Below, piece by piece: positions 1 through 64,000 of a DNA stretch of 64,000 bases. Source of the DNA: Methanocorpusculum sp. (GTDB taxonomy: Archaea > Halobacteriota > Methanomicrobia > Methanomicrobiales > Methanocorpusculaceae); the NCBI GenBank assembly GCA_017408885.1, contig JAFQTT010000009.1, forward strand, positions 1-64,000. Direction: 5' to 3'. The stretch's first letter is position 1. Every line of letters begins with the position of its first letter. The translations under genes and the position numbers were made by a program. Below the pieces are notes generated by a model that was not told the origin of the DNA, ran no database searches, and saw nothing but the letters and a program-made list of their open reading frames with translations.

Positions 1-77
1 AAAACTATTCGCGTTGGAAATCACCGGCAACCTTTAGACTAAGTTTCTTTTTGGATGCAGATACCAAAAATAACAAA

Positions 78-452
78 CCGCTAATCTACGCTAATCTTAG
101 CCAATCGCATTCCGTTTTCTTCGCTCGCTTACACTCGGCTAATCGCCTCGTGTTCGCGTTGCTATCGCAAACGCTCAGCGGAATGCTGGACTCGCGCTTC
201 GGCGCTCGCCGGAGATTCGCTCTGTTCTGTTTCCTTATTTCTGATTCTATCTTGTGTTTCTTCGAACCACGCGGCGAGCGCCGAAGCGCGAGTCCAGCAT
301 CTCGCCGAGCGGTGGCGATTAGCCACGAGCATACTCTTTAGAGTATGCGAGAGCGAGGGGCGAGAGACACGAAGTGTCTCAAGCCATGAGCAAGACCGAA
401 GGGCTTGCGAAAGAGCGAGATGCGATTGGCTGAGATTAGCGTGGATTAGCGG
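78..452. repeat. Compound palindromic (MITE-like) repeat
   Basis: Outer arms 78-110 and 420-452 are inverted copies that match at 31 of 33 positions. A second inverted pair lies inside at 183-210 and 273-300, and small perfect hairpins sit at 327-347 and 364-380. The element shares a segment around 388-412 with the repeats at 5857-6029 and 8001-8176. No transposase is present and the open frames inside read through the palindrome, so it looks like a non-autonomous element rather than a gene. Confidence 0.75.
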
Positions 453-796
453 ACGGTCTAAAAAATATTCCATGCGCGGACACCCATCCGCCCCGCCTCA
501 CCCGCACACTAAAATCCGCGAATCATTTACATTAAGGATTAATTCATCCAAGCCCGTACACACTCGCATTCACCAATCAAATAAATCATCTTCGAGATTG
601 GAATTAATCCGCGGAATAAATCAAATCAACTTGTTTTAATACCTCATTTTTTACTAAAAATAGATAGATTTAAGGCGTTTTTTTTTTTTAGATAGATTTA
701 TCAGCAATTTAGAAGTCTGTACTCCACTTTCTTTGTTGCCGCAAAGCTGAGGTAAAGCCCCTCAACTTTGGTTTGTAACATTTAGGAGAAAATTCT
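453..796. other. AT-rich region upstream of pilin operon
   Basis: There is no supportable gene here. The sequence is AT-rich, with a T-run near 677-689 and several TTTA/ATTTA stretches at 610-700 where a TATA box for the pilin operon would be expected; I cannot pick one with confidence. A clear Shine-Dalgarno site, AGGAGA at 784-789, precedes the ATG at 797. Confidence 0.5.
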
Positions 797-1240
797 ATGA
801 AAGCTGATGTTATTTTAAAGAAGAAGGAAGATGCAGTATCGCCGGTCATTGGTGTTATGCTGATGCTCGTTGTAACTATCGTCATCGCGGCAGTGGTCGC
901 GGCTTTTGCAGGCGGTCTTGGCTCTGATGTCGAGATGGCTCCGACTGCGGCATTAGATATTGATGTAAAGTCTGATGGCACAGTAAAGATTGAATCTCTT
1001 TCAGGTGAAGCACTCGTTACTAAAGATATCTCAATAAAAGTCACGGACGCAAGTGGAAATTCACTTGGAACAGGAAAACTCTACGAACAGGGAACATACA
1101 AACAGTTAACATTCATCCCAGGAACTACCTCCATCGTCACTCTTGAAAATGAGAATGTAAATGCAGGAGACTATGTAACTGTCACAGTTCTTGCAAATGG
1201 TAAGCACATTGTTGCAAAGAAGAATGTTCTGGTAAAGTAA
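797..1240 (+). CDS. Archaeal type IV pilin (Pilin_N family) 1
   Basis: 147 residues. A short charged leader ends in KKEDA, followed by the conserved VSPVIGVMLMLVVTIVIAAV helix (about residues 15-40), the hallmark of the archaeal Pilin_N (DUF1628) family. The leader should be cut before VSPVIG by an EppA/FlaK-type peptidase, and the helix packs in the pilus core. The rest is a short beta-rich head. First of four tandem pilin genes; the start is fixed by AGGAGA at 784-789. No assembly ATPase, membrane platform or prepilin peptidase is encoded nearby, so assembly must use machinery from elsewhere. Confidence 0.9.
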   Translation: MKADVILKKKEDAVSPVIGVMLMLVVTIVIAAVVAAFAGGLGSDVEMAPTAALDIDVKSDGTVKIESLSGEALVTKDISIKVTDASGNSLGTGKLYEQGTYKQLTFIPGTTSIVTLENENVNAGDYVTVTVLANGKHIVAKKNVLVK

Positions 1241-1262
1241 TCGGATTTTTGGAGACTTGAAA

Positions 1263-2078
1263 ATGATTCGAAAGAAATCCGAAGACGCAGTGTCACCAGT
1301 GATTGGTGTCATGCTGATGCTTGTGGTAACTATTGTTATCGCGGCTGTTGTTGCTGTGTTTGCTGGAGGATTAGGAACTGATGTAGATACAGCACCCGTC
1401 ACTGTTGTGGATATTTCTGATATTTCTGGAGGGTATACTGAGATGCAGGAAGTATATGATATGAATAGTAATTTTGAATGGGGAACTAATTGCTTCAGTT
1501 ACCAAGGTGATGATGGTGTCGAATATTATTTCAAAATGGATCTCTCGAAGTACATTAATGAAAAACCTGACGATAGTATGGTAGAAGGTGTTGACTACTT
1601 AGGAAACTATGAATTGAATTTTGACACGTGGGAACTAGAATGTACATCATACTACAAACTTGACAATGGAATTGAAGGACTTCAATCATCCACATTTGCC
1701 AAATATGACTCAAATGGGTTGAACCCTACTGGCAGTAACACTGAATTACAGAATGAATTTCTGACAACAGTAATGGAAGAACAAGATATTGATGAAAAGA
1801 CAGTTACTCTCAACTGTTTGCACGGTGACAGCCTTGATTTATCTAAAATATCAATTCAGGTTACCTGTAAAGATAGATTCGGAGAATATGTCATAAAAAC
1901 ACCACGAAACACTTACTCAGGAACACTTTTAGCAGGAGATACAAAGAAACTCCAACTTGCTGATGACCCGAATATCTGGAAAATATATGAAGGAATCGAG
2001 GTTGACATTACCATCTTCTATGGAGACTACGTACTCGTGACTGAAGAAAAAATGACAGTAAGTTGGGATTACCGGTGA
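1263..2078 (+). CDS. Archaeal type IV pilin (Pilin_N family) 2
   Basis: About 271 residues. It has the same leader and helix as its neighbours (RKKSEDA, then VSPVIGVMLMLVVTIVIAAV), followed by a much larger acidic extracellular head of about 225 residues rich in Tyr, Asp and Glu. The ATG at 1263 has GGAG at 1251-1254; an in-frame TTG at 1257 is a less likely start. The larger head suggests a minor or tip pilin, or an adhesive subunit, which is inference. It starts 22 bases after pilin 1, so the two are probably co-transcribed. Confidence 0.88.
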   Translation: MIRKKSEDAVSPVIGVMLMLVVTIVIAAVVAVFAGGLGTDVDTAPVTVVDISDISGGYTEMQEVYDMNSNFEWGTNCFSYQGDDGVEYYFKMDLSKYINEKPDDSMVEGVDYLGNYELNFDTWELECTSYYKLDNGIEGLQSSTFAKYDSNGLNPTGSNTELQNEFLTTVMEEQDIDEKTVTLNCLHGDSLDLSKISIQVTCKDRFGEYVIKTPRNTYSGTLLAGDTKKLQLADDPNIWKIYEGIEVDITIFYGDYVLVTEEKMTVSWDYR

Positions 2079-2084
2079 TTATCA

Positions 2085-2789
2085 ATGATGCAGAAAAAAT
2101 CTGACGATGCAGTATCACCTGTAATTGGAGTTATGCTGATGCTTGTGATAACTATTGTTGTCGCAGGAGTTATCGCAGTATTTGGAACAGGCATGGCTGG
2201 CAACACTGAAACAGCCCCAAATGTAGTTCTCGACATAAAAATTCTGAGCAACATTGAAGCATTGGCTGATGAAGATCATGCAGGCGAACTGAGAGGTCCT
2301 GATTTCCAGATTCTTCACGTATCAGGAGACCCGCTTAACACTGGAGACATTGAAATTCAGATTGCATGGACAGATCAATATAACAAATTCCACGAAAGCA
2401 CCTACTCAGCATCAGAATTCAAACAAAATGTAGGAAGTGTTGGGGGAAGAAGCCAGCCAATGTATGTGAAAATGCATGTTCCATACACAGGAGTTGATTA
2501 CACATACGGTTCTGGAGGCATGTATGATTTCTATTTCGGAGATGTAGAGCTAACTCCAGGACTTCGTCTCACTGCAACAACAGATTTCCTGCCAATGGGC
2601 GGAGATAACAATGTAGGAAGCTGGTTCATGGATGCAATATTCTGTAGTAATGGAGAAACAAAAACCAGCAATCCTAAAACTGACGCAGGAATTATGAAAT
2701 ATCTGCCTGCTGGAACACCGGTTGATATCACAATTCTTCACATCCCAAGTAACACTATCATCTATGAGAAAGAGGTGGTTGTACAATGA
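2085..2789 (+). CDS. Archaeal type IV pilin (Pilin_N family) 3
   Basis: 234 residues. The leader MMQKKSDDA precedes VSPVIGVMLMLVITIVVAGV, the Pilin_N helix. The head of about 195 residues is Gly/Tyr-rich in its middle and predicted to be extracellular. The gene begins six bases after the stop of pilin 2 and its stop overlaps the next start by four bases (ATGA at 2786-2789), so it is one operon with coupled translation. Heads differ strongly between the four pilins while the core helix is nearly invariant, as expected for subunits of shared filaments. Confidence 0.88.
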   Translation: MMQKKSDDAVSPVIGVMLMLVITIVVAGVIAVFGTGMAGNTETAPNVVLDIKILSNIEALADEDHAGELRGPDFQILHVSGDPLNTGDIEIQIAWTDQYNKFHESTYSASEFKQNVGSVGGRSQPMYVKMHVPYTGVDYTYGSGGMYDFYFGDVELTPGLRLTATTDFLPMGGDNNVGSWFMDAIFCSNGETKTSNPKTDAGIMKYLPAGTPVDITILHIPSNTIIYEKEVVVQ

Positions 2790-3301
2790 AACAACAAAAG
2801 AGAAATGAAGATGCAGTGTCTCCTGTAATAGGCATCATGCTGATGCTTGTGGTAACTATCGTTATCGCAGCAGTAATCACAGGATTTGCAACAGATTTAT
2901 CCAAAGATACAGATAAGACACCAATGGCTCTCTTTGAAGCACAGTACGTAAAATATGATGATAGTGGATATATCTTCGGACTGAAACACAAAGGAGGCGA
3001 CCCAATTCGCCTCCAGGATGTTCAGTTGACTCTCGAACAGGTTGGAGGAACTAATCTTAATGGAGTTATCACTGTACTTCCTGGAGCTGGAGGACAAAAC
3101 GACTATGGAGAAAGATACTACCCATTAATCGTTCGCGGTCAGGAAGATGAGGGACCAAAAGCAATTATTACAACCAGTGATGTGATTCAGGTTATGTCTG
3201 GATTTAACATAGGAGAAGGGTCTATTGCAAAGTGGACACTTACCCACGCAAAAACAGATAAACTCATCGCAACCGGTGAATTCCTTGTAATCAAGAGTTA
3301 A
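2786..3301 (+). CDS. Archaeal type IV pilin (Pilin_N family) 4
   Basis: 171 residues. The leader MKQQKRNEDA precedes VSPVIGIMLMLVVTIVIAAV. Last gene of the four-pilin operon, with its start overlapping the preceding stop. The compact head of about 130 residues contains Gly-rich turns. It is exported and assembled into a pilus through the conserved N-terminal helix. Which filament it serves (adhesion, twitching or other) cannot be told from sequence. Confidence 0.87.
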   Translation: MKQQKRNEDAVSPVIGIMLMLVVTIVIAAVITGFATDLSKDTDKTPMALFEAQYVKYDDSGYIFGLKHKGGDPIRLQDVQLTLEQVGGTNLNGVITVLPGAGGQNDYGERYYPLIVRGQEDEGPKAIITTSDVIQVMSGFNIGEGSIAKWTLTHAKTDKLIATGEFLVIKS

Positions 3302-3755
3302 TATTTGCAAAATCATCAGAGGTTCACTCCTCACCAATTTCATCCGCAGGGAAAATGCCTTCGGTTTGAGAAAATCACTTTGTACTAACTAACTATCCCC
3401 AAAGCCCCGGGGGCTTGGAAAACCCAAGCCGCCTGCTTTTCACTGCCGCATCTTGCGGGATGGATGCAGTGGGGGCAGGCAGGGCGTCACTTTTGCAGAT
3501 TTGTTTTTGGAGACTATTCAGTTTTTCCCGCATAACACTTTCATTTGTGTGATTGCCTCTTGCATTATTTGGAAAACCGCAGACCACGCAGACAAAGCGA
3601 CCAGTCGCTTTCGCTCACTTACGTTCGCGAACTGCGTCGCCGTTAGGCGAGAGCGACGCGTTGCCTTGTCTGCGTGGTCTGCGGTTTTTATTTTTGGTGT
3701 CCGCATCCAAAAAGAAACATGATAAAAATAGATTGTCTGAAAAACTCAGACAGTG
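3302..3755. other. Intergenic region with GC-rich hairpins
   Basis: No gene is supported. At 3402-3416 an AAGCCCC/GGGGCTT hairpin overlaps a second possible hairpin (GGCTTGG at 3412-3418 with CCAAGCC at 3424-3430), so the two cannot form together. A separate palindromic repeat occupies 3573-3688. The flanking genes converge here, so the hairpins may act in termination. Confidence 0.4.
3573..3688. repeat. Palindromic repeat with perfect 23-bp terminal inverted repeats
   Basis: The ends 3573-3595 and 3666-3688 are perfect inverted copies (23 of 23). The middle is GC-rich, with further short palindromes such as CGCCGTTAGGCG. The build matches the element at 58444-58656, which also has an AAAACCGCAGA terminus. 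It is likely a non-autonomous mobile unit. Confidence 0.7.
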
Positions 3756-4592
3756 TTATGCGTATCCTGCCGGGTCTTCCTCGACTTCCTCTGCCTCTTC
3801 GTCTGCTCCGCCGAAGAATTTGTCATGGAAGTTTTTGCAGTTTTCTTTGCACTTCTCAACAAGACCTGCATCCACCTGCTCGACTGGCACATTGTTTGCG
3901 AGTTCAGCCATTAAAATCTCGACTAACTGGAAAGCAGAGTCAGGCGTCATTCTGATGTGCGAGTCTTTGCCGTTGTAAAGATTTACCACCATATCAATGG
4001 TCCAGACCGGATTCTCTCCTTCACGGCGGTAGGTGTTGACATCAATCGTGTGCCAGTCCTCATCCATGGTGCCGGAGGATAAGGTGTAGGCTTTCTGAAC
4101 GCGGTTTCCGTAAAGGGAGGTTAAGTGCTGGATAATCCAGACCGCCGCCTTTGCCTTGTCATTTCCTTTGCAGGCGAAGACTAAGTCTTCAAAGAATGCA
4201 GCAGAGTTAACATGGCATCCGGTCATCACAACCATGGTTGCGGCAGGACCAAGGAGCATCGACATGGCATTTACCATCTTCGGGAAGGTCTTTCGGTCAA
4301 TCGGGTCGATTAAATGATACTCAAAGACCTCGCGAATCGGATCAATGATTGGCGGATTTGCTTCAAGGATGGCGGCAAACTCGTCCAGGTCTTTTAGGAA
4401 CTGCTCAGGGACTTTTTTGTGCGGCGTCTGTCCCTCTTCCAGCTGTTCTTTTACCTCTTCGGTTTTCTCTTCTGCAGGAGCTGCCGAAACTTCCTCTTTT
4501 GGCTCTTCAACCTTCTTTTTACGGTAGGTCCGCTTCTTTTTCGGGGCTTCGACCGGAGCTTCTGGTATTGTATTGATATCCTCTTCAGTCAT
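3756..4592 (-). CDS. Hypothetical protein with charged N-terminal tail
   Basis: 278 residues; I do not recognise the family. Residues 1-65 are low-complexity and rich in Lys, Glu, Pro and Ala (a KKKRTYRKKK patch, then acidic repeats), probably disordered. Residues 66-255 look like one mainly helical globular domain, with segments such as FLKDLDEFAAILEANPP and LVEILMAELANNV. The end is acidic (ADEEAEEVEEDPAGYA). There is no signal peptide or membrane segment, so it should be cytoplasmic. It is transcribed away from the aldo/keto reductase gene, with a 74-base divergent promoter region between. Confidence 0.75.
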   Translation of the reverse strand: MTEEDINTIPEAPVEAPKKKRTYRKKKVEEPKEEVSAAPAEEKTEEVKEQLEEGQTPHKKVPEQFLKDLDEFAAILEANPPIIDPIREVFEYHLIDPIDRKTFPKMVNAMSMLLGPAATMVVMTGCHVNSAAFFEDLVFACKGNDKAKAAVWIIQHLTSLYGNRVQKAYTLSSGTMDEDWHTIDVNTYRREGENPVWTIDMVVNLYNGKDSHIRMTPDSAFQLVEILMAELANNVPVEQVDAGLVEKCKENCKNFHDKFFGGADEEAEEVEEDPAGYA

Positions 4593-4666
4593 TCTTATAC
4601 GGTTTATTCTGACACGCCAAAAGGTAATCGGTTAGTATAACACCTCTCAGCACCTATTATCATACA

Positions 4667-5845
4667 ATGCAGTATCGAGTAAACCCCAGAAACGGTGACC
4701 GCCTGTCAGTATTAGGATACGGATGTATGCGGTTCTCCAGAACAGCAGGCGTTACAGTGAATCAGAAGAAAACCGAAGAGGAGATGAACCTTGCTCTGTC
4801 GATGGGGGTAAATTACTTTGATACTGCCTATATTTATCCGGGAAGTGAGGCGGCTCTTGGGAAATTCCTCGCGAAAGGGCATAGAAAAGATATCTATCTT
4901 GCAACGAAACTTCCGTTTCGGCAGTGCAAAAAGCCGGAGGATTTTGAGCGGATTTTTGCAGAGCAGAAGAGCAGACTTCAGACGGACTATATTGATTACT
5001 ATATGGTCCATATGCTAGGAGACCTTGCCTCATGGGAGAAGATGGTGTCTCTTGGAATCGTTGAGTGGGCTGCTTCGAAGAAGGCATCAGGCGAGATTCG
5101 GCAGTTCGGCTTCTCGTATCATGGAGGAACAGCCGAGTTCAAAAAGCTCATTGATGCGTATGACTGGGATTTCTGCCAGATTCAGATAAATTATCTGGAT
5201 GCTCACTCGCAGGCAGGCATTTCAGGGATGCAGTATGCCGCAGAGAAGGGGCTGCCGGTTTTTGTGATGGAACCGCTTCGGGGCGGCAGTCTTGCGAATC
5301 TGCCGAAGAAGGCGGCAAAGGTTTTCACGGATGCGGATTCCACGCGAACACCTGTTGAGCAGGCTTTCCGCTGGCTCTGGAATTATCCGGAGATTACGGT
5401 TGTCTTGTCCGGCATGAATGATGTATCCCAAGTGGAGGAGAACTGTGCATCAGCAGATGCGGCAAAAGCGGATTCTCTGTCAGAGGCGGAGCTTGCGGTT
5501 TATGATAAAGTCTGCTCGGTGATAAATTCAGAGATTCGCGTGCCCTGTACATCCTGCGGTTACTGTATGCCCTGCCCGCACGGAGTGGATATCCCGTCCT
5601 GCTTTTCGGCATACAATCTCCGCTGGACGCAGGGCTGGTTTTCGGGGATGGTGGCTTATGTGACCTGCACTTCGCTGAAGGAGAAGTCGGCAGCGGCTTC
5701 TGCCTGCGTTAACTGCGGGCTGTGTGAAAAGAAGTGTCCACAGGGACTTTTAATCCGTGATTATCTGGATGAGGTAAAGTCGGTTATGGAAGGGCGGATT
5801 TATAAGGCGGCACTTCCGGTGGTGAAGAAGTTTTTAGAGCGGTGA
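4667..5845 (+). CDS. Aldo/keto reductase with C-terminal ferredoxin domain
   Basis: 392 residues. The N-terminal 280 residues form an aldo/keto reductase barrel with the usual catalytic set: Asp52 in NYFDTAY, Tyr57, Lys81 in ATKLP and His115 in MVHML. The C-terminus carries Cys motifs CTSCGYCMPCP (294-304) and CVNCGLCEKKCP (347-358), typical of two [4Fe-4S] clusters. This matches the iron-sulfur aldo/keto reductase group common in anaerobes. The substrate is unknown; the clusters suggest coupling to ferredoxin. It starts with ATG shortly after an AT-rich CTATTATCATAC stretch and appears to be a single-gene unit. Confidence 0.88.
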   Translation: MQYRVNPRNGDRLSVLGYGCMRFSRTAGVTVNQKKTEEEMNLALSMGVNYFDTAYIYPGSEAALGKFLAKGHRKDIYLATKLPFRQCKKPEDFERIFAEQKSRLQTDYIDYYMVHMLGDLASWEKMVSLGIVEWAASKKASGEIRQFGFSYHGGTAEFKKLIDAYDWDFCQIQINYLDAHSQAGISGMQYAAEKGLPVFVMEPLRGGSLANLPKKAAKVFTDADSTRTPVEQAFRWLWNYPEITVVLSGMNDVSQVEENCASADAAKADSLSEAELAVYDKVCSVINSEIRVPCTSCGYCMPCPHGVDIPSCFSAYNLRWTQGWFSGMVAYVTCTSLKEKSAAASACVNCGLCEKKCPQGLLIRDYLDEVKSVMEGRIYKAALPVVKKFLER

Positions 5846-5856
5846 TGTTTGTTGGT

Positions 5857-6029
5857 AAACACAGATTAACACATACTTATGAATTACTGCAGCCCCAAAG
5901 CGTTTGCGAATGGCGAGGGAACGAAGTGACTAAGCTTTGAGCAAGACCGAAGGGCTTGCGAAAGCAATCCGCGAGAACTCAGTTCGAAGCGGAAGCGACG
6001 GGCTGCTATCTGTGTCAATCTGTGTTTTT
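5857..6029. repeat. MITE-like repeat, left inverted copy
   Basis: The unit is bounded by short terminal inverted repeats (AAACACAGATTAACACA and TGTGTCAATCTGTGTTT). Its whole length is an inverted copy, only a few bases different, of 8001-8176. The two copies bracket the lipoprotein/regulator cassette 6200-7975. The core segment also occurs in the element at 78-452. Confidence 0.8.
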
Positions 6030-6082
6030 CCAAGTACATACAGAGATACTCAAATATTATCATACCGCGATGAGTTGCTCAA

Positions 6083-6135
6083 CGCCCGTATGCCCGCGAC
6101 GCCTAATGGGCATGCGGCTCTTAGAGCCTTAGCCC
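6083..6135. repeat. REP-like palindromic unit with duplicated flanks
   Basis: A 53-base unit starting CGCCCGTATGCCCGCGACGC with an internal GTATGCCC/GGGCATGC palindrome. A close copy lies at 25570-25619. It is flanked by two near-identical 31-base segments, 6052-6082 and 6136-6166, as if insertion had duplicated the host sequence. Confidence 0.65.
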
Positions 6136-6199
6136 AAATATTATCATACCGCGAGGAAATGCTCAATGCCTTTTTCTATTTTTCTGCGAATGAGTATTT

Positions 6200-6676
6200 A
6201 TGAAGAAAGTAATTCTAATTCTGTTACTTCTGACTGTTGTTTTTTCAGCAGGATGTATTCAGTATGGACCATATCCCGATTATGAATCATATGAGAAGTC
6301 TCATCCTCCATCAGCTCAGGGACAGTATTTTTCTGCGATTGCTCTCGTAACTCAATATGGTGATTATCTGCCCTCGGATGAAAATCTCAACTTATGGTAT
6401 GCTCTGCATCCAGAAATTAAGGATATTATCTACAAATGGGCAGATGAAACAGAAACAGCAATTCGTGAACCAGAAGTACGTAACAACTATCTTAAGATTA
6501 GTATCCTTGGAAAATTCATTGATGGAAACCCCCCAACAGTTCAAACACGCGGCAGATATGAAGCAACTGATGAAGAAATAGCACAGTTTGATAAACTCTA
6601 CGAAAAAATTGATGAAGTCGCAAGTAAATATGGTATGAAAAATATCCCTGTAGAATTTATCTATGGAGCAATCTAA
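6200..6676 (+). CDS. Small lipoprotein, paralogue 1
   Basis: 158 residues. It has a lipoprotein signal peptide (MKKVILILLLLTVVFSAGC) with lipobox FSAGC, so it is predicted to be exported and lipid-anchored at Cys19. The mature part is hydrophilic, with motifs LWYALHPEI and ILGKFIDGNPP shared with the next gene. I do not recognise the family. The upstream 60 bases are also duplicated ahead of paralogue 2, so gene and promoter were copied together. No Shine-Dalgarno site is obvious, so a short or absent leader is likely. Confidence 0.78.
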   Translation: MKKVILILLLLTVVFSAGCIQYGPYPDYESYEKSHPPSAQGQYFSAIALVTQYGDYLPSDENLNLWYALHPEIKDIIYKWADETETAIREPEVRNNYLKISILGKFIDGNPPTVQTRGRYEATDEEIAQFDKLYEKIDEVASKYGMKNIPVEFIYGAI

Positions 6677-6742
6677 TTGTGAATAAATATACAGCGATGA
6701 GTTGCTCAATTCCTTTATCTCTTTTTCCACGAATGAGTATTT

Positions 6743-7228
6743 ATGAAGAAAGTAATTCTTATTCTGTTACTTCTGACTGTTGTATTTTCAGCAGGATGTG
6801 TACAGCCCACAACTGACAAAGAGTATCCTGATTATGGGAAATATGAGAGAGTGATGCCGCCTGATGCAAAAGATGATGTTTATCTTTCAATTGGATTAGG
6901 GACACATTATGGAAATTTAGAAACACCATATAACAATCTGGAACAGTGGTATTCTCTGCATCCGGAAATTACCGATATTATATATCAGTGGGCTGAAGAA
7001 ACAAATACTGCCATAGGTAAACCAACGGTAGTCCACAACTACATTGAGATTCATATTCTTGGAAAATTTATTGATGGAAATCCTCCAAAAGTTCAGGTTC
7101 GCGCAAGGTATGAACTAACAGACGAGGAGAAGACACAACTTGATGAACTGTACCGCAGAATATCTGAAGAGGCAAGAAAGTCCCATAAAGGAGATATCCC
7201 AATAGGATTTTTCTATGGTGCATGTTAA
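6743..7228 (+). CDS. Small lipoprotein, paralogue 2
   Basis: 161 residues, with a signal peptide almost identical to paralogue 1 and lipobox FSAGC. Shared mature motifs are LEQWYSLHPEI, ILGKFIDGNPP, RARYELTDEE and a C-terminal FFYGA. It arose by tandem duplication, but the mature domains have diverged. It is followed by a membrane-bound regulator gene, and all three lie between inverted repeats. Function unknown; location at the outer face of the membrane is inferred from the signal. Confidence 0.78.
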   Translation: MKKVILILLLLTVVFSAGCVQPTTDKEYPDYGKYERVMPPDAKDDVYLSIGLGTHYGNLETPYNNLEQWYSLHPEITDIIYQWAEETNTAIGKPTVVHNYIEIHILGKFIDGNPPKVQVRARYELTDEEKTQLDELYRRISEEARKSHKGDIPIGFFYGAC

Positions 7229-7282
7229 CCCGCGAGGAAATGCTCAATCACTTTATATCATTTCGCGGACAGAAATAGAGGT

Positions 7283-7975
7283 ATGAACCTCCGTTTCATT
7301 CCGCTTTTACTGCCGTTATTCATATATCCAGTTAGTGGAATGAAACCGGAGATCTCAGGTATCATACCAACAGCAAACATAACCGGACAAATATGTTCTG
7401 GTACAAGTACTTCTGAGATCTCAAATACCTTCATATATCTTACTCAGTCACAGTTTGTTCCGCAAGTTCCGCAGGCTTCAGTCTCATTTCCATTTCCTCT
7501 CCTATTCCTTTCAGCCGCAGCAGTTCTCTTAACAGTCTGCATAATTCAGCGTGGATTCACAGCTGCCTCATCCAGGAGAGACACCATCTACAACTTCATC
7601 GCGGAAAACTCAGGATGTCAGGAGAGTCAGATTGTCTCAGCCCTTGGATTCTCACGCGGCTCTGTGACACACCATCTTCACAAATTAGAGCAGACAAACC
7701 GCATCATCAGCACACAGTATCATGGAACTCCAAGATACTATCCAAAGAGTACCGCAAGCCTTAGTCAGGCAAAACTCGCGGCCGTACTTTCCAGAACACG
7801 TCCTGCGGAAATCTATCGGCTGATAGCAGAGAATCCCAACATAACGCAGAGAGAGCTTGCAAAACTCTCAGGACTTTCCGAGCAGACCATTCGCTGGCAT
7901 GTAAGACGGTTAGAAACGGATGGAATTATTCAGTGTACAGTTGACGGAAAAGTGAAAAGATATAGGACACTATAG
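7283..7975 (+). CDS. Membrane-anchored regulator with two winged-helix domains
   Basis: 230 residues. An N-terminal hydrophobic segment (about 1-20) is followed by an external loop of some 50 residues, then a membrane helix at about 72-90 (FPLLFLSAAAVLLTVCII). The cytoplasmic part carries two winged helix-turn-helix domains, about 100-150 (SALGFSRGSVTHHLHKLEQ) and 165-230 (LAKLSGLSEQTIRWHVRRLE). Such one-piece sensor-regulators are common in Methanomicrobia. A likely TATA box (CTTTATATCA near 7250) sits about 30 bases before the ATG. Its position after the two lipoprotein genes suggests it senses or controls them; that is inference. Confidence 0.85.
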   Translation: MNLRFIPLLLPLFIYPVSGMKPEISGIIPTANITGQICSGTSTSEISNTFIYLTQSQFVPQVPQASVSFPFPLLFLSAAAVLLTVCIIQRGFTAASSRRDTIYNFIAENSGCQESQIVSALGFSRGSVTHHLHKLEQTNRIISTQYHGTPRYYPKSTASLSQAKLAAVLSRTRPAEIYRLIAENPNITQRELAKLSGLSEQTIRWHVRRLETDGIIQCTVDGKVKRYRTL

Positions 7976-8000
7976 TATTTTCATCATATATCTATTCCAC

Positions 8001-8176
8001 AAAAAACACAGATTAACACAGATAGCAGTCCGTCGCTTCCGCTTCGAACTGCGTTCTTGCGGATTGCTTTCGCAAGCCCTTCGGTCTTGCTCAAAGCTTA
8101 GTCACTTCGTTCCCTCGCCATTCGCAAGCGCTTTGGGGCTGCAGTAATTCATAAGCCTGTGTAAATCTGTGTTTTT
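8001..8176. repeat. MITE-like repeat, right inverted copy
   Basis: Inverted copy of 5857-6029 with only scattered differences, bounded by AACACAGATTAACACA-type termini. It ends just before the first possible start codon of the marker 8 gene (ATG at 8182), so the repeat edge may supply part of that gene's leader. Confidence 0.8.
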
Positions 8177-8256
8177 CAAATATGACAAGAGAATTACCAA
8201 ACTATTCATCTTACACAGTAGATACCCATATATCCTCCGCCAACCAAAAAACAATC

Positions 8257-9117
8257 ATGGAAGACCGGCATGTAATCGAAGCCGCAGGGACAAGGCTCGT
8301 TATCGAAAACGGCAAAGTAACCGAAGTCGGCGAGCCGAAGATATCCTTCTGCCCGTTTGCCAAAAGGTTCGCATCCCCAATAAATCCTGTAACACCTGAA
8401 GCAGTACAGAAAAATATCGAACACAGAATCGCTAAATTTGGAATGTGTACAAGAGAGCGTCAGGTCCTGGATGAAGAATCCCAGGTTTTGTTTGGAGCAT
8501 CCGAACTCTTAACAACCGCTCTCAAAAACAAAACCGTTGATGCCGCAGTTATCTGCTGTGACGGAGCAGGAACAGTAATTGTAACGGACCCGAAACTCAT
8601 TCAGGGAATAGGCGGTAGAATGTCCGGGCTTGTAGAAACAGTCCCATACGCAGAAGTAATATCCCGAATAGAAGATGCGGGCGGCATTGTCGTGGATAAA
8701 GAGACAGCATCCCTTGACGCCCTGGGAGGCATTGCCGAGGCAAAGAAACGCGGATTTGAAAAGGTCGCGGTCACTGTTGCCGGTTTTCAGCATGAGTTAG
8801 CCGAAGAAATCCGCTCCAAATATCCTGATGCGATAATCATCGGCGTTCATACAACAGGTGTTGCAAGCCTCAATGACGCAAAGAGACTTTGTGCCGCCTG
8901 TGACTTGGTCTTCGCCTGCGCATCAAAACACATCAGAGATGCCGCAGAAGAGTACGCGGTTGTACAAGGCGGCGTTGGTGTTCCGGTGTTTGCAACATCA
9001 GCCTTTGGGAAACGTATTGTCCTCGAGCGCCTCATGGATACCAACGAACCGCTCTTAATCAAAAACATGAAACTCCCTGTCTGCGATATGGGAAAACAGC
9101 CTGAACCGCTTATCTAA
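8257..9117 (+). CDS. Methanogenesis marker protein 8 (DUF2099)
   Basis: About 286 residues. It resembles the marker 8 family found almost only in methanogens; the family opens with a HVIEA-type motif followed by VIENGKVTEVGEPKI, as seen here, then CPFAKRF and MCTRERQVLDE. Conserved Cys residues (FCPF, GMCTRE, LCAACDLVFAC) suggest a metal or cluster site, but the activity is unknown. I choose the ATG at 8257 because it fits the family start; the in-frame ATG at 8182 would add 25 residues that begin at the edge of a repeat. The 3' end overlaps the convergent phosphatidyltransferase gene by eight bases. Confidence 0.82.
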   Translation: MEDRHVIEAAGTRLVIENGKVTEVGEPKISFCPFAKRFASPINPVTPEAVQKNIEHRIAKFGMCTRERQVLDEESQVLFGASELLTTALKNKTVDAAVICCDGAGTVIVTDPKLIQGIGGRMSGLVETVPYAEVISRIEDAGGIVVDKETASLDALGGIAEAKKRGFEKVAVTVAGFQHELAEEIRSKYPDAIIIGVHTTGVASLNDAKRLCAACDLVFACASKHIRDAAEEYAVVQGGVGVPVFATSAFGKRIVLERLMDTNEPLLIKNMKLPVCDMGKQPEPLI

Positions 9118-9607
9118 AACTTTTCAGTTCAAGAAACGCTGAGACTAAACAAACCAATCCTGCAATAACAAGGGGCGGAATAATCCCAACAAAACAGGCG
9201 GCAACAGGCGAGATGAAAAGCAAAGCTCCTGCGAACTTATTCATCTTCGATGATGAAAAACCGATAACCCCTTCTTTTTTGTACCTCAAACAGAGAGACA
9301 GAAGTTTCATGCCGAAAATCACTGCGGCAAAAATCCACAGCCAGATTGGAAGTAAGAAGTATGGAATGAATATGACAAGGCAGACTAAAATAAACACCAA
9401 ATCTGCAAAACCGTCAAAGGACGCACCAAACCTGCTTTCCACGTGGAGTTTTCGAGCAACCCACCCGTCAATCATATCTGAAACCCCGCAGAGAAGATAA
9501 ACACCCAGAAATTCCATACTCATTGGTGTAAGGAAAAGAAGCAGAAATGCTCCTGCTATTCTAAAAGATGTAAGGATATTCGGGATACATCCTTTGAGGA
9601 TTGACAT
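9110..9607 (-). CDS. CDP-alcohol phosphatidyltransferase family protein
   Basis: 165 residues. An integral membrane enzyme of phospholipid head-group synthesis. The complete family signature D-G-x2-A-R-x8-G-x3-D-x3-D is visible: Asp47, Gly48, Ala51, Arg52, Gly61, Asp65, Asp69, just after the first hydrophobic segments. Four or five more hydrophobic helices follow. In archaea such enzymes transfer CDP-archaeol to serine, glycerol phosphate or inositol phosphate; the acceptor cannot be decided here. The small size is at the low end for the family. Confidence 0.85.
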   Translation of the reverse strand: MSILKGCIPNILTSFRIAGAFLLLFLTPMSMEFLGVYLLCGVSDMIDGWVARKLHVESRFGASFDGFADLVFILVCLVIFIPYFLLPIWLWIFAAVIFGMKLLSLCLRYKKEGVIGFSSSKMNKFAGALLFISPVAACFVGIIPPLVIAGLVCLVSAFLELKSFR

Positions 9608-9703
9608 TTTACAATATTATTATCAATTACATTATGAATCTCTTTTGATGCATCCACAATAACACTGAGAAAGATTTATCCATTATCCATCCAACATAAA
9701 TCT

Positions 9704-10621
9704 ATGAAGAAACTTGCAGGCATTCTGCTTCTGGCAGCAGTCATCCTGACAGCAGGCTGTGTCACAACCGCAGACCCCATTGTCGGAAGCTGGCAGACCC
9801 CAGAACCGATTCAGTATGAAGACTTCAGTACATCATATCTGATTACCTTCGAAGAAGACGGCACAGGTAAAGTAATTTATTCCTATTCAGATGAGGCAAA
9901 TGATTATACCTACCCTATTCTCTGGGAAAAGACTGACGGCATCTATCAGTATGAGGCACTTACTGTCCTCACCTTCTCAGAAGACGGAAAAACAATGACT
10001 GATAACGCTCAGTACTCCTACAGCCTTGCAGAGGGCGAAGAGAAATTCGGAGGAGTCTGGACTGAAATCGTCCCGGGAGGAGCTGAGGTTGAATATTACT
10101 ACACTTATGTCTTCAATGAAGACGGAACCGGTGTCGAGACCATTTATGTAACCGGAGATGAGCCGGAAGTATATTCCTTCACATGGGAAGAGTTTGGAGA
10201 AAACCAGATTCTGATTTACTATCTTGATACCTATTCATTCACTGAAGACGGAAAGATGAAGACCAGTCTTGGAACAAAAACTGTCTATGAAGAAGTTGAC
10301 GGCATCTGGGTAGAAACTCCGCAGGTCGGAGAGAAGATAACCACCTATGAGTTCCAAGATGACGGAATCTGTGCCCGTCACATCTACGATGGTGAGACAA
10401 ATGAACTTGTCGGACTCTACTTCTACAAATACACCCCGGCTGTCTTTACGGATGAAGAATTCAGAACGCTTCCGCTGCTGACACCGTTTGTCCCGTACAG
10501 TACTATGCAGATTGGCGGAATCATGGAACAGACATACATCTATGGACTTGAGCTCTTAGAAGACGGTACATTACAGGATGTATTCTACGGAGAAATTCTC
10601 GAAAGAGTATCTCCTGCATAA
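9704..10621 (+). CDS. Lipoprotein with repeated EDGTG beta domains
   Basis: 305 residues. The lipoprotein signal MKKLAGILLLAAVILTAGC places the lipid anchor on Cys19. The mature protein has repeated units built on a FxEDGTG or FSEDGKT turn (about residues 50-58, 86-92, 138-145, 179-186, 225-232), suggesting a lipocalin-like or beta-repeat fold. A TATA-like GATTTATCCATTATCC lies roughly 25-35 bases upstream of the ATG, so the mRNA may be nearly leaderless. The ligand is unknown. Single gene. Confidence 0.8.
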   Translation: MKKLAGILLLAAVILTAGCVTTADPIVGSWQTPEPIQYEDFSTSYLITFEEDGTGKVIYSYSDEANDYTYPILWEKTDGIYQYEALTVLTFSEDGKTMTDNAQYSYSLAEGEEKFGGVWTEIVPGGAEVEYYYTYVFNEDGTGVETIYVTGDEPEVYSFTWEEFGENQILIYYLDTYSFTEDGKMKTSLGTKTVYEEVDGIWVETPQVGEKITTYEFQDDGICARHIYDGETNELVGLYFYKYTPAVFTDEEFRTLPLLTPFVPYSTMQIGGIMEQTYIYGLELLEDGTLQDVFYGEILERVSPA

Positions 10622-10686
10622 CTCTTTTTTCCTAATCGGATAGAACACTTAAAAACCATCACGCCCCTATATCTATACAATCAGGT

Positions 10687-12918
10687 ATGCAGTCGGGAAA
10701 AATCATTCTTCGCGGAATCGTTCAGGGGGTTGGATTTCGTCCATTCGTCTATGCAGCAGCTTCCGCTCATGGAATAGTCGGCACAGTCATCAATCACGGC
10801 AGTGAAGTAGAGATTGATGCGTGGGGAGAACAGTTCGATGCGTTCTGTTCTGCCGTCTCCAAAGGACCAAAGATGTCGGTGATTGATTCGGTGGAAGTTC
10901 TTCCGCTCGATGGTAAAGCGCCTGCCGACTTCTCCATTCTTCCAAGCAAGGATGGAGCTCGAAGCGGATTCGTCCCGGCTGATATTGCAACCTGCGCCCA
11001 CTGTCTCGAAGATGTTTTGAACCCAAAAAGCCGCTACTTCGGCTATTGGGCAACCTCATGTACTGACTGCGGGCCGCGATACAGCGTGATTCATACCGTC
11101 CCCTATGACCGCGAAAGAACTGCAATGCAGGAGTTTCCCAAATGTGCCGCCTGCGAAGCCGACTATACCAACCCGGAAAACCGCAGGCATCACGCACAGA
11201 CAATCGCCTGCGAGGAATGCGGTCCGAAGCTCTTCCTGCTTGACGGAGAAGGGAATTCTGTTTCCGGCGACCCGATAGAAGAGACGGCAAAGCTTCTTGA
11301 CGAAGGCGAGATTCTTGCAATCCGCGGAATCGGCGGCTTCCACATCGCCTGTGTAGAATCGGCGGCAGAAAAACTCAAGCGAGTGCTTGGAAGACCGAAT
11401 CAGGCACTTGCGGTGATGATGCTTGAAGAGACGATGCAGGAGTATGTTGTCCCGCCGACTGATGCCGAGCGTGAACTCTTAACCGGTCCTGTGCATCCGA
11501 TTCTAATCCTCGACAAACGCGACCCGCAGTCCCATCCTGAGTTATCCAAACTCCACAACTTAGGCATCATGCTTCCCTACACAGCACTGCACCACCTGCT
11601 GTTCCAGAAGCTCAAGTCTCCGCTTCTCGTGATGACGTCTGCCAATGCTCCGGGAACACCGATGATTACCGATACGGAGACCATCATCGAAAAGATGGGA
11701 AAGACAGGTGTTGTCTCGCACATCTTAACGCATAACAGAGACATCGTCAACCGCTGTGATGACTCCGTTGTCCGCGACGGATACATCATCCGCCTTTCCC
11801 GCGGCTTGGCACCCATCAGAACACGGATGGATTTAGGCGACCGCCAGATTTTAGGCGTCGGACCGGAACTGAATGCGAATGCGAGCATCTACAAAGGAGA
11901 ATTCTTAATCACCTCCCCGCACATTGGAAACATCCGAAATCCCCCAACCGTTGCCTACCTCAAAGAGACTATTGAAAAGCTCACCTCGCTTACGGGTGCA
12001 AAGCCGGAAATCATCGCGCACGACCTGCATCCGCAGTTCTTAAGCACCCGCGTTGCCCGCGAGATGGCGGAAGAAACCGGCGCTGTTCTCTGTCCTGTTC
12101 AGCATCACAAGGCGCATATCGCGTCTGTTACAACCGAAGATGTTATCGGCATCTCGATTGACGGCGTCGGCTACGGTGAGGACGGCACCATATGGGGCGG
12201 AGAAGTGTTTGCTGGATCTCCATCGGCAGGCTATGCAAGAGCCGGTCACTTAGAGCCGGTCTTAATGCCTGGAGGAGATTTGGCAGGCAAATTCCCTGAG
12301 CGGATGATTTACGGAATTCTGCCGAATGAAGAATCCCTCTCGCTTCTGCAAAGCAGAGGTTGGGATGATATGTCCTTGAAAATCCTGCAGCAGTCTGTTG
12401 CCCGCCGGTTCAATACGCCAATCACCACCTCGACGGGCAGGGTGCTCGATGCCGCATCGGCACTGCTCGGCATCTGCCGTGAAAAGACATATGACGGTGA
12501 GCCGTCGATGATGCTCGAAGCCTATGCTGCACGCGGAGTTGCCCAGCCGATGGAAATTTCCATCGCCAAGGACGCCGAAGGCGCATATGTGCTCTCCACC
12601 TCCGGCATTCTCCATGAGGCATATGAGATGATGCAGGACGGACTTGACGTCTGTGATATCGCAGCTTCTGTGCAGGAGACACTTGCCAAAGGTCTTGCAA
12701 GAATCGCAGTCCTTTCCGCGGAGGATTCCGGAATCCGCAAAGCGGCACTTTCCGGCGGCGTTGCCATCAATCGCGCAATCCGGGAGACGATTGTCTCTGA
12801 ACTGAGCAAAGCAGATCTGCCGTGTCTGATGAACCCGCGTTACCCATTCGGTGACGGATGCATCTCTGCAGGTCAGGTAATCACGGCGGGCGTTCTCGCA
12901 AAGGAAGGGAAGATATGA
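10687..12918 (+). CDS. hypF: Carbamoyltransferase HypF ([NiFe] hydrogenase maturation)
   Basis: 743 residues, standard length. HypF makes thiocarbamate on HypE from carbamoyl phosphate, the source of the cyanide ligands of [NiFe] hydrogenases. Domains in order: acylphosphatase-like (about 5-90, GIVQGVGFRPFVY); two zinc fingers (CAHC...CTDCG about 102-129, CAAC...CEECG about 152-177); YrdC-like domain (about 190-370); and the Kae1-like carbamoyltransferase domain (from about 385, with VQHHKAHIASV and SIDGVGYGEDG). It stands alone; other hyp genes are not in this window. Its presence implies hydrogenases needing maturation, as expected in hydrogenotrophic methanogens. Confidence 0.96.
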   Translation: MQSGKIILRGIVQGVGFRPFVYAAASAHGIVGTVINHGSEVEIDAWGEQFDAFCSAVSKGPKMSVIDSVEVLPLDGKAPADFSILPSKDGARSGFVPADIATCAHCLEDVLNPKSRYFGYWATSCTDCGPRYSVIHTVPYDRERTAMQEFPKCAACEADYTNPENRRHHAQTIACEECGPKLFLLDGEGNSVSGDPIEETAKLLDEGEILAIRGIGGFHIACVESAAEKLKRVLGRPNQALAVMMLEETMQEYVVPPTDAERELLTGPVHPILILDKRDPQSHPELSKLHNLGIMLPYTALHHLLFQKLKSPLLVMTSANAPGTPMITDTETIIEKMGKTGVVSHILTHNRDIVNRCDDSVVRDGYIIRLSRGLAPIRTRMDLGDRQILGVGPELNANASIYKGEFLITSPHIGNIRNPPTVAYLKETIEKLTSLTGAKPEIIAHDLHPQFLSTRVAREMAEETGAVLCPVQHHKAHIASVTTEDVIGISIDGVGYGEDGTIWGGEVFAGSPSAGYARAGHLEPVLMPGGDLAGKFPERMIYGILPNEESLSLLQSRGWDDMSLKILQQSVARRFNTPITTSTGRVLDAASALLGICREKTYDGEPSMMLEAYAARGVAQPMEISIAKDAEGAYVLSTSGILHEAYEMMQDGLDVCDIAASVQETLAKGLARIAVLSAEDSGIRKAALSGGVAINRAIRETIVSELSKADLPCLMNPRYPFGDGCISAGQVITAGVLAKEGKI

Positions 12919-13004
12919 AAACCGCAGAAACAGACAGTACCATCGTACTTCGCATCGCACGTATACTGGCGTTGAGCAAATAATCGCGGCTTTCAAAAAA
13001 GATG

Positions 13005-13409
13005 TTACAGATGTTCAAAGATTACATCTGCCTGTTCTGCATAGTATGATGCTTCATCCAGCGCGGCATCCCTCAAATCCATGTAGCGGAAAATCGCGAA
13101 GATGTTTAGGAAGTTTGACCACATCCGTGACTTTGCGATGATGGAATCATTTTCCGCACGGTAACAGTCATCAACTGCATCTTTGAATGCATCTACATTC
13201 TGTGTCTCGTCAAACGGGATGTCAAGCGCCTTTGCTTCGTCCTGCGAGTTCCAGATAATCCAGTAACTCATTCGCGTATCCGTATTCATGGATACCTCAT
13301 AACCGGGACCAAAGTACCTGGATTCGGCAGAATAGATGGATGCGCTGACAGGTGATGCGATGCACAGCAGGACGAAAAACCCTGCCGTAAGACAGAGGAG
13401 CTTTTTCAT
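13005..13409 (-). CDS. Secreted hypothetical protein
   Basis: 134 residues. I start it at the ATG at 13407-13409, which gives a clean signal peptide (MKKLLCLTAGFFVLLCIASPVSA) with an AxA-type cleavage site; a start 14 codons upstream would spoil it. The mature domain of about 110 residues is hydrophilic and helical near its end (ALDEASYYAEQADVIFEHL). No recognised family. It probably acts outside the membrane. Confidence 0.65.
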   Translation of the reverse strand: MKKLLCLTAGFFVLLCIASPVSASIYSAESRYFGPGYEVSMNTDTRMSYWIIWNSQDEAKALDIPFDETQNVDAFKDAVDDCYRAENDSIIAKSRMWSNFLNIFAIFRYMDLRDAALDEASYYAEQADVIFEHL

Positions 13410-13574
13410 GGATGATAATTGACAGTGAGAATAAATAAAACTATTGAGCAAAAAACCGCACCGAATCTCTATAACTCCGAGAAAGAAACACCGGTGTAAT
13501 GAGTATTTCTCAATGCGGTATTTCTCTTTTGGTACGAATCTTTATCATCTCTTTTTTGCAACCTATAAGGAATT

Positions 13575-14162
13575 ATGAGTGAGGAACAGTTCACGCGAGG
13601 GAATCTCTGCTGTCTGGTAGATGACGGAGAACAGCAGACCATCGAAGTCCGCATCAGCGCCCTCGGTCAGTTTTATCAGATGCTTGACCCAAGCCCGGAT
13701 TTGGAAAAGGACCTCAACCCGGCAACGGTTGAGTATCTGGTCGATACCGCAGAGGAGATGAAAAATCCCAAAGAGCATGTGCATGTCGCCTTATATCTGG
13801 AAGAGTCACTCTATCAGAATGCGGAACTGAAGTCCCGCATGGAAAAGTCGGTCTCCGCATACTTTTCCCGCCAGGTGGATATCTTAGAACACAAACACCG
13901 GATGGCGCACAAAAAGGCGAGACGAAATCTGGTTCGCGGTCTGCTCTTCGTTATCATCTGTGTTGCCCTTTCTGTGGTTCTGACAAACTTTGTAAACAAT
14001 CCAATCGTCTATGCCTTCGGTCAGAGTCTGACGGTTATCGGATGGGTTGCATTATGGACTCCTGCAGAGTTCTATCTCTACTTAAACCGCGAGGCAAACG
14101 AGGAGATTTCAACCATGAGACGGCTTGCAGACGCAACGGTTTCTTCAAAACCATTAGCCTAA
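13575..14162 (+). CDS. Hypothetical membrane protein with cytoplasmic N-domain
   Basis: 195 residues. Residues 1-115 form a soluble charged domain with no recognised motif, ending in a basic helix (EHKHRMAHKKARRN). Two membrane helices follow at about 118-137 (LVRGLLFVIICVALSVVL) and 143-162 (IVYAFGQSLTVIGWVALW), with a soluble C-terminal tail. The layout resembles small bundled membrane proteins of unknown role. It stands alone between a convergent-side secreted protein and the ribosomal stalk operon. Confidence 0.7.
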   Translation: MSEEQFTRGNLCCLVDDGEQQTIEVRISALGQFYQMLDPSPDLEKDLNPATVEYLVDTAEEMKNPKEHVHVALYLEESLYQNAELKSRMEKSVSAYFSRQVDILEHKHRMAHKKARRNLVRGLLFVIICVALSVVLTNFVNNPIVYAFGQSLTVIGWVALWTPAEFYLYLNREANEEISTMRRLADATVSSKPLA

Positions 14163-14325
14163 CATTTTTTTATTACAATATTAAAATTTACAAAAGAGAT
14201 TTTCTTGTGGTCGAGCGAAAGCGAACGCCCCTAAGAGTCGCAAGTCACTTTCGTGCCTTGCTCATGACTCGAGTAAACTCTCGTCCATCGCGGGCATCTG
14301 GGCGAATAAAAGGGTGGATAAGGAT

Positions 14326-14634
14326 TTATCCGAAGAGTGCGCCAAGGCCTGCCATGGCGTTCTCTTCTTCCTCTTCCTTGTTCTCCTCTTCTGCCGGTGC
14401 TGCTTCTGCTGCTGCTTCTGCTGCTGCCGGTGCTGCTGCTGCAACTGCAACTGGTGCTGCTGCTGCCTTGGAGATTGCTTCCTCGATGTCAACTCCCTCG
14501 AGTGCTGCAATTAATGCTTTGACACGGGAGTCGTCGACTGCGATACCTGCGGCAGAGAGAACTGCCTTAACCGATTCTTCATCCACAGTGTTTCCTGCGG
14601 AGTGAACTAACAGAGCTGCGTAAATGTACTCCAT
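14326..14634 (-). CDS. rpl12: Ribosomal protein P1 (archaeal L12)
   Basis: 102 residues. Archaeal stalk protein P1/aL12. The N-terminal dimerization domain ([14 protein letters not shown]..., about 1-60) is followed by an Ala-rich hinge and the acidic tail [10 protein letters not shown] ending in [10 protein letters not shown], the factor-binding motif for elongation factors. Last gene of the L11-L1-L10-L12 cluster, 31 bases after L10. The long GCT/GCA-rich DNA here is just the Ala hinge, not a repeat element. Confidence 0.97.
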
Positions 14635-14665
14635 TTTATTTCACCTTATTTTGTTGTTGTAATAA

Positions 14666-15511
14666 TTATGCCTTAAGGGCATTTGCTTGTCTGTATGCCT
14701 TGCTGATGATCATCTCGATGACGCCCTTCTCATAGATCGGAGCTTCAACACCGAGGTTTCTTGCCTCACGGACTGCCTTAGCGATCTGAGCCTCAGTGAC
14801 TGCAGTGGATGCGGTCGGAACTGCTGCGTTGACTGCCAGGTTGAATGCCTGAGTTGCTGCAAGAGTGATCTGTGCCTTGTATGCCTCGTCGTCAATTGCG
14901 AGAACGTCGGGCAGATAGATGTCGCCTTCGTAGCAGACTGCAACGAGTGCAAGACCGACCGGCATCGGCTTGATGTCAAGCTTTGCGAGGACGTCTGCCT
15001 GCTTTGCGTTTACAGCTTCTCCAGCCTTAACAACGGTCTTGGTCTCTTTAATCTTGACCTTTCCACCGTCGATTGCTGCCGGAATGCCTGCCTGCTGCAG
15101 TTCTCCAACGATCGGTCCCGGCTTGAAGCTGGTCGGACCTGCGGAGACAACGATATCTTCAGGGGTAATCTCGCCTGCCTTTGCGGCGCGCTTGGTCTGG
15201 TTCTCTGCAAGAGACTTGTAGAGCTTGAACGGGTTGCCGTCTGCGAAGATAAGGGAGCTGTGCTCGCTGACTTTGTCGTTTAAGTCAACGAAGTGTCCAC
15301 CCATCTCGTTGAATGCGTGAGAAACAAGAGTGTTTCTTGCAACCTTGACAAGTGCCTTTCCGCGAAGGTTTCTTCTGATCTGCTGGAACTGCTTTGCGGG
15401 GATACCGTAAATGTTAACCAGTCCAACAAGCTCATGAGCCTGTGCGAGTTCTTTAATCTGCTCAACTTCTTCACGTTTCCATGCCGGAAGGTTGTGGGTA
15501 TAGATTGCCAT
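14666..15511 (-). CDS. rpl10: Ribosomal protein uL10 (P0), lacking the acidic tail
   Basis: 281 residues. The stalk base protein that binds 23S rRNA together with L11 and carries P1 dimers. The N-terminal rRNA-binding domain (WKREEVEQIKELAQAHELVGLVNI) and the helical P1-binding region are present. Many archaeal P0 proteins run to about 330-350 residues and end in an acidic stretch with GLGALFG; this one stops at AYRQANALKA, without that tail. The gene lies two bases beyond the L1 stop, so translation is probably coupled. Confidence 0.95.
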   Translation of the reverse strand: MAIYTHNLPAWKREEVEQIKELAQAHELVGLVNIYGIPAKQFQQIRRNLRGKALVKVARNTLVSHAFNEMGGHFVDLNDKVSEHSSLIFADGNPFKLYKSLAENQTKRAAKAGEITPEDIVVSAGPTSFKPGPIVGELQQAGIPAAIDGGKVKIKETKTVVKAGEAVNAKQADVLAKLDIKPMPVGLALVAVCYEGDIYLPDVLAIDDEAYKAQITLAATQAFNLAVNAAVPTASTAVTEAQIAKAVREARNLGVEAPIYEKGVIEMIISKAYRQANALKA

Positions 15512-15513
15512 CT

Positions 15514-16155
15514 TTACATCACCTTCACTGCTGGACCCATGGTGGTTTTGACGTAGACGGAACGGATGTTCATTTCACCGTTCTCGAGTCTTCCGAGAAC
15601 TCTCTTTAAGACGGCGTCTAAGTTCTCAGAAACATCCTCTGCAGACATTGCAGTGGTTCCGATCTTAACAGACATGTTGAGTCTGTCCTTGGAACGGACG
15701 CGGACGGAGTTTCTTAAACGCTCGACAATCGGAGTGATGTCCTGCTGCGGCGGGATCGGCTGCGGCATTTTTCCGCGTGGACCGAGTCTCTGACCGAGCC
15801 AGCGACCAACAAGCGGCATAACCGCGGTCTCTGCAAGGAAGAAATCGTAGGAGTCGGCCATCTTGCGTGCTTCACGCGGTGCGCCGCCCAGACGCTCGAT
15901 CTCTTCAGGGCCCATAATTAAATCGACACCTGCGTTGCGAGCCTGGGATACGATATCTCCTTTACCGAGGACGGCGATCTTTTTGACGCCAATTGCCTGT
16001 GGCAGAAGAATCGTCTCATCAATACGGTTTTTCGGCTGGCTCATATCGACGTGCTTCAGGTTAATCGTGATGTCCACGCTCTCCTGGAAGTTACGCTTCG
16101 GAGCTGCCTCAAGTGCTGCCGTAACAGCTTCTGTGATTTGGGTTCTTTCAACCAT
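15514..16155 (-). CDS. rpl1: Ribosomal protein uL1
   Basis: 213 residues, normal for archaea. L1 binds 23S rRNA at the E-site stalk and also acts as translational repressor of its own operon in methanogens. The sequence has the family's MGPEEIERLGG and GPRGKMPQPIPP segments. A 124-base leader separates it from L11 and contains a stable stem-loop (16168-16209) just upstream of the ATG, a likely operator for L1. Confidence 0.97.
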   Translation of the reverse strand: MVERTQITEAVTAALEAAPKRNFQESVDITINLKHVDMSQPKNRIDETILLPQAIGVKKIAVLGKGDIVSQARNAGVDLIMGPEEIERLGGAPREARKMADSYDFFLAETAVMPLVGRWLGQRLGPRGKMPQPIPPQQDITPIVERLRNSVRVRSKDRLNMSVKIGTTAMSAEDVSENLDAVLKRVLGRLENGEMNIRSVYVKTTMGPAVKVM

Positions 16156-16163
16156 TGATGAAG

Positions 16164-16210
16164 CCTCCCATAGTATTTCGACTGAGGTTCTTGCCCCAAT
16201 CTCCTATGGC
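16164..16210 (-). promoter_or_regulatory. Stem-loop in L1 leader, candidate L1 operator
   Basis: On the minus-strand RNA, CCATAG (16204-16209) pairs perfectly with CTATGG (16168-16173). Inside it, GATTGGGG can pair with CCTCAGTC over eight positions including G-U pairs, leaving a CAAGAA loop. It lies 9-55 bases before the L1 start. L1 autoregulation through an rRNA-mimicking mRNA site is established in Methanococcus; that this hairpin is the site here is inference. Confidence 0.45.
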
Positions 16211-16278
16211 TTTTGTTCTCTACTACTGTACATTTTTACGTGGTTTCCCACGCTACCCGTTGAAGGCTGAGGACAGCT

Positions 16279-16752
16279 TTATGCAAGCTGTGCATCCCAC
16301 TCGCCTGCATTGACGGCGGCAATTGCCTGTTTGGCAGTCTTGCCTTCGATGGTAACACCAACGGAAACACAGGTTCCCATAACTTCCTTAACAGCTTCTT
16401 TGAGCTCGTAGGAGAGCATGCTTTCCATCTTCATCTTTGCAATGCGAATGACAGCTTCAAGCGGCAGATTGCCAACTGCCTGGGTGTTCGGGTTGCCGGA
16501 ACCCTTCTCGACACCTGCTTCCTTCATAACGAGTGCAGTTGTCGGCGGAATACCAACAGTTAACGTTACGTTCTTCTTGTCGTCAACGTGCACCTGAACA
16601 GGGACGGACATACCGTTGAACTCTGCAGTCTTCTTGTTGATGTCGTCAACGACTGCTTTAACGTTAATACCAAGTGGACCCAGTGCTGGACCGAGTGGCG
16701 GTCCGGCAGTTGCTCTGCCTCCAGGTACTAAGACCTCGACAGTTTCTGCCAT
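16279..16752 (-). CDS. rpl11: Ribosomal protein uL11
   Basis: 157 residues. L11 forms the GTPase-associated centre with 23S rRNA and the L10 stalk. The family signature is clear: PGGRATAGPPLGPALGPLGI near the N-terminus, then the flexible linker and the C-terminal RNA-binding domain (KMESMLSYELKEAVKEVMGT). First ribosomal gene of the stalk operon, downstream of spt5 and a small membrane protein on the same strand. Confidence 0.97.
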   Translation of the reverse strand: MAETVEVLVPGGRATAGPPLGPALGPLGINVKAVVDDINKKTAEFNGMSVPVQVHVDDKKNVTLTVGIPPTTALVMKEAGVEKGSGNPNTQAVGNLPLEAVIRIAKMKMESMLSYELKEAVKEVMGTCVSVGVTIEGKTAKQAIAAVNAGEWDAQLA

Positions 16753-16913
16753 TGTGTATCACCGTATGCTGTCGCAGACTTACGTCTGCTCACATTGGTC
16801 AATATAGGTCGACGTCTGAGAACATAAAGGTAATGTCTGTTCTAAGGATCATCACCCTCGAATTTCCATCTTGAAAGACATCACATGTGCCTTCGCGCGG
16901 GAGATATTTCCAG

Positions 16914-17234
16914 TTAGTGACGGCCTCTGTATTTTTGCTCAATACAGACATAAACCGCGATAAGAGCGATGCATTCAAAAACAACTCCGAAAATGCTGAT
17001 TAATACAAGCGGTGAGTTCTGCCCTGCAAGAAGTGGAAGGCCGAGCAGAATGAATAATGCCCCGCATACTGTCCAGAGAGTTCCAACCGCGCGATTGTAT
17101 GCGCGGATGTCTGTTACCTTTGGCGGCTCTTTGATGTTTGCGTAAAAGCCGACCGGCTTCTTTGAAACAAAAGCATAGATGCCTAACGCAAAAAAGATAC
17201 ACCCGCAAAATACCCAGATGAGAAGTGCGAGCAT
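16914..17234 (-). CDS. Small membrane protein, three helices
   Basis: 106 residues with three hydrophobic helices: about 1-22 (LALLIWVFCGCIFFALGIYAF), 50-70 (LWTVCGALFILLGLPLLAG) and 74-97 (LVLISIFGVVFECIALIAVYV), with a cytoplasmic loop between helices one and two. The pattern recalls the DUF3784 group, which I cannot confirm. It lies 17 bases after spt5 on the same strand, so it may ride on the spt5 transcript. Confidence 0.65.
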   Translation of the reverse strand: MLALLIWVFCGCIFFALGIYAFVSKKPVGFYANIKEPPKVTDIRAYNRAVGTLWTVCGALFILLGLPLLAGQNSPLVLISIFGVVFECIALIAVYVCIEQKYRGRH

Positions 17235-17251
17235 AAAAAAATGAAGGAGAT

Positions 17252-17728
17252 TTACTCCTGGTTTCTGTCGATTACGCGGACATTGTCTCCGCGGACGGTA
17301 ATAGGGATTGGGACGATGGATTCGTAAAGTTCAACGGTGATTTCTTCTTTGGTGTGGTCAACGCGCTTGACAACAGCCTTCTCACCCTTGAACGGACCTG
17401 CAATTAACTCGACAATTGTTCCCTCGTCAATACCGGAAACAACCGGCTTTGGAACAAGGAAGTGCTTAATCTCTTCCATTGAGGTTTCACTTTTCAGTAC
17501 AACCCTTGCATGAGCGATTGACTCAACAAGCTCCTCAATTCTTGCGTGCTCTTCAGGACTTTCAACAAACACGTAACCCTTGATATCTTCCGGTACGATA
17601 ACGGAGGTTACAACAACATCCGTCATCTCGTTTTCGATAGCCTCACGGATGTTGTCCGCAACAGTTCTCTCGTGTTTGTTGGTCGTCTTGATGATATAGT
17701 AATGGTTTCCAAACTCTGAAGCGGTCAT
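17252..17728 (-). CDS. spt5: Transcription elongation factor Spt5 (NusG family)
   Basis: 158 residues. Spt5 binds the RNA polymerase clamp and raises processivity, working with Spt4. The NGN domain (about 8-95, YYIIKTTNKHERTVADNI) is followed by a KOW domain (about 100-150, IVELIAGPFKGEKAVVKRVD). The length and two-domain layout are typical of archaea. It lies eight bases after secE, an arrangement conserved across archaea and bacteria. Confidence 0.96.
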   Translation of the reverse strand: MTASEFGNHYYIIKTTNKHERTVADNIREAIENEMTDVVVTSVIVPEDIKGYVFVESPEEHARIEELVESIAHARVVLKSETSMEEIKHFLVPKPVVSGIDEGTIVELIAGPFKGEKAVVKRVDHTKEEITVELYESIVPIPITVRGDNVRVIDRNQE

Positions 17729-17736
17729 TTTTCAGT

Positions 17737-17994
17737 TTACGGGAGGAGATATTCGAAGAGCAGATAGATAAGGAATCCAAGAACGCCGATTAAGGCAATT
17801 CCAAGAGCCGATACTGCTGAGATTTTCCAGAACTCGCTCTTGGTTGGGGTGCGGGCGAGTTTTAAGACGCGGATGTATTTTCTGAAGAATTCGGAAACAC
17901 TTTCCTTGGTGATTTCCGGCTTCTTGATTTTTGGAGCTGCCTTCTTTTCATCAGCTCCGTTCTTTGTCTTCGTAGTATTTGATTTAACAACCAT
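17737..17994 (-). CDS. secE: Protein translocase subunit SecE/Sec61 gamma
   Basis: 85 residues. The Lys-rich N-terminal tail (about 1-30) precedes the amphipathic helix ([22 protein letters not shown]) and one membrane helix (about 57-82, [23 protein letters not shown]), the standard SecE layout. It clamps SecY in the membrane. The position between ftsZ and spt5 matches the usual archaeal order. The charged tail is longer than in many archaeal SecE proteins. Confidence 0.93.
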
Positions 17995-18003
17995 GTATTT
18001 ACC

Positions 18004-19359
18004 TCATCTCAGGAAATCAATCTCAAACTTGGAGCGCTGAACCTGTGACTGTGATGCCGTATATGTTTGTTCTTGCTTGCCATAAATCTGTGGGGACTGA
18101 ACTCCTGTTACGATAATCATGGTGCGCATTCTTCCTTCCATCTCCGGATCGATCTGGACACCCCAGATAATACGTGCTCCAGGGTCAATTCTCTGGTAAA
18201 CTTCCTGAACAACACCCTCTGCTTCGAACATAGTCATGTCCGGTCCGCCGATGACATTGATTAAGGCAGCAGTAGCTCCTGTGATATCAACATCAAGAAG
18301 CGGAGAGCGCAGTGCCTTCTTGATAGAATCGCTTGCTTTGTCCTCAGAATCAGATTCGCCGACGCCAATCATTGCGATTCCGCCCTGCTCCATGACGGTT
18401 CTGACATCTGCGAAGTCGAGGTTGACAAGTCCCGGAAGGGTGATAAGCTCAGTGATTCCTTTGACTGCGCGCATTAAGACTTCATCAGAAACCTTGAATG
18501 CCTGTGCAAGCGGGAGACGCGGCACAACTTCTAAGATTCTGTCGTTTGGAATGACGATAACAGTATCAGCCACCTCGCGCAGACGCTCAAGACCGATTTC
18601 TGCATTCTCCATACGGGTTGCGCTTTCACTGGTGAACGGAAGAGTAACAATAGCAATAGTTAATGCTCCAACTTCCTTTGCGACTTTGGCAACGATTGGA
18701 GCCGATCCGGTTCCAGTACCTCCGCCAAGACCGGCGGTGACGAAAACCATGTTACTTCCAGATAATACCTGTCTAATCTGGTCTTCGGACTCGATTGCTG
18801 CTTCTTCTCCGCGCTGCGGAATAGCCCCGGCTCCAAGACCTTTTGTGGTCTGGCGTCCGATTAAGATACGCTTTCCAACTCTGCCGCGCAGGGTCGATAA
18901 GTGCTGTGCATCAGTGTTTAATGCATAGATGTCTGCACCCTCAACACCTTCCTGGTAAATACGGGCAACAGTGTTTGAACCTCCGCCTCCGCATCCAATG
19001 ACAGTAATCTTGGTCTTTAATGCGTTTAAGATTTCATCGAACTCATCATCGTCGTCAGTCGGGGTGACAGACTGCGGAGTTGCATACTTATACTGGCTGG
19101 ATAAATCGACTTCCGGCTTCTCTTCCGGCACGGAAAAGATAGACTTCTGTTCATCGACAACCGGCTTTCTGACCTGTACTTCAGGCCATGGGCGCGGAGT
19201 CGGCTTCTCTTCCGGCTCATATGCCGGAACAGTCTCTTTCTTGTCTAATCCAAGCTCCATTTCGGACTCAGCATCATAGATTGCTGAGATAGAAGAGTTG
19301 TCGCGGACGACGTCTTCAAACCGCTTGCGTGAAAGTGCTTCTTCAACAATTGATCTCAT
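18004..19359 (-). CDS. ftsZ: Cell division GTPase FtsZ with long N-terminal extension
   Basis: 451 residues. Tubulin-like GTPase forming the division ring. The core starts around residue 115 with [18 protein letters not shown] and contains the tubulin signature [10 protein letters not shown] and the synergy loop [11 protein letters not shown]. About 110 residues precede the core; they are acidic and Pro-rich ([25 protein letters not shown]) and probably disordered. Most FtsZ proteins have only 10-40 residues there. The C-terminal tail (KFEIDFLR) is short. It sits between dtdA (three bases upstream) and secE (nine bases downstream). Confidence 0.96.
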
Positions 19360-19362
19360 GAG

Positions 19363-20688
19363 TTAATTCTCCAATCCCGGGATTCGGATAGATGTTTTTG
19401 TGACCTTTGTCACCTCATCCGGTGTCACTGTTGTTCCGTCTGGAAGAGTGACCGCTTCTCCTTTGCTCAGTTTGCCGAAGAGAGGGCCTGACGGGATGCC
19501 TAACGTGCGCGCGAGTTTGGCATCAAACTGCCGGCGGGTGATGGTGATGATATCGTCATCTACCACACAATCCTGTGTACGTGTAATTTGTTGGACGGAT
19601 AAAGCTATTAATTCAACTGATACACTTCGGCAATTTTCGGCATCAGTTAAAAAGATTGGCATGAGTTTTCCACCCTCACCGGTAACATGGAAGACACCGC
19701 CCATCTCATCAAGGAAGGAAAGAAGCGGAGTGTCATCTCTTCCAAACGCGGCAGAGAAGAAATCTTCAGGGAGGAATATTGCTGCAGGAGTTCCATCTGT
19801 GACATTTCCGTGAGGGAATAGTTTCAGCCCATTTCCAATTTCAGACGCATAAGCAGAGTATTTTACCCATGCCGCATAGGACATCTGATTGAGTTTTATC
19901 AAATCCCCTTCAGTGATTTCCGGCATACCCACTTCATCTAAGATGCAGGTGATGTGATTAATTTCAGCCTTCGAGAGTGCCTTGCGGTCAACATGCGCGG
20001 CGACTGCACCTCCTGATTTTTCAACCATCTGAGACACCATATCAGCTTTGACTGAACCCACATCGCGCGTATGCATCATGTGCCCTAAAGCCCCTTTTGT
20101 CTCCTGACCAATCACACTCTGGCGAACTGCATAGTGCGTTCCGCCAAATCCAATAATCGGGATTGTCTCTACTTCCGGTTTTGCATACAGCACACTTTTT
20201 GCAGCGGCTGTGTATGCTTTTTCATCATTCCATTCCTTTTCCGTGCTTCCAACCTCGACAAAAAATGTCGGGGCAGGAAAATCTGTCGGGCCGTGATGGG
20301 TAATCTCATATGAGACGCGATATCCTTCAGGTACAAACTTTGCGTGGTTGCAGAGTACTGCCTTCATCCATGCAGGAGATGTCAAACCAAGCTCCTTACT
20401 GTTTCCTCCAAGCTGTGCATCACCGAAGTTTCCCGGAGGATGAACAGTTAATACCGGTACAGGATTTACGCTTGAATGCCTGGAGACGACAATAATCAAA
20501 TCAGCATTCGGATTTAAAACTGAGCGGTCAGTATTTACAATGCGCTCATCTGTTGTATGGAATGTCACTTCATTTCCGTCAAACAGCGGGAACGCATCTT
20601 TTCCATGCTCTTCAATGAGCATATCGATTGCCCGGCGGATATTTCTTCCAGCCGGATCGATGTCCGAGTTGAGAATATCAATTATCAT
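19363..20688 (-). CDS. dtdA: D-aminoacyl-tRNA deacylase DtdA (DTD2/GEK1 type)
   Basis: 441 residues. Hydrolyses D-amino acids wrongly loaded on tRNA; the archaeal and plant type, unrelated to bacterial Dtd. Family segments seen include RHSSVNPVPVLTVHPPGNFG and YEITHHGPTDFPAPTFFVEVGS. Family members are often near 270-300 residues, so the present protein is longer, with an added C-terminal region of about 140 residues (from about 300) that ends in a possible peptide-binding or RNA-contacting domain of unknown role. It is probably co-transcribed with ftsZ. Confidence 0.9.
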   Translation of the reverse strand: MIIDILNSDIDPAGRNIRRAIDMLIEEHGKDAFPLFDGNEVTFHTTDERIVNTDRSVLNPNADLIIVVSRHSSVNPVPVLTVHPPGNFGDAQLGGNSKELGLTSPAWMKAVLCNHAKFVPEGYRVSYEITHHGPTDFPAPTFFVEVGSTEKEWNDEKAYTAAAKSVLYAKPEVETIPIIGFGGTHYAVRQSVIGQETKGALGHMMHTRDVGSVKADMVSQMVEKSGGAVAAHVDRKALSKAEINHITCILDEVGMPEITEGDLIKLNQMSYAAWVKYSAYASEIGNGLKLFPHGNVTDGTPAAIFLPEDFFSAAFGRDDTPLLSFLDEMGGVFHVTGEGGKLMPIFLTDAENCRSVSVELIALSVQQITRTQDCVVDDDIITITRRQFDAKLARTLGIPSGPLFGKLSKGEAVTLPDGTTVTPDEVTKVTKTSIRIPGLEN

Positions 20689-20691
20689 AGG

Positions 20692-21522
20692 TTAGAGGTA
20701 TCCGATTCCGGTAAGAGAACCAAAGATCCAGAGGACAACATAGATGACCGGCATGTGAGTGATGTAGATAAAAAGCGTCACCATGCCGTTTCCAAGTTTT
20801 GCCATCGCCTGCAGGAACTTTCCAGGCTTATAGTTCAGCGTAAATCCGCGAATTCCATTTGGATAAAACACATTGCCAAGACCAACTCCAAGGAGCAGAA
20901 CACCTGTCCACGGAAACAGCGGGAAGTAGTCTGGCGTATGGTTCAAGAACTCAGCACTGTGGATTCCAAGCGGGAAAAGCCATTCCGGCGAGGTAAAACA
21001 TGGAATTACAAAAAATCCCACAGCCATCACTGCAAGACCGAATAAGAGATTCCATTTCTTAAACCTGAGAAGCGGGATTGCAATCAGCATGGAGATGCTG
21101 AGCATATGCAGGAATCCGAAAACGATTGCAGCGTTGGTATCCAGGAAAACCTGATAGGCAATCCAGGTTATGACAGTAATCAGCATGGCGATGCCGAACA
21201 GCAAAAATGAACGGTTGACCAGCGTTACATAGTAATCCCGGTCTGTGGCCCCTCTCTTCTGCATGCGTTCATGGCGGAGAATCATGGCGATTCCTGCTAA
21301 CAGAACAAAAATCGCGGTTCCAAACACATACGTGTTGTAAAATTTCAGGAAGGTTTCAGTCTCTTCGATTATGTGAAACATCACCATAGCGGCAAGTATA
21401 TGGAAGAAAATCATTCCGAGGATAGCAATACCTCTGATTGCATCAATCTCCCAATATCTCTCACCGGAAGAGTGCTGAGATTCAGCAGGAACATCCGGCA
21501 CTGCAGCTGCCGCGTTGTCCAT
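20692..21522 (-). CDS. DUF1624 membrane protein (HGSNAT-like)
   Basis: 276 residues with about seven hydrophobic helices. The opening motif RYWEIDAIRGIAILGMIFFH is typical of DUF1624/heparan-alpha-glucosaminide N-acetyltransferase-like membrane proteins, related to acyltransferase 3 proteins that acetylate sugars across membranes. A short polar N-terminal tail of about 25 residues precedes it. It ends three bases before the dtdA start, so it could lead this minus-strand operon. Confidence 0.82.
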   Translation of the reverse strand: MDNAAAAVPDVPAESQHSSGERYWEIDAIRGIAILGMIFFHILAAMVMFHIIEETETFLKFYNTYVFGTAIFVLLAGIAMILRHERMQKRGATDRDYYVTLVNRSFLLFGIAMLITVITWIAYQVFLDTNAAIVFGFLHMLSISMLIAIPLLRFKKWNLLFGLAVMAVGFFVIPCFTSPEWLFPLGIHSAEFLNHTPDYFPLFPWTGVLLLGVGLGNVFYPNGIRGFTLNYKPGKFLQAMAKLGNGMVTLFIYITHMPVIYVVLWIFGSLTGIGYL

Positions 21523-21593
21523 TACTCCATCTCTATTAGATGTATCTGATTATCAAGTTTCGTCTGAAACTGTATCCTTATCAACTCTTGTGT

Positions 21594-21605
21594 CCTATAT
21601 ATAGG
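21594..21605. promoter_or_regulatory. Perfect palindrome abutting the glyA start
   Basis: CCTATATATAGG is a perfect 12-base palindrome ending one base before the glyA ATG at 21607. It resembles a TATA box, but a box here would place transcription start about 25 bases inside the gene. It may instead be an operator or an artefact of AT-rich promoter DNA. Confidence 0.3.
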
Positions 21606-21606
21606 T

Positions 21607-22857
21607 ATGTCATCTCTGGCACTATTTGACCCAGAGATTTTCGACCTGATTAACAAAGAACACAAACGTCAGGTGGAAGGTCTCGAGCTGATTGCCTCTG
21701 AAAACGTTGTTGCCCGCGAAGTCCTTGAGGCCATGGGAACGATCCTCACCAACAAATATGCAGAAGGATATCCCGGAAAGAGATATTACGGAGGCTGTGA
21801 ATTCCACGATAAGATAGAAAACCTTGCCCGCGACCGTCTCTGTGCGCTCTTTGGTGCTGAACACGCCAATGTTCAGCCTCACTCTGGAAGTCAGGCCAAC
21901 GAAGCAGTTTACCTCTCATTCCTAAAGCCTGGAGATAAAATCATGAGCCAGTCCCTAAACAACGGCGGCCACTTATCACACGGAGATCCGGCAAACATCT
22001 CCGGAAAATACTATGATGTCTCCTTCTACGGTGTTGACTTCGATTCCGAAGTCTTGGACTACGGTGCAATCGAAGAGCAGGCAAGAAAATACAAACCGGA
22101 TTTAATCGTCTGCGGAGCATCCGCATATCCGCGTGAGATTGATTTCAAGGCGTTTGCTGAAATCGCTGAAGATGTAGGCGCACGCTCTATGGCAGACATT
22201 GCTCACATCTCAGGTCTCTGCTGTACAGGCCTTCACAACTCCCCGGTTGGCGTTACCACCTATACCACATCCACCACACACAAAACACTTCGCGGCCCGC
22301 GCGGAGGAGTTATCATGTGCAACAAAGAATATGCCGGAGCTATCGACCGTGCAGTATTCCCCGGAATGCAGGGCGGACCCCTGATGCACGTGATTGCTGC
22401 AAAGGCAGTCTGTTTCCGCGAGGCAGGTACAGAAGAATACAAAGCATACGCAAAGCAGGTCATAAAGAACTGTAAAGCCTTGGCACAAGGATTAGAAGAC
22501 AACAACTTCCGCTTAGTTTCCGGAGGAACAGACAATCACCTCTGTCTTGTTGACCTCGAAAGTTACAACATCTCCGGACAGGAGGCTGAAGTAATCCTTG
22601 GAAAGGCAGGAATTACGGTGAACAAAAACACCATCCCAAGACAGTCCTTATCTCCATTCGAGACCTCAGGAATCCGCGTGGGCACACCAACCATCACTTC
22701 CAGAGGTATGAAAGAAGAAGAGTGCAGACAGATTGCTGACTGGATTGCACAGGCAATCAAAAACAAAGACAGCGACAGTGCTCTGGCTGAGATAAAGAAA
22801 GAGGTATCAACCCTCTGTCTCAAATACCCGCTCTATCCGGAAATCCGTACCCTCTAA
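21607..22857 (+). CDS. glyA: Serine hydroxymethyltransferase
   Basis: 416 residues, normal length. A PLP enzyme that interconverts serine and glycine, using tetrahydromethanopterin or a related pterin as the C1 carrier in methanogens. It has [11 protein letters not shown] near the N-terminus and the PLP-lysine motif [15 protein letters not shown]. The stop codon directly abuts the ATG of the dihydropteroate-synthase-like gene, so these two genes for C1 and pterin metabolism are translated together. Confidence 0.97.
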
Positions 22858-23673
22858 ATGTCCCGTGAAATCCGCATCAAAACCGTGTCCGTTGGAGGGA
22901 ACAACCCTCCGCGGATATTAGGCGTCTTAAATATCAGTCCGGAATCATTTTTCACGGACTCGTTTACTCCATGCAGCCAGGTGTTTCGACGCATGGAGGA
23001 GATGAGGCGGGCAGGAGCCGATATCATTGACCTTGGTGCGAGAAGTACAGCCCTAAATGCCCCGCCTATTTCCGCAGCAGAGGAAAGAGAGAGAGTTATT
23101 TCCGCGCTTCGTGATTTAGACGGGTGCGGAATTCCAATTTCTCTTGATACATGCCGCGCAGAAGTTCTGACCGCTGCTCTGCACTATGACATTGCGTTGG
23201 TAAATGATATCAGCGGCCTTTCTGATGAGAGTTACGCAAAATCGGTTGCTGACTCCGGCCTCCCGGCTATTCTTATGGCATCCAATACCATTCCAGGAGA
23301 TCCTCTGAACTTTGACGAGACAAAATCTGCGATGTCCACAGTGCTTTCCAGAGCTGAAAAGTACGGCATAGAAAACATCATCTTAGATCCGGGTGTTGGA
23401 AAATGGACAGCAGAGCGGACGTCTGAAGCAGACTGGGAGCTTTGCAGAAGGTTTTCCGAGCTGAAAGCCTATGATCTGCCGCTTTTAGCCGCAGTATCGC
23501 GCAAGAGTTTCATTGGCGAGCGTCTGAACAAACCACCGCATGAGAGAATATTTGGATCTCTTGCAGTCTTCTATCATCTCATGGAAGCAGGAGCAGACCT
23601 TCTGCGTGTCCACGATGTTGGAGCAGCCTCTGATTTTGTAAAAGTATTCACGCGCCTGAATGGCGAGGATTAA
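22858..23673 (+). CDS. Dihydropteroate synthase-like pterin-binding protein
   Basis: 271 residues. TIM-barrel pterin-binding domain with the DHPS motifs ILGVLNISPESFF (about 21-33), GADIIDLGARST (about 55-66) and ISLDTCRAEV. A late motif LLRVHDVGAA matches the RVHDV signature of DHPS. In methanogens such proteins may act in tetrahydromethanopterin or folate synthesis; the substrate is uncertain. It sits directly behind glyA and ahead of cofE, a coenzyme-related operon. Confidence 0.88.
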   Translation: MSREIRIKTVSVGGNNPPRILGVLNISPESFFTDSFTPCSQVFRRMEEMRRAGADIIDLGARSTALNAPPISAAEERERVISALRDLDGCGIPISLDTCRAEVLTAALHYDIALVNDISGLSDESYAKSVADSGLPAILMASNTIPGDPLNFDETKSAMSTVLSRAEKYGIENIILDPGVGKWTAERTSEADWELCRRFSELKAYDLPLLAAVSRKSFIGERLNKPPHERIFGSLAVFYHLMEAGADLLRVHDVGAASDFVKVFTRLNGED

Positions 23674-23699
23674 ACGATTGGACTGCATATAGAAATACT

Positions 23700-24467
23700 A
23701 TGTCAGTCCCGCATTCTTTTTCGGTCTTTGGACTATCCACTCCGCTTATCAATATCGGAGATGATATTGTATCAATCACAGCTGAAGCTGCAATATCAGC
23801 AGCCAGTGGTTTTTCCGATAACGATATTTTAGTGATTGCCGAGTCTCCTCTTGCAACAGCAGAAGGACGTGTAATTCGATTAGAAGAGATTGTCCCAACC
23901 TTTGCTGCAGAAAAGCTCGCAGAAGAATATTCAATAGATGTGCGGCTCGCTGAAATTGTGCTTCGGGAATCTGATGAGATTGTTGGAGGAGTGCCAGGAT
24001 ATCTTCTTGCAAGACGCGGAAATTTGTTCCTTCCAAATGCCGGAATTGATGAATCCAATGCGCCGGACGGGATGGTAACGCTTCTGCCGGAAAATCCGGA
24101 TGCGAGTGCCAAAAGAATCCGTGATGAAATCAGAAACAGGTTTGGAAAAGATGTGGCAGTTCTGGTGGTTGATTCCAGAACCCATGCGATGCGGCTTGGA
24201 GTCTCAGGCGTGGCTATAGGTGTCGCAGGTCTTCGTCCAATTACGGATGAACGCGGGAAAAAAGATTTGTTCGGTCATGAACTTCAGGTAACCCGTCGTG
24301 CAGTGGCAGACGGACTCGCATCAACAGCAGAGCTTTTGATGGGAGAAGCTGATGAGTGTACTCCGGCTGTTCTGATTCGCGGATATAAGTATCAAAAGGT
24401 AGAGCAGGAAGAGATTGCCTCAATCGCCCCGGAAGAGGATTTATTCCTTGGAATGATGCGGAAGTAA
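23700..24467 (+). CDS. cofE: Coenzyme F420-0:L-glutamate ligase CofE
   Basis: 255 residues. CofE uses GTP to add gamma-linked glutamates to F420-0, the hydride carrier of methanogenesis. Family segments seen include DNDILVIAESPLATAEGRVI, LPNAGIDESNAP and VVDSRTHAMRLGVSGVAIG. The length matches archaeal CofE (about 250). It is 26 bases from the DHPS-like gene, probably in the same transcript, with a TATA-like ATATAGAAATAC in the gap that could give it its own promoter. Confidence 0.95.
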   Translation: MSVPHSFSVFGLSTPLINIGDDIVSITAEAAISAASGFSDNDILVIAESPLATAEGRVIRLEEIVPTFAAEKLAEEYSIDVRLAEIVLRESDEIVGGVPGYLLARRGNLFLPNAGIDESNAPDGMVTLLPENPDASAKRIRDEIRNRFGKDVAVLVVDSRTHAMRLGVSGVAIGVAGLRPITDERGKKDLFGHELQVTRRAVADGLASTAELLMGEADECTPAVLIRGYKYQKVEQEEIASIAPEEDLFLGMMRK

Positions 24468-24492
24468 CCTGTTCTTTTACTCCCTATTTTCT

Positions 24493-25518
24493 TTACAGCG
24501 CATTAATCAATGCTTCAACATCTTCTTCTGTAGTGCCCCAGCTAATCACAAGTCTGATTACAGAACGATTTTCATCATACGGACACCATGTGTAGAAGAA
24601 GAAATCCTTTTCAAGCTCTGCAATCTGTTCGTTTTTCATAATGACGAACAACTGATTTGTCTGGTGCGGCACCCAGAATTCATAGCCTGCCTCCTTTATG
24701 CCTTTTGCCAGTTTGACTGCCAGTTCATTTTCGTACCTGCTCAGTTCAAAGTACAATGAATCTTCGCCGCCTTCAAATAAAGCCTTAAGCTGCACTGGAA
24801 TCAGTCTTCCTTTCGCGAGCAGTGCACCCTGACGCTTAATCATATAACGAAAGTGCTCGTCGAATTTTTCCGGATGGACAAGAACCAGTGCTTCGCCGAA
24901 GAGTGCTCCTATTTTTGTTCCGCCAATATAGAATGCATCACACAAGTCTGCAATTTCCTGAATGGTGACATCATTCGTAGGCCAGGTAAGCGCGGTCCCA
25001 AGTCTTGCCCCGTCAATATAGAATGTAAGATTGTGCTTTCTACAGCACTCGCTCAATGCTGTCAGTTCAGCTTTTGTATATACACTGCCGTTTTCCGCAG
25101 GTTGCGTGATATACACCATTTTCGGGATTGACGTGTGTTCATCCTCGTGATGCATCAGTGCTGTCTCGATGTCTTTTTGGCGAAGCTTGCCATCTTCTGT
25201 CGGCATTGCAAACTGACGATGTCCTGTTGATTCAACAGAACCAGTTTCATGGACATAGATATGTCCCGTTGACGGAGTGATAACACCTTCATACGGGCGA
25301 AGACCTGCAGAAATTGTTGTTGTATTGCATGGCGTACCGCCTACAAAGTAATGTACGTCTGCATTTGGTTTTCCAATCCACCGGCGAATCAGTTCAGTGC
25401 ACTCATCACTGAAGCGGTCTAAGCAGTATCCGTCTGTATGTTCAAAATTTGTATCCATCAGCGCCTGCATGACTTTCGGATGAGCTCCAAGACTGTAGTC
25501 ACTCCTAAAAGAAATCAT
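24493..25518 (-). CDS. ltaE: Low-specificity L-threonine aldolase
   Basis: 341 residues. PLP-dependent fold-type I enzyme that splits threonine to glycine and acetaldehyde. It has FRSDYSLGAHPKVMQAL at the start, FVGGTPCNTTTIS in the cofactor-binding region and the PLP lysine in FYIGGTKIGALFGEA. The C-terminal small domain ends at VEALINAL. It converges with cofE. Together with glyA it offers a second glycine source. Confidence 0.92.
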   Translation of the reverse strand: MISFRSDYSLGAHPKVMQALMDTNFEHTDGYCLDRFSDECTELIRRWIGKPNADVHYFVGGTPCNTTTISAGLRPYEGVITPSTGHIYVHETGSVESTGHRQFAMPTEDGKLRQKDIETALMHHEDEHTSIPKMVYITQPAENGSVYTKAELTALSECCRKHNLTFYIDGARLGTALTWPTNDVTIQEIADLCDAFYIGGTKIGALFGEALVLVHPEKFDEHFRYMIKRQGALLAKGRLIPVQLKALFEGGEDSLYFELSRYENELAVKLAKGIKEAGYEFWVPHQTNQLFVIMKNEQIAELEKDFFFYTWCPYDENRSVIRLVISWGTTEEDVEALINAL

Positions 25519-25569
25519 TTTGTAATCCCTGAATTATGAGCAGTTCTCCTTAGCCCACTTCTTTCCCAC

Positions 25570-25619
25570 CGCCCGTATGCCCGCGACGCCTGGAGGGCAT
25601 GCAGCTAACGCTTTAGCCC
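25570..25619. repeat. REP-like palindromic unit with duplicated flanks, second copy
   Basis: The same unit as 6083-6135, starting CGCCCGTATGCCCGCGACGC. It is flanked by two copies of a 21-base segment (25544-25564 and 25634-25654); the right-hand copy is the real 3' end of the gene at 25625-26050. The unit seems to have duplicated its flank on insertion. Confidence 0.65.
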
Positions 25620-25624
25620 TCATA

Positions 25625-26050
25625 TTATCCACAATTCTCCTTAGCCCACTTCTTTGCCGCATCATACGCATTGTCTCCGGAAAATGCTGCCTGCATATTT
25701 TCTCCATCGGAGACCCCGATTAAGAACATCTTCTTTTCCTTGTCATATCCAAAGACGAGTTCTGCAAGTTCCACTTTCTCAATGACGATTCCGCGAAGAA
25801 GCATTGTTGAGGGCTGAAGAAGAAGAAGGTCGCTGATATCGATGTTCGGTTCAAATCCAAATGCGTACATGAAAGCCTGAAGAGCATTGGTCAGATTCGA
25901 TGTGCAAAGAGCATCTCCTATCTCTTTTGGAAGTTCGCGCATCAGCTCTGCTAATCGAAGATCATCATCTTCAGACTGTTCATAGAGTTCATCTGCGAGT
26001 GTTGAAAGTTCAAATTCAGGCATCAGTGGCATTGAGTAATAGTATTTCAT
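25625..26050 (-). CDS. Hypothetical small acidic protein
   Basis: 141 residues; family not recognised. Acidic, no signal peptide or membrane helix, so cytoplasmic. The middle (LLLLQPSTMLLRGIVIEKVELAELVF) looks like beta strands and the end (NAYDAAKKWAKENCG) like a helix. The last codons are duplicated in the intergenic DNA downstream, beside a REP-like unit. Its start faces the winged-helix gene at 26131. Confidence 0.65.
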   Translation of the reverse strand: MKYYYSMPLMPEFELSTLADELYEQSEDDDLRLAELMRELPKEIGDALCTSNLTNALQAFMYAFGFEPNIDISDLLLLQPSTMLLRGIVIEKVELAELVFGYDKEKKMFLIGVSDGENMQAAFSGDNAYDAAKKWAKENCG

Positions 26051-26130
26051 TTTCTCAGGTATACCTTTTTAGGACTTGGCCCTGACTTTTGGATAGGATT
26101 AATAGAATAGATATTCAAATCTATCTACGC

Positions 26131-26409
26131 ATGAAAGATGAAGACGTAGACTGGAAAATTTATCACCTCATACCGGACGGAGAAACCGTTCCAATCTCCG
26201 AGCTTGCAGAAAAAAGTTGTCTGGATGAGGAAACCGTCCGCGCTTCTCTTGCCCGCCTCGAAAAATCACGTCTGGTGATGGTAAAAGGAGATGCCGCATG
26301 CCCGTTATCCATCACTGATTTCATCTTCGCAAGCCAGCTTGCAAGCACTCCGGCAGAAGATGACTGCGGAATCTATATTGAAAACGGCGTAATTAAAGTG
26401 AGAAAATGA
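26131..26409 (+). CDS. Winged-helix domain protein upstream of trm56
   Basis: About 92 residues from the ATG at 26131 (an in-frame TTG at 26089 would add 14 residues that are unlikely to be translated). Residues 5-55 fit a small winged helix ([30 protein letters not shown]). The ending ([16 protein letters not shown]) is beta-like. The stop overlaps the trm56 start (ATGA, 26406-26409), so the two are translationally coupled. It may bind nucleic acid or another protein; the role is unknown. Confidence 0.72.
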
Positions 26410-26954
26410 ATCTGACACCAAAATCCTATATCTTACGAATCGGTCACCGCCCGGAAAGAGACCAGAGAGTTACAACCCACGTTGGATTAAGCACCAGAGC
26501 TCTTGGAGCATCAGGTATGTATCTCGCAGCTGACGATGCAAAAGTTGCAGACAGTATCGCAGATGTTGCAAAGCGTTTCGGAGGGGACTATTTCTGCGAA
26601 AATGATGTGAAGTGGAAATCCTGTATCAACCGTTTCAAGAAAGACGGGGGAAAAGTAGTCCACTTAACGATGTACGGACTGCGTCTTCAGGATGTTATCG
26701 CAGACATCAGACAGGAAGAGAAGGTCTTAGTCGTTGTCGGAGCAGAAAAAGTTCCGGGAGACTTATATGAACTTGCAGACTACAACGTTGCTGTTGCAAA
26801 CCAACCGCACTCCGAGATTTCTGCGGTTGCACTCTTCCTCGACCACTTATATGAAGGACGCGAGCTTGAACTCTCCTTCGACAATCCGGAACTTGAAGTC
26901 ATCCCGACCAAAGTTGGAAAGCACACCATCAAGCACGAGCAGGAACATGAGTAA
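26406..26954 (+). CDS. trm56: tRNA (cytidine(56)-2'-O)-methyltransferase aTrm56
   Basis: 182 residues. SPOUT-family enzyme that methylates ribose C56 in the T-loop of archaeal tRNA. It has the opening [30 protein letters not shown] and the SPOUT cofactor knot region [20 protein letters not shown] followed by [16 protein letters not shown]-like sequence. Length is typical. Its last eight bases overlap the ATP-grasp gene start at 26947. Confidence 0.95.
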
Positions 26955-28023
26955 ATCTGTCCTCGTTGCAGGATTTACCACGCGGCATGTCGCCGTCTCT
27001 GCCGCAAAGGCAGGATATGATGTCTATGCGGTTGACCATTTCTGTGATGCTGATTTAACGGCTGTTGTCAAAGACCACGTGGCCTTTGATGAACTCGATG
27101 AACTGCCGTTTGCAATTGAAGAGATGGTGAGCCGACACAATCCGGATTATGTTGTGACGACTTCCGGTGCGGAGCTTTTAGAAGTACCAAACCGTCTTGG
27201 AACATCGCCTGATGCGGCAGCGCGCTTCATGGACAAAGGAGAGACACAGAAGTTCTTTGAGGAGATTGGAATTCCGGTTCCAAAGCGCCTTTCGGCAGGA
27301 CAGTATCCTGCAATGGCAAAGACTTTGTCCGGTGCGGGCGGATGGCGCAATGCTGTTGTTAGAAGTGACGAAGAGCTTGCAGCATGGCATGAGTTTGTGC
27401 AGTTTGAGCCATACATGCTTCAGGAGTTTGTTGAAGGAACTCCTGCATCAGTCTGCTGTCTTGCCGCAGGCGGAAAAGCGGTTGCCCTTTGTACCAACAT
27501 GCAGATTTTACGCGGAGGAGATTTCTGTCCGTATGCGTTCTCAGGCTCGATGACACCCTGCCCGCATCCGATGGCCTCACGCATGGCAGAAATCGCAGAG
27601 AAGATTGCTGCCGAATCAGGATGTGTTGGATGTATGGGAATTGATTTTGTCCTAACTGACAGCGAAGCTTACGCAATCGAAATAAATCCGCGGTTCCAAG
27701 GAACCTTGGAAACTGTTGAAGCTGCTTTGGGACTTAGTATATTCCAGCTTCACGCAGATGCATGTGCAGGAATTCTCCCTGAGCGTCCTGCCGTACCTAA
27801 TGGTTTTGCAGTCCGCAAAATCCTGACTGCTCCAGAAGACATGACAGTCAAACGCGACCTGCTCCATCTCTCTGATATCATCACAGATATCCCGTATCCG
27901 GGGACAACATTCGAAAAAGGACAGGTTATGTTCTCTGTTACCGGATGTGGCAAGACACCCGAAGAGGCTCTTGCATCACTGGATAAACATATTAGTCTTG
28001 CCGTCCAACAAATAAATGAATGA
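26947..28023 (+). CDS. ATP-grasp domain protein (carboligase family)
   Basis: 358 residues from the ATG at 26947; the frame is open further upstream only because it runs opposite trm56 codons. An ATP-grasp enzyme similar to the COG2232 predicted carboligases of archaea. Residues 1-95 give a Rossmann-like start ([21 protein letters not shown]). The ATP-grasp part includes [16 protein letters not shown] and the metal site [24 protein letters not shown] (Asp and Glu-x-Asn pattern). The substrate is unknown. It overlaps tfe by four bases. Confidence 0.85.
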
Positions 28024-28541
28024 CCGCAATCAAAGAGGAAGACCTCAACAACCCGGCAATCTATCAATATCTTTACAAACTTGTCGGCGATGAGGGAATG
28101 GAGCTGATTCGCAAATGTCCTGAAGAGGAACACAGCGATGAGGAAATTGCGGAGATAACAGGCATCAACTTAAACTCCGTCCGTCACACACTCTACAGTT
28201 TATACGAACATCGCTTAGCCGAATATCGCAGAATCAAGAATAACGAGACAGGCTGGCTTACATATCTCTGGGTGCTGAAGATGGAAAACATCCCGTCTGT
28301 GTTAAAAGACGAACTGGAAACAGTTGTAGAGAAACTCTCTGCCCGTCTTCGCTATGACGAGAACAATGACTTCTACCAGTGCGGAAACTGCGGTCTGATG
28401 ATGACGTTCAACGATGCAATGACTATGAACTTCTCATGCCCGCAGTGCGGTGAGATGCTTGTTCACTTCGATGATGAACTTCTGGTGTCTGCACTCAGAA
28501 ACCGGATTGAAAAGATTAAGTCTGCTCTCGCTGAGGAATGA
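28020..28541 (+). CDS. tfe: Transcription factor E (TFE alpha)
   Basis: 173 residues. TFE helps melt promoters with TBP and TFB. An N-terminal extended winged helix (about 10-95, EEIAEITGINLNSVRHTLYSL) is followed by a zinc ribbon, CGNCGLMM...CPQCGE (about 121-141), and a C-terminal helix. The size is typical. Its start overlaps the preceding stop and its stop overlaps the following HD-domain gene (ATGA-type overlaps), so five genes from 26131 to 29020 form one run. Confidence 0.95.
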   Translation: MTAIKEEDLNNPAIYQYLYKLVGDEGMELIRKCPEEEHSDEEIAEITGINLNSVRHTLYSLYEHRLAEYRRIKNNETGWLTYLWVLKMENIPSVLKDELETVVEKLSARLRYDENNDFYQCGNCGLMMTFNDAMTMNFSCPQCGEMLVHFDDELLVSALRNRIEKIKSALAEE

Positions 28542-29020
28542 GAGCTTCATTATCAAAAATTCTTTTTTCCTCCGGATGTGATGCCGGAGTTGTTGCCCAT
28601 TGCAAAAAGACTGCCGACATCGCATCGCGGTACGTTGGAGACTCAATAGATTCAAAGCTCGTTGAATCAGGAGCTATGCTCCATGATTTGGGAAGAAGTG
28701 TGACACACTCCATTCGACACGCAGGCGAAGGAGCAAAACTTTCCCGCGAGCTTTTATTAGGCGATGATGTCACAGAAATTATCCGCTGTCATACAGGTGC
28801 AGGTCTTTCTGAAGATGACTGTGTTCTTTTGAATCTGCCGCCGGCAGACTGTGTTCCAAAAACTCTTGAGGAAAAAATCGTAGCTCATGCAGATAACCTC
28901 GCGAAAGGTTCTCGGGAGATAACTATTGAAGAACGAATGATGCTGATTGCAGGTCAGTCAAAGCGTTCAAAAAAGAATGTGTGGCGTCTCTCTATGGAGA
29001 TGGAACTCTTAAGAGATTAA
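28538..29020 (+). CDS. HD-domain phosphohydrolase-like protein
   Basis: 160 residues. Metal-dependent HD-type hydrolase; the motif H-x-HD-type is seen as MLHDLGRSVTHSIRHAGEGA (about 47-66), with an upstream His (VVAHCKKTADIA) and later His and Asp (HADNLAKGS). Similar small archaeal HD proteins are often described as tRNA or nucleotide phosphohydrolases, without firm substrate. It ends the tfe operon and overlaps the convergent transporter gene by four bases. Confidence 0.85.
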   Translation: MRASLSKILFSSGCDAGVVAHCKKTADIASRYVGDSIDSKLVESGAMLHDLGRSVTHSIRHAGEGAKLSRELLLGDDVTEIIRCHTGAGLSEDDCVLLNLPPADCVPKTLEEKIVAHADNLAKGSREITIEERMMLIAGQSKRSKKNVWRLSMEMELLRD

Positions 29021-30204
29021 TGCAGTGCTCTTCTCCGAAGGGTTTTAAGAGGATACGGGAGAGCAGCGCAAGCTGCAATTGCGAGAAGCATCAGAAGAAC
29101 CTGAGTGGAAAGGGCAAACGGCATTCCGAAAAAGTCTGCCATGACCCCGATTAATACCATCGAAAGAGCTGATACACCCTGCGGGATTCCAATAACAATT
29201 CCTGATGCCAGTCCGACACTTCCCGGCATGAGTTCCTGAACGGTTGCAATTTCGACAGAGGCTGTTGCCATCAGGAAGAATCCTGCAACTACAAGAGAGA
29301 TAACAGAGGCAATGCCGGAGAAGAAGAAAATTCCGGCATAGCCTAAGGCTCCGCCTATGTATGAGATGAACATGACCTCTTTTCTTCCAACTTTGTCCGA
29401 TAGAGGGCCTATTAGAAGTGTTCCAAACATGCCGGCAAAAATCATTCCGCTGACAACTGCTGTGGCTAAGACATACTCGACATTTGCATATCCTGATAAG
29501 TACTCAACACCGAATGCCAGAAATCCATAGAACACCCACGAACGAAGAGAACTGATACCAAGCATCAGCGCAGCGCCTTTGTAGTTCGGTTTGGTGACTG
29601 CGGCTTCCGCTGCTTCCGCTTCGGTTTCCTTTAGCGGATGCTGAGGCAGCCGGAGGAGGAGGAAAGCGACAATCAGTCCCGGAATTAAGAGACAGACAAG
29701 CGCCGGAAAACCACCCCATGCGTAGAGGAATCCAGTTGCAAGCGGGGCAGCTCCGTAACCGAATGTGCCGCCGACTGACATTAAAGACATGAAAAGTCCG
29801 CGATTGTCTTTGGTGGTGAACTGGTGAATCTGGCGGTAGGCATTCGGGTGATACATAGAATTTCCAGCCCCGATTATTACTGCAAAGAGCAGAAGCAGCC
29901 AGTAGTTCTGAGTAACTCCAAAAGCCGCGACAGCGACCGCCGTTAAAATAATACAAAGCGAAGTCGAGGGCGTCCACTTATTTTTATCAATCAGCCATCC
30001 AGTAAGCGGCTGGAAAATAACCATCATGACAGTAACTGTGGTAAACAGCAGTCCTGTCATTGCATAGGATGTGATACCCTGCTCTGCAAAGAGGGGAATT
30101 AATGACGGCAGAAGTGCCGGTATTACCGGAACGTAAAAGTCAACTGCCCCATGCCCTGCGGCAAGTCCTGCGATTCTCAAACCTGGTTTAGCCATATCTC
30201 TCAA
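29017..30204 (-). CDS. Major facilitator superfamily transporter
   Basis: 395 residues with 12 predicted membrane helices. The MFS motif between helices two and three appears as GWLIDKNKWTPS and its half-repeat as GPLSDKVGRKEV (about 265-276), the latter matching the GxxxDRxGR pattern. The pattern suggests a Fsr-type (fosmidomycin-resistance-like) efflux carrier, but the substrate cannot be told. Its start overlaps the end of the upstream methyltransferase gene by 17 bases. Confidence 0.87.
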   Translation of the reverse strand: MRDMAKPGLRIAGLAAGHGAVDFYVPVIPALLPSLIPLFAEQGITSYAMTGLLFTTVTVMMVIFQPLTGWLIDKNKWTPSTSLCIILTAVAVAAFGVTQNYWLLLLFAVIIGAGNSMYHPNAYRQIHQFTTKDNRGLFMSLMSVGGTFGYGAAPLATGFLYAWGGFPALVCLLIPGLIVAFLLLRLPQHPLKETEAEAAEAAVTKPNYKGAALMLGISSLRSWVFYGFLAFGVEYLSGYANVEYVLATAVVSGMIFAGMFGTLLIGPLSDKVGRKEVMFISYIGGALGYAGIFFFSGIASVISLVVAGFFLMATASVEIATVQELMPGSVGLASGIVIGIPQGVSALSMVLIGVMADFFGMPFALSTQVLLMLLAIAACAALPYPLKTLRRRALH

Positions 30205-30793
30205 GCCTCACAATTTCAACAGGAATTTCCATTATGTCTTTGGTGTGGAAGAAGAACTGACGCGGAATTGATAATTTTGCAGCGACCTTATCTGTGATCT
30301 CCGCGCTGTCCTTCGTATATGCCTTAATAAATGGTATGCTCCCCTTATTGAAGATTCCCCAAACAACCGGTGCAGAGATAAGAGCAGCTTCGATAAACGG
30401 CCGATCAGCATGTTCATTCTGTGCTCCAAAGGGCGGGTTCATAATAACTGTGTCATACGCATCTGCCTCAGCAGTCTCTGAGCGGATAATCTCCTGTCTG
30501 AATGTGATGTCAAGTTTTTGTGATGCGGCATTTTTTTCAGCGGTCAAAAGAGCAGAGGAATCTCCGTCAACTCCTGTGACATTCCCGCCAAGAAGAGCTG
30601 CTCCAACAGAAAGCATGCCTGTCCCGCATCCCAAATCTAAGACCTTCATCCCTTCGATATCTCCATGCAGGAAGGCATCGAAAAGGAAGCGTGCGGCAAG
30701 AGGAGCAGGCGTCATATACTGTTCAAACTCTGCCTTTGGTTTTTCAAAACCTGCAACCTTCTGTAGACGTATTTCCAGATTTTTGAGTTTCAT
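30188..30793 (-). CDS. METTL5-like RNA methyltransferase
   Basis: 201 residues. SAM-dependent Rossmann methyltransferase of the COG2263 group, related to METTL5, which makes N6-methyladenosine in small-subunit rRNA. Motif I is VLDLGCGTGMLSVGAALLGG (about 50-69), the acidic loop GVDGDSSAL follows, and the amino-methylating motif NPPFGAQNEH lies near 118-127. It is four bases into the end of dph2, so both belong to one minus-strand operon with the transporter. Confidence 0.87.
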   Translation of the reverse strand: MKLKNLEIRLQKVAGFEKPKAEFEQYMTPAPLAARFLFDAFLHGDIEGMKVLDLGCGTGMLSVGAALLGGNVTGVDGDSSALLTAEKNAASQKLDITFRQEIIRSETAEADAYDTVIMNPPFGAQNEHADRPFIEAALISAPVVWGIFNKGSIPFIKAYTKDSAEITDKVAAKLSIPRQFFFHTKDIMEIPVEIVRLERYG

Positions 30794-31734
30794 ACTATCT
30801 CATCAATCTCGTAATCTTCCCACTCGCGAAGACCAAGAACAATCTCGAACTCAGCAGGCGAGAGAAGCGGGACTGGGAATCTGCTCTGGTCATCTAAAGC
30901 AAGGCGCGGGCAGGCAGTATTCACGTAGGCATCAAATCCGAGATTTCTAAGCTGCATCTCCGAAATTTCACGGATGAGGATAACAACAGCGTTCTCGTGA
31001 AGGGATGCAAGATGTTTTGCAAGCTCAGCTCTTTTCTGCCCTGACTTGGAGGATAAGAGAATTCCGAAATTTTTCGCCTGCTTTGCTTTCTCAATCTGGA
31101 TGAACCGTTTTCGAAGAAGTTTGTCGGCTGATACTTCCTGAAGGATTCCATCTGCATACGGATCAAGAGCAAAGGTTGGTTTACCTGTTGCAAGCGAGAC
31201 ACCTATTGCATGGAAGACGCCTGTTCCCACAAACAGGTTTGCATCTGCTTTCGCGTTGCGGGCAGCAGCATAGGTACATCCAAGGACCTGCCCGGGCATT
31301 GGTGTTCTCTCGTATCCGCTTCCAACAACTGCGTTCACACCAAGGAAGCGAAGAGCTTCTGCCATCTCTTCGGTCTGGTGGGCATGCTGAATGGTGGTGG
31401 TGACCGAAACAGTTTTGAAACGTTTCAGTTCTTCTGCGGCTTTGAGAACTGCAAGGTCGATGTCCTGACGGAATGGAATATAGATGACGTTTTCTTCCGT
31501 AGATACCGGAGTGTGCCCCACGTGTACGAGAACTTCAGCATCTTCTGCGGCATCAAGTGCCAGATCACATGCACCCCAGCATGGATCTCCGGAAATGATT
31601 GTCTCAATGCCGTTTTTTGAGAGTAGAGAACAAAGCTTTGGGGCATGCCGTTTCAATCCTTCAGGGAGCTGAATGGCTGCTTTTTTCACTCCACGTGAGG
31701 TGAGTTCGGATAGAATTTCGTCTGCGGGAATCAA
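30790..31734 (-). CDS. dph2: Diphthamide biosynthesis enzyme Dph2
   Basis: About 314 residues. A radical enzyme that moves the aminocarboxypropyl group of SAM to the His of elongation factor 2. The three cluster cysteines stand in SGDPCWGACDLAL, LGCTYAAARNA and VNTACPRLAL, one per domain repeat, as in archaeal Dph2. The start is uncertain: the frame is open to an ATG at 31968, but that stretch overlaps the divergent lipoprotein gene. I chose a TTG at 31734 just before PADEILSELTSRGVKKAAIQ, which gives the expected length. Confidence 0.85.
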   Translation of the reverse strand: MIPADEILSELTSRGVKKAAIQLPEGLKRHAPKLCSLLSKNGIETIISGDPCWGACDLALDAAEDAEVLVHVGHTPVSTEENVIYIPFRQDIDLAVLKAAEELKRFKTVSVTTTIQHAHQTEEMAEALRFLGVNAVVGSGYERTPMPGQVLGCTYAAARNAKADANLFVGTGVFHAIGVSLATGKPTFALDPYADGILQEVSADKLLRKRFIQIEKAKQAKNFGILLSSKSGQKRAELAKHLASLHENAVVILIREISEMQLRNLGFDAYVNTACPRLALDDQSRFPVPLLSPAEFEIVLGLREWEDYEIDEIV

Positions 31735-31809
31735 AGTGATATGTTGTTGGTTTTGAGAAGAGATAATTTCTTGGAAAAATATTAACCCGCAGGCTTCCAA
31801 TCCACTAAC

Positions 31810-32262
31810 ATGAAATACCGACTGAGTGTCACAATTCTCTGTCTTCTTCTCATATTCTCTGCCGGATGTATCAGTCTTGGAGAACAGACAACCGATATCA
31901 TGATTGGAGATACCAGTGTAGGAACTGTTACTCTTTCCCCGCAGAAGGATGGAACAATTACAGCCCACATCAATATATTCGGCATGACATTTACAAAAGA
32001 AAATTTAAGCGTCTCTGAAGCTGAGAGCATCTCCGAATCAGCGGGTTCTGGAAATATATTCGAAATAATAGGAATTCAGGGAATACCTGAAAATGCAGGA
32101 ACGCCTACAGACATCGAAGAATTCTTAGAAAGCATCAAAAACATGCCGCTTACAAACAGCGGAGATGGAAGTCTTGCAGAAATTCCGGACATTGATTCTG
32201 CCGCAGAAAAAGCTGGTGAGTCTTTTGAAACTATCAAGGACCTCATTGGAAAATTTTTCTAA
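31810..32262 (+). CDS. Small lipoprotein
   Basis: 150 residues. Lipoprotein signal MKYRLSVTILCLLLIFSAGC with lipobox FSAGC; the anchor is the Cys at position 20. The mature part is acidic, Ser/Ile/Glu-rich, and contains no known domain. It is divergent from dph2, with AT-rich promoter DNA in the short gap. Distinct in sequence from the lipoproteins at 6200-7228. Confidence 0.75.
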   Translation: MKYRLSVTILCLLLIFSAGCISLGEQTTDIMIGDTSVGTVTLSPQKDGTITAHINIFGMTFTKENLSVSEAESISESAGSGNIFEIIGIQGIPENAGTPTDIEEFLESIKNMPLTNSGDGSLAEIPDIDSAAEKAGESFETIKDLIGKFF

Positions 32263-32335
32263 AAATATATTTTAATTTTAAATAGTTTCTCCAAACCTTT
32301 ATGGTGTTATGACTCTGATATTATAAGGATTTTTC

Positions 32336-33562
32336 ATGAATCTGATTCAGAAATGGAACAGTATCAGCTTAATCAAACGTATCCTATGTGGTATGATCAT
32401 CGGTATTATCCTGGCACTGGTAATTCCGCAGGTCACCATCATTGGAACCTTAGGCACGCTGTTCGTAAATGCCTTAATGGCTATCGCACCAGTTCTTATT
32501 TTTGTTCTGGTCACAACCTCTCTTGCCCGAACCGTTACCGGCGGCGGTAAGACAATGGGTCGTATTGTTGTCCTCTATTTAATCGGAACATTCGCCGCAG
32601 CAGTCTGTGCGGTTCTTCTCTGTACTCTATTTGCCCCGACTCTTCCACTGGAAGGAATCGAAGCAGTTGAAGGATATGACGTCCAGACCAGCATCTTCGA
32701 TGTTCTTGGAGGAATGCTTGCAAAGATTATCACCAACCCGCTTGGCGCAGTTGTAAACGGTAACTTCCTTGGAATCCTTGTCTGGGGTATCGTCTTCGGT
32801 ATTGCCCTTAGACGCTCTTCTGACAGCACAAAGAGCTTCCTTGGTGAACTCTCCGATGCAGTCTCCTTAGTGATCAGATGGGTCATCTCCCTTGCACCGT
32901 TTGGTGTCTTAGGTCTTGTCTTCAATGCAGTATCCCAGAATGGTCTGGAGATTTTCATCGACTACGGTCTGCTCGTCTTAATCCTTGTCGCATGTATGGC
33001 TTTTGTGGCTCTTGTTATGAACCCGATTATGGTCTACACCCAGATTCGCCAGAACCCATACCCGCTTGTCTTCAAGTGTTTAAAGGAATCCTTTGTTACT
33101 GCATTCTTCACCAGAAGTTCTGCTGCAAATATTCCGGTCAATATGGAACTCTGTAAGAGCCTCGGATTAAACGAGAAGACCTACTCCACCTCTATCCCGC
33201 TTGGCGCAACCATCAACATGGCAGGAGCAGCAATCACTATCACTGTCATGACCTTAGCCTGCGTCAACACTCTTGGAATCGAGGTCCCGCTTCTGATGAA
33301 GATTCTCTTAAGTTTCGTTGCAGCTCTTGGAGCATGCGGAGCATCCGGTGTTGCAGGCGGTTCTCTTCTCCTTATCCCGATGGCATGCTCTCTCTTCGGC
33401 ATTCCATCCGATATTGCCCTGCAGGTCGTCGCTATCGGATTCGTAATCGGTGTCATTCAGGACTCCTGTGAGACCGGTCTGAACTCCTCTACTGACGCTC
33501 TCTTCACTGCAGCCGCTGAAATCCATGATATGAAGGCGGAAGGAAAAGAGTTCAAACTCTAA
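32336..33562 (+). CDS. sstT: Sodium:serine/threonine symporter SstT
   Basis: 408 residues. Dicarboxylate/amino acid:cation symporter family member, best matching SstT. Hairpin motif FFTRSSAANIPVNMELC (about 258-274) and the second signature NMAGAAITITVMTLACVN are characteristic; late motif QDSCETGLNSSTDALFTAA carries the substrate-binding Asp and Asn. About eight membrane helices. It imports serine or threonine with sodium, consistent with a serine/glycine economy (glyA, ltaE nearby). Preceded by AT-rich promoter DNA at 32263-32335. Confidence 0.92.
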   Translation: MNLIQKWNSISLIKRILCGMIIGIILALVIPQVTIIGTLGTLFVNALMAIAPVLIFVLVTTSLARTVTGGGKTMGRIVVLYLIGTFAAAVCAVLLCTLFAPTLPLEGIEAVEGYDVQTSIFDVLGGMLAKIITNPLGAVVNGNFLGILVWGIVFGIALRRSSDSTKSFLGELSDAVSLVIRWVISLAPFGVLGLVFNAVSQNGLEIFIDYGLLVLILVACMAFVALVMNPIMVYTQIRQNPYPLVFKCLKESFVTAFFTRSSAANIPVNMELCKSLGLNEKTYSTSIPLGATINMAGAAITITVMTLACVNTLGIEVPLLMKILLSFVAALGACGASGVAGGSLLLIPMACSLFGIPSDIALQVVAIGFVIGVIQDSCETGLNSSTDALFTAAAEIHDMKAEGKEFKL

Positions 33563-33597
33563 TTTCTTTTTTTTTTAGCGACGGGCGTAGTAAATAT

Positions 33598-34155
33598 TTA
33601 GATAAATATCTCCAGAAGGAATTTCAATCCTATCAGAAGCAGGATGATGCCTCCGAAGATTTCCATCTTTGAGCCCAATACACCGCTTAATTTATGTCCG
33701 GCAAGAACGCCGGCAAAGGAAAACACAAAAGCAACAATCCCGATGATTACCGACGGCAGAAGGATTGATTCACCGATGAGACCATAGCTGATTCCAACGG
33801 CAAGCGCATCGATACTTGTGGCCACTGCAAGAAGAGTTAATACCTTGAATCCAATTAATGAAACTCCTTCCTCATCACCTTTTACTGCATCGTAAATCAT
33901 CTTGCCGCCGATAAAGAAGAAGAGTGCCACAACAATCCAGTACCCGTATGGATTAATTATCGAAGATATGGGAGCTCCGACAAGCCAGCCGACAACAGGC
34001 ATCGCGAACTGGAAAAACCCGAACATCAGTGCCGTTAGAAGGGCTGTTTTTGCGATGTATTTTTTGAGAGAGGCACCTCCTGCAAGTGAGACTGAAAAAG
34101 CATCCATAGCAAGACCGACAGCTATGGCAAAAGTAGAAAAAAGAGCCGGAATCAT
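33598..34155 (-). CDS. mntP: Manganese efflux pump MntP
   Basis: 185 residues, six membrane helices. The inner repeats carry the family's Asp motifs: AMDAFSVSLAGG (about 17-28) and ATSIDALAVGISYG (about 112-125). Exports Mn(II) from the cytoplasm. The stop lies 35 bases from the convergent sstT stop, and the start overlaps the DUF1894 gene by four bases. No Mn riboswitch is seen upstream. Confidence 0.93.
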   Translation of the reverse strand: MIPALFSTFAIAVGLAMDAFSVSLAGGASLKKYIAKTALLTALMFGFFQFAMPVVGWLVGAPISSIINPYGYWIVVALFFFIGGKMIYDAVKGDEEGVSLIGFKVLTLLAVATSIDALAVGISYGLIGESILLPSVIIGIVAFVFSFAGVLAGHKLSGVLGSKMEIFGGIILLLIGLKFLLEIFI

Positions 34156-34436
34156 TTAACCGGCTTACCGTTCTTTCTTACATTTTCGATGTCTTCTGGA
34201 GAATCCACCAGAATTACAAAAGTACCGTGACATGGTTTTGTATAAGTACAAACTAACTTCTCATCACGGATTCCCACATGAATCGGCGGAATACCGATTA
34301 CTGCCTTCTCAACGATTTTAAATCCCGGCGGAATCTCATACCGCTCTTTGCACATCTGCTTTACAATATCGCGGGTTTCTTTGAAACTGCAGTTCTTTGC
34401 CAGGATTTCGTAGTTTAAATTTTCAAGACAGCCCAT
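34152..34436 (-). CDS. DUF1894-like methanogen protein
   Basis: 94 residues. It resembles the DUF1894 proteins found in methanogens (MGCLENLNYEILAKNCSFKE at the start, then YEIPPGFKIVEKAVIGIPP). Cys3, Cys16, Cys29 and a CTYTKPCHG segment could bind metal. No membrane helix. It overlaps the DUF1890 gene by 22 bases, and the pair is often adjacent in methanogens. Function unknown. Confidence 0.7.
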   Translation of the reverse strand: MGCLENLNYEILAKNCSFKETRDIVKQMCKERYEIPPGFKIVEKAVIGIPPIHVGIRDEKLVCTYTKPCHGTFVILVDSPEDIENVRKNGKPVK

Positions 34437-34876
34437 TCGAGCACCTCATCTAAGTTTGCGAGAATTGGTCGGGTATTGTGCGTCATAGGAGCAGAGATTT
34501 TCTCTCCCGGATATTCCGCTTCTTCTGCCAATTCATAGGCATGTTCTCCGAAGAATACAGAAACTATCTGTGAAGCAGGAGATACAGCAGCCGCGGTTGC
34601 GGTAAAGGCAAGTCCTGCATCATTGTGTATTAATGATATTATCAGGGGATAGGAGACCTTCCCTTCGGCAAGGTCATTTACCGTACGCTCCAAATCGCGA
34701 TACTCTGAAACATAATGTCCCTTCGGGTCGCTTGTTCTCACAAGCTGTTTTGCGGAAGGATTTGCCGCAACAACCGGGGTTACACCTGCGTCTTTTAAGA
34801 AATCAGCGATATAGAGCACGAGGGGCGCCTGAACTGGAATCTGCGGGCATCCGATAAAAATGAGAGCCTCTGCCAT
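34415..34876 (-). CDS. DUF1890-like methanogen protein
   Basis: 153 residues. It resembles the DUF1890 family of methanogens (ALIFIGCPQIPVQAPLVLYI at the start). A Rossmann-like alternation of strands and helices, with the Cys in FIGCPQIP, could indicate cofactor binding. It overlaps the DUF1894 gene, and the two likely form a complex; that is inference from gene pairing. Function unknown. Confidence 0.7.
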   Translation of the reverse strand: MAEALIFIGCPQIPVQAPLVLYIADFLKDAGVTPVVAANPSAKQLVRTSDPKGHYVSEYRDLERTVNDLAEGKVSYPLIISLIHNDAGLAFTATAAAVSPASQIVSVFFGEHAYELAEEAEYPGEKISAPMTHNTRPILANLDEVLEWAVLKI

Positions 34877-34923
34877 GTTAATTACATGTCAGTGCTAAAA
34901 AGAGATAAAGGTCTTGTTTGGGG

Positions 34924-35421
34924 TTATTCAAGATATTCGGATTGAATCCGTAAAACCTCGGTGCTGTCCTTTGCGGCAGCATATTCTGCTAAGGGTTCAG
35001 CATTGAGTTTTAGGAAGTTCAGTCCCCAGTTGAACTTGGACAGGACTGACTCTGCCTGAGCTTCCTCTCCCAGAATATATAACGTTGCGGCGATCGCTTC
35101 GACCGATGTCAGCGTAAACGGTTTTCCAAAGTTTACCGGATTTGCCGCTACCAGAAATGGGAGTGCTCTTCTTCCCTTCCATGCCCCAAGGTTTGCAGTA
35201 TCCAAAACCTCCCACGAACAGTCAAGAGCAGTAATCGACTGAACCCATTTTCTATCCGCCGGTGAGAGCACATCTGCGGTTGGATCAAGCAGGAGAGTTG
35301 TTTTTGGAATCTGCGGGATGCGGGTTACAATTCTCATCATGCCAAACCGTTCGAGCTTTTTCATGGTGCATTTTTTCGGATCGCAGGAGTTGTCACGGTA
35401 GGCAATTAAGGGGATGGACAT
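34924..35421 (-). CDS. tsr3: 18S/16S rRNA aminocarboxypropyltransferase Tsr3
   Basis: 165 residues. SPOUT-like enzyme that transfers the aminocarboxypropyl group of SAM to a hypermodified uridine in small-subunit rRNA. Family motifs are clear: DNSCDPKKCTMKKLERFG, ALDCSW, RRALPFLVAANPVNFGKPF and FNWGLNFLKLN. The length is typical. Single gene upstream of the DUF1890/1894 pair on the same strand. Confidence 0.93.
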   Translation of the reverse strand: MSIPLIAYRDNSCDPKKCTMKKLERFGMMRIVTRIPQIPKTTLLLDPTADVLSPADRKWVQSITALDCSWEVLDTANLGAWKGRRALPFLVAANPVNFGKPFTLTSVEAIAATLYILGEEAQAESVLSKFNWGLNFLKLNAEPLAEYAAAKDSTEVLRIQSEYLE

Positions 35422-35500
35422 CTGAGGATTATATTTGATGTGTAAGGATATGAGGATATGTACCCCGTTTATTTATCCGCCTGAAACAAACATAATACAC

Positions 35501-36328
35501 ATGTCTTACATCCTCGCCTCACCATGTATTCTAAACCCGAACTTACGTGCAGAAGGGATTACATCCGCAGAAGATTTGGCGATATTCTCACGATGTATCG
35601 AGCGTTGCAGAGAGGCAGGAATTGAAATTGTGCCGCTTCCATGTCCGGAAACTCTATTCTTCGGAGAGGGGCGCGCTCCAGGTTCATTTAAGGACAGGAT
35701 GGATGTTCCAGAGTTTCACGCGCTCCTTGACCGTCTGGAAGAAAATGTCAGAGATGTTATCGCAGAGCGCGGGGGTGCTCCGCTCTTTATTTTGGGCGTA
35801 AACTCATCTCCAACTTGCGGTGTTACCAAAACCTACTATACAAATGAGAAATCAGACGGCGCCGGAGTGTTTCTCAAACGGTTTTCTGAGTATTCTCTGG
35901 TCGATGTAAAAGAGTTTGCAAAATACAGGATTTATTTTGCAGCTCCCCTCTTTTCCGAGGGAGAACGCAGTTTCAACAGGCGTGCCGCAGATATTTTAGA
36001 AGAGCTTTATTTCCATGTCCACCTCCCTCAGGAGCTGGATGATGATGAGGAAGCACGCGGAGAAAACCGTGAAGCTGCCATTTATGCAGGAAATCTTGCA
36101 GCTCTGAAAGAGGCGGATATTGTGGTGGGCGTTATCGATGGTGCAGATGCGGATTCGGGAACTGCCTGGGAGATGGGGTATGCAACCGCATCAGGAAAGA
36201 GAGTTATTGCCCTTCGAACTGATTTCAGACGTTTAAGCGAAAATGAATCGGTGAACCTGATGCTTGAAATGGATGCGGATGTTGTTCACTCTCTTGATGA
36301 GCTCAGAGAGCTTCTCACCTATTATTAA
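35501..36328 (+). CDS. DUF523-like / nucleoside 2-deoxyribosyltransferase-like fusion
   Basis: 275 residues from the ATG at 35501. Residues 1-130 resemble DUF523/thiouracil-desulfurase-like domains: an early Cys (ASPCILNPNLR), PLPCPET, and FILGVNSSPTCGVTKTYY. Residues 150-275 resemble nucleoside 2-deoxyribosyltransferases (RIYFAAPLFSEGERSFNR, then GVIDGADADSGTAWEMGYA, with the catalytic-type Glu in the WEMG segment). A joined protein of this sort could act on modified nucleosides or bases. A TATA-like TTTATTTATCC lies about 30 bases upstream. Confidence 0.8.
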   Translation: MSYILASPCILNPNLRAEGITSAEDLAIFSRCIERCREAGIEIVPLPCPETLFFGEGRAPGSFKDRMDVPEFHALLDRLEENVRDVIAERGGAPLFILGVNSSPTCGVTKTYYTNEKSDGAGVFLKRFSEYSLVDVKEFAKYRIYFAAPLFSEGERSFNRRAADILEELYFHVHLPQELDDDEEARGENREAAIYAGNLAALKEADIVVGVIDGADADSGTAWEMGYATASGKRVIALRTDFRRLSENESVNLMLEMDADVVHSLDELRELLTYY

Positions 36329-36346
36329 AAAAAAGATATAGAGAAC

Positions 36347-36556
36347 TTAGTTCTTTACTTTTTTCTGCGGGGTCTCGCCGACGAATCTTTTGACGACGAA
36401 AAGTCCCATCAGGGTTAAGTAGAGTACAAAGATTAAGAATGCAGCAACGTATCCGAATGCGGCAGGAAGAACTTCCGGCAGGAAGAGCAGTGCAACGGCG
36501 AAGATGAAGATTGAAGAGACTCCAATCGCGATATCCAGTATCCAGTCTTTTCTCAT
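36347..36556 (-). CDS. Small two-helix membrane protein
   Basis: 69 residues. Two hydrophobic helices, about 8-28 (DIAIGVSSIFIFAVALLFL) and 31-55 (LPAAFGYVAAFLIFVLYLTLMG), then a basic tail (VKRFVGETPQKKVKN) on the cytoplasmic side. No family recognised. It is divergent from the HD-domain gene at 36613. Confidence 0.6.
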   Translation of the reverse strand: MRKDWILDIAIGVSSIFIFAVALLFLPEVLPAAFGYVAAFLIFVLYLTLMGLFVVKRFVGETPQKKVKN

Positions 36557-36612
36557 GTGGGATTATATTTATCGTGCGGGCTTTTATCACTTTTGGAGTT
36601 CCATACATAATC

Positions 36613-37164
36613 ATGGATAGAAATGAGGCTCTTGCGCTTCTCAAAGAGCATGTGACAACAGAATCCCTTTTGGGACATTGTCTTGCAACGGCTGCTGTGA
36701 TGAAAGGTCTTGCAAAAGAACTTGGCGAGGATGAAATTCTTTACGAGTTAATCGGCATTCTCCATGATATTGATTTCCAGGAAATCAACGAGGATATGGA
36801 AAAGCATGGTGAAGCAGGCTATGAGATTTTGAAAGCCGCAGGTGTCGAAGATGAGATTGCCATGCCGATTCGCCGGCACAATCATATGCTTTTTAGCGGA
36901 GAGTACACAACTCCGGTGGAAATCTGTCTTCAGACAGCAGACAGTGTTTCAGGGCTTGTTATCGCGTGTGCATATGTGAAGGGCGGAAAGATTACTGAGG
37001 TTACACCGAAGACAGTTACCAAGAAGTACAAAGCAGCTTCTTTTGCCGCAGGATGCGACAGAAACAGAATCGCGATGTCTGACTCTCTTCTTCCGCGCGA
37101 GCGGATGTATGAGATTGCAATCGCAGAAATTACAGCAATTAAAGACGAGCTGGGGCTTTCATGA
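36613..37164 (+). CDS. HD-domain phosphohydrolase-like protein
   Basis: 183 residues from the ATG at 36613. HDIG-type domain with His in LLGHCLATAAVMKGLA, the metal pair in GILHDIDFQEI (about 48-58), a later IRRHNHMLF and the Asp in LQTADSVSGLV. Such HD proteins hydrolyse nucleotides or phosphoesters; the substrate is unknown. It overlaps the ThiN-like gene by four bases. Confidence 0.86.
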   Translation: MDRNEALALLKEHVTTESLLGHCLATAAVMKGLAKELGEDEILYELIGILHDIDFQEINEDMEKHGEAGYEILKAAGVEDEIAMPIRRHNHMLFSGEYTTPVEICLQTADSVSGLVIACAYVKGGKITEVTPKTVTKKYKAASFAAGCDRNRIAMSDSLLPRERMYEIAIAEITAIKDELGLS

Positions 37165-37664
37165 CCGCAAAACAGCAGTCTGAGGTTCTGCGCAGTATTC
37201 AGAAGGCGTCCGGAAAGCTTGAGGCGGCAAACAGATACATCATCCCGAAGGGCGGCATCACTCTTGCATATGCACAGGAGGATGCACTTGACCAGAAGAA
37301 GGTTGCAGTTTCCCGCGAGGGAAGTGTTGGATTCGGGATTGATGAGCCGGTTGTCCGCGTGATTATTACTGCGCGCCGGTTTAATCCGGATATCCGGGCA
37401 GTCGGATGCATCAGACTGAATGAGGATATTGAAGAGACCGTGCGCGAGGTTCTTCTGGATGTTGAGGAATACGACGCGGAAAAGTTCCCGAAAGGAATTT
37501 CGACGATGGAATGGGGAGTTGCGTTTCTCTGCAAGGAAGGCGTTCCGGCAGCTATTTGCGCGGAAAATGAGCCGACATACGGGGGCTGCATCTACATTTT
37601 CGGAGAGACGCCGGACGATGTTGCAAACAGAATCCTTATCATATCGGAACGACTAACATTATAG
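37161..37664 (+). CDS. ThiN-like domain protein
   Basis: 167 residues. The whole protein matches the ThiN thiamine-phosphate-synthase domain, normally fused to ThiD or to a DNA-binding head; here it stands alone. The end has the family pattern GISTMEWGVAFL and EPTYGGCIYIFGETPDDVANR. In catalytic ThiN proteins a GxSxHxAR-type motif precedes VILTA; here it reads GIDEPVVR, so the His appears to be missing. It may therefore be a ligand-binding rather than catalytic form. Coupled to the HD gene. Confidence 0.72.
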   Translation: MTAKQQSEVLRSIQKASGKLEAANRYIIPKGGITLAYAQEDALDQKKVAVSREGSVGFGIDEPVVRVIITARRFNPDIRAVGCIRLNEDIEETVREVLLDVEEYDAEKFPKGISTMEWGVAFLCKEGVPAAICAENEPTYGGCIYIFGETPDDVANRILIISERLTL

Positions 37665-37683
37665 AGCATTTGAGGCATATATC

Positions 37684-37878
37684 ATGGGAATTAAACCAAG
37701 CTATATCAAAACTATGGGCGAGGCCCTTTTAGAACAGCACAGAGAATCCTTCAACGGAAACTTCGATGACAACAAGAAGGTTGTTGCAGAAGTCACTACC
37801 ATCCAGAGCAAGACCATCAGAAACCGTGTCGCAGGCAACATTACCCGCAAGGTTAACACCAGCCAGCGCCGCAGATAA
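37684..37878 (+). CDS. rps17e: Ribosomal protein eS17
   Basis: 64 residues. Archaeal/eukaryotic small-subunit protein. The core KPSYIKTMGEALLEQH and the basic end ITRKVNTSQRRR are typical. It lies 19 bases after the ThiN-like gene and may be co-transcribed. A hairpin with a T-run lies about 120 bases beyond (37998-38028). Confidence 0.95.
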   Translation: MGIKPSYIKTMGEALLEQHRESFNGNFDDNKKVVAEVTTIQSKTIRNRVAGNITRKVNTSQRRR

Positions 37879-37997
37879 ATAATCTACACCAACACAATAC
37901 ATTTTTTCACATCTTTTGAGCGTAAGCTAGGTTTGGCTTTCTGCGTCTTTTTCAAATCGCGAGCCCTATGTAAAAAGCGGCATCTCTCATTGTGAAC

Positions 37998-38028
37998 TGC
38001 ACAACACACTGTGCATATGCGGTTTTTT
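37998..38028 (+). terminator. Hairpin with T-run downstream of rps17e
   Basis: TGCACA (37998-38003) pairs perfectly with TGTGCA (38010-38015), and a six-base T-run follows at 38023-38028. It could end the rps17e transcript ahead of the A2 operon. Confidence 0.4.
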
Positions 38029-38088
38029 AAGACAACCCTAATAATACCACAGAGCCAATATGTATAGAATTATTAAAGGAAAGTAAGT

Positions 38089-39858
38089 ATGGCTGCCACT
38101 CCATTCATTACAATCAAAGACCTCTGTATGGATTTCCCTGAATCAGGGGTTACTACTGACGAAAATCAGAAAATGATTCGTGTCTTAGATAACATCAACC
38201 TCGAGATTTCCGAGGGAGAAATCGTTGGTGTTATCGGCAGAAGCGGATGCGGAAAAACCGTCCTCATCCACTTAATCCGCGGAATTGACAACGCGCCAAC
38301 AGCAGGACAGATTATCTACCACATCTCCCGCTGCGAAAAATGCGGTAAAATAGAGTTCCAGAGCAAAGCTGGAACCGCCTGCCCGAAATGCGGCGACAAA
38401 CTCGTTGCACTCGATGTCGACTTCTGGAATCCGGAAAACGAAAAACTCAAGACCGACATCATGAAAAGAACTGCGCTCATGTTCCAGAGAACCTTCGCAC
38501 TCTACGGTGACGACCGTGTTATCGAAAACGTTCTCCGTGCATTAGACGACATCAAATACCCGTCTGAGAAAGCAATCGACAGAGCAGCAGACTTAATCGA
38601 CGAAGTCCGCTTAACCCACCGCATGACACACGTTGCCCGCGACTTATCCGGTGGAGAAAAACAGCGTGTCGTCTTAGCCCGTCAGCTCGCCCGCGAACCC
38701 CTCTTCCTCTGTGCAGACGAACCAACCGGAACTCTCGATCCGAAAACCGCAAACATCGTCCACGACCTCTTAAAACAGGCCGCACACAGAGAAGGCATGG
38801 GAATGATTATCACCTCCCACTTCTCCCAGGTATTAGAAGAAGCCTGCGACCGTGCAGTCCTCTTAGACGACGGAAAGATCACCAAAGTCGGTATGCCGGA
38901 CGAAATCGTCGAAGAGTTCATGAAGGACTACTACGATGATGCAGAATATACAACACAGGACGTCGGACAGCCGATTATAAAAGCAGAGAACCTCTTAAAG
39001 AAGTTCGTCGCAGTCGACCGCGGAGTCATCAACGCAGTAAATAACGTCTCCTTCGAAATCAAAGAACGCGAAATCTTCGGAATCATCGGTGTCTCCGGCG
39101 GAGGAAAGACAACTCTTTCCAAGATGATTGCCGGAATCTACGAACCAACCAAGGGAAACCTCACAGTCCGCGTCGGTGACGAATGGATTGACATGAAAAA
39201 ACCGGGATTCCAGTTCAGAGGACGCGCAAAACAGTACATCACCCTCCTCCACCAGGAATACGACCTCTACCCGCACAGAACCGTCATCGACAACTTAACC
39301 GATGCAATCGGCCTCGAATTCCCCAAAGAGCTTGCCACCCGTAAAGCAATGATTACGCTTCGTATGGCAGGATTCACTGAGAAGAAGGCAAAAGATGTCT
39401 TAAACCGCCTGCCGGGAAGCCTCTCCGAAGGAGAAAAGCACCGTGTTGCATTAGCACAGGTCTTAATCCGCGAACCAAGAATCATCCTCCTTGACGAACC
39501 GACCGGAACCATGGACCCGATTACCAAAGTCGACGTCAAGCACTCAATCATGCACGCAAGAGAAGAAATGGACGAAACCTTCATCATCGTCTCCCACGAC
39601 ATGGAATTCGTCCGCGATGTCTGCGACCGCTGCATGTTCATGAGAAATGGAGAAATTGTAGCTATCGGCGAGACCGACAAAGTCTTAGCAGAACTCTCTG
39701 AAGCAGAACTCATCATCATGAAAGAAGCTGTAACCGCCGAACGCCAGAGAGTAGAAGCAGGTGTTGCAAAGAAAGCAACCTTAGCAGGCGGCGCACCCGA
39801 AGCCGAAGAAGACGAAAACGCTCTTCACAAATCCACAGAAGAAATGTTTGAGATGTAA
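38089..39858 (+). CDS. atwA: Methyl-coenzyme M reductase system component A2 (ABC ATPase)
   Basis: 589 residues. Component A2 is the ATPase that helps reductively activate MCR, the methane-forming enzyme. Two ABC domains are present: Walker A GRSGCGKT (50-57) with signature LSGGEKQRV and Walker B FLCADEPTGTLD; and a second Walker A GVSGGGKT (about 344) with LSEGEKHRV and ILLDEPTGTMD. Between Walker A and the Q-loop of the first domain lies CEKCG...CPKCG (residues 82-102), a zinc-ribbon-like insertion. First gene of the marker-protein operon; AAAGGAAAG before the ATG is the ribosome-binding site. Confidence 0.95.
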   Translation: MAATPFITIKDLCMDFPESGVTTDENQKMIRVLDNINLEISEGEIVGVIGRSGCGKTVLIHLIRGIDNAPTAGQIIYHISRCEKCGKIEFQSKAGTACPKCGDKLVALDVDFWNPENEKLKTDIMKRTALMFQRTFALYGDDRVIENVLRALDDIKYPSEKAIDRAADLIDEVRLTHRMTHVARDLSGGEKQRVVLARQLAREPLFLCADEPTGTLDPKTANIVHDLLKQAAHREGMGMIITSHFSQVLEEACDRAVLLDDGKITKVGMPDEIVEEFMKDYYDDAEYTTQDVGQPIIKAENLLKKFVAVDRGVINAVNNVSFEIKEREIFGIIGVSGGGKTTLSKMIAGIYEPTKGNLTVRVGDEWIDMKKPGFQFRGRAKQYITLLHQEYDLYPHRTVIDNLTDAIGLEFPKELATRKAMITLRMAGFTEKKAKDVLNRLPGSLSEGEKHRVALAQVLIREPRIILLDEPTGTMDPITKVDVKHSIMHAREEMDETFIIVSHDMEFVRDVCDRCMFMRNGEIVAIGETDKVLAELSEAELIIMKEAVTAERQRVEAGVAKKATLAGGAPEAEEDENALHKSTEEMFEM

Positions 39859-39861
39859 CTC

Positions 39862-41403
39862 ATGACAGATATCCGCATCATCGTAAACGGTGAGACCAGA
39901 ACTGTTCCGGAAGGTACAACCCTTGCCTCTCTCCTGCCGAACCATCCGGCAGGAGCAAGCGTTGTTCTCTTAAAACCCGGAAATGTCTCGAAGGAGAAAA
40001 CCTCCCACCTGCGGCTCAAAACAACCGCAGGCGACATCGTAATAGAAGTTGCAAAAGGAGTATCCTTCCCGATTGCCGAAGGAAACGCAGACCTCCTCCG
40101 CGTTCACTTCGAAGACAAAAATGCCGCGGCATTCGGACCGTTTGCGGCGGATTTCGTGCCGGCAGCAGAAGAGCACCGCTACAAAAGAGGGGACGTCTGT
40201 CTCGGATGCGGAGGATATGATGCAAAAACAGCATATCTCATGTTCTGCAGAACCGAGCACAAAGCAGATCATGGAGCAGCCAAAGACGGCGGCATCATTG
40301 GAAAAGTCATCTTCGGTCTCGGCATCATGAACCGCTGGAAAAACGGCGACCGCGTCACCAAAATCGAGCAGGTCTTCTCCAGCGTTGACGCAAGCGACGC
40401 CGAAGCCGTAACCGACCTCGAAAAAGTTGTCGAAGACGGCATGCAGATTTTCTCATCCCTCACCATAACCGCAGAGGGATATTCTAAAAACCACGAAGAA
40501 ATCTCCACTCATGCCGCAGAATCCGTTGACCACATGCTCTTTCGCATGAGGGACCGCACATTCGACATCGACCGGTCCGCATCAACCTACATCAGAGACC
40601 ACGCAGAAGGAAAACTGTATGTCCCGCAGGAGCTCCAAAAACCGAGACGTGAAGGAGTGGTAACCGCAAGAACGGCAGGAAAAGGCTCCGGCGCAATATA
40701 CATCTACACCTCTGACGTACAAAGCAACAAATCCCACACCCGTGTTGGAACCGTCACCAACGGAATCGAACTTGCAAAATTTGCATCACCGAACCAGAAG
40801 CTCGCAGTCGACATCATCCCGCCTTTACTTGACCTCCGCGGCATGCTCTTAAAAGACGCAGTGGCAGAAGCAAAAGCCCGCGGCCTCAAAGTCATGGCGG
40901 ACAACCGCGACGTCGAAGGAAGAATCGTCATCGACCAAAAGCCATCCTACACCTTAGAGGTCTTAAAGGAAGGCAAAGTCTCCCTCTACACTGTCTCCTT
41001 AGATGACATCATCGACATCCGCTTAGACTACGAAAACGCACCGCGCTCCGTTGACTTATACCGCAGAGTAACCGGATTAAAGCGTTACCCTGTCGGAACA
41101 ATGCCCTTCCTTTTCAACGTGGACAACGAAATGTACCTCTTCAAACCTGAGTTCGCAAAAGGCGTCAACATCATTCCGGAAAACTGCCCGACAGAAGCTC
41201 CAGCAACCGATGCTCTTGTCTTAACCAACGACTCGCGTCCGGCAAAAGGAATGGTCGGTGTGCGTGTCGTCAAAAATGATGAGTTCGGCCCGACCGGCGA
41301 ACCATTCACCGGAACAAACGTCATCGGAACCATCATCGACATGGACAAACTCGAAAAGATGAAGGAAGGAAATATTGTCTACATCCGTGAGGTGAAGGAA
41401 TGA
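39862..41403 (+). CDS. Methanogenesis marker protein 3
   Basis: 513 residues. It matches the marker 3 (UPF0288) family, present in nearly all methanogens. The N-terminus (about 1-75) looks like a ubiquitin-like beta domain (IRIIVNGETRTVPEGTTLAS). A Cys pair VCLGCGGYDAKT lies near residue 115. Marker 3 has been reported in the MCR-activating A3a complex, so a role with A2 is likely. It starts three bases after atwA and overlaps marker 6 by four bases. Confidence 0.87.
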   Translation: MTDIRIIVNGETRTVPEGTTLASLLPNHPAGASVVLLKPGNVSKEKTSHLRLKTTAGDIVIEVAKGVSFPIAEGNADLLRVHFEDKNAAAFGPFAADFVPAAEEHRYKRGDVCLGCGGYDAKTAYLMFCRTEHKADHGAAKDGGIIGKVIFGLGIMNRWKNGDRVTKIEQVFSSVDASDAEAVTDLEKVVEDGMQIFSSLTITAEGYSKNHEEISTHAAESVDHMLFRMRDRTFDIDRSASTYIRDHAEGKLYVPQELQKPRREGVVTARTAGKGSGAIYIYTSDVQSNKSHTRVGTVTNGIELAKFASPNQKLAVDIIPPLLDLRGMLLKDAVAEAKARGLKVMADNRDVEGRIVIDQKPSYTLEVLKEGKVSLYTVSLDDIIDIRLDYENAPRSVDLYRRVTGLKRYPVGTMPFLFNVDNEMYLFKPEFAKGVNIIPENCPTEAPATDALVLTNDSRPAKGMVGVRVVKNDEFGPTGEPFTGTNVIGTIIDMDKLEKMKEGNIVYIREVKE

Positions 41404-41855
41404 AACCGTATATTCCGGAATATGTGGGAACAGTCACCAAGTACGTCTTTGTCGACTCTCCCGACACCACCCCGCAGGACATCGCAACCGCTGCCTACGA
41501 GGTAGCGCAGGGCGTAATGATTAAGGAAACCTGCTTCGGCTGCCAGATTACCGGAAACCCTGAGGATGTTTCCCGCATCGTCGACCACTTACGCGAACTT
41601 GACCCGTACAGAATCTTTGTCAAAGACCGCGGATTCCCGCCGGGAGATGCAAGACGCTGCCGTGCAGACTTAGGAGGAGCCCGTCCCGGATATCTCGGAC
41701 ACGAGTTCGAGATGAAGATGGCGCCCTACATCTCATACGGCCTTGAAGCAGTCGACAATATGAGCGCAGAAGAATTAGCAAAAGCCGCAGGCGAGCCGCT
41801 TCCGATTGAAGAACCGCTTGACGCAGATATCTTAGAACAACTTATGGAGGAATAA
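41400..41855 (+). CDS. Methanogenesis marker protein 6
   Basis: 151 residues. It matches the marker 6 family (TKYVFVDSPDTTPQDIA, ETCFGCQITG, RIFVKDRGFPPGDARRCRAD). Cys residues in CFGC could bind metal. The C-terminal tail is acidic. Start overlaps the marker 3 stop; the next gene follows after two bases. Found only in methanogens; the biochemical activity is unknown. Confidence 0.87.
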   Translation: MKPYIPEYVGTVTKYVFVDSPDTTPQDIATAAYEVAQGVMIKETCFGCQITGNPEDVSRIVDHLRELDPYRIFVKDRGFPPGDARRCRADLGGARPGYLGHEFEMKMAPYISYGLEAVDNMSAEELAKAAGEPLPIEEPLDADILEQLMEE

Positions 41856-41857
41856 TC

Positions 41858-42310
41858 ATGGTAAAAGTATTCATCTATCCGGCAACGAGCCTGATGCTTT
41901 CCGACCTTGTGGCACGATACGGACATACGCCGCTTGGTTCCGCAGTTTCGATTCGCGAACACATCCAGACTCCGGGATTCGACTCGCCGCCGCTGCAAAT
42001 GACAGCCGAAGACCCGCAGAAAGGTCTCAAATGGGCGGCTGTTGAAGTCCCATCCGGAATCCGCGGCAGAATGTCCCTCTACGGTCCGTTAGTCGAGGAA
42101 GCCGAGGCAGCCATTATCATCGACGAGCCTGAGCTTTCCTTCGGCTGTATGGGATGTGCAAGAACCAACGAACTCTTATGCTTCATGCTCAGAGAAAAGG
42201 ACATTCCGCGCCTCGAACTCCGCTATCCGGCAAGCCGCGAGGAAGGAGTGACCTTCGTTGCCCAGATTAAGAAGTTCTTAGATGACCTGAAAAAGGAGGA
42301 AACAGCATGA
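41858..42310 (+). CDS. Methanogenesis marker protein 5
   Basis: 150 residues. It matches the marker 5 family ([20 protein letters not shown]; late motif [20 protein letters not shown]). The CMGCART segment is a likely metal or Fe-S site. It overlaps marker 15 by four bases (ATGA), so production of the two is coupled. Confidence 0.87.
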
Positions 42311-43572
42311 GCGACAGACCAGTCCGCATCGCCCAGATTACCTGCGGTGCAGAGTACAGCGGTATTCAGAATGAAATCACCTCAGCGGCAGCCACCGTCG
42401 GCGCCCAGATGTTCTATCCGGACGTTGCCTTAAAGGATGTAAAGACCGCATACAAAGAGTTCGGTCTTCCGGTCAAAAGTCCGGACTTAAAACTCGCAAT
42501 CGCAAGAGCCAAAGCGGTTGTCGAGGGCCGCGTAGAAGCGGACGGTATCTTTATCGCAAGCTGCTTCCGCTGTGCAGAGGCAGCCATTGTCAGAAACGAG
42601 CTTCGCCGCTACATTGTCGAAAACTCCAAGATTCCAGTCGTCTCCTACTCCTTCAACGAGAGAACCGGCGCATCCACTCTCCTGACCAGACTTGAAGCAC
42701 TCTCCACCATTGCCAAACGCCGCGAACTGATGGCACGCGAAGTGCAGGTCGGAATCACCATGGGTGTCGACTCAGGTTCATCTACAACCAAGTGCGTTAT
42801 CATGAAGGATAACGAAATCGTGGGTACCGGATGGAAGCCGACAACCGAGGTCTTAAAGAGTGCAGACGATGTAATCGCTGAAGCTCTTGCCGAGTCAGGC
42901 CTGAAGATGTCTGACATCGAGGCTATCGGAACCACCGGATACGGACGTTTCTTAATCGGCAAACATCTGAATGCCGACCTCGTACAGGAGGAACTGACCG
43001 TCAACTCCAAGGGTGCGGTTTACCTCGCAAACGCTCAGAAAGGATTTGCGACCGTAATCGATATCGGCGGTATGGACAACAAGGCAATCAGTGTCAACGA
43101 CGGTATTCCAGGATCATTTACCATGGGAGGTATCTGTGCCGGAGCATCCGGACGTTTCCTTGAGATGACCTCAAAGCGTCTTGGTGTTGACATCACCGAG
43201 CTTGGTGCGCTTTCGATGAAGAGCGCAGGCGGTGAGGATGTCCCGATGAACAGTTACTGTATTGTTTTCGGAACGCAGTCCTTAGTCAATGCGCTTGCAT
43301 CCGGATACAAGCCGGAGGATGTGGCAGCCGCATCTTGTCACAGCGTTGCCCAGCAGGTTTACGAGCAGCAGCTTCAGGAAGTTGATATCAAAGAGCCGGT
43401 CATCATGGTCGGCGGATCTTCCCTGATTCAGGGACTTGTCCGTGCGATGGGCAGAATGCTCAACACTGAAGTTGTTGTCCCTCACCACTCGCAGTACATC
43501 GGCGCTGTCGGAGCGGCCCTTATCGCTTCCGGCTTTGTCGAGAAGAAGCGGGCGGAGAAGAAGGAGGCATAA
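42307..43572 (+). CDS. Methanogenesis marker protein 15 (BadF/HgdC-like ATPase)
   Basis: 421 residues. The C-terminal part (from about 155) is an ASKHA-fold ATPase related to the activators of 2-hydroxyacyl-CoA dehydratases: [16 protein letters not shown] (phosphate 1), [15 protein letters not shown] (phosphate 2), [14 protein letters not shown] with the cluster-type Cys, and [11 protein letters not shown]. The N-terminal 150 residues carry Cys residues ([16 protein letters not shown]). By analogy it may use ATP to drive a low-potential electron transfer, fitting MCR activation; that is inference. Confidence 0.88.
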
Positions 43573-44154
43573 ATGGCAGGTCTGGAGTACTTCAAGGTCG
43601 ATTCAACCGAAGACGGCGGGGAGAACTATGCGCACATCGCACGGTCTGTTCTTCAGGACCACAATCTTCTCTCAATTGTGGCAGGTCTTCATATCTACAT
43701 CGACCCGAAGTATCCGCTCTTCGCAGCAGCCGGAATCATCCGTCCTCCGCGCTCTGCCATTCGTGTCTCTGATGTGGGCAATGTCTTAATCGAGAACGGC
43801 AAGGCAACAATCGCTGTTGGAAGCGAGACCTATCTTGCCCCGATGCTTTCGATGCTCTGGAAGCGTTTAGGACATGACAATGTTGACCAGCCTGACCGTT
43901 TCACGGTTATCATCAGCAATGTGGAAATACCTGAAGACATCAAAGACTGGATTGTCATCGATCCGTCGGAGTCGCTCTTTAAGGATTTAATCTACGCAAT
44001 TCAGGTTATTGCCCCAGAGGGTTTCAAGGTTCGCCGCGAAAATTACGGAAAGAACCGCTTCTCGTATGCGGCATCCGAAAACACCGTGCCGCAGAAGGTT
44101 GCAGATGAAATTATTGCAGACTGCTTTGCAAAGATGGAGGCCGAGCTGAAATGA
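43573..44154 (+). CDS. Methanogenesis marker protein 17
   Basis: 193 residues. It matches the marker 17 family, with FKVDSTEDGGENYAHIA at the start. Marker 17 has been found in the A3a MCR-activation complex. It starts right at the marker 15 stop and overlaps marker 7 by four bases. Few Cys residues, no membrane segment; a structural role in the complex is plausible. Confidence 0.85.
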   Translation: MAGLEYFKVDSTEDGGENYAHIARSVLQDHNLLSIVAGLHIYIDPKYPLFAAAGIIRPPRSAIRVSDVGNVLIENGKATIAVGSETYLAPMLSMLWKRLGHDNVDQPDRFTVIISNVEIPEDIKDWIVIDPSESLFKDLIYAIQVIAPEGFKVRRENYGKNRFSYAASENTVPQKVADEIIADCFAKMEAELK

Positions 44155-45089
44155 GTTTGGTTCCGATTACCTACAAGGGAGGAGTTTATCAGCTCGATGA
44201 AGTTATCGACTACATCGAAGATTTAGGCGGCTACATTGTTCAGCGGCACAACATCGCAAACGAAGTCATCCTCCAGATTCTGATGCCGTCTGAAGATATC
44301 GAACGGCTGAAGGTCTTTTCCAGACCGCTTGCCGGAGAGGTCTCCGAGTCTCCGCTTGTTGGAACAGAAATCGCAGTTGTTATTCCAAGTCTTGAAATCC
44401 ACCACCTGCCGCACTCTGCCTGCGATGTCGCAGAATATCTGAGAGCGCACGGTTCGAAATCCAACATGCTTGGAATGGCAAGAGGATTCGGTAAGAGAAT
44501 TTCGCAGATGAATGATGAGGAGCGCGATTTAATCAATGAGCATGATGTCGCGGTTTTCATTCTCGGAAACTTTGCCTCATGCATTGAGCAGAAGTTCGAG
44601 AAGTTCCGGCGCGGAATCAACATCCCGATTATTTTAACGGGAGGTCCGTCCCGCGAGGTTTTGGAAAAGCAGACCGTCCCGCCGGTTGCAGGCTATGTTG
44701 GAAACTTAGGACGCTTCATGCACAGAACGCAGACGGAAGCTGACATTGCACGTCTCGATGCAGTCATCGAGGAGGTTGAGCGGGTAGTATCCGAGCGCAG
44801 AAGAGAACTTGCTTTAGACCCGCTGTCAGTATCACCTGCACGTCTTCAGATGCTTCTTGAGCAGGAGATTCCGGAGATTGAAGACATTTTAGCTCCGGCT
44901 CCGGTTGCGGTTCAGTTAAATGGTCTTCGTCTGAAGCTTTCCTATCCGAAATATGCGGATAGAATCCGCGGACTTGTCATCGAAGATGGTATTACTGTCG
45001 GAGATGTCTGCGATGTTCTGCCGTCCCGCATGCGTGATTATGTGTTAATCAGAATCCGTCCGCTTTCTGAAACAAACATTGTGGTGTGA
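44151..45089 (+). CDS. Methanogenesis marker protein 7
   Basis: 312 residues. It matches the marker 7 family (VPITYKGGVYQLDEVIDYIE; ILGNFASCIEQKFEKFRRG; IPIILTGGPSRE). Marker 7 is a reported member of the A3a MCR-activation complex. It contains conserved Cys residues (HSACDVAEYL, ASCIEQ) and a C-terminal helical region. It ends the marker series; the following peroxidase-like gene overlaps or abuts it. Confidence 0.86.
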   Translation: MSLVPITYKGGVYQLDEVIDYIEDLGGYIVQRHNIANEVILQILMPSEDIERLKVFSRPLAGEVSESPLVGTEIAVVIPSLEIHHLPHSACDVAEYLRAHGSKSNMLGMARGFGKRISQMNDEERDLINEHDVAVFILGNFASCIEQKFEKFRRGINIPIILTGGPSREVLEKQTVPPVAGYVGNLGRFMHRTQTEADIARLDAVIEEVERVVSERRRELALDPLSVSPARLQMLLEQEIPEIEDILAPAPVAVQLNGLRLKLSYPKYADRIRGLVIEDGITVGDVCDVLPSRMRDYVLIRIRPLSETNIVV

Positions 45090-45091
45090 AG

Positions 45092-45517
45092 ATGACGTCA
45101 AAGTTCGAAGAGGTTATACAGTCCGTTCAGGAGAAGGGAGCGAAGGAGACAGCAGACGAGCTTATCCGAAAGGTTGAGGGTGAGTTCGGTTCTGCTCCTC
45201 TCATCTACAAGAAGCTTGAGGATATGCCGGAAGCCCTTATCTCTCACCTGCTCTACAAGAACGCAATCGGAGAAGGCGGATGTCTTCCTCCAAAGACGGT
45301 TGAACTCATCAGCCTTGCCGTTGGTTCTGCGCTTCGCTGTGACCACTGTACCGAGTATCACATGCAGGCGGCAAAAAGAATGGGGGCTTCAAAAGAGGAG
45401 ATTTTAGAAACTGTATTAATCGCAGGGCTTCTTGCGAACGCATCTGTTCTGGCAAATGCATACCGTGTGGTTGACCCGATTGAGGAGCCGTGCGGTGCGG
45501 CCTGCTCGATTAAATAA
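45092..45517 (+). CDS. Carboxymuconolactone decarboxylase/AhpD-like protein
   Basis: About 141 residues. AhpD-like helical fold with the redox motif CDHCTEYH (about 90-97), the CxxC plus His pattern used in alkylhydroperoxidase-type disulfide relay. An in-frame GTG at 45086 overlaps the marker 7 stop and could be the actual start. As last gene of the MCR-activation operon, a role in redox protection of the very oxygen-sensitive activation proteins is an attractive inference. Confidence 0.86.
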   Translation: MTSKFEEVIQSVQEKGAKETADELIRKVEGEFGSAPLIYKKLEDMPEALISHLLYKNAIGEGGCLPPKTVELISLAVGSALRCDHCTEYHMQAAKRMGASKEEILETVLIAGLLANASVLANAYRVVDPIEEPCGAACSIK

Positions 45518-45549
45518 TCTCTTATCTATCTTTTTTCAGAAACGTCATG

Positions 45550-45793
45550 AAGCAACACGATAGTGTTGCGTTACAAGCGTAGGTGCGATAAGCACCGAAG
45601 CGACTTCATATTTCAAAATCAGTTCTATTTTTAATTCGCGTAGATTCGCGTGTTTGTTTCCATGTGTGTTCGGTGTTTTGTATGAAAGAACACGCGGATC
45701 TACGCGAATCAAAAGAGTATCGTTTCTGTAAACCTCATGTCGAAAGCTTCGCTTATCGCTTGCTTTCTGATACGCAACACTATCGTGTTGCTT
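45550..45793. repeat. Nested palindromic repeat downstream of surface gene 1
   Basis: Outer arms 45550-45571 and 45772-45793 are perfect inverted copies (AAGCAACACGATAGTGTTGC-type), each itself a hairpin. Inner arms 45633-45655 and 45688-45710 are also inverted. The right half (45688-45793) recurs in inverse orientation at 61419-61525, behind the second surface-protein gene. No coding sequence is seen between 45518 and 45937. Confidence 0.75.
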
Positions 45794-45857
45794 AGAGAAT
45801 GTTTCTGAGAAAAGAGTTTTAGAAAATAAGAAAAAAAAGCCTTCGTAAAATTTGAGT

Positions 45858-45890
45858 GATTTGTGTCCACCTAAAAGGCAAACACAAATC
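45858..45890 (-). terminator. 3' hairpin of surface-protein gene 1
   Basis: GATTTGTGT and ACACAAATC flank a short loop, 48-80 bases past the gene's stop. An equivalent hairpin with a different stem sequence follows the paralogue (61344-61369), which supports a role in 3' end formation or mRNA stability. Confidence 0.5.
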
Positions 45891-45937
45891 TTTGTCTTCC
45901 AATCAGCCTAAAGCCGATTCTTCTATGTCAGAAGAAT

Positions 45938-48142
45938 TTACTCGCGGCGGAGGAGGAGGACTGCGACTGCGCCAAGACCTGCAAGTGCTGCAAGTGCTCC
46001 GAAACCTGGGGTTTCTGGTGCAACTGGCTCATCGTCTGCCGGCGGAGTGACTGGTTCGTCATCTGCTGGCGGGGTGACTGGCTGCTCTGGTGCTGCCTCA
46101 ACGACATTAATCTTTGCGGTTGCAGAGGATCCAAGTGCGTTGACTGCTGCGGTGAGAGTGTACTCATCGACGTTTAATCCAGAGGTATCGAAGGTGACTT
46201 CCCAGTTTCCATTCTCATCAGTCTTAGTGGTTAAGGAGATGAAGGATGCAGATCCAACGGTTGCCTTCGGGACTGCTGCGAATGCAGTAGAGAGCATCTC
46301 AACAGTTACAACTTCACCTGCTCCAACATTGGTGGAACCGGAGACGGTGAGCTTCTCACCCTGTGCAACAGTCTCTGGAATCGGGTTGATGACAGACTGC
46401 GGTGCTGCAACAACGAAGGAGAGCTTGACGTACATGTCGTCGATGTTCTCAGTGTCGAGTGCCTGGCAGAGTGCTTCTGCTGCGTTTGCCTTCTGACGCT
46501 CAGTGACATCGAAGAGGGTGTTTTCATCATTCGGGGAAGTGATGGTTGCATCGCCAGTGGAGTTCAGGATAATCTTGGTTCCATTTGGTGCAATGTTGAA
46601 CATCTTGTCGTACATCGGGTGCTGAATGACCATGAAGTACTGACCTGCTGCCATGTCAGCGACTCCCTGTGGAATCTCTGCTTTGACAGTGAAGTTGTTC
46701 TTCTTTAATTCAACAATTAAATCACTTCCAGTAAGGTCACCAGTTGCTGGTTTGCCACTCTGTGCTGCTGCGAAGAAGTTGGTTCCAAAGATGTATGCAT
46801 AGACACCTGCAGCTGCTTCTGCAGTTCCAGATACCTCGTAGGTGGATCCCTTAACAGCAACAGATGGTGCATCAGTGACACTGATGAACGGCTGCTTGAG
46901 AACGAGAGCAACGGTAGTGTAGGTTTCAAGATTAGTAATATCACCAGCAACTACAGATGTTGGTTCTGCTGCAACGTAGACGGTATAGGTTCCTGCATCA
47001 AGGTTGTTGAACACATTTCCAGCAATTTCGAATTCGAACTTTCCGTTCTTAACATCTGCAACATTGGATCCGCCAACAGTCTTACTGAGTGGCTGGAATG
47101 CAAGGTTGGTTCCTGCAATATAGAAGTTAACACTTGCACCTGCAGTGGAGGTACCAGTGATGACAACTTTGTTTCCAATGTAGTATGCATCCTTGTCTGC
47201 TGCTGCAGTGATGGTTCCCGGAATAATTTCGAAGGTAACTTCTGCTTTGTCACCAAGGCCTGCTGGCGGTGCAACAATAACAGTGTAGTCACCAGTGTTG
47301 ACTCCTGCTTCGAGGGTTACAACAACTTTACCAGTGTTCGGCATGATAACACCACTGGTTGCAATGTTTGCTCCTGCTGCCTGGGCTGGAATGGTGAATC
47401 CTGGTGCAGTAATGGTGTAGGTGACTCCCGGAAGACCGGTAATGGTAACATCTACAGTGTTACTTACGATAACAGAGTCAACTGCTGCAGTGATGGTCGG
47501 GTCTGCACCATCAACGATAGTGATAGTATAGACATCCTTACCTAAGATGACACCATCAAAGTTCTGCGGTGCAGTTGCAATGAATCCAGAAGTTGGATCA
47601 AAGTATACCTGTAATTTGTATGTTCCAGTAACAATATTTCCGTTTACATCCTGGAAGATACTTTCAGTGAAGGAAGATCCAGAGTGTGCTACTGGGACAT
47701 TGTCTCCACCAATTACAACAATACCGGCTGCTGCAATATTTCCAAGAGTCTGCGGAGTCAGTGTAAGGGTGGAAGTAGCATCTACTTCATAAAAGGATGC
47801 TCCAATTACCGGGTAGTTTGCACTTACGTAGGTTCCCTGGCCAACAATAACTCCGTTTGGATACATTACATTAATCTTGTAGTTACCCTGGGTGTATACT
47901 CCCTCGACAATGTTGTCTCCAACAATTGCCACTCCAGTTCCGGTTGGAACGAAGGTGACGCTGTCTGCACCCTTAGTCCAGGTGCCAGAATAGCCACCAG
48001 CGGCACCTACAGTGCCAGCAGTAACTTCTTCGTAAACGAACACAGTCTCACCAGCTCCACTTGCTGCTGCACCTGCTCCGATGAAGAGTGCTGCTGCAAG
48101 GAAAGCGACAAGGACTGCGCCCATAATTTTCTTTGCGTTCAT
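45938..48142 (-). CDS. PGF-CTERM surface (S-layer-type) protein 1
   Basis: 734 residues from the ATG at 48140-48142, preceded by TTAGGAGGAATAAAATTCAC. Signal peptide about 1-28 (MNAKKIMGAVLVAFLAAALF...). The body is beta-rich, with several Ig-like units. Near the end is a (TPPADDEPV)-type linker, then the sorting signal ETPGFGALAALAGLGAVAVL and a final RRE: the PGF-CTERM signal cut and lipid-anchored by archaeosortase A. It is probably a major cell-surface glycoprotein. Long stretches are nearly identical to the gene at 59165, and the two are in opposite orientation. Confidence 0.88.
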   Translation of the reverse strand: MNAKKIMGAVLVAFLAAALFIGAGAAASGAGETVFVYEEVTAGTVGAAGGYSGTWTKGADSVTFVPTGTGVAIVGDNIVEGVYTQGNYKINVMYPNGVIVGQGTYVSANYPVIGASFYEVDATSTLTLTPQTLGNIAAAGIVVIGGDNVPVAHSGSSFTESIFQDVNGNIVTGTYKLQVYFDPTSGFIATAPQNFDGVILGKDVYTITIVDGADPTITAAVDSVIVSNTVDVTITGLPGVTYTITAPGFTIPAQAAGANIATSGVIMPNTGKVVVTLEAGVNTGDYTVIVAPPAGLGDKAEVTFEIIPGTITAAADKDAYYIGNKVVITGTSTAGASVNFYIAGTNLAFQPLSKTVGGSNVADVKNGKFEFEIAGNVFNNLDAGTYTVYVAAEPTSVVAGDITNLETYTTVALVLKQPFISVTDAPSVAVKGSTYEVSGTAEAAAGVYAYIFGTNFFAAAQSGKPATGDLTGSDLIVELKKNNFTVKAEIPQGVADMAAGQYFMVIQHPMYDKMFNIAPNGTKIILNSTGDATITSPNDENTLFDVTERQKANAAEALCQALDTENIDDMYVKLSFVVAAPQSVINPIPETVAQGEKLTVSGSTNVGAGEVVTVEMLSTAFAAVPKATVGSASFISLTTKTDENGNWEVTFDTSGLNVDEYTLTAAVNALGSSATAKINVVEAAPEQPVTPPADDEPVTPPADDEPVAPETPGFGALAALAGLGAVAVLLLRRE

Positions 48143-48512
48143 GTGAATTTTATTCCTCCTAAATAAGGAATAAAATCGATTTTTGAACACGGCATGAATT
48201 TTAACGAAAACAAACAAAATCGACACCAAAAAATTTCAAAAATCCAAAAAATCCAAAAATCAAGATTACATCTTAGAAATATAGAATTAAAAAACCTCTC
48301 AAAAACACCTTCCAAAAACACTGTGAATTGCTCCAAAATCACCCTCAAATTCACACTGGAATACATCTCAATCCAAGCCCAAATTAAGCTCCGATTACCT
48401 CGCGCAACCACTCAAAAAACACCACATTCGTCAAAGAGCGAAATCGGCAAATGACGAAGACATAGGAACATAAGCAAACATCAACGAATAACAACAGAAA
48501 AGACACCAAAAA

Positions 48513-48620
48513 CGCGAATGTATGAAGAATCCGGATACCACCCCGGAAACATCCGCGCCTGAATACATTATGCTAATCTGGATAACTCCAGTAGTATTAA
48601 CGAGTAAATTACTCGTTTAC
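48513..48620 (-). ncRNA. Three-hairpin RNA-like motif, copy A
   Basis: Minus-strand RNA would form: an ACGAGTAA/TTACTCGT hairpin (48601-48617), a CTGGA/TCCAG hairpin (48578-48591) and a longer GCGGATG...CATTCGC arm capped by CCGG/CCGG (48513-48557). Copies B and C (57296-57406, 57896-58005) keep the stems with compensatory changes. A TATA-like TTTTTATTC lies just upstream on the minus strand. Some pairs are G-U on the minus strand but would be A-C on the plus strand, which favours minus-strand transcription. Confidence 0.5.
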
Positions 48621-48679
48621 ATAAATTAATAGAACTCATAAGAATAAAAACTCTTGCCTCGAGAAAAGAGAGAGGAGAA

Positions 48680-48784
48680 TTATCCTCTCTTGTTCTTATC
48701 TCGACTCCTCTCACAGATTTCCCGTAAGACATTCACGACAGTATTTACAACTGCTGTAATTAACATAATGTATTCATAAGACAT
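48680..48784 (-). CDS. Tiny hydrophobic-helix protein, copy A (34 residues)
   Basis: The frame reads MSYEYIMLITAVVNTVVNVL, then RE, and ends in the charged tail CERSRDKNKRG. A single membrane-type helix (about 5-20) is followed by a basic tail. A second gene at 57468-57572 encodes a protein of identical length with the same ITAVxNTVVNxLREI and RDKNKRG segments. Most codon differences between them are synonymous, which indicates selection on the protein. AAAAGAGG precedes the ATG, and the stop codon lies in an AAGAGAGGA hairpin. The size and layout recall type I toxins; function unknown. Confidence 0.6.
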   Translation of the reverse strand: MSYEYIMLITAVVNTVVNVLREICERSRDKNKRG

Positions 48785-48899
48785 TGGTAGTGCCTCTTTT
48801 GATAACCCAGTAAAGTCTGGAGCCGACAAAAATCAGCACACATCAATACTATCTAAAAACAGATAACCGAAACAAAAAAAGAAAAAAGGTGAGACCTAC

Positions 48900-49427
48900 T
48901 CACCAGATATCATAATGCACATGCTCTTCCGCATCCATCCGCTCAGGAGATGCATGGGGCGGCATACCAACACCAACTGTTAGAATAACAGCAGGCCGCA
49001 TATGTGTCGGCAAATCAAGAATCTCACGAACTGCATCATCATCAAACTGACCAACCCAGCAAGTATGAAGGCGGATAGCATGAGCTGCAAGCATCATGTA
49101 TGTTGCCGCGATTGTTGCATCCTGCAAAGCATATAAAATGCCGCGGTCACCATAGCGGGACATAGAGCGGACATAATTTGCACAGACAACAAAAGCACAG
49201 CCCGAATCAAAAATCTGATGCTGACCGCCTGAAGCATCAGTCAGCTCCTCAAGCTGTCCGTCATCAGTTACGACCACCACATCCCATGCTTCCAGATTTC
49301 CAGCAGACGGAGCCGTCTTTGCAGCGGAAAGCAGATAGTCCTTCTCCTCCTCAGTAATACCTCCCTCCTCATACTCGCGTACAGACCTGCGGGAAGCAAG
49401 GAACGAATGAAACTCAGTCGGATCCAT
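48900..49427 (-). CDS. Nitroreductase family protein
   Basis: 175 residues. FMN-binding nitroreductase-like fold. It has FLASRRSVREYEEGGITEEE at the start (FMN-phosphate arginines), AAKTAPSAGNLEAWDVVVV and the late AVILTVGVGMPPH. This small type reduces flavin-linked substrates with NAD(P)H or F420-type donors; the substrate is unknown. Its stop side faces the gene-poor region; its start abuts the stop of the hypothetical gene at 49428. Confidence 0.87.
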   Translation of the reverse strand: MDPTEFHSFLASRRSVREYEEGGITEEEKDYLLSAAKTAPSAGNLEAWDVVVVTDDGQLEELTDASGGQHQIFDSGCAFVVCANYVRSMSRYGDRGILYALQDATIAATYMMLAAHAIRLHTCWVGQFDDDAVREILDLPTHMRPAVILTVGVGMPPHASPERMDAEEHVHYDIW

Positions 49428-49790
49428 TTAGAGCAGACCTTCGGCAGAAAGAACCTCAAAGGCCTCAACTGCTGCAGTCGTGATTGGAATCATAGCTGCC
49501 CCTGAGTTGTCAGATGCAAGACCGAACTGATTTGTCTCAACAAGATTGATAACCTCATCAAGGCCTTTGGATGCAGTTAAGAACTCATCGCATCCGGTTG
49601 CTGCTGCAGCAGACTTAACCTCAGCGTTTAAAGTGTCAAGAAGAGTTACCAGCATATATTTTGCTCCCGGTTTGTCCTCCTTCTTTAAAGTAGGAATAGT
49701 TGTTAACTGGTGAGCAATCATCATAATATCGAGCTTCAGTCTCTCAGCTAAATGATACTGTAAAAGTGCCTGCTTCGGAGTTAATGTCAT
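49428..49790 (-). CDS. Hypothetical helical protein
   Basis: 120 residues, largely helical (ALLQYHLAERLKLDIMMIAHQL, then TLLDTLNAEVKSAAAATG). No recognised family, membrane helix or metal site. It is directly upstream of, and adjoins, the nitroreductase gene, so the two are probably co-expressed; it could be a partner of that flavoprotein. The gap to the RFC-like gene is 48 bases. Confidence 0.6.
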   Translation of the reverse strand: MTLTPKQALLQYHLAERLKLDIMMIAHQLTTIPTLKKEDKPGAKYMLVTLLDTLNAEVKSAAAATGCDEFLTASKGLDEVINLVETNQFGLASDNSGAAMIPITTAAVEAFEVLSAEGLL

Positions 49791-49838
49791 ACCTACATGT
49801 AGGTTTTCGAGGGATATAAAGAAGAGTGGATGAGATGC

Positions 49839-50819
49839 TTATCCAAGCATCTCAGAAAGTTCTGCTGCGAAAGCATTCATCTGAAGATACTCGTTTTGTC
49901 CGGCCCGAACAGCAATATCAGCCCGCGAGAACAGCAGAGCAATGTCCGGCGTGATGTATGCCCGAATACTTTTCCTAAGGAGTGAGAGCACATCAACTGC
50001 GGAAAGCCCGTACTCAATCATCAGATTCTCGCAAATCTGGCGCCCTTTGTCTGCATCTCCTGCGACCATCGCTCTGATGCATGCATCAGACATGCATCCT
50101 GTTTCGGTCTGCGAGAGTTCAAGTGGATCATCCACACCATAGCATGCTGCAAGTTCGAGCCACATAACCGCCTTTCTTACATCACCCTTTGCCCCAAGCA
50201 CAATCATCTCGAGCATCTCTTCAGATACAAAACAGCCCTCCGCATCCAATATACTTTGGAGGTGGGATGTCATCACATCATCTTCTATTGGAAGGAAGTA
50301 GAGCGGAACACATCTTGAACGGATTGGATCAATCAATGACGCAATCGTGTTGGTTACAAAAATGAAACGGCAGGTCTGACTGTACCGCTCCATGATTCTT
50401 CGAAGTGCTGCCTGAGCATCCTTTGGCAAATCACCTGCTCCGTCAAAAATTATGAGACGAAATGGAGCGGAAAGCGGTTTTAGGGATGCGTGCCACTTTA
50501 CAATGTACTTGAAGTTTGCAAGAACAGACTTGCCCTTCTGGTACAGATGTGCGAAGCGTTCATTTTCTGCAAAGTAGGTGTGTCCCTGCGAAAACATAAC
50601 ACTGACCGGAAGAACAGTCGTGTTCTCCGCAGGAGATTCGGTGTAGAACCCTTTCGAAAATATTTCAAGAGCTGCGGTCTTTCCAACCCCGCTTCTTCCA
50701 ATGACCATTAAGTGCGGGAGATTTCCTGCATTTGCGTAAGCTGTAAGCTGATTTGCCGCAGAAGTCTGTCCAAGGAGAGTGTCAAAAGTTTCCGGACGAT
50801 ATTTTTCAATCCAGAGCAT
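49839..50819 (-). CDS. Replication factor C small-subunit-like AAA+ ATPase
   Basis: 326 residues, RFC small-subunit length. Clamp-loader AAA+ fold: Walker A GRSGVGKT (41-48), sensor and SRC motif DPIRSRC (164-170), C-terminal collar domain. The Walker B motif, normally DEAD, reads DGAG (126-129), so the catalytic Glu is missing. This suggests a non-hydrolysing clamp-loader subunit, as with the second small RFC in Methanosarcina. It overlaps the phosphopantothenate synthetase gene by 14 bases. Confidence 0.88.
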   Translation of the reverse strand: MLWIEKYRPETFDTLLGQTSAANQLTAYANAGNLPHLMVIGRSGVGKTAALEIFSKGFYTESPAENTTVLPVSVMFSQGHTYFAENERFAHLYQKGKSVLANFKYIVKWHASLKPLSAPFRLIIFDGAGDLPKDAQAALRRIMERYSQTCRFIFVTNTIASLIDPIRSRCVPLYFLPIEDDVMTSHLQSILDAEGCFVSEEMLEMIVLGAKGDVRKAVMWLELAACYGVDDPLELSQTETGCMSDACIRAMVAGDADKGRQICENLMIEYGLSAVDVLSLLRKSIRAYITPDIALLFSRADIAVRAGQNEYLQMNAFAAELSEMLG

Positions 50820-51543
50820 TATCTAAAAACTCCTTGATGTCGTTGATTGCAGCTCTTAAAATCGCACGATTGTCAATCTCCGGCATCTCGACGGCTTTAC
50901 CCTCGGCTTTTAAGCGTCTGCATTCAGCAGCAATATTTGGAAGTGCACGTCTTACTTCATCAACGATTGGAAGAGTTGCCATCTTGGATGTGCGGTCGAT
51001 TGGGTTTAAATCGACGGTGATTACAATTTTACCCATTCCAACGAGAGCTTCGCAGCGGTCTCCGTCCTCCAACGGGACAAGAACTACATCCGCAGAACCA
51101 ATTCCGTCAGGACAGCAGAGACCGCGGTCATGCGGAAGAGGCACACAGCGCTCAACTTTTCCGCGGTTTACGACACACCCTGCCTCCTCAAGGACAGCGT
51201 TTACTTTTTTCAGGCGCTCCTCTGTTCTGTGGAAGAGGTTTACCTCAACCTGAGCTCCTGATGCCTTCTGGAGGTCAGCGATTTCAGCGGCTGCTAAGGA
51301 TGCAGTGTTTCCGTTGATGGAGAGAACCGGATGCTTTGCTACAAGAAGAACAGCGGCCGCAAGTTTTTCTGCGGCCAATGCTGAGGCAGATGTTTTTTCT
51401 CCAAAGAGATAGTCGAAGGCTTCTCCTCTTCCGTGGGATGTGAGCCCTTCATATGATACAACGCCTGCGTGGGCTGCAGCTACAAGATTTTCGCGGGTTT
51501 TGAGTGAGATATATCTTGGGTGGCTTTCTGGAATGTCAGACAT
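50806..51543 (-). CDS. 4-phosphopantoate--beta-alanine ligase (phosphopantothenate synthetase)
   Basis: 245 residues from the ATG at 51541-51543. The archaeal enzyme joining 4-phosphopantoate to beta-alanine with ATP in CoA synthesis, replacing bacterial PanC. Matching segments are IPESHPRYISLKTRENLVAAA, AHAGVVSYEGLTSHGRGEAF and VDLNPIDRTSKMA. It follows pantoate kinase, with its start overlapping that gene's 3' end by eight bases, so the two steps are encoded side by side. Confidence 0.93.
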   Translation of the reverse strand: MSDIPESHPRYISLKTRENLVAAAHAGVVSYEGLTSHGRGEAFDYLFGEKTSASALAAEKLAAAVLLVAKHPVLSINGNTASLAAAEIADLQKASGAQVEVNLFHRTEERLKKVNAVLEEAGCVVNRGKVERCVPLPHDRGLCCPDGIGSADVVLVPLEDGDRCEALVGMGKIVITVDLNPIDRTSKMATLPIVDEVRRALPNIAAECRRLKAEGKAVEMPEIDNRAILRAAINDIKEFLDNALD

Positions 51544-52372
51544 ATGAATCCTCGAGAATGACTGGTCCTGTTTTCGAAACAGAGAGAGTATAGACCTCTC
51601 CAAATTTAGATAGGATGGACTTTGCATCTTTTCCGAAGGCGAAGATACCTTCGCCAAGCATGGTCATGGATGCCTGGATGTTTTCAGCATCGCAGGCAGC
51701 AAGAATTTCTTTGAGGCGGGGCGTTAAGAGGCCGCTTTTTTCTGCGAATGAGCGGGAATTTTCCATTAGGCCTTCAAGGTCATTTGGCTCGCATGCAGGA
51801 AATGCCTCGCGTACTTTTTCCATCTTTTCCGGAGATGTGATGATGTCAGGAGTTGGAATCGCCCCAAATGAAACTGCATAAATCGGCTCATCAGTAAAGA
51901 TGCGTTTCTCAACACCTTCAATTCCGGCAGATGTGCGGACAACAATTCCTCCGCCGGACGCTGCTGCAACATCTCCTAAACCTGTGCCGTGTCTGACTTC
52001 GAAGTCGTGAGCTAAGGCTGTGAGTTCTGCATCAGAATATCCAAGGTCAAAGAGGCGGTTTGCCGCATGATAGGAAGCAAGGAGGCCTGCGGCACTCATG
52101 CCAAATCCTGCACCAATCGGCATCTCTGCATCTACAGTTACTGATGCTGAGACACCAAGAATTCGAAGAACCTCTTTGATGAGCCATCCGTCATCTGTGC
52201 TGTTTTTGATGCTGATGCATGATGCATCAGCCTCTGTCATGGTGAGCATGACTCCGCGGCTGATTACAATTCCAGCCCCGATACTTCCTGTTGAACCGGT
52301 TGTTGTTCCGTCAACTCTCTGGAAGTAGCCGGAGATATGTCCCGGAGCGAATGCTACAACACGGCGTCCCAT
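51536..52372 (-). CDS. Pantoate kinase (GHMP family)
   Basis: 278 residues. Archaeal pantoate kinase phosphorylates pantoate before beta-alanine is attached. GHMP motif PIGAGFGMSAAGLLASYHAA is at about 88-107, and the opening segment AFAPGHISGYFQ is typical. The length matches archaeal members. It lies between coaBC and the phosphopantothenate synthetase gene, with overlaps on both sides, so these three genes make up the archaeal path from pantoate to 4'-phosphopantetheine. Confidence 0.93.
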   Translation of the reverse strand: MGRRVVAFAPGHISGYFQRVDGTTTGSTGSIGAGIVISRGVMLTMTEADASCISIKNSTDDGWLIKEVLRILGVSASVTVDAEMPIGAGFGMSAAGLLASYHAANRLFDLGYSDAELTALAHDFEVRHGTGLGDVAAASGGGIVVRTSAGIEGVEKRIFTDEPIYAVSFGAIPTPDIITSPEKMEKVREAFPACEPNDLEGLMENSRSFAEKSGLLTPRLKEILAACDAENIQASMTMLGEGIFAFGKDAKSILSKFGEVYTLSVSKTGPVILEDSYV

Positions 52373-53487
52373 ATCTTCCTCGCGATAACGTCTTTTTCTC
52401 CAGAGACAGGTGTTTCAGAACCCTCCTGCAGGAGAATGTATTCTCCGGATTTTGCCCCCATAGTTTCCGGATAGTTTGCGGCAACCAGGATGACATCTTC
52501 TTCTGCGAGAAGACGTCTGCCTGCATCTACTGCATCCTCTCCAATCTTGAATCCGATAATCTTTGCACCTTTTCCGCTCATCTGTGTGATGAGTTTTGGA
52601 AGCGGCTGGAGATTTATGGAAACAGGTTTTCCTGAGTGTATCTTTTCCGCGGAGCGGACTGGAGCAAAGTCAGAGATGGCTGCCGCACTTAGATAGTAAT
52701 CCGGAGTTGGCTGTCCAAGGACTGCTTCAGCCATGTCTTCTGCCGAGACGATGCTGATGTTTTTCACACACGGGACTTTTCCATGCTGCTCAGTGTTTGA
52801 AACAACTGTGACATCAGCTCCTCTGCGGAAGGCTTCAAGAGCTGCTTCGCGTCCCATCTTTCCGGATGAACGGGTTGTCATAACCCGTACGCTGTCAACT
52901 TCTTCGCGGCAGGAACCGCTTGTGATGAGAACTTTTTTGCCCGCAAGAGTTTGCTTTGTGAGTGCCTTTTCTGCGTAGAGGCAAATCTCTTCGATTCCTG
53001 CAATCTTTGCCTTCTCTTCCTCGATTCTTGGCGGGACGACTTCAATTCCAAGAGACGGAAGGCTTTCGAGATTTTTCTTTACTATTGGGTGGCGGTACAT
53101 TGACTCATGCATCGCAGGAGCCAGAACGATGGGCATTCCGCGTCCAATGGCTGTTGTTGCAAAGGTTGTAACTATTGTGTCGTCAATTCCGCATGCGATT
53201 TTGGAGATTGTGTTTGCAGTTGACGGGGCGATTAAGAGCAGATCTGCTTTGCCTCCTTCTCCGCAGTAGAGGACGTGTTCAACCATGCCGGTGATTTTTG
53301 TGATAGCCGGAGTTGCACATGCGTAGGTGAGCGCATCCGGATGGATGATGCCGCAGGCAGCTTCGGTGATTACGGGGATTACTTCTGCCCCTCTTCGTCT
53401 AAGCTCGTGTGCAAGCTTGATTGTCTCAACAGCGGCTATACTGCCGCAAACTGCCAAGACGATTCGTTTGTTTTCCAGCGTTTTCAT
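52354..53487 (-). CDS. coaBC: Bifunctional phosphopantothenoylcysteine synthase/decarboxylase CoaBC
   Basis: 377 residues from the ATG at 53485-53487. The N-terminal flavin decarboxylase domain CoaC (about 1-180: RIVLAVCGSIAAVETIKLA, LIAPSTANTISKIACGIDDT, APAMHESMYRHP) is followed by the CoaB ligase (about 185-377: ITSGSCREEVDSVRVMTTR, SGKMGREAALEAFRRGADV). Makes 4'-phosphopantetheine from phosphopantothenate and cysteine. Its start overlaps the taw2 gene by four bases. Confidence 0.95.
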   Translation of the reverse strand: MKTLENKRIVLAVCGSIAAVETIKLAHELRRRGAEVIPVITEAACGIIHPDALTYACATPAITKITGMVEHVLYCGEGGKADLLLIAPSTANTISKIACGIDDTIVTTFATTAIGRGMPIVLAPAMHESMYRHPIVKKNLESLPSLGIEVVPPRIEEEKAKIAGIEEICLYAEKALTKQTLAGKKVLITSGSCREEVDSVRVMTTRSSGKMGREAALEAFRRGADVTVVSNTEQHGKVPCVKNISIVSAEDMAEAVLGQPTPDYYLSAAAISDFAPVRSAEKIHSGKPVSINLQPLPKLITQMSGKGAKIIGFKIGEDAVDAGRRLLAEEDVILVAANYPETMGAKSGEYILLQEGSETPVSGEKDVIARKIWDAVL

Positions 53488-54353
53488 ATCAGTTTCACGT
53501 CCCATACACAATGCCAAGTCCGGCTTGCGTATTTCTTTACTTTATATTCGCTTATAGTATACCTAAAGCCTGCGGATGAGACAGTTTCTTCTATCTCACT
53601 TTGGCGGTCTCCAACCCCGTGAACATGGAGTGTTGTGCCTATGTCTGCATGGGCCAGGGCATGATTCAGGAATTCGGGTGCATCGAAGTGTCCCATGAGT
53701 ATTCTGTCATACGTTCCGCGAAGCTTTTCGCGGCAGTCTCCGCATTCTGCGTTGACATTTCGCCCAAGGTAGTTTGCCTCGATGTTTTTTTGGAGGAAGG
53801 CAAATGATTCAGGATTGATTTCAACCGCGTGAACTTTTCCTCCGGCAAGAGCGGCCGAGAGTGTGAAGTAGCCGATTCCGGCAAACATGTCGGCGATTTT
53901 TTCCCCTTCCCTCACAAGGGATCGGATGCGAAGTTTTTCTCCGCGATTTCCTTGCGAGAACATGACCTTTGATGGGTTCAGTGTGTAGGAAATTCCAGCT
54001 TCCCTGAATGTTACTTCGTGCGGAGTGCCAAATAGTACGCGGATTTCCGGAATACGCATTACACCATTCTGCCCTACGCTGTGGAGGATGCAGGCCGGGT
54101 GTTCGAAGGCTAGTATTTCTTCGATTTCGGATTTGGTTGGGGCATCTCCGTGGATGAGGAGGGTGTCTCCCATCTTCTGGTATCCTCTTCCTTTGTATGG
54201 GGTGCGTTCTTCGAGAACTTCATCGAAGGGGCGGCCTTCTTTTACCGGAATGTATGCAATGTCTCCTTCGACAAAAACCCTTCGGGTTGTGTCAACCCAC
54301 TCTTCGCGTTGAACTTTTGCGATTTCGCTTTTGTGAAAGATTCTGACGTTCAC
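53484..54353 (-). CDS. taw2: tRNA wybutosine-synthesising aminocarboxypropyltransferase Taw2
   Basis: 289 residues. Trm5/Tyw2-like Rossmann enzyme: motif I is IADMFAGIGYFTLSAALAGG, and motif IV reads MGHFDAPEFL rather than the NLP of Trm5. That substitution is the mark of Taw2, which adds the aminocarboxypropyl group to 4-demethylwyosine at G37 of tRNA-Phe. Next to nmd3, in a run of RNA and cofactor genes on the minus strand. Confidence 0.87.
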   Translation of the reverse strand: MNVRIFHKSEIAKVQREEWVDTTRRVFVEGDIAYIPVKEGRPFDEVLEERTPYKGRGYQKMGDTLLIHGDAPTKSEIEEILAFEHPACILHSVGQNGVMRIPEIRVLFGTPHEVTFREAGISYTLNPSKVMFSQGNRGEKLRIRSLVREGEKIADMFAGIGYFTLSAALAGGKVHAVEINPESFAFLQKNIEANYLGRNVNAECGDCREKLRGTYDRILMGHFDAPEFLNHALAHADIGTTLHVHGVGDRQSEIEETVSSAGFRYTISEYKVKKYASRTWHCVWDVKLI

Positions 54354-55414
54354 GATTCGTCTTCGGGTGTTTCGACACCTAATGGGATGATTGTGTCTTT
54401 GTGGCGGAGGAAGAGGAGGTTTTGTCCTTCGTATGCTTCAATCCAGTTTCTGTCAGGCGCTTCGAGGACTTCGTTTGTCTGTGGGTCAAGGATTCCAATA
54501 AGTCCTGCGTCACGGTAGATGATTGTTCCAGCTTCCGGACTGCGTACGTTTCCGATTAACGGGTCGTCATCGTTTTCGCGGAAGGAGCGGTTAAGACCTG
54601 TCTTTAAGTCTTTTACGAAGACGGTGTCTTTGTTCTGGCGAAGAATCTGGAAGTAGCCTTTTTCGCGGAAGATGACGTCTCCTCTTGAGAAGTGCGGGAG
54701 GCGAAGTGAGTATGTTACGCGGAAGAGGCGGATTCCGTTCTTTTCTCCGATGAGTTTTGGGTGGGTTGTGTAGCTTCCGCCAAGAGCTCCAACGATGTCG
54801 TGAGCGATTGCTGTACCGATGGCCTGCGAGCTGTAGGTGATGTCAACACCGTCTTTGGTTTCTTCGACATCGGATACGAAGGAGAGTCTGTCTCCTGCGT
54901 TTTGCATCTGGTCTTCAATCTGGTATGCGATTTCACCGGCACGGCGGATTTCGAAGGCTGTTGGTTTTCTTCCGGCAGCTCTTACCTGGATGACGCCTTC
55001 ATAGTAGCTTCCCATGATTCTGCTGCATCGGTCGCACTGTTCATGAACCCATACGAATTTTATTTTGGCGGTGTGTTCTACGGGGATTCCGTAGAGTTCT
55101 CCAATCACGAGTACAGTTGCAAGCGAGCGGTTGCTGCTTGTGTCTCTGATGCTGATTGATTTCTGGACGTTTTTGACGTCAGGGTGTACTTTGATTGAGG
55201 TTTCAACTAATGTGTAGCTTAGGTCTTCGCGGGTTATTGCGGAGTCAGACCACATGCCTGATGTTTTGACTGAGTCACAGGATGGGCAGATGGTACATTC
55301 GATGCGGGGCGGGATTTCTACCCATACGAGGTCTTTTGCTTTGCATTTTCCGCAGAGTTCTCCGTTTTCGCTTGGTGCTCCGCATTTTGGACAGAATCCT
55401 TGTGTGAGGCTCAT
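54350..55414 (-). CDS. nmd3: NMD3 family protein
   Basis: 354 residues from the ATG at 55412-55414; the frame is open further upstream, but the Cys motif starts here. The N-terminus has zinc motifs CPKCGAPSENGELCGKC (8-24), CTICPSC (38-44) and a later CDRCSRIMGSYYEG, as in NMD3, the adaptor for large ribosomal subunit export in eukaryotes. In archaea it is thought to act in large-subunit assembly. Overlaps taw2 by four bases. Confidence 0.92.
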   Translation of the reverse strand: MSLTQGFCPKCGAPSENGELCGKCKAKDLVWVEIPPRIECTICPSCDSVKTSGMWSDSAITREDLSYTLVETSIKVHPDVKNVQKSISIRDTSSNRSLATVLVIGELYGIPVEHTAKIKFVWVHEQCDRCSRIMGSYYEGVIQVRAAGRKPTAFEIRRAGEIAYQIEDQMQNAGDRLSFVSDVEETKDGVDITYSSQAIGTAIAHDIVGALGGSYTTHPKLIGEKNGIRLFRVTYSLRLPHFSRGDVIFREKGYFQILRQNKDTVFVKDLKTGLNRSFRENDDDPLIGNVRSPEAGTIIYRDAGLIGILDPQTNEVLEAPDRNWIEAYEGQNLLFLRHKDTIIPLGVETPEDES

Positions 55415-55415
55415 T

Positions 55416-55709
55416 TTATACTCCGTATATTTGTGCGTGGGGGATGTTTCCAATGAGGATGATTGTTTCTTTGTCGATGATGCCTGCTTTGAGAGCTATG
55501 GCACAGACTTTTTCTCCGATGATGTTTGCGTTGGCGGCAGACCGCAGGGCATTGATGATTTCTTCTTCGGTTGCGGTTTCTGTTCCGTAGAATGATTCGT
55601 CAACTATGATGTCGCACTGGGGGCATGTTAGGGTTTGTCCGATTAGGTCTGCATCACATGCGGCAACGATTGTGTCGCATCCTGATATATTGTGTATTTT
55701 GAGATGCAT
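55416..55709 (-). CDS. DUF424-family protein
   Basis: 97 residues. It matches the DUF424 family of archaea: an alternating strand/helix fold with AACDADLIGQTLTCPQCDIIV (Cys motif) and ALKAGIIDKETIILIGNIPHAQIYGV at the end, the latter typical. It directly precedes nmd3 with a one-base gap. Function unknown; conservation beside ribosome genes suggests a translation link. Confidence 0.82.
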   Translation of the reverse strand: MHLKIHNISGCDTIVAACDADLIGQTLTCPQCDIIVDESFYGTETATEEEIINALRSAANANIIGEKVCAIALKAGIIDKETIILIGNIPHAQIYGV

Positions 55710-55766
55710 AGTTGTGTATATATTTGGCGTGTAAGGGTATATTCGTTGGGGGTGAGGCGAGGGAGA

Positions 55767-55796
55767 CCTGCGGGACGCGATTAGCGTCCATGCAGG
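55767..55796. repeat. Nested hairpin in GC-rich spacer
   Basis: CCTGC/GCAGG encloses GGACGC/GCGTCC in an otherwise AT-rich gap (55710-55877). It resembles the cores of the palindromic repeats seen elsewhere and may be a remnant of one. Confidence 0.35.
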
Positions 55797-55877
55797 GCGA
55801 CCGAGCCGGATACTTTCGTGCTGATTTGGGTTGTTTTTCCAGACAAGTTATTTTTGTTTAAAAGTAGATGTTGTAAT

Positions 55878-56003
55878 ATGGATGATGATTTCCTGAGTGC
55901 TGAAGATATTTTAGAGATTGAAAGGTCGCTTGAAGAAATCTTCAACGGGAAATATTATGCTGATGAGGATGTTTCAAAGATGATTGATTCTAAGGTTGAA
56001 TAG
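55878..56003 (+). CDS. Small acidic protein next to fic
   Basis: 41 residues from the ATG at 55878 (upstream residues of the open frame look like noise). Sequence MDDDFLSAEDILEIERSLEE followed by IFNGKYYADEDVSKMIDSK: acidic and helical. It is convergent with the Fic gene, ending one base apart. Its size and charge resemble small antitoxin helices, but the Fic protein already has its own inhibitory helix. Translation is unproven. Confidence 0.4.
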   Translation: MDDDFLSAEDILEIERSLEEIFNGKYYADEDVSKMIDSKVE

Positions 56004-56004
56004 T

Positions 56005-56985
56005 TCACTGAAGAATCTTCCAGTATCCGTTTTTGTTTGCACCGATGCGTGTGATTCGATTTTGTTGTTTGAGGGAGGAGAGAGAACGAGTGATTGTCGG
56101 GCGTGATTTTCCCGTCCTTTCAGAAAGTTCGTTGATACTGATTTTCGGGTTCTGTTTTATGAGTTCTAATATTGTTTGTTCAGTTTCATTTATAGTATCA
56201 TTTATGGTATCATTTATAGTATCATTATTTTGTTTTGAAATGAGTGCTTCTTTGATTGTTTCGAGCATGAACTCTATGAATGGTGTTGAGGTTCCGCTTT
56301 TTCCCGAGATGCTTAGTGCTTCGTAGTATTCTTTTTGTTTTCCAAGTATGAGGGTTTCAATTGGAATCCATGCAAATGATTTGTCCCAGGTGCTTAGGAT
56401 AAGTGTCTGCCATAATCTTCCAATTCTGCCGTTTCCATCAGTGAACGGGTGAATGAATTCAAGTTCGAAGTGGAAGACTGAGCTTTTGATGAGTGGATGA
56501 GCAGGTGTTTCTTTTGCCCAGAGAAGCAGGTTTTGGATTTGAGATGGGACAAGGTGTGCAGGCGGGGCTAAGTGTATGCAGGTTTCGCCTGAGAATACGC
56601 CGACTCCGCATGAACGAAACTGTCCTGCCTCTTTGGTTAGCCCTTCCATTAGGGTTTTGTGTGCTGTCAGCAGGTTTTTTTCTTCGTATGGGTTTAGTGT
56701 TTCTATCAGGTCGTATGCTTTTCCTGCATTTTTTACTTCGAGGATTTCGTTGTAAGGGCCGATTACTGCTTTTCCGTTTATGATGTCTGTTACTTGTGAA
56801 AGAGTTAATGTGTTGTTTTCTATGGCTAAGGATGAGTGGATGGATTGTATTCTGTTTGCTTTTCTAAGGTGCGGTTTTTTGTCAAGTGTGTTTTCTGCGG
56901 TGAGTTTTCCAAGCAGGCGGCTTATTTCAGATATTTTGTCGATGATGGTGTCTGTTATGGTGTATGGGGGAGATTGTATGGTCAT
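56005..56985 (-). CDS. Fic-domain AMPylase with C-terminal winged helix
   Basis: 326 residues. Fic motif HPFTDGNGR (179-187) provides the catalytic His and phosphate-binding loop used to transfer AMP to target proteins. The inhibitory helix, of form (S/T)xxxE, lies at SSLAIENN (51-58), so self-inhibition is expected. The C-terminal 60 residues are a winged helix (ISINELSERTGKSRPTITRS). Between them is NDTINDTINDTINE, encoded by tandem 12-base repeats near 56187-56225. The arrangement matches the common Fic plus DNA-binding proteins. Confidence 0.9.
   Translation of the reverse strand: MTIQSPPYTITDTIIDKISEISRLLGKLTAENTLDKKPHLRKANRIQSIHSSLAIENNTLTLSQVTDIINGKAVIGPYNEILEVKNAGKAYDLIETLNPYEEKNLLTAHKTLMEGLTKEAGQFRSCGVGVFSGETCIHLAPPAHLVPSQIQNLLLWAKETPAHPLIKSSVFHFELEFIHPFTDGNGRIGRLWQTLILSTWDKSFAWIPIETLILGKQKEYYEALSISGKSGTSTPFIEFMLETIKEALISKQNNDTINDTINDTINETEQTILELIKQNPKISINELSERTGKSRPTITRSLSSLKQQNRITRIGANKNGYWKILQ
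56187..56225. repeat. Tandem 12-bp repeats inside fic
   Basis: About three copies of a 12-base unit (TTTATAGTATCA-type) encoding the NDTI repeats between the Fic and winged-helix domains. Gain or loss of a unit would keep the frame and change linker length. Confidence 0.7.
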
Positions 56986-57168
56986 GTATGATTTGTTATT
57001 TGTTTTTGTGAGATATAATGGGTTTGTCTGATGATTTTGCAGAGTTGGTTGGTGCTGTCTTGGGAGTTTGGGTTTTCAGGATATATTTATCATGAGGTAG
57101 GGCTAATTATAATTCTGGTTGAGATTTTCTCAACTTGTTTATTTACTCGGTTAGTAAAAGACTGGCAC

Positions 57169-57218
57169 GGTGAAATTGGGTGGTGGAGTGGTTAACCATC
57201 ACATGAACTGATTTCACC
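57169..57218 (+). repeat. GTTAACCATCAC hairpin, copy 1
   Basis: GGTGAAAT (57169-57176) pairs with ATTTCACC (57211-57218) around an inner GTGGTGG/CCATCAC stem that contains GGAGTGGTTAACCATCAC. The inner core recurs in inverse orientation at 57712-57755 and 58069-58112, where the outer stem is GTCGG/CCGAC instead. Confidence 0.5.
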
Positions 57219-57295
57219 ATATTTTTTTCTTATGAGTTTGGATGTGGTGTAATTTAGATTAAAAGAAATATGCGGGAAAAAAGTGCTCACCAAAA

Positions 57296-57406
57296 GCACG
57301 GACTTGGGTTTTCCGGTCATCACTCCGGAAAACATCCGCACTCTGATTCAATTATCATCATACCGGAATAAATCCCGGTTTGTTCTAACGAATCATGGAT
57401 TCGTTT
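57296..57406 (-). ncRNA. Three-hairpin RNA-like motif, copy B
   Basis: On the minus strand: AACGAATC/GATTCGTT (57388-57406), ACCGGGA/TCCGGT-type hairpin (57362-57379) and a long arm with GTTTTCCGG/CCGGAAAAC (57296-57341). The middle stem differs from copy A by compensatory changes (CTGGA/TCCAG against CCGGG/TCCGG). It follows the 34-residue frame at 57468-57572 on the same strand, beyond a TATA-like TTTTTATTC. Confidence 0.5.
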
Positions 57407-57467
57407 ACATGAATTATATGGTACTCAAAAGAATAAAAACTCTTGCACCAAGATAAGAGAGAGGATG

Positions 57468-57572
57468 TTATCCTCTCTTGTTTTTATCTCGATGCCATTC
57501 TCTGATTTCTCGGAGAATATTTACTACTGTGTTAATCACAGCAGTGATGATGATAATTGAATCTGCGGACAT
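57468..57572 (-). CDS. Tiny hydrophobic-helix protein, copy B (34 residues)
   Basis: The frame reads MSADSIIIITAVINTVVNIL, then RE, then IREWHRDKNKRG. Same length as copy A and identical at most helix and tail positions, with many synonymous differences. The ATG follows AGAGGACA. The stop codon lies in an AAGAGAGGAT/ATCCTCTCTT hairpin that could end transcription. The leader carries two small hairpins conserved with copy A (GCTGA/TCGGC and TCCAG/CTGGA). One membrane helix with a basic tail; function unknown. Confidence 0.62.
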   Translation of the reverse strand: MSADSIIIITAVINTVVNILREIREWHRDKNKRG

Positions 57573-57699
57573 GATGTTTGTCCTCTTTTGTTAATCCAGT
57601 TAAGTCTGGAGCCGACAAAAATCAGCACATATCAATTCTTCCTTAAACCAAATAACATCATCGAAGTTTTGAGAGATGGGATAAAAACGGTTGAGTTAA

Positions 57700-57755
57700 T
57701 TTTAGCAAAAGGAGGTGAGGTCGGTTTTTGTGATGGTTAACTACTCCATTCCGAC
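57700..57755. repeat. GTTAACCATCAC hairpin, copy 2
   Basis: Shares about 55 bases with 58056-58112 with few differences. On the minus strand GTCGG/CCGAC closes a hairpin around TGGAGTAGTTAACCATCAC. On the plus strand, an AAAGGAGGTGA site precedes an ATG at 57733 that opens a 17-codon frame; its sequence is not conserved past eight codons, so a hairpin role is more likely. Confidence 0.45.
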
Positions 57756-57895
57756 TCAATATCCATCCAGATTATTACAGGTATAATGTATGCTTTTGGA
57801 GTATATGTATTTCATCCAAGATGTGGTAGAAATATGCTGAGAGTGTGTTTAGATTTTATCTCGAAATGAGTTCTTGAAAATAGTGTGTCACAAAA

Positions 57896-58005
57896 GCACG
57901 GATGCTTAGATTTTCCGGATACCATCCCGGAAAACATCCGCACTTCGAACTCATATTAGGAATCTGGAATTACTCCAGTTCGTTCTAACTAATCTATGAT
58001 TCGCT
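57896..58005 (-). ncRNA. Three-hairpin RNA-like motif, copy C
   Basis: Minus-strand stems are at 57987-58005 (with a mismatch), 57964-57978 (CTGGA/TCCAG) and 57896-57943 (GTTTTCCGG-type arm closed by GCGGATG/CATCCGT). A TATA-like TTTTATTC lies near 58031 on the minus strand. The order and spacing of stems match copies A and B. Confidence 0.5.
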
Positions 58006-58055
58006 GACATAATTAGATGGTACTTAAGAGAATAAAATACTGTTCCAAAATAGCT

Positions 58056-58112
58056 TTTAGCAAAAGAGAGGTGAGGTCGGTTTTTGTGATGGTTAACAAC
58101 TCCATCCCGACC
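58056..58112. repeat. GTTAACCATCAC hairpin, copy 3
   Basis: Near-identical to 57700-57755. A strong TATA box on the minus strand, CTTTATATAG near 58156-58165, lies about 45 bases upstream, so on that strand the hairpin would fall in an early transcribed region. Confidence 0.45.
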
Positions 58113-58154
58113 CTATCTCTGTTCAAATCGTGCAATTAGTATTATGTTGCAGAA

Positions 58155-58310
58155 CTATATAAAGGTCTGCCTGTTGAACTCTAATAAAATAGTGAGAGTT
58201 TGACCTCTCACTATTTTTTTTGTCAGTATCTGATACCATAATCTGATTTCTTTTGATATGGTTGTCAGAATGACAACTATGAAGACGATTTGAACAGAAA
58301 TATTTCTCAC
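58155..58310 (-). pseudogene. Divergent or decayed relative of the tiny proteins, copy C
   Basis: From a GTG at 58310, inside AGGAGGTGAG, the frame reads VRNISVQIVFIVVILTTISK, then EIRLWYQ, and keeps the KEIRxW segment seen as REIREW in copy B. At the place where copies A and B stop, this frame reads GGTCAA instead of GGATAA and runs on to 51 residues. A GTGAGAG/CTCTCAC hairpin lies there too. There is no ATG in frame. It may be a decayed copy or one using a non-standard start. Confidence 0.4.
58191..58221 (+). terminator. Bidirectional hairpin terminator candidate
   Basis: AATAGTGAGAG and CTCTCACTATT pair around a six-base loop. The plus strand follows with eight T residues (58214-58221), the minus strand with four. 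It would stop transcripts from either side. Confidence 0.5.
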
Positions 58311-58389
58311 CTCCTGTTCTATTACTCGGCTTGTTAGACCGGCAAATTATATTGGTTTGAATCTGTTATGAACATATGTCTTATCTTGG

Positions 58390-58704
58390 CTTTGCTCCAA
58401 AATAGAATTGTTGTGTGTTTCCAAGGCTCTAAATCCATGATGAAAAACCGCAGATAACGCTGATGCAGGCTTCGCCTGCGCAACGCGTCGCTCTCGCCTT
58501 CGGCGAGCTGCTGTTGCAGTCGCTTTGGCGTTGCCAAAAAGTATTGCCCATCTATTTTCAGCAGCTCCAAAGCGGCTGCGACAGCAGGTTTTGCCGCAGG
58601 CAAAACAGCGACGAGCTGCGCGAGCGTGAGCTCGCATCAGCGTTATCTGCGGTTTTCCAAAATGAGATTGTTGTTATCCTCATGAAACTAATTTTGGAGC
58701 AAAG
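58390..58704. repeat. Compound palindromic repeat near surface gene 2
   Basis: Outer arms CTTTGCTCCAAAAT (58390-58403) and its inverse (58691-58704) enclose perfect inner arms 58444-58466 and 58634-58656 (23 bases). The middle is GC-rich with more short palindromes (GGCTTCGCC, CGCCTTCGGCG). The inner arms begin AAAACCGCAGA, as in the element at 3573-3688, so both belong to one family. Confidence 0.72.
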
Positions 58705-59002
58705 CATCTTGTCTTGATGTTTCGAATTGTATTTTTGCAGGGCATCTTCCTTTCTGATTGTTGGACACCACACACACGAAAAACACACTATACTATATAT
58801 TCCCCACCTCCAGACCCAAAACTCTCTGCCCACCCCTCCAAGTGTAACCCAATCCGTTGTTTGTCGAAATGAAATTTTGCATTTTCGGCTATGATTTTTT
58901 GCATCCCAGTACACTTTTTTCATGCGCTGTCATGGCAAAATCCAATCATGGGTGTGAAAGTAAGCCCGCATGAGGCCTCCAAAAACTGTTTTGACCACCA
59001 GG

Positions 59003-59013
59003 TTTATAATATA
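59003..59013 (+). promoter_or_regulatory. TATA box of surface-protein gene 2
   Basis: TTTATAATATA, about 150 bases upstream of the start codon, fits an archaeal TATA box. With transcription starting about 25 bases beyond, the leader would be some 125 bases and highly structured. The paralogue at 48142 has no equally good box in the matching place. Confidence 0.55.
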
Positions 59014-59058
59014 GGTTAGTCAAATATCATATCATACTTCGCTCGACGGAGTATAACC

Positions 59059-59152
59059 CTTGCAGAACGATTGTTCGGCAACTGCCGAATATCACGCGTT
59101 TGCAAGCCCATCGGGCAAGCAGACACACAAATTACAATCCTAATTTAGGAGG
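59059..59152 (+). promoter_or_regulatory. Structured 5' leader of surface-protein gene 2
   Basis: CTTGCA (59059-59064) pairs with TGCAAG (59101-59106), enclosing a perfect TTCGGC/GCCGAA hairpin (59074-59089). A GCCC/GGGC hairpin follows (59106-59116). AGGAGG at 59147-59152 is the ribosome-binding site, 12 bases before the ATG. Stable leaders are common on abundant surface-protein mRNAs. Confidence 0.5.
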
Positions 59153-59164
59153 AATAAAATTCAC

Positions 59165-61294
59165 ATGAACGCAAAGAAAATTATGGGCGCAGTCCTTGTT
59201 GCTCTCCTTGCAGCAGCACTCTTTGTTGGTGCAGGCGCAGCAACCTCAGTAAACGGTCAGACTGTGTTCGTATACGAGGTAGTCACTGACTCCAACATCC
59301 AGGGTACTTGGGCAAATGGTGCAAACACCATTACCTTTGAACGAGTCACTGGTGGATGGGCAATCATGGGTGCCGACATCGTTGAAGGTACTTATAAGAA
59401 AGGCAGTGACTCCATCATTGTAAAATACGCGACCGCCGCAATTACTGGAAAAGGAACCTATGGAACCTCACCTGTAATTAACTATGGTGTCATTGATGGA
59501 ACTTACTACAATGTTACTGGTTCTTCCCTGACCATTAAAACCTCTAGTGCAGATGGTATTGTTGTAATCGGTGCAGACGGTATCCCGGTACCAATGTCCT
59601 CTCCAATTACCACTCTCACTGAAGGAACTTACAAGTTACAGGCATACTTCAAGATTTCTGGAGGAGCTGTAACCTTTGTTGAGACTACTCCGGCAGACTA
59701 TGTCTATGACAACACCGTAGGCAGCATCCTCTTAGGCAAAGCAGCATACACCATTACTGTTGTTGATGGTGCAGACCCGACTATTACTGCAGCAGTTGAC
59801 TCTGTTGTCGAAAGCAGCACTGTAGATGTTACCCTCACCGGTCTTCCGGGAGTTGTCTACAACATTAGTGCACTAGGATTCAGTATTCCAAACCAGGCAG
59901 CGGGAGCAGACATTGCAAACGTTGGTGTTGTCATGCCGAACACTGGTAAAGTTGTCGTAACCCTCAAAGCAGGAAGCACCATTGGTGACAAAACCATTCT
60001 TGTAGCTCCGTTTAATGCTGCTGGTGACGAAGCAGAATTAGAGATTGAAATCCTTGAAGGAGAAATCACTGCAGAGACTGATGCAGAAGCCTACTACATT
60101 GGCAACGATGTTACCATCACTGGAACCTCCACTGCAGGAGACAAAGTATACTTCTACATTGCAGGAACCAACGTCCCATTCCAGGCTCTTGACTCCAATA
60201 TCTTAAATGGAACTATCGATGGTAGTGCTTATGAAAAGGCTGTAAAGAACGGTAAGTTCAAGTACGAAATCGATGGTGATGTATTCAACAAGCTTGATGC
60301 AGGAACCTACACTGTCTATGTTGCAGCAGACGGACTTAAGACTGCTGTAAATCAGTTAGACACCTACACCACTGTTGCCCTTGTTCTCAAGCAGCCGTTC
60401 ATCAGTGTCACTGATGCACCATCTGTTGCAGTTCAGGGAACCAAATACAAGGTAACTGGAACTGCAGAAGCAGCATCTTCTATTCAGTACTATGTATTCG
60501 GAACCAACTTCTTCGGCAACAACTCTGCAAATGTCAAGGAAGGCAGTTTCAAGATTGAATTCACTGTCAATGCAGCTGATATGGATGCAGGTCAGTACTT
60601 CATGGTTGTCCAGCACCCAATGTACGATGAGAAATTCAACATCTGGGTCGATGGCACTGAAATTAAGCTTGCAGAAACCAAGAATGGTGCAGTAGACGAA
60701 GCAAATGCAACCGTCCTCTTTGATGTTAAAGACCGTCAGAGAGCAAACGCAGCAGAAGCACTCTGCCAGGCACTCGACACTGAGAACATCGACGACATGT
60801 ACGTCAAGCTCTCCTTCGTTGTTGCAGCACCACAGTCTGTCATCAACCCAATTCCAGAGACTGTTGCACAGGGTGAGAAGCTCACCGTCTCCGGAACCAC
60901 CAACGTTGGAGCAGGAAAGGTTGTAACTGTTGATCTGATTTCCACTGCATTCGCAGCAGTACCGAAGAGCACTGTCGGTTCCGCATCCTTCATCTCCTTA
61001 ACCACTAAGACTGATGAGAATGGAAACTGGGAAGTCACCTTCGACACCTCCGGATTAAACGTCGATGAGTACACTCTCACCGCAGCAGTCGAGGCACTTG
61101 GATCCTCTGCAACCGCAAAGGTCAATGTTGTTGAAGGCGCACCGGTCAACCCAGACCAGCCAGACACTCCGGATGTCCCAGACACCCCGGACACCCCAGA
61201 CACTCCAGATGCACCTGAAACCCCAGGTTTCGGAGCACTTGCAGCACTTGCAGGTCTTGGAGCAGTCGCAGTCCTCCTCCTCCGCCGCGAGTAA
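59165..61294 (+). CDS. PGF-CTERM surface (S-layer-type) protein 2
   Basis: 709 residues. The signal peptide is nearly identical to paralogue 1 (MNAKKIMGAVLVALLAAALF). The body has Ig-like beta units; residues from about 520 to 660 are almost unchanged between the two. The linker before the anchor differs: here PDTPD repeats instead of TPPADDEPV. The end has ETPGFGALAALAGLGAVAVL and RRE, the PGF-CTERM signal. Likely exported, processed by archaeosortase A, lipid-anchored and glycosylated. Strong promoter and leader upstream suggest this is the expressed copy. Confidence 0.88.
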   Translation: MNAKKIMGAVLVALLAAALFVGAGAATSVNGQTVFVYEVVTDSNIQGTWANGANTITFERVTGGWAIMGADIVEGTYKKGSDSIIVKYATAAITGKGTYGTSPVINYGVIDGTYYNVTGSSLTIKTSSADGIVVIGADGIPVPMSSPITTLTEGTYKLQAYFKISGGAVTFVETTPADYVYDNTVGSILLGKAAYTITVVDGADPTITAAVDSVVESSTVDVTLTGLPGVVYNISALGFSIPNQAAGADIANVGVVMPNTGKVVVTLKAGSTIGDKTILVAPFNAAGDEAELEIEILEGEITAETDAEAYYIGNDVTITGTSTAGDKVYFYIAGTNVPFQALDSNILNGTIDGSAYEKAVKNGKFKYEIDGDVFNKLDAGTYTVYVAADGLKTAVNQLDTYTTVALVLKQPFISVTDAPSVAVQGTKYKVTGTAEAASSIQYYVFGTNFFGNNSANVKEGSFKIEFTVNAADMDAGQYFMVVQHPMYDEKFNIWVDGTEIKLAETKNGAVDEANATVLFDVKDRQRANAAEALCQALDTENIDDMYVKLSFVVAAPQSVINPIPETVAQGEKLTVSGTTNVGAGKVVTVDLISTAFAAVPKSTVGSASFISLTTKTDENGNWEVTFDTSGLNVDEYTLTAAVEALGSSATAKVNVVEGAPVNPDQPDTPDVPDTPDTPDTPDAPETPGFGALAALAGLGAVAVLLLRRE

Positions 61295-61343
61295 ATTCTT
61301 CTGAAATAGAAGATTCAGCTTTAGGCTGATTGGAAGACTTTGG

Positions 61344-61369
61344 TTTGTGCCTCCTTTTGGAGGTACAAA
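61344..61369 (+). terminator. 3' hairpin of surface-protein gene 2
   Basis: TTTGTGCCTCC pairs with GGAGGTACAAA around a TTTT loop, 50-75 bases past the stop. The corresponding hairpin after paralogue 1 has the same outer TTTGTG/ACAAA but a different inner stem. Confidence 0.55.
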
Positions 61370-61418
61370 TCATCCAAATTTTACTGGGATTTTTTTCTTA
61401 TTTCCTAAAACTGTCATA

Positions 61419-61525
61419 GAGCAACACGATAGTGTTGCGTAGCAGAAAGCAAGCGATAAGCGAAGCTTTCGACATGAGATTTACAAAAACGATACTCTTT
61501 TGATTCGCGTAAATTCGCGTGTTTT
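61419..61525. repeat. Inverted copy of repeat 45688-45793
   Basis: It opens with GAGCAACACGATAGTGTTGC and continues with AAGCAAGCGATAAGCGAAGC-type sequence, matching the inverse of 45688-45793 almost base for base. It lies behind surface gene 2 as the other lies behind surface gene 1, extending the inverted duplication beyond the genes. Confidence 0.75.
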
Positions 61526-61589
61526 ACCTTCAAGACACTAACCATGTCGTCATGTTGATGTCTTTCAAAACCCAATATAATACCATACA

Positions 61590-62078
61590 ATGGATATCCA
61601 GATATACGGAAAACCCGTCTTAGCCGCTGTCGCCGAGCCGGTAAAAGAAATCACCCCCGAACTTCTTGCAATCTTGGATGAGATGGTTCCAATGCTTTCC
61701 ACTCACCGAGGCGTTGGCCTTGCCGCTCCGCAGGTTGGAATCTCTCAGAGATTTTTTATCATGAACGCAGGAGACAAACTAAGAAAAGTCATCAACCCTG
61801 AGATTATCAAAGCAGGTTCAGCTCAGGCTGACATGGAAGAAGGATGTCTCTCGGTTCCGGGAATCCACAAAAAAGTCCGCCGTCCGCGTCGTATAACAGT
61901 CCGCTACACAAACGAAGCAGGAGAAACAATCGAAGAGGAGCTCAAAGACTTCCCTGCACGTGTTTTCCAGCATGAATACGACCACTTAGACGGAGTATTA
62001 TTTGTCGACCGCTTAACACCAGTCGCACGCAAACTTATTTCCAGACAGCTTGAATCATTAAAGGAGGAAGAAGAATGA
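61590..62078 (+). CDS. def: Peptide deformylase
   Basis: 162 residues, bacterial-type length. All three catalytic motifs are intact: GVGLAAPQVG (41-50), EGCLSVPG (84-91, with the metal Cys) and HEYDH (128-132, metal His pair and Glu). It removes formyl groups from N-terminal methionine. Archaea normally start proteins with plain Met, so this is unusual. It overlaps fmt by four bases. A TATA-like CCAATATAATACC lies just upstream of the ATG. Confidence 0.93.
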   Translation: MDIQIYGKPVLAAVAEPVKEITPELLAILDEMVPMLSTHRGVGLAAPQVGISQRFFIMNAGDKLRKVINPEIIKAGSAQADMEEGCLSVPGIHKKVRRPRRITVRYTNEAGETIEEELKDFPARVFQHEYDHLDGVLFVDRLTPVARKLISRQLESLKEEEE

Positions 62079-63019
62079 GAGTAATATTCATGGGAACGCC
62101 TGAGTATGCAATTGCATCGTTAGAAGCAGTCTATGCCGAGCATGAAGTGGTTGCTGTTCTCACCAGAGCAGACAAGCCGAACAAGAGAGGAAACAAAATC
62201 CAGTTCTCTCCTGTAAAAGAGTTCGCACTCGCTCACAACATCCCGGTATTCCAGCCGGAAAACCTCAAAGACGAAGCACTCTACAATGAACTTGCAGCCC
62301 TCAATCCTGATATCTCTGCAGTTGTTGCATACGGAATGATGATTCCAAACAACATCATTGACCTGCCGAAGATGGGAACAATTAATGTTCACGGCTCCCT
62401 TCTTCCAAAATACCGCGGGGCAGCTCCGATGCAGTACTCTGTCTTAAATGGAGACAAGACTGCCGGTGTTACAATCATGTATGTCTGCGAAGCTCTCGAT
62501 TCTGGAGACATCATCTTAAAGAAAGAGATTCCTGTCGGAGAAGATGAAACCTTTGGCGAACTTCACGATCGTCTTTCTGTTTTGGGTGCTGAGGCTCTCG
62601 TTGAAGCAATGCGGGACATTGAAGCCGGAACTTCTACCAGAACTCCCCAGAACTCCGCAGAAGCAACCTTTGCCCCCTCGATTAAGAAGGAAGAGTGTGT
62701 CATCGACTGGTCGCTTCCATCAGCACAGGTTCACAACCGTGTTCGTGGACTGTCCCCCATTCCATGCGCAAACACCCGTCTACCTGATGGAAAGCTTCTG
62801 AAAATCTACCGCACTGAAAAGGTAGAAGGATACTCCGGACAGCCGGGCGAGATTGTGGATGTGATTAAGAAGAAGGGATTTGTTGTTGCATGCGGAGATG
62901 GAGCAGTGTGTGTTGTCTCTGCAAAGCCTGAAGGAAAGCGTGAGATGCCTGGATTTGAGTTAGTGAACGGGCATTATGTAAAAATCGGTGATGTTTTTTC
63001 AGCAGGAAATTCCTGCTGA
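62075..63019 (+). CDS. fmt: Methionyl-tRNA formyltransferase
   Basis: 314 residues, normal bacterial length. Formyltransferase domain with FMGTPEYAIASLEAV (start), the catalytic NVHGSLLPKYRGAAP (104-118) and ALDSGDIILKKE; the C-terminal tRNA-binding domain follows (from about 205). It uses formyl-tetrahydrofolate in bacteria; in a methanogen the donor may be another C1 pterin. Translation is coupled to def. AAAGGAGGAAGAAG before the ATG is a strong ribosome-binding site. Confidence 0.93.
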   Translation: MRVIFMGTPEYAIASLEAVYAEHEVVAVLTRADKPNKRGNKIQFSPVKEFALAHNIPVFQPENLKDEALYNELAALNPDISAVVAYGMMIPNNIIDLPKMGTINVHGSLLPKYRGAAPMQYSVLNGDKTAGVTIMYVCEALDSGDIILKKEIPVGEDETFGELHDRLSVLGAEALVEAMRDIEAGTSTRTPQNSAEATFAPSIKKEECVIDWSLPSAQVHNRVRGLSPIPCANTRLPDGKLLKIYRTEKVEGYSGQPGEIVDVIKKKGFVVACGDGAVCVVSAKPEGKREMPGFELVNGHYVKIGDVFSAGNSC

Positions 63020-63025
63020 ACTTTT

Positions 63026-64000
63026 TTAGAATGCGTAGCTTGCCGGGTTGAAGAATGCAAGCATTAAGTTGTAGAACTCTTTGATGATATCGAGCGGGTT
63101 CGGGATGAATGTTGTTTTGGGGAATGTGTAAGTTGCTTTGATTGAATTTGCATCTACCGAGATAACTTCTGCCTGTTCACCGTTGATATATACAATTGTC
63201 TCTTTATCAAAGGCTGTATTTGAACTGCTTATAATTGGTATGGTAACTGTTGCTGTGTATTCAACACCTGCTTCAAACTCCCCTTCAATCAGGGATGGAC
63301 TCCAGGTAATGGTTGCCGCATTGGCAGAACCGCTTGGACTGGTTTTGACATATGTTGCTTTTGTTGAGGCAACAGCTCCTGTTGCCGGAGCATCAACAGT
63401 TACGTCCACAGTACTAACAGAAGCAATCTGTGCGAAAGTGTAAGAAACTATAGCCTGCGTATCACTGATTCTCTGTACGTACGCCTCAACACCGTTTACC
63501 TTTGCAGATACAGTTGAATCAAATAAATATCCATAGTTTGCATTGATAGTGATGGTTGTCGTGTAGGAAGTATCAGGCTTGAATGTCCCTCCAGGACTCC
63601 ATGTAGCGCTGCCGGTAAACATATTTGAGTTTGTCGTAATCGTTGAAGTTGGAGATTTTCCCACAGCAGGGGCAGTTACTCCCAGATTCATGGAAGAGAT
63701 TTTGCCAAGCGGCTGTGTTTTCGGATAGGTGTAGGTGAGGGTAACAGTTTCTCCGCTTTTTGAGATCTGGTTGTCAGCAAGTTCATTTCCGCCAATCTCT
63801 GCATCAATCGAGCTTGTTGAGGATGCCCATTCATATTTGTTGGATTTCAGTTTGAGTTTGATGGTGACTTTGTATACTTTATCCATCAGGTAGGTCGAAT
63901 CATTTGGATCCCAGGAGATACTTTCCACAGAGGCTACGGATTTTCCCTCGTTTGTGTCAACTGTGACAGTTTTGTCCTGACTTGCAGAGGTGATAGGGGC
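63026..64000 (-). CDS. Repetitive adhesin-like surface protein, 3' part
   Basis: The frame is open to the window edge, so the gene starts outside it; at least 325 residues are visible. It is made of repeats of about 95 residues, each with a TWSP or SWDP motif, a YTATVTI or YTTTITI strand, a VNGVEA or INGEQA turn and a YTF end. Such repeats build extended surface stalks. It ends FYNLMLAFFNPASYAF with no sorting signal. Convergent with fmt, six bases from its stop. Confidence 0.8.
   Translation of the reverse strand, partial: APITSASQDKTVTVDTNEGKSVASVESISWDPNDSTYLMDKVYKVTIKLKLKSNKYEWASSTSSIDAEIGGNELADNQISKSGETVTLTYTYPKTQPLGKISSMNLGVTAPAVGKSPTSTITTNSNMFTGSATWSPGGTFKPDTSYTTTITINANYGYLFDSTVSAKVNGVEAYVQRISDTQAIVSYTFAQIASVSTVDVTVDAPATGAVASTKATYVKTSPSGSANAATITWSPSLIEGEFEAGVEYTATVTIPIISSSNTAFDKETIVYINGEQAEVISVDANSIKATYTFPKTTFIPNPLDIIKEFYNLMLAFFNPASYAF

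Follow-up and report, generated by a model that had tools for sequence, protein, structure and literature searches.

The window, by which we mean the whole stretch of 64,000 nucleotides analyzed, contains two intact 34-amino-acid ORFs on the minus strand, ORF B at 57468-57572 (MSADSIIIITAVINTVVNILREIREWHRDKNKRG) and ORF A at 48680-48784 (MSYEYIMLITAVVNTVVNVLREICERSRDKNKRG). The plus-strand reading of the same stretches is interrupted by in-frame stops. A sequence-only reading of this DNA had described the two as copies of equal length sharing ITAVxNTVVNxLREI and RDKNKRG and differing mostly in synonymous positions, and we observe the same, with differences at 17.2 of 22.3 synonymous and 14.8 of 79.7 nonsynonymous sites over all 34 codons. 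Over codons 9 to 34, pS is 0.78 and pN is 0.13; dS is saturated between the two ORFs, so that no dN/dS value is computable. GAGG precedes the ATG of both ORFs, in line with the ribosome-binding sites proposed, and the leader hairpins (57611-57626 and 57596-57609) as well as the hairpin at the stop codon of ORF B (57455-57479, minus strand; a possible mRNA terminator) are visible by eye rather than by fold statistics. A tblastn-type search with B alone recovered A at an E value of 5e-10, beyond chance, and within the 33 family genomes it found four more ORFs, spread over three other genomes, at 2e-7 to 4e-14 (G021 and G022 together account for three, at about 1e-13 to 4e-14, and G015 for one, at 2e-7), with another in G021 at 0.002. 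AlphaFold2 predicts a single helix spanning residues 3 to 33 (pLDDT 89.5). The proposal that these ORFs have the layout of type I toxins is supported, and we infer from their sequences that the peptides would be translated and toxic.

What the earlier description had missed is that 17 to 19 nt at the start of ORFs A and B have their complement some 200 nt downstream. The arms of these inverted repeats, of 17 to 18 nt, lie 181 to 185 nt apart on the same strand; they carry different letters in A and B, and both arms covary between the copies. In ORF B, the 17-nt target at 57547-57563 (minus) is complementary at 17/17 positions to 57345-57361 (minus), the guide segment of a putative small RNA, sRNA B, whose approximate extent (57290-57407, minus; type 1 scaffold) follows from alignments and a consensus fold, and which is laid out as two small hairpins, the guide, and a long 3' hairpin. 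In ORF A, the target at 48758-48776 (minus) forms a 19-nt run with a score of 18.0 with the guide segment at 48560-48578 (minus) of sRNA A (approximately 48507-48618, minus; type 1 scaffold, delimited in the same way). This covarying downstream RNA supplies the antitoxin that was missing from the first description, and the toxin-antitoxin reading thereby becomes testable.

Also overlooked were a third ORF and two scaffolds without an ORF. ORF C (58155-58301, minus) is a divergent toxin-like ORF of type 2, detected at an E value of 0.002 by a type 3 HMM that was built without it. It has ATT in the start position after GGAGGTG, and the stop of its relatives is out of frame, which extends it to 48 amino acids instead of about 29. 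The guide segment of sRNA C (58114-58131, minus) is complementary to 58285-58302 and adjoins a type 2 scaffold at 58062-58116 (minus) that matches the RNA model R1 at 1.6e-10, the sequence itself having been included in building R1. An orphan type 2 RNA at 57706-57778 (minus; scaffold 57706-57756, guide 57758-57778) lies outside the alignment of that model and matches it at 1.3e-8, and its guide fits a toxin of a sister genome (G021:C54:24042-) with a score of 15.5. An orphan type 1 RNA without its own type 1 ORF lies at 57890-58006 (minus), and a weak type 2-like scaffold lies on the opposite strand at 57175-57226 (plus; R1, E=6.8e-4).

Several other features surround these elements. Two long, similar PGF-CTERM surface proteins of opposite orientation flank the region (45938-48133, minus; 59165-61294, plus). 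Next to the array is a Fic/DOC protein (56005-56985, minus; Pfam Fic, E=1e-18) that has a winged helix at its C terminus and a linker in which NDTI is repeated, and a similar linker is seen by eye beside the G021:C54 loci. A 36-nt inverted repeat (58436-58471 and 58629-58664) contains CAGATAACGCTGATG, a word also present near G021:C27.

In total, we recover 57 related loci of three types, plus fragments, in 9 of 25 Methanocorpusculum genomes (G000, to which the window belongs, G015, G016, G020 to G023, G025, and G026), with 15 copies in G020, 14 in G021, and 9 in G000. Seven ORFs are of type 1 (34 amino acids), 33 of type 2 (mostly 28 to 30), and 17 of type 3 (about 47 to 57), the tail of the last being encoded across what appears by eye to be a terminator hairpin. 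All but one (56/57) measure 28 to 57 amino acids, the exception being G020:C20, which runs past 70. The predicted peptides consist of a short hydrophobic helix followed by basic sequence centered on R-E-I-R-x-W or a related motif, and as such are small hydrophobic peptides in the size range of type I systems (below about 60 amino acids).

The distribution was followed with an HMM built from three type 2 ORFs (A3), which was run on the 33 family genomes and gave a wider set; HMMs from this set (A5 and A6) were then applied to the order (232 genomes). Outside the genus, no match at an E value of 0.001 or below was obtained with A5 in the class sample (232 genomes, as many as for the order) or with A6 in a 392-genome sample of the phylum. 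Weaker matches outside the genus are G126 (E=0.008) and G038 (E=5e-4). Where a match carries a name, it is Methanocorpusculum: the sources are goat cecum, dairy cattle colon, and water deer colon, and one assembly is called M. parvum. Pfam and NCBIfam returned no family at E values up to 10 for four proteins, such profiles being weak for peptides this short, and PADLOC returned none for three proteins. In the window, Rfam gave nothing at gathering thresholds. Pattern-based scans of IMG/VR with A2 and A7 found no relative, and plasmids and phages gave no match to the type 3 peptide used as the query. Two observations from G021 stand beside this survey: a divergent peptide ORF with a downstream hairpin (MDKLISAVILAAYISREIRGW...; G021:C48 in L113, at about contig position 4700, minus), placed outside all counts, and an apparent CRISPR array, recognized as a repeated peptide in translation, some 600 to 750 nt past the start of a type 2 ORF (L036, G021:C63).

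The peptide ORFs are under coding selection, as had been claimed for the protein in the window. Outside the guide target, pooled pN/pS is 0.20 for 6 type 1, 0.32 for 20 type 2, and 0.34 for 14 type 3 ORFs, values that are uncorrected proportions at a high pS of 0.5 to 0.8. Inside the target it is 0.48, 0.75, and 0.33, respectively, i.e., nominally higher in types 1 and 2 and not in type 3. Among the findings named as speaking against the protein were a lack of homologues elsewhere and frameshifts in other strains. For the most part these did not occur: there are homologues, and of disrupted copies we saw one clear pseudogene with an in-frame stop (G020:C21) and the displaced stop of ORF C.

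Type 2 starts were set by Shine-Dalgarno (SD) spacing (three of them by eye) and not by the codon. At this position, 28 of 33 ORFs have ATA (12), ATC (11), or ATT (5), and CTG, ACG, ATG, TTG, and GTG occur once each. No ATG, GTG, or TTG is present from codon -1 to codon +3 of the start in 25/33, and three near-identical ORFs have an ATG one codon upstream of the set start. Isoleucine is frequent in helices of this kind. Given the AUA, AUC, or AUU starts, translation of the type 2 ORFs is doubtful; a poor start codon combined with a strong SD would be in keeping with a toxin.

Pairing between ORF start and downstream RNA is specific to the cognate pair. For the ten loci examined first, the site of best complementarity, measured from the reference start, is 203 to 212 nt (type 1) or 174 to 182 nt (type 2) away in 10/10, a count that, like every count of consistency here, is inflated by the common ancestry of the paralogues. 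Since the top score among 60 shuffles was at least as high as those of L029, L030, and L035, the comparison was made across loci. Using RNAduplex with fixed windows on 51 nonredundant loci of 55 usable ones, we obtain a cognate mean of -26.9 versus a noncognate mean of -13.1 kcal/mol (sd 4.0), where the windows were fixed after site positions were known and are identical for all loci of a type, except at two split loci (see below), where the window was placed from the scaffold. The cognate RNA is best in 44 of 51 rows plus one tie and in 39 columns, a result reached by none of 10,000 permutations. Within types, it is best in 6/7 (type 1), 26/28 plus one tie (type 2), and 13/16 (type 3), again with 0/10,000 permutations each. 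A noncognate RNA is better in six of the 51 rows; the row of G026:C42 fails with its guide outside the window and reaches -29.6 once the window is moved. G021:C49 and G021:C62, at contig ends, were left out. Through this cognate, covarying pairing, an RNA complementary to the toxin mRNA, as type I systems have, is present.

Ungapped scores against the whole downstream region agree for 44 loci (51 listed, minus 2 dropped and 5 redundant; the pseudogene G020:C21 and G021:C15:2, at a contig start, were left out). The cognate mean is 15.9, and the noncognate mean is 10.0 (sd 1.66, maximum 17.5); controls give 9.6 for the own upstream region (n=41, maximum 14.5), 8.9 for far-downstream sequence (n=39, maximum 11.5), and 9.5 for direct repeats (maximum 13). 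The cognate RNA is best in just 30/44 rows in this test, partly since stretches resembling an SD fit many different RNAs. Picked-guide scores show larger differences for type 2 but are biased toward the cognate, the guides having been chosen by their match to the own ORF, and were set aside. Type 2 RNAs run in the order guide, hairpin, and a tail like UCACCUCC that is able to pair with the toxin's GGAGGUGA, and in 25 type 2 loci this tail-SD pairing scores 11.0 for cognates versus 9.9 (P=0.0006), the tail being picked independently of the match. A search for the same pairing in types 1 and 3 found none (P=0.91 and 0.62).

The RNA scaffold is conserved. In all three types we observe a two-tier hairpin with a GG/CC-closed tip, the likeness between types being judged by eye, and predicted pairs are changed on both sides at 8/11 (type 2), 4/31 (type 1), and 3/16 (type 3). 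For type 2, 95.8% of cells are paired compared with 83.4% in shuffles, and 50 cells are double sided compared with 17 (0/500 shuffles in both cases); sliding the scaffold by 1 to 3 columns leaves 21 to 55% paired. Among the best 150 first-look candidates scored per genome, a hand count gives at least 42 R1 matches at E<1e-5 in 8 genomes and at least 23 matches to a second model, R2, at E<1e-6 in 5 genomes, all of which have peptide genes. Weak R1 matches (E of 1e-4 to 0.1) in peptide-free genomes were treated as noise. In 24 type 2 loci, the best TATA-like box lies at a median of -72 from the toxin start and -32 from the guide. Toxin boxes fall inside one 6-nt window in 20/24 loci (at most 8 in 500 shuffles) and score 7.12 against a shuffle maximum of 6.42, so type 2 toxin promoters are clear. 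RNA boxes fall inside one 6-nt window in 16/24 (shuffles, at most 10) and score 6.56, within the shuffle range of the same AT-rich stretches (mean 6.34, maximum 6.61); being well placed yet no stronger than this, they are the weaker evidence, and type 2 RNAs are likely to have a promoter of their own.

At two loci (G021:C39 and G000:C3), an insertion with two transposases separates the toxin from its RNA, and the pairing persists across the split of 4.7 to 4.9 kb. Counted from the toxin start, the guide sites are 4,898 and 4,694 nt away, and 18/18 guide pairs (2 G-U) and 16/16 tail pairs are retained. The transposases are DDE_Tnp_1 by Pfam in L239, with near-identical ORFs seen by eye in L238; the insert occupies about 1340-6060 in L239, ends in GGCTTTGCTCC and GGAGCAAAGCC, and has the direct repeat GCTATGAGG on both sides. 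It probably reflects one event, since it occupies the same site in both genomes. The split toxin of G000 carries a Trp-to-Leu change.

RNAs occur without peptide genes, and the reverse is not seen. None of 55 usable peptide genes (G025:C81 and G025:C64 among them found via their RNA) lacks an RNA: in type 2, 31/31 usable genes have an R1 match (25 of these RNAs built R1); in type 3, 15/17 have an R2 match (10 built R2), and the other two (G016:C33 and G020:C15:627) have strong guides of rank 1 with a different hairpin; and in type 1, alignment places the scaffold in 7/7. Conversely, 16 RNAs have no peptide gene of their own in a motif scan of at least 390 nt upstream (8 by R1, 7 by R2, and the window copy, type 1 orphans being counted in the window). 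Another four RNAs were left uncounted, as two are truncated at contig ends, one has 260 nt upstream, and one lies beside a pseudogene. Like the window orphan at 57758-57778 described above, the guides of G020:C5:140242 (16.5) and G015:C19:184672 (17) fit toxins of sister genomes, and the remaining orphan guides reach best scores of 9.5 to 14. At the orphan G015:C14:125219 (L250, about 1640-1770), a toxin start appears by eye almost directly fused to a matching guide and scaffold, as if the toxin body had been deleted. This one-sided loss is our main argument for toxicity. Split loci, orphans, and box positions all point to a separate RNA, the strength of the boxes being within the shuffle range.

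We hold with good confidence that each locus is a type I toxin-antitoxin module and that the family is a superfamily with trans-acting guide antitoxins. The first gene would encode a peptide of mostly 28 to 57 residues with a hydrophobic helix and a basic stretch, and the second, located downstream of it in the same orientation, a small RNA combining a guide (about 14 to 27 nt) with a two-tier hairpin. Once transcribed, the guide would pair with the cognate peptide mRNA at its start region, and in type 2 the 3' tail would also pair with the SD, the combined duplex blocking ribosome loading. Were the RNA lost or no longer made, an mRNA presumed to be the longer lived of the two would become available to ribosomes, and membrane damage by the translated peptide would then arrest the cell. 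Such modules may serve addiction or abortive defense.

A rival explanation places ORF and downstream arm on one transcript whose 3' arm hides the start codon until processing, with no separate RNA. The hok mRNA behaves in this manner, its 3' arm folding back over the start codon until processed. Both parts are on the same strand at a fixed spacing, an identical complementarity would be expected, and the RNA promoter boxes are no stronger than chance. A fold-back of this kind is nevertheless quite unlikely, as the pairing survives the transposon insertion of 4.7 to 4.9 kb, 16 scaffolds have no peptide gene, a hairpin and T-rich sequence are seen by eye between the parts, and the RNA box keeps a consistent position. 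An RNA that combines guide and scaffold also recalls CreTA, in which a crRNA-like guide for Cascade represses a toxic RNA, and L036 adjoins an apparent CRISPR array (by eye). We consider such a module very improbable here, since the toxin of CreTA is a noncoding RNA whereas the peptide is under coding selection, the guide matches the ORF start, and the guide is followed by its scaffold hairpin, on one side, where the antitoxin of CreTA is flanked by CRISPR-like repeats.

An artifact of alignment or of a repeat family is hardly credible: the copies do have a common ancestry and are located among repeats, but both arms covary, and the gap between cognate and noncognate pairs is large with fixed windows. 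More serious, if fairly unlikely, is that these are antisense-regulated small membrane proteins with a benign role. Toxicity of the peptides is deduced here, and TimP is tolerated at its native level in Salmonella and toxic if overexpressed, according to excerpts of PMC7667032. Against a benign role stand the one-sided loss (an RNA may lack its peptide gene, but no usable peptide gene lacks an RNA), the high copy number (15 in G020 and 14 in G021), and the pseudogenized peptide of G020:C21 beside a surviving RNA.

Under the type I reading, which we prefer, the superfamily is, as far as our literature searches show, the first of the type I toxin-antitoxin kind in Archaea. With somewhat more reserve, we think it likely that this first archaeal superfamily forms a swarm of paralogues with a constant hairpin and a fast-changing guide, with weak non-AUG starts in type 2 and orphans that are possibly protective. 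If so, the fast-changing guide would give each module its own specificity, orphan antitoxins may shield their host from toxin loci that related strains carry, and an AUA, AUC, or AUU start behind a strong SD would be a built-in weak translation in type 2. A large archaeal family would extend the type I principle to another domain of life, and its natural guide/target pairs, some 50 in one genus, would provide data on the diversification of antisense specificity. Two points are each testable, namely initiation at non-AUG codons throughout a gene family and fixed-scaffold guide RNAs in a methanogen.

According to a 2025 paper (PMC12390103, in excerpt), type I systems had been reported solely from Proteobacteria, Firmicutes, and Tenericutes, to which it adds Cyanobacteria. 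We recognized no archaeal type I system in the titles and abstract beginnings of open-license literature; for Halobacterium, excerpts of PMC6523106 describe antisense RNAs of type II systems. By analogy, the Methanocorpusculum modules would work like ZorO-OrzO and TimP-TimR and differ from them in orientation, site, and domain of life. ZorO-OrzO and ZorP-OrzP of Escherichia coli likewise have a 29-amino-acid toxin, an sRNA whose 5' end has 18 nt of complementarity to the toxin mRNA, and duplicated loci with target-specific RNAs, as the excerpted text of PMC3919570 states. Their genes are divergent, whereas the Methanocorpusculum modules are tandem on one strand, and OrzO pairs with the long 5' untranslated region and not with the initiation site, at which the Methanocorpusculum guides pair (PMC3919570 and PMC4147584, in part). 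The second, tail-SD pairing of type 2 is unlike ZorO-OrzO, these systems being compared by description. TimP-TimR of Salmonella also combines a small membrane toxin with an adjacent antisense-type sRNA repressor whose site keeps its position between species, but it has divergent genes, a signal-sequence toxin, and a site more than 60 nt upstream of the ribosome-binding site (PMC7667032, excerpts). MsoT1/MsoA1 of Microcystis is similarly a type I system beyond the classic phyla, though a bacterial one (PMC12390103, excerpts). CreTA systems occur in archaea. As partially available accounts describe it, CreTA shares the RNA-guide antitoxin, but its toxin is an RNA and its guide acts through Cascade, whereas the Methanocorpusculum modules appear to combine a peptide ORF with pairing to mRNA.
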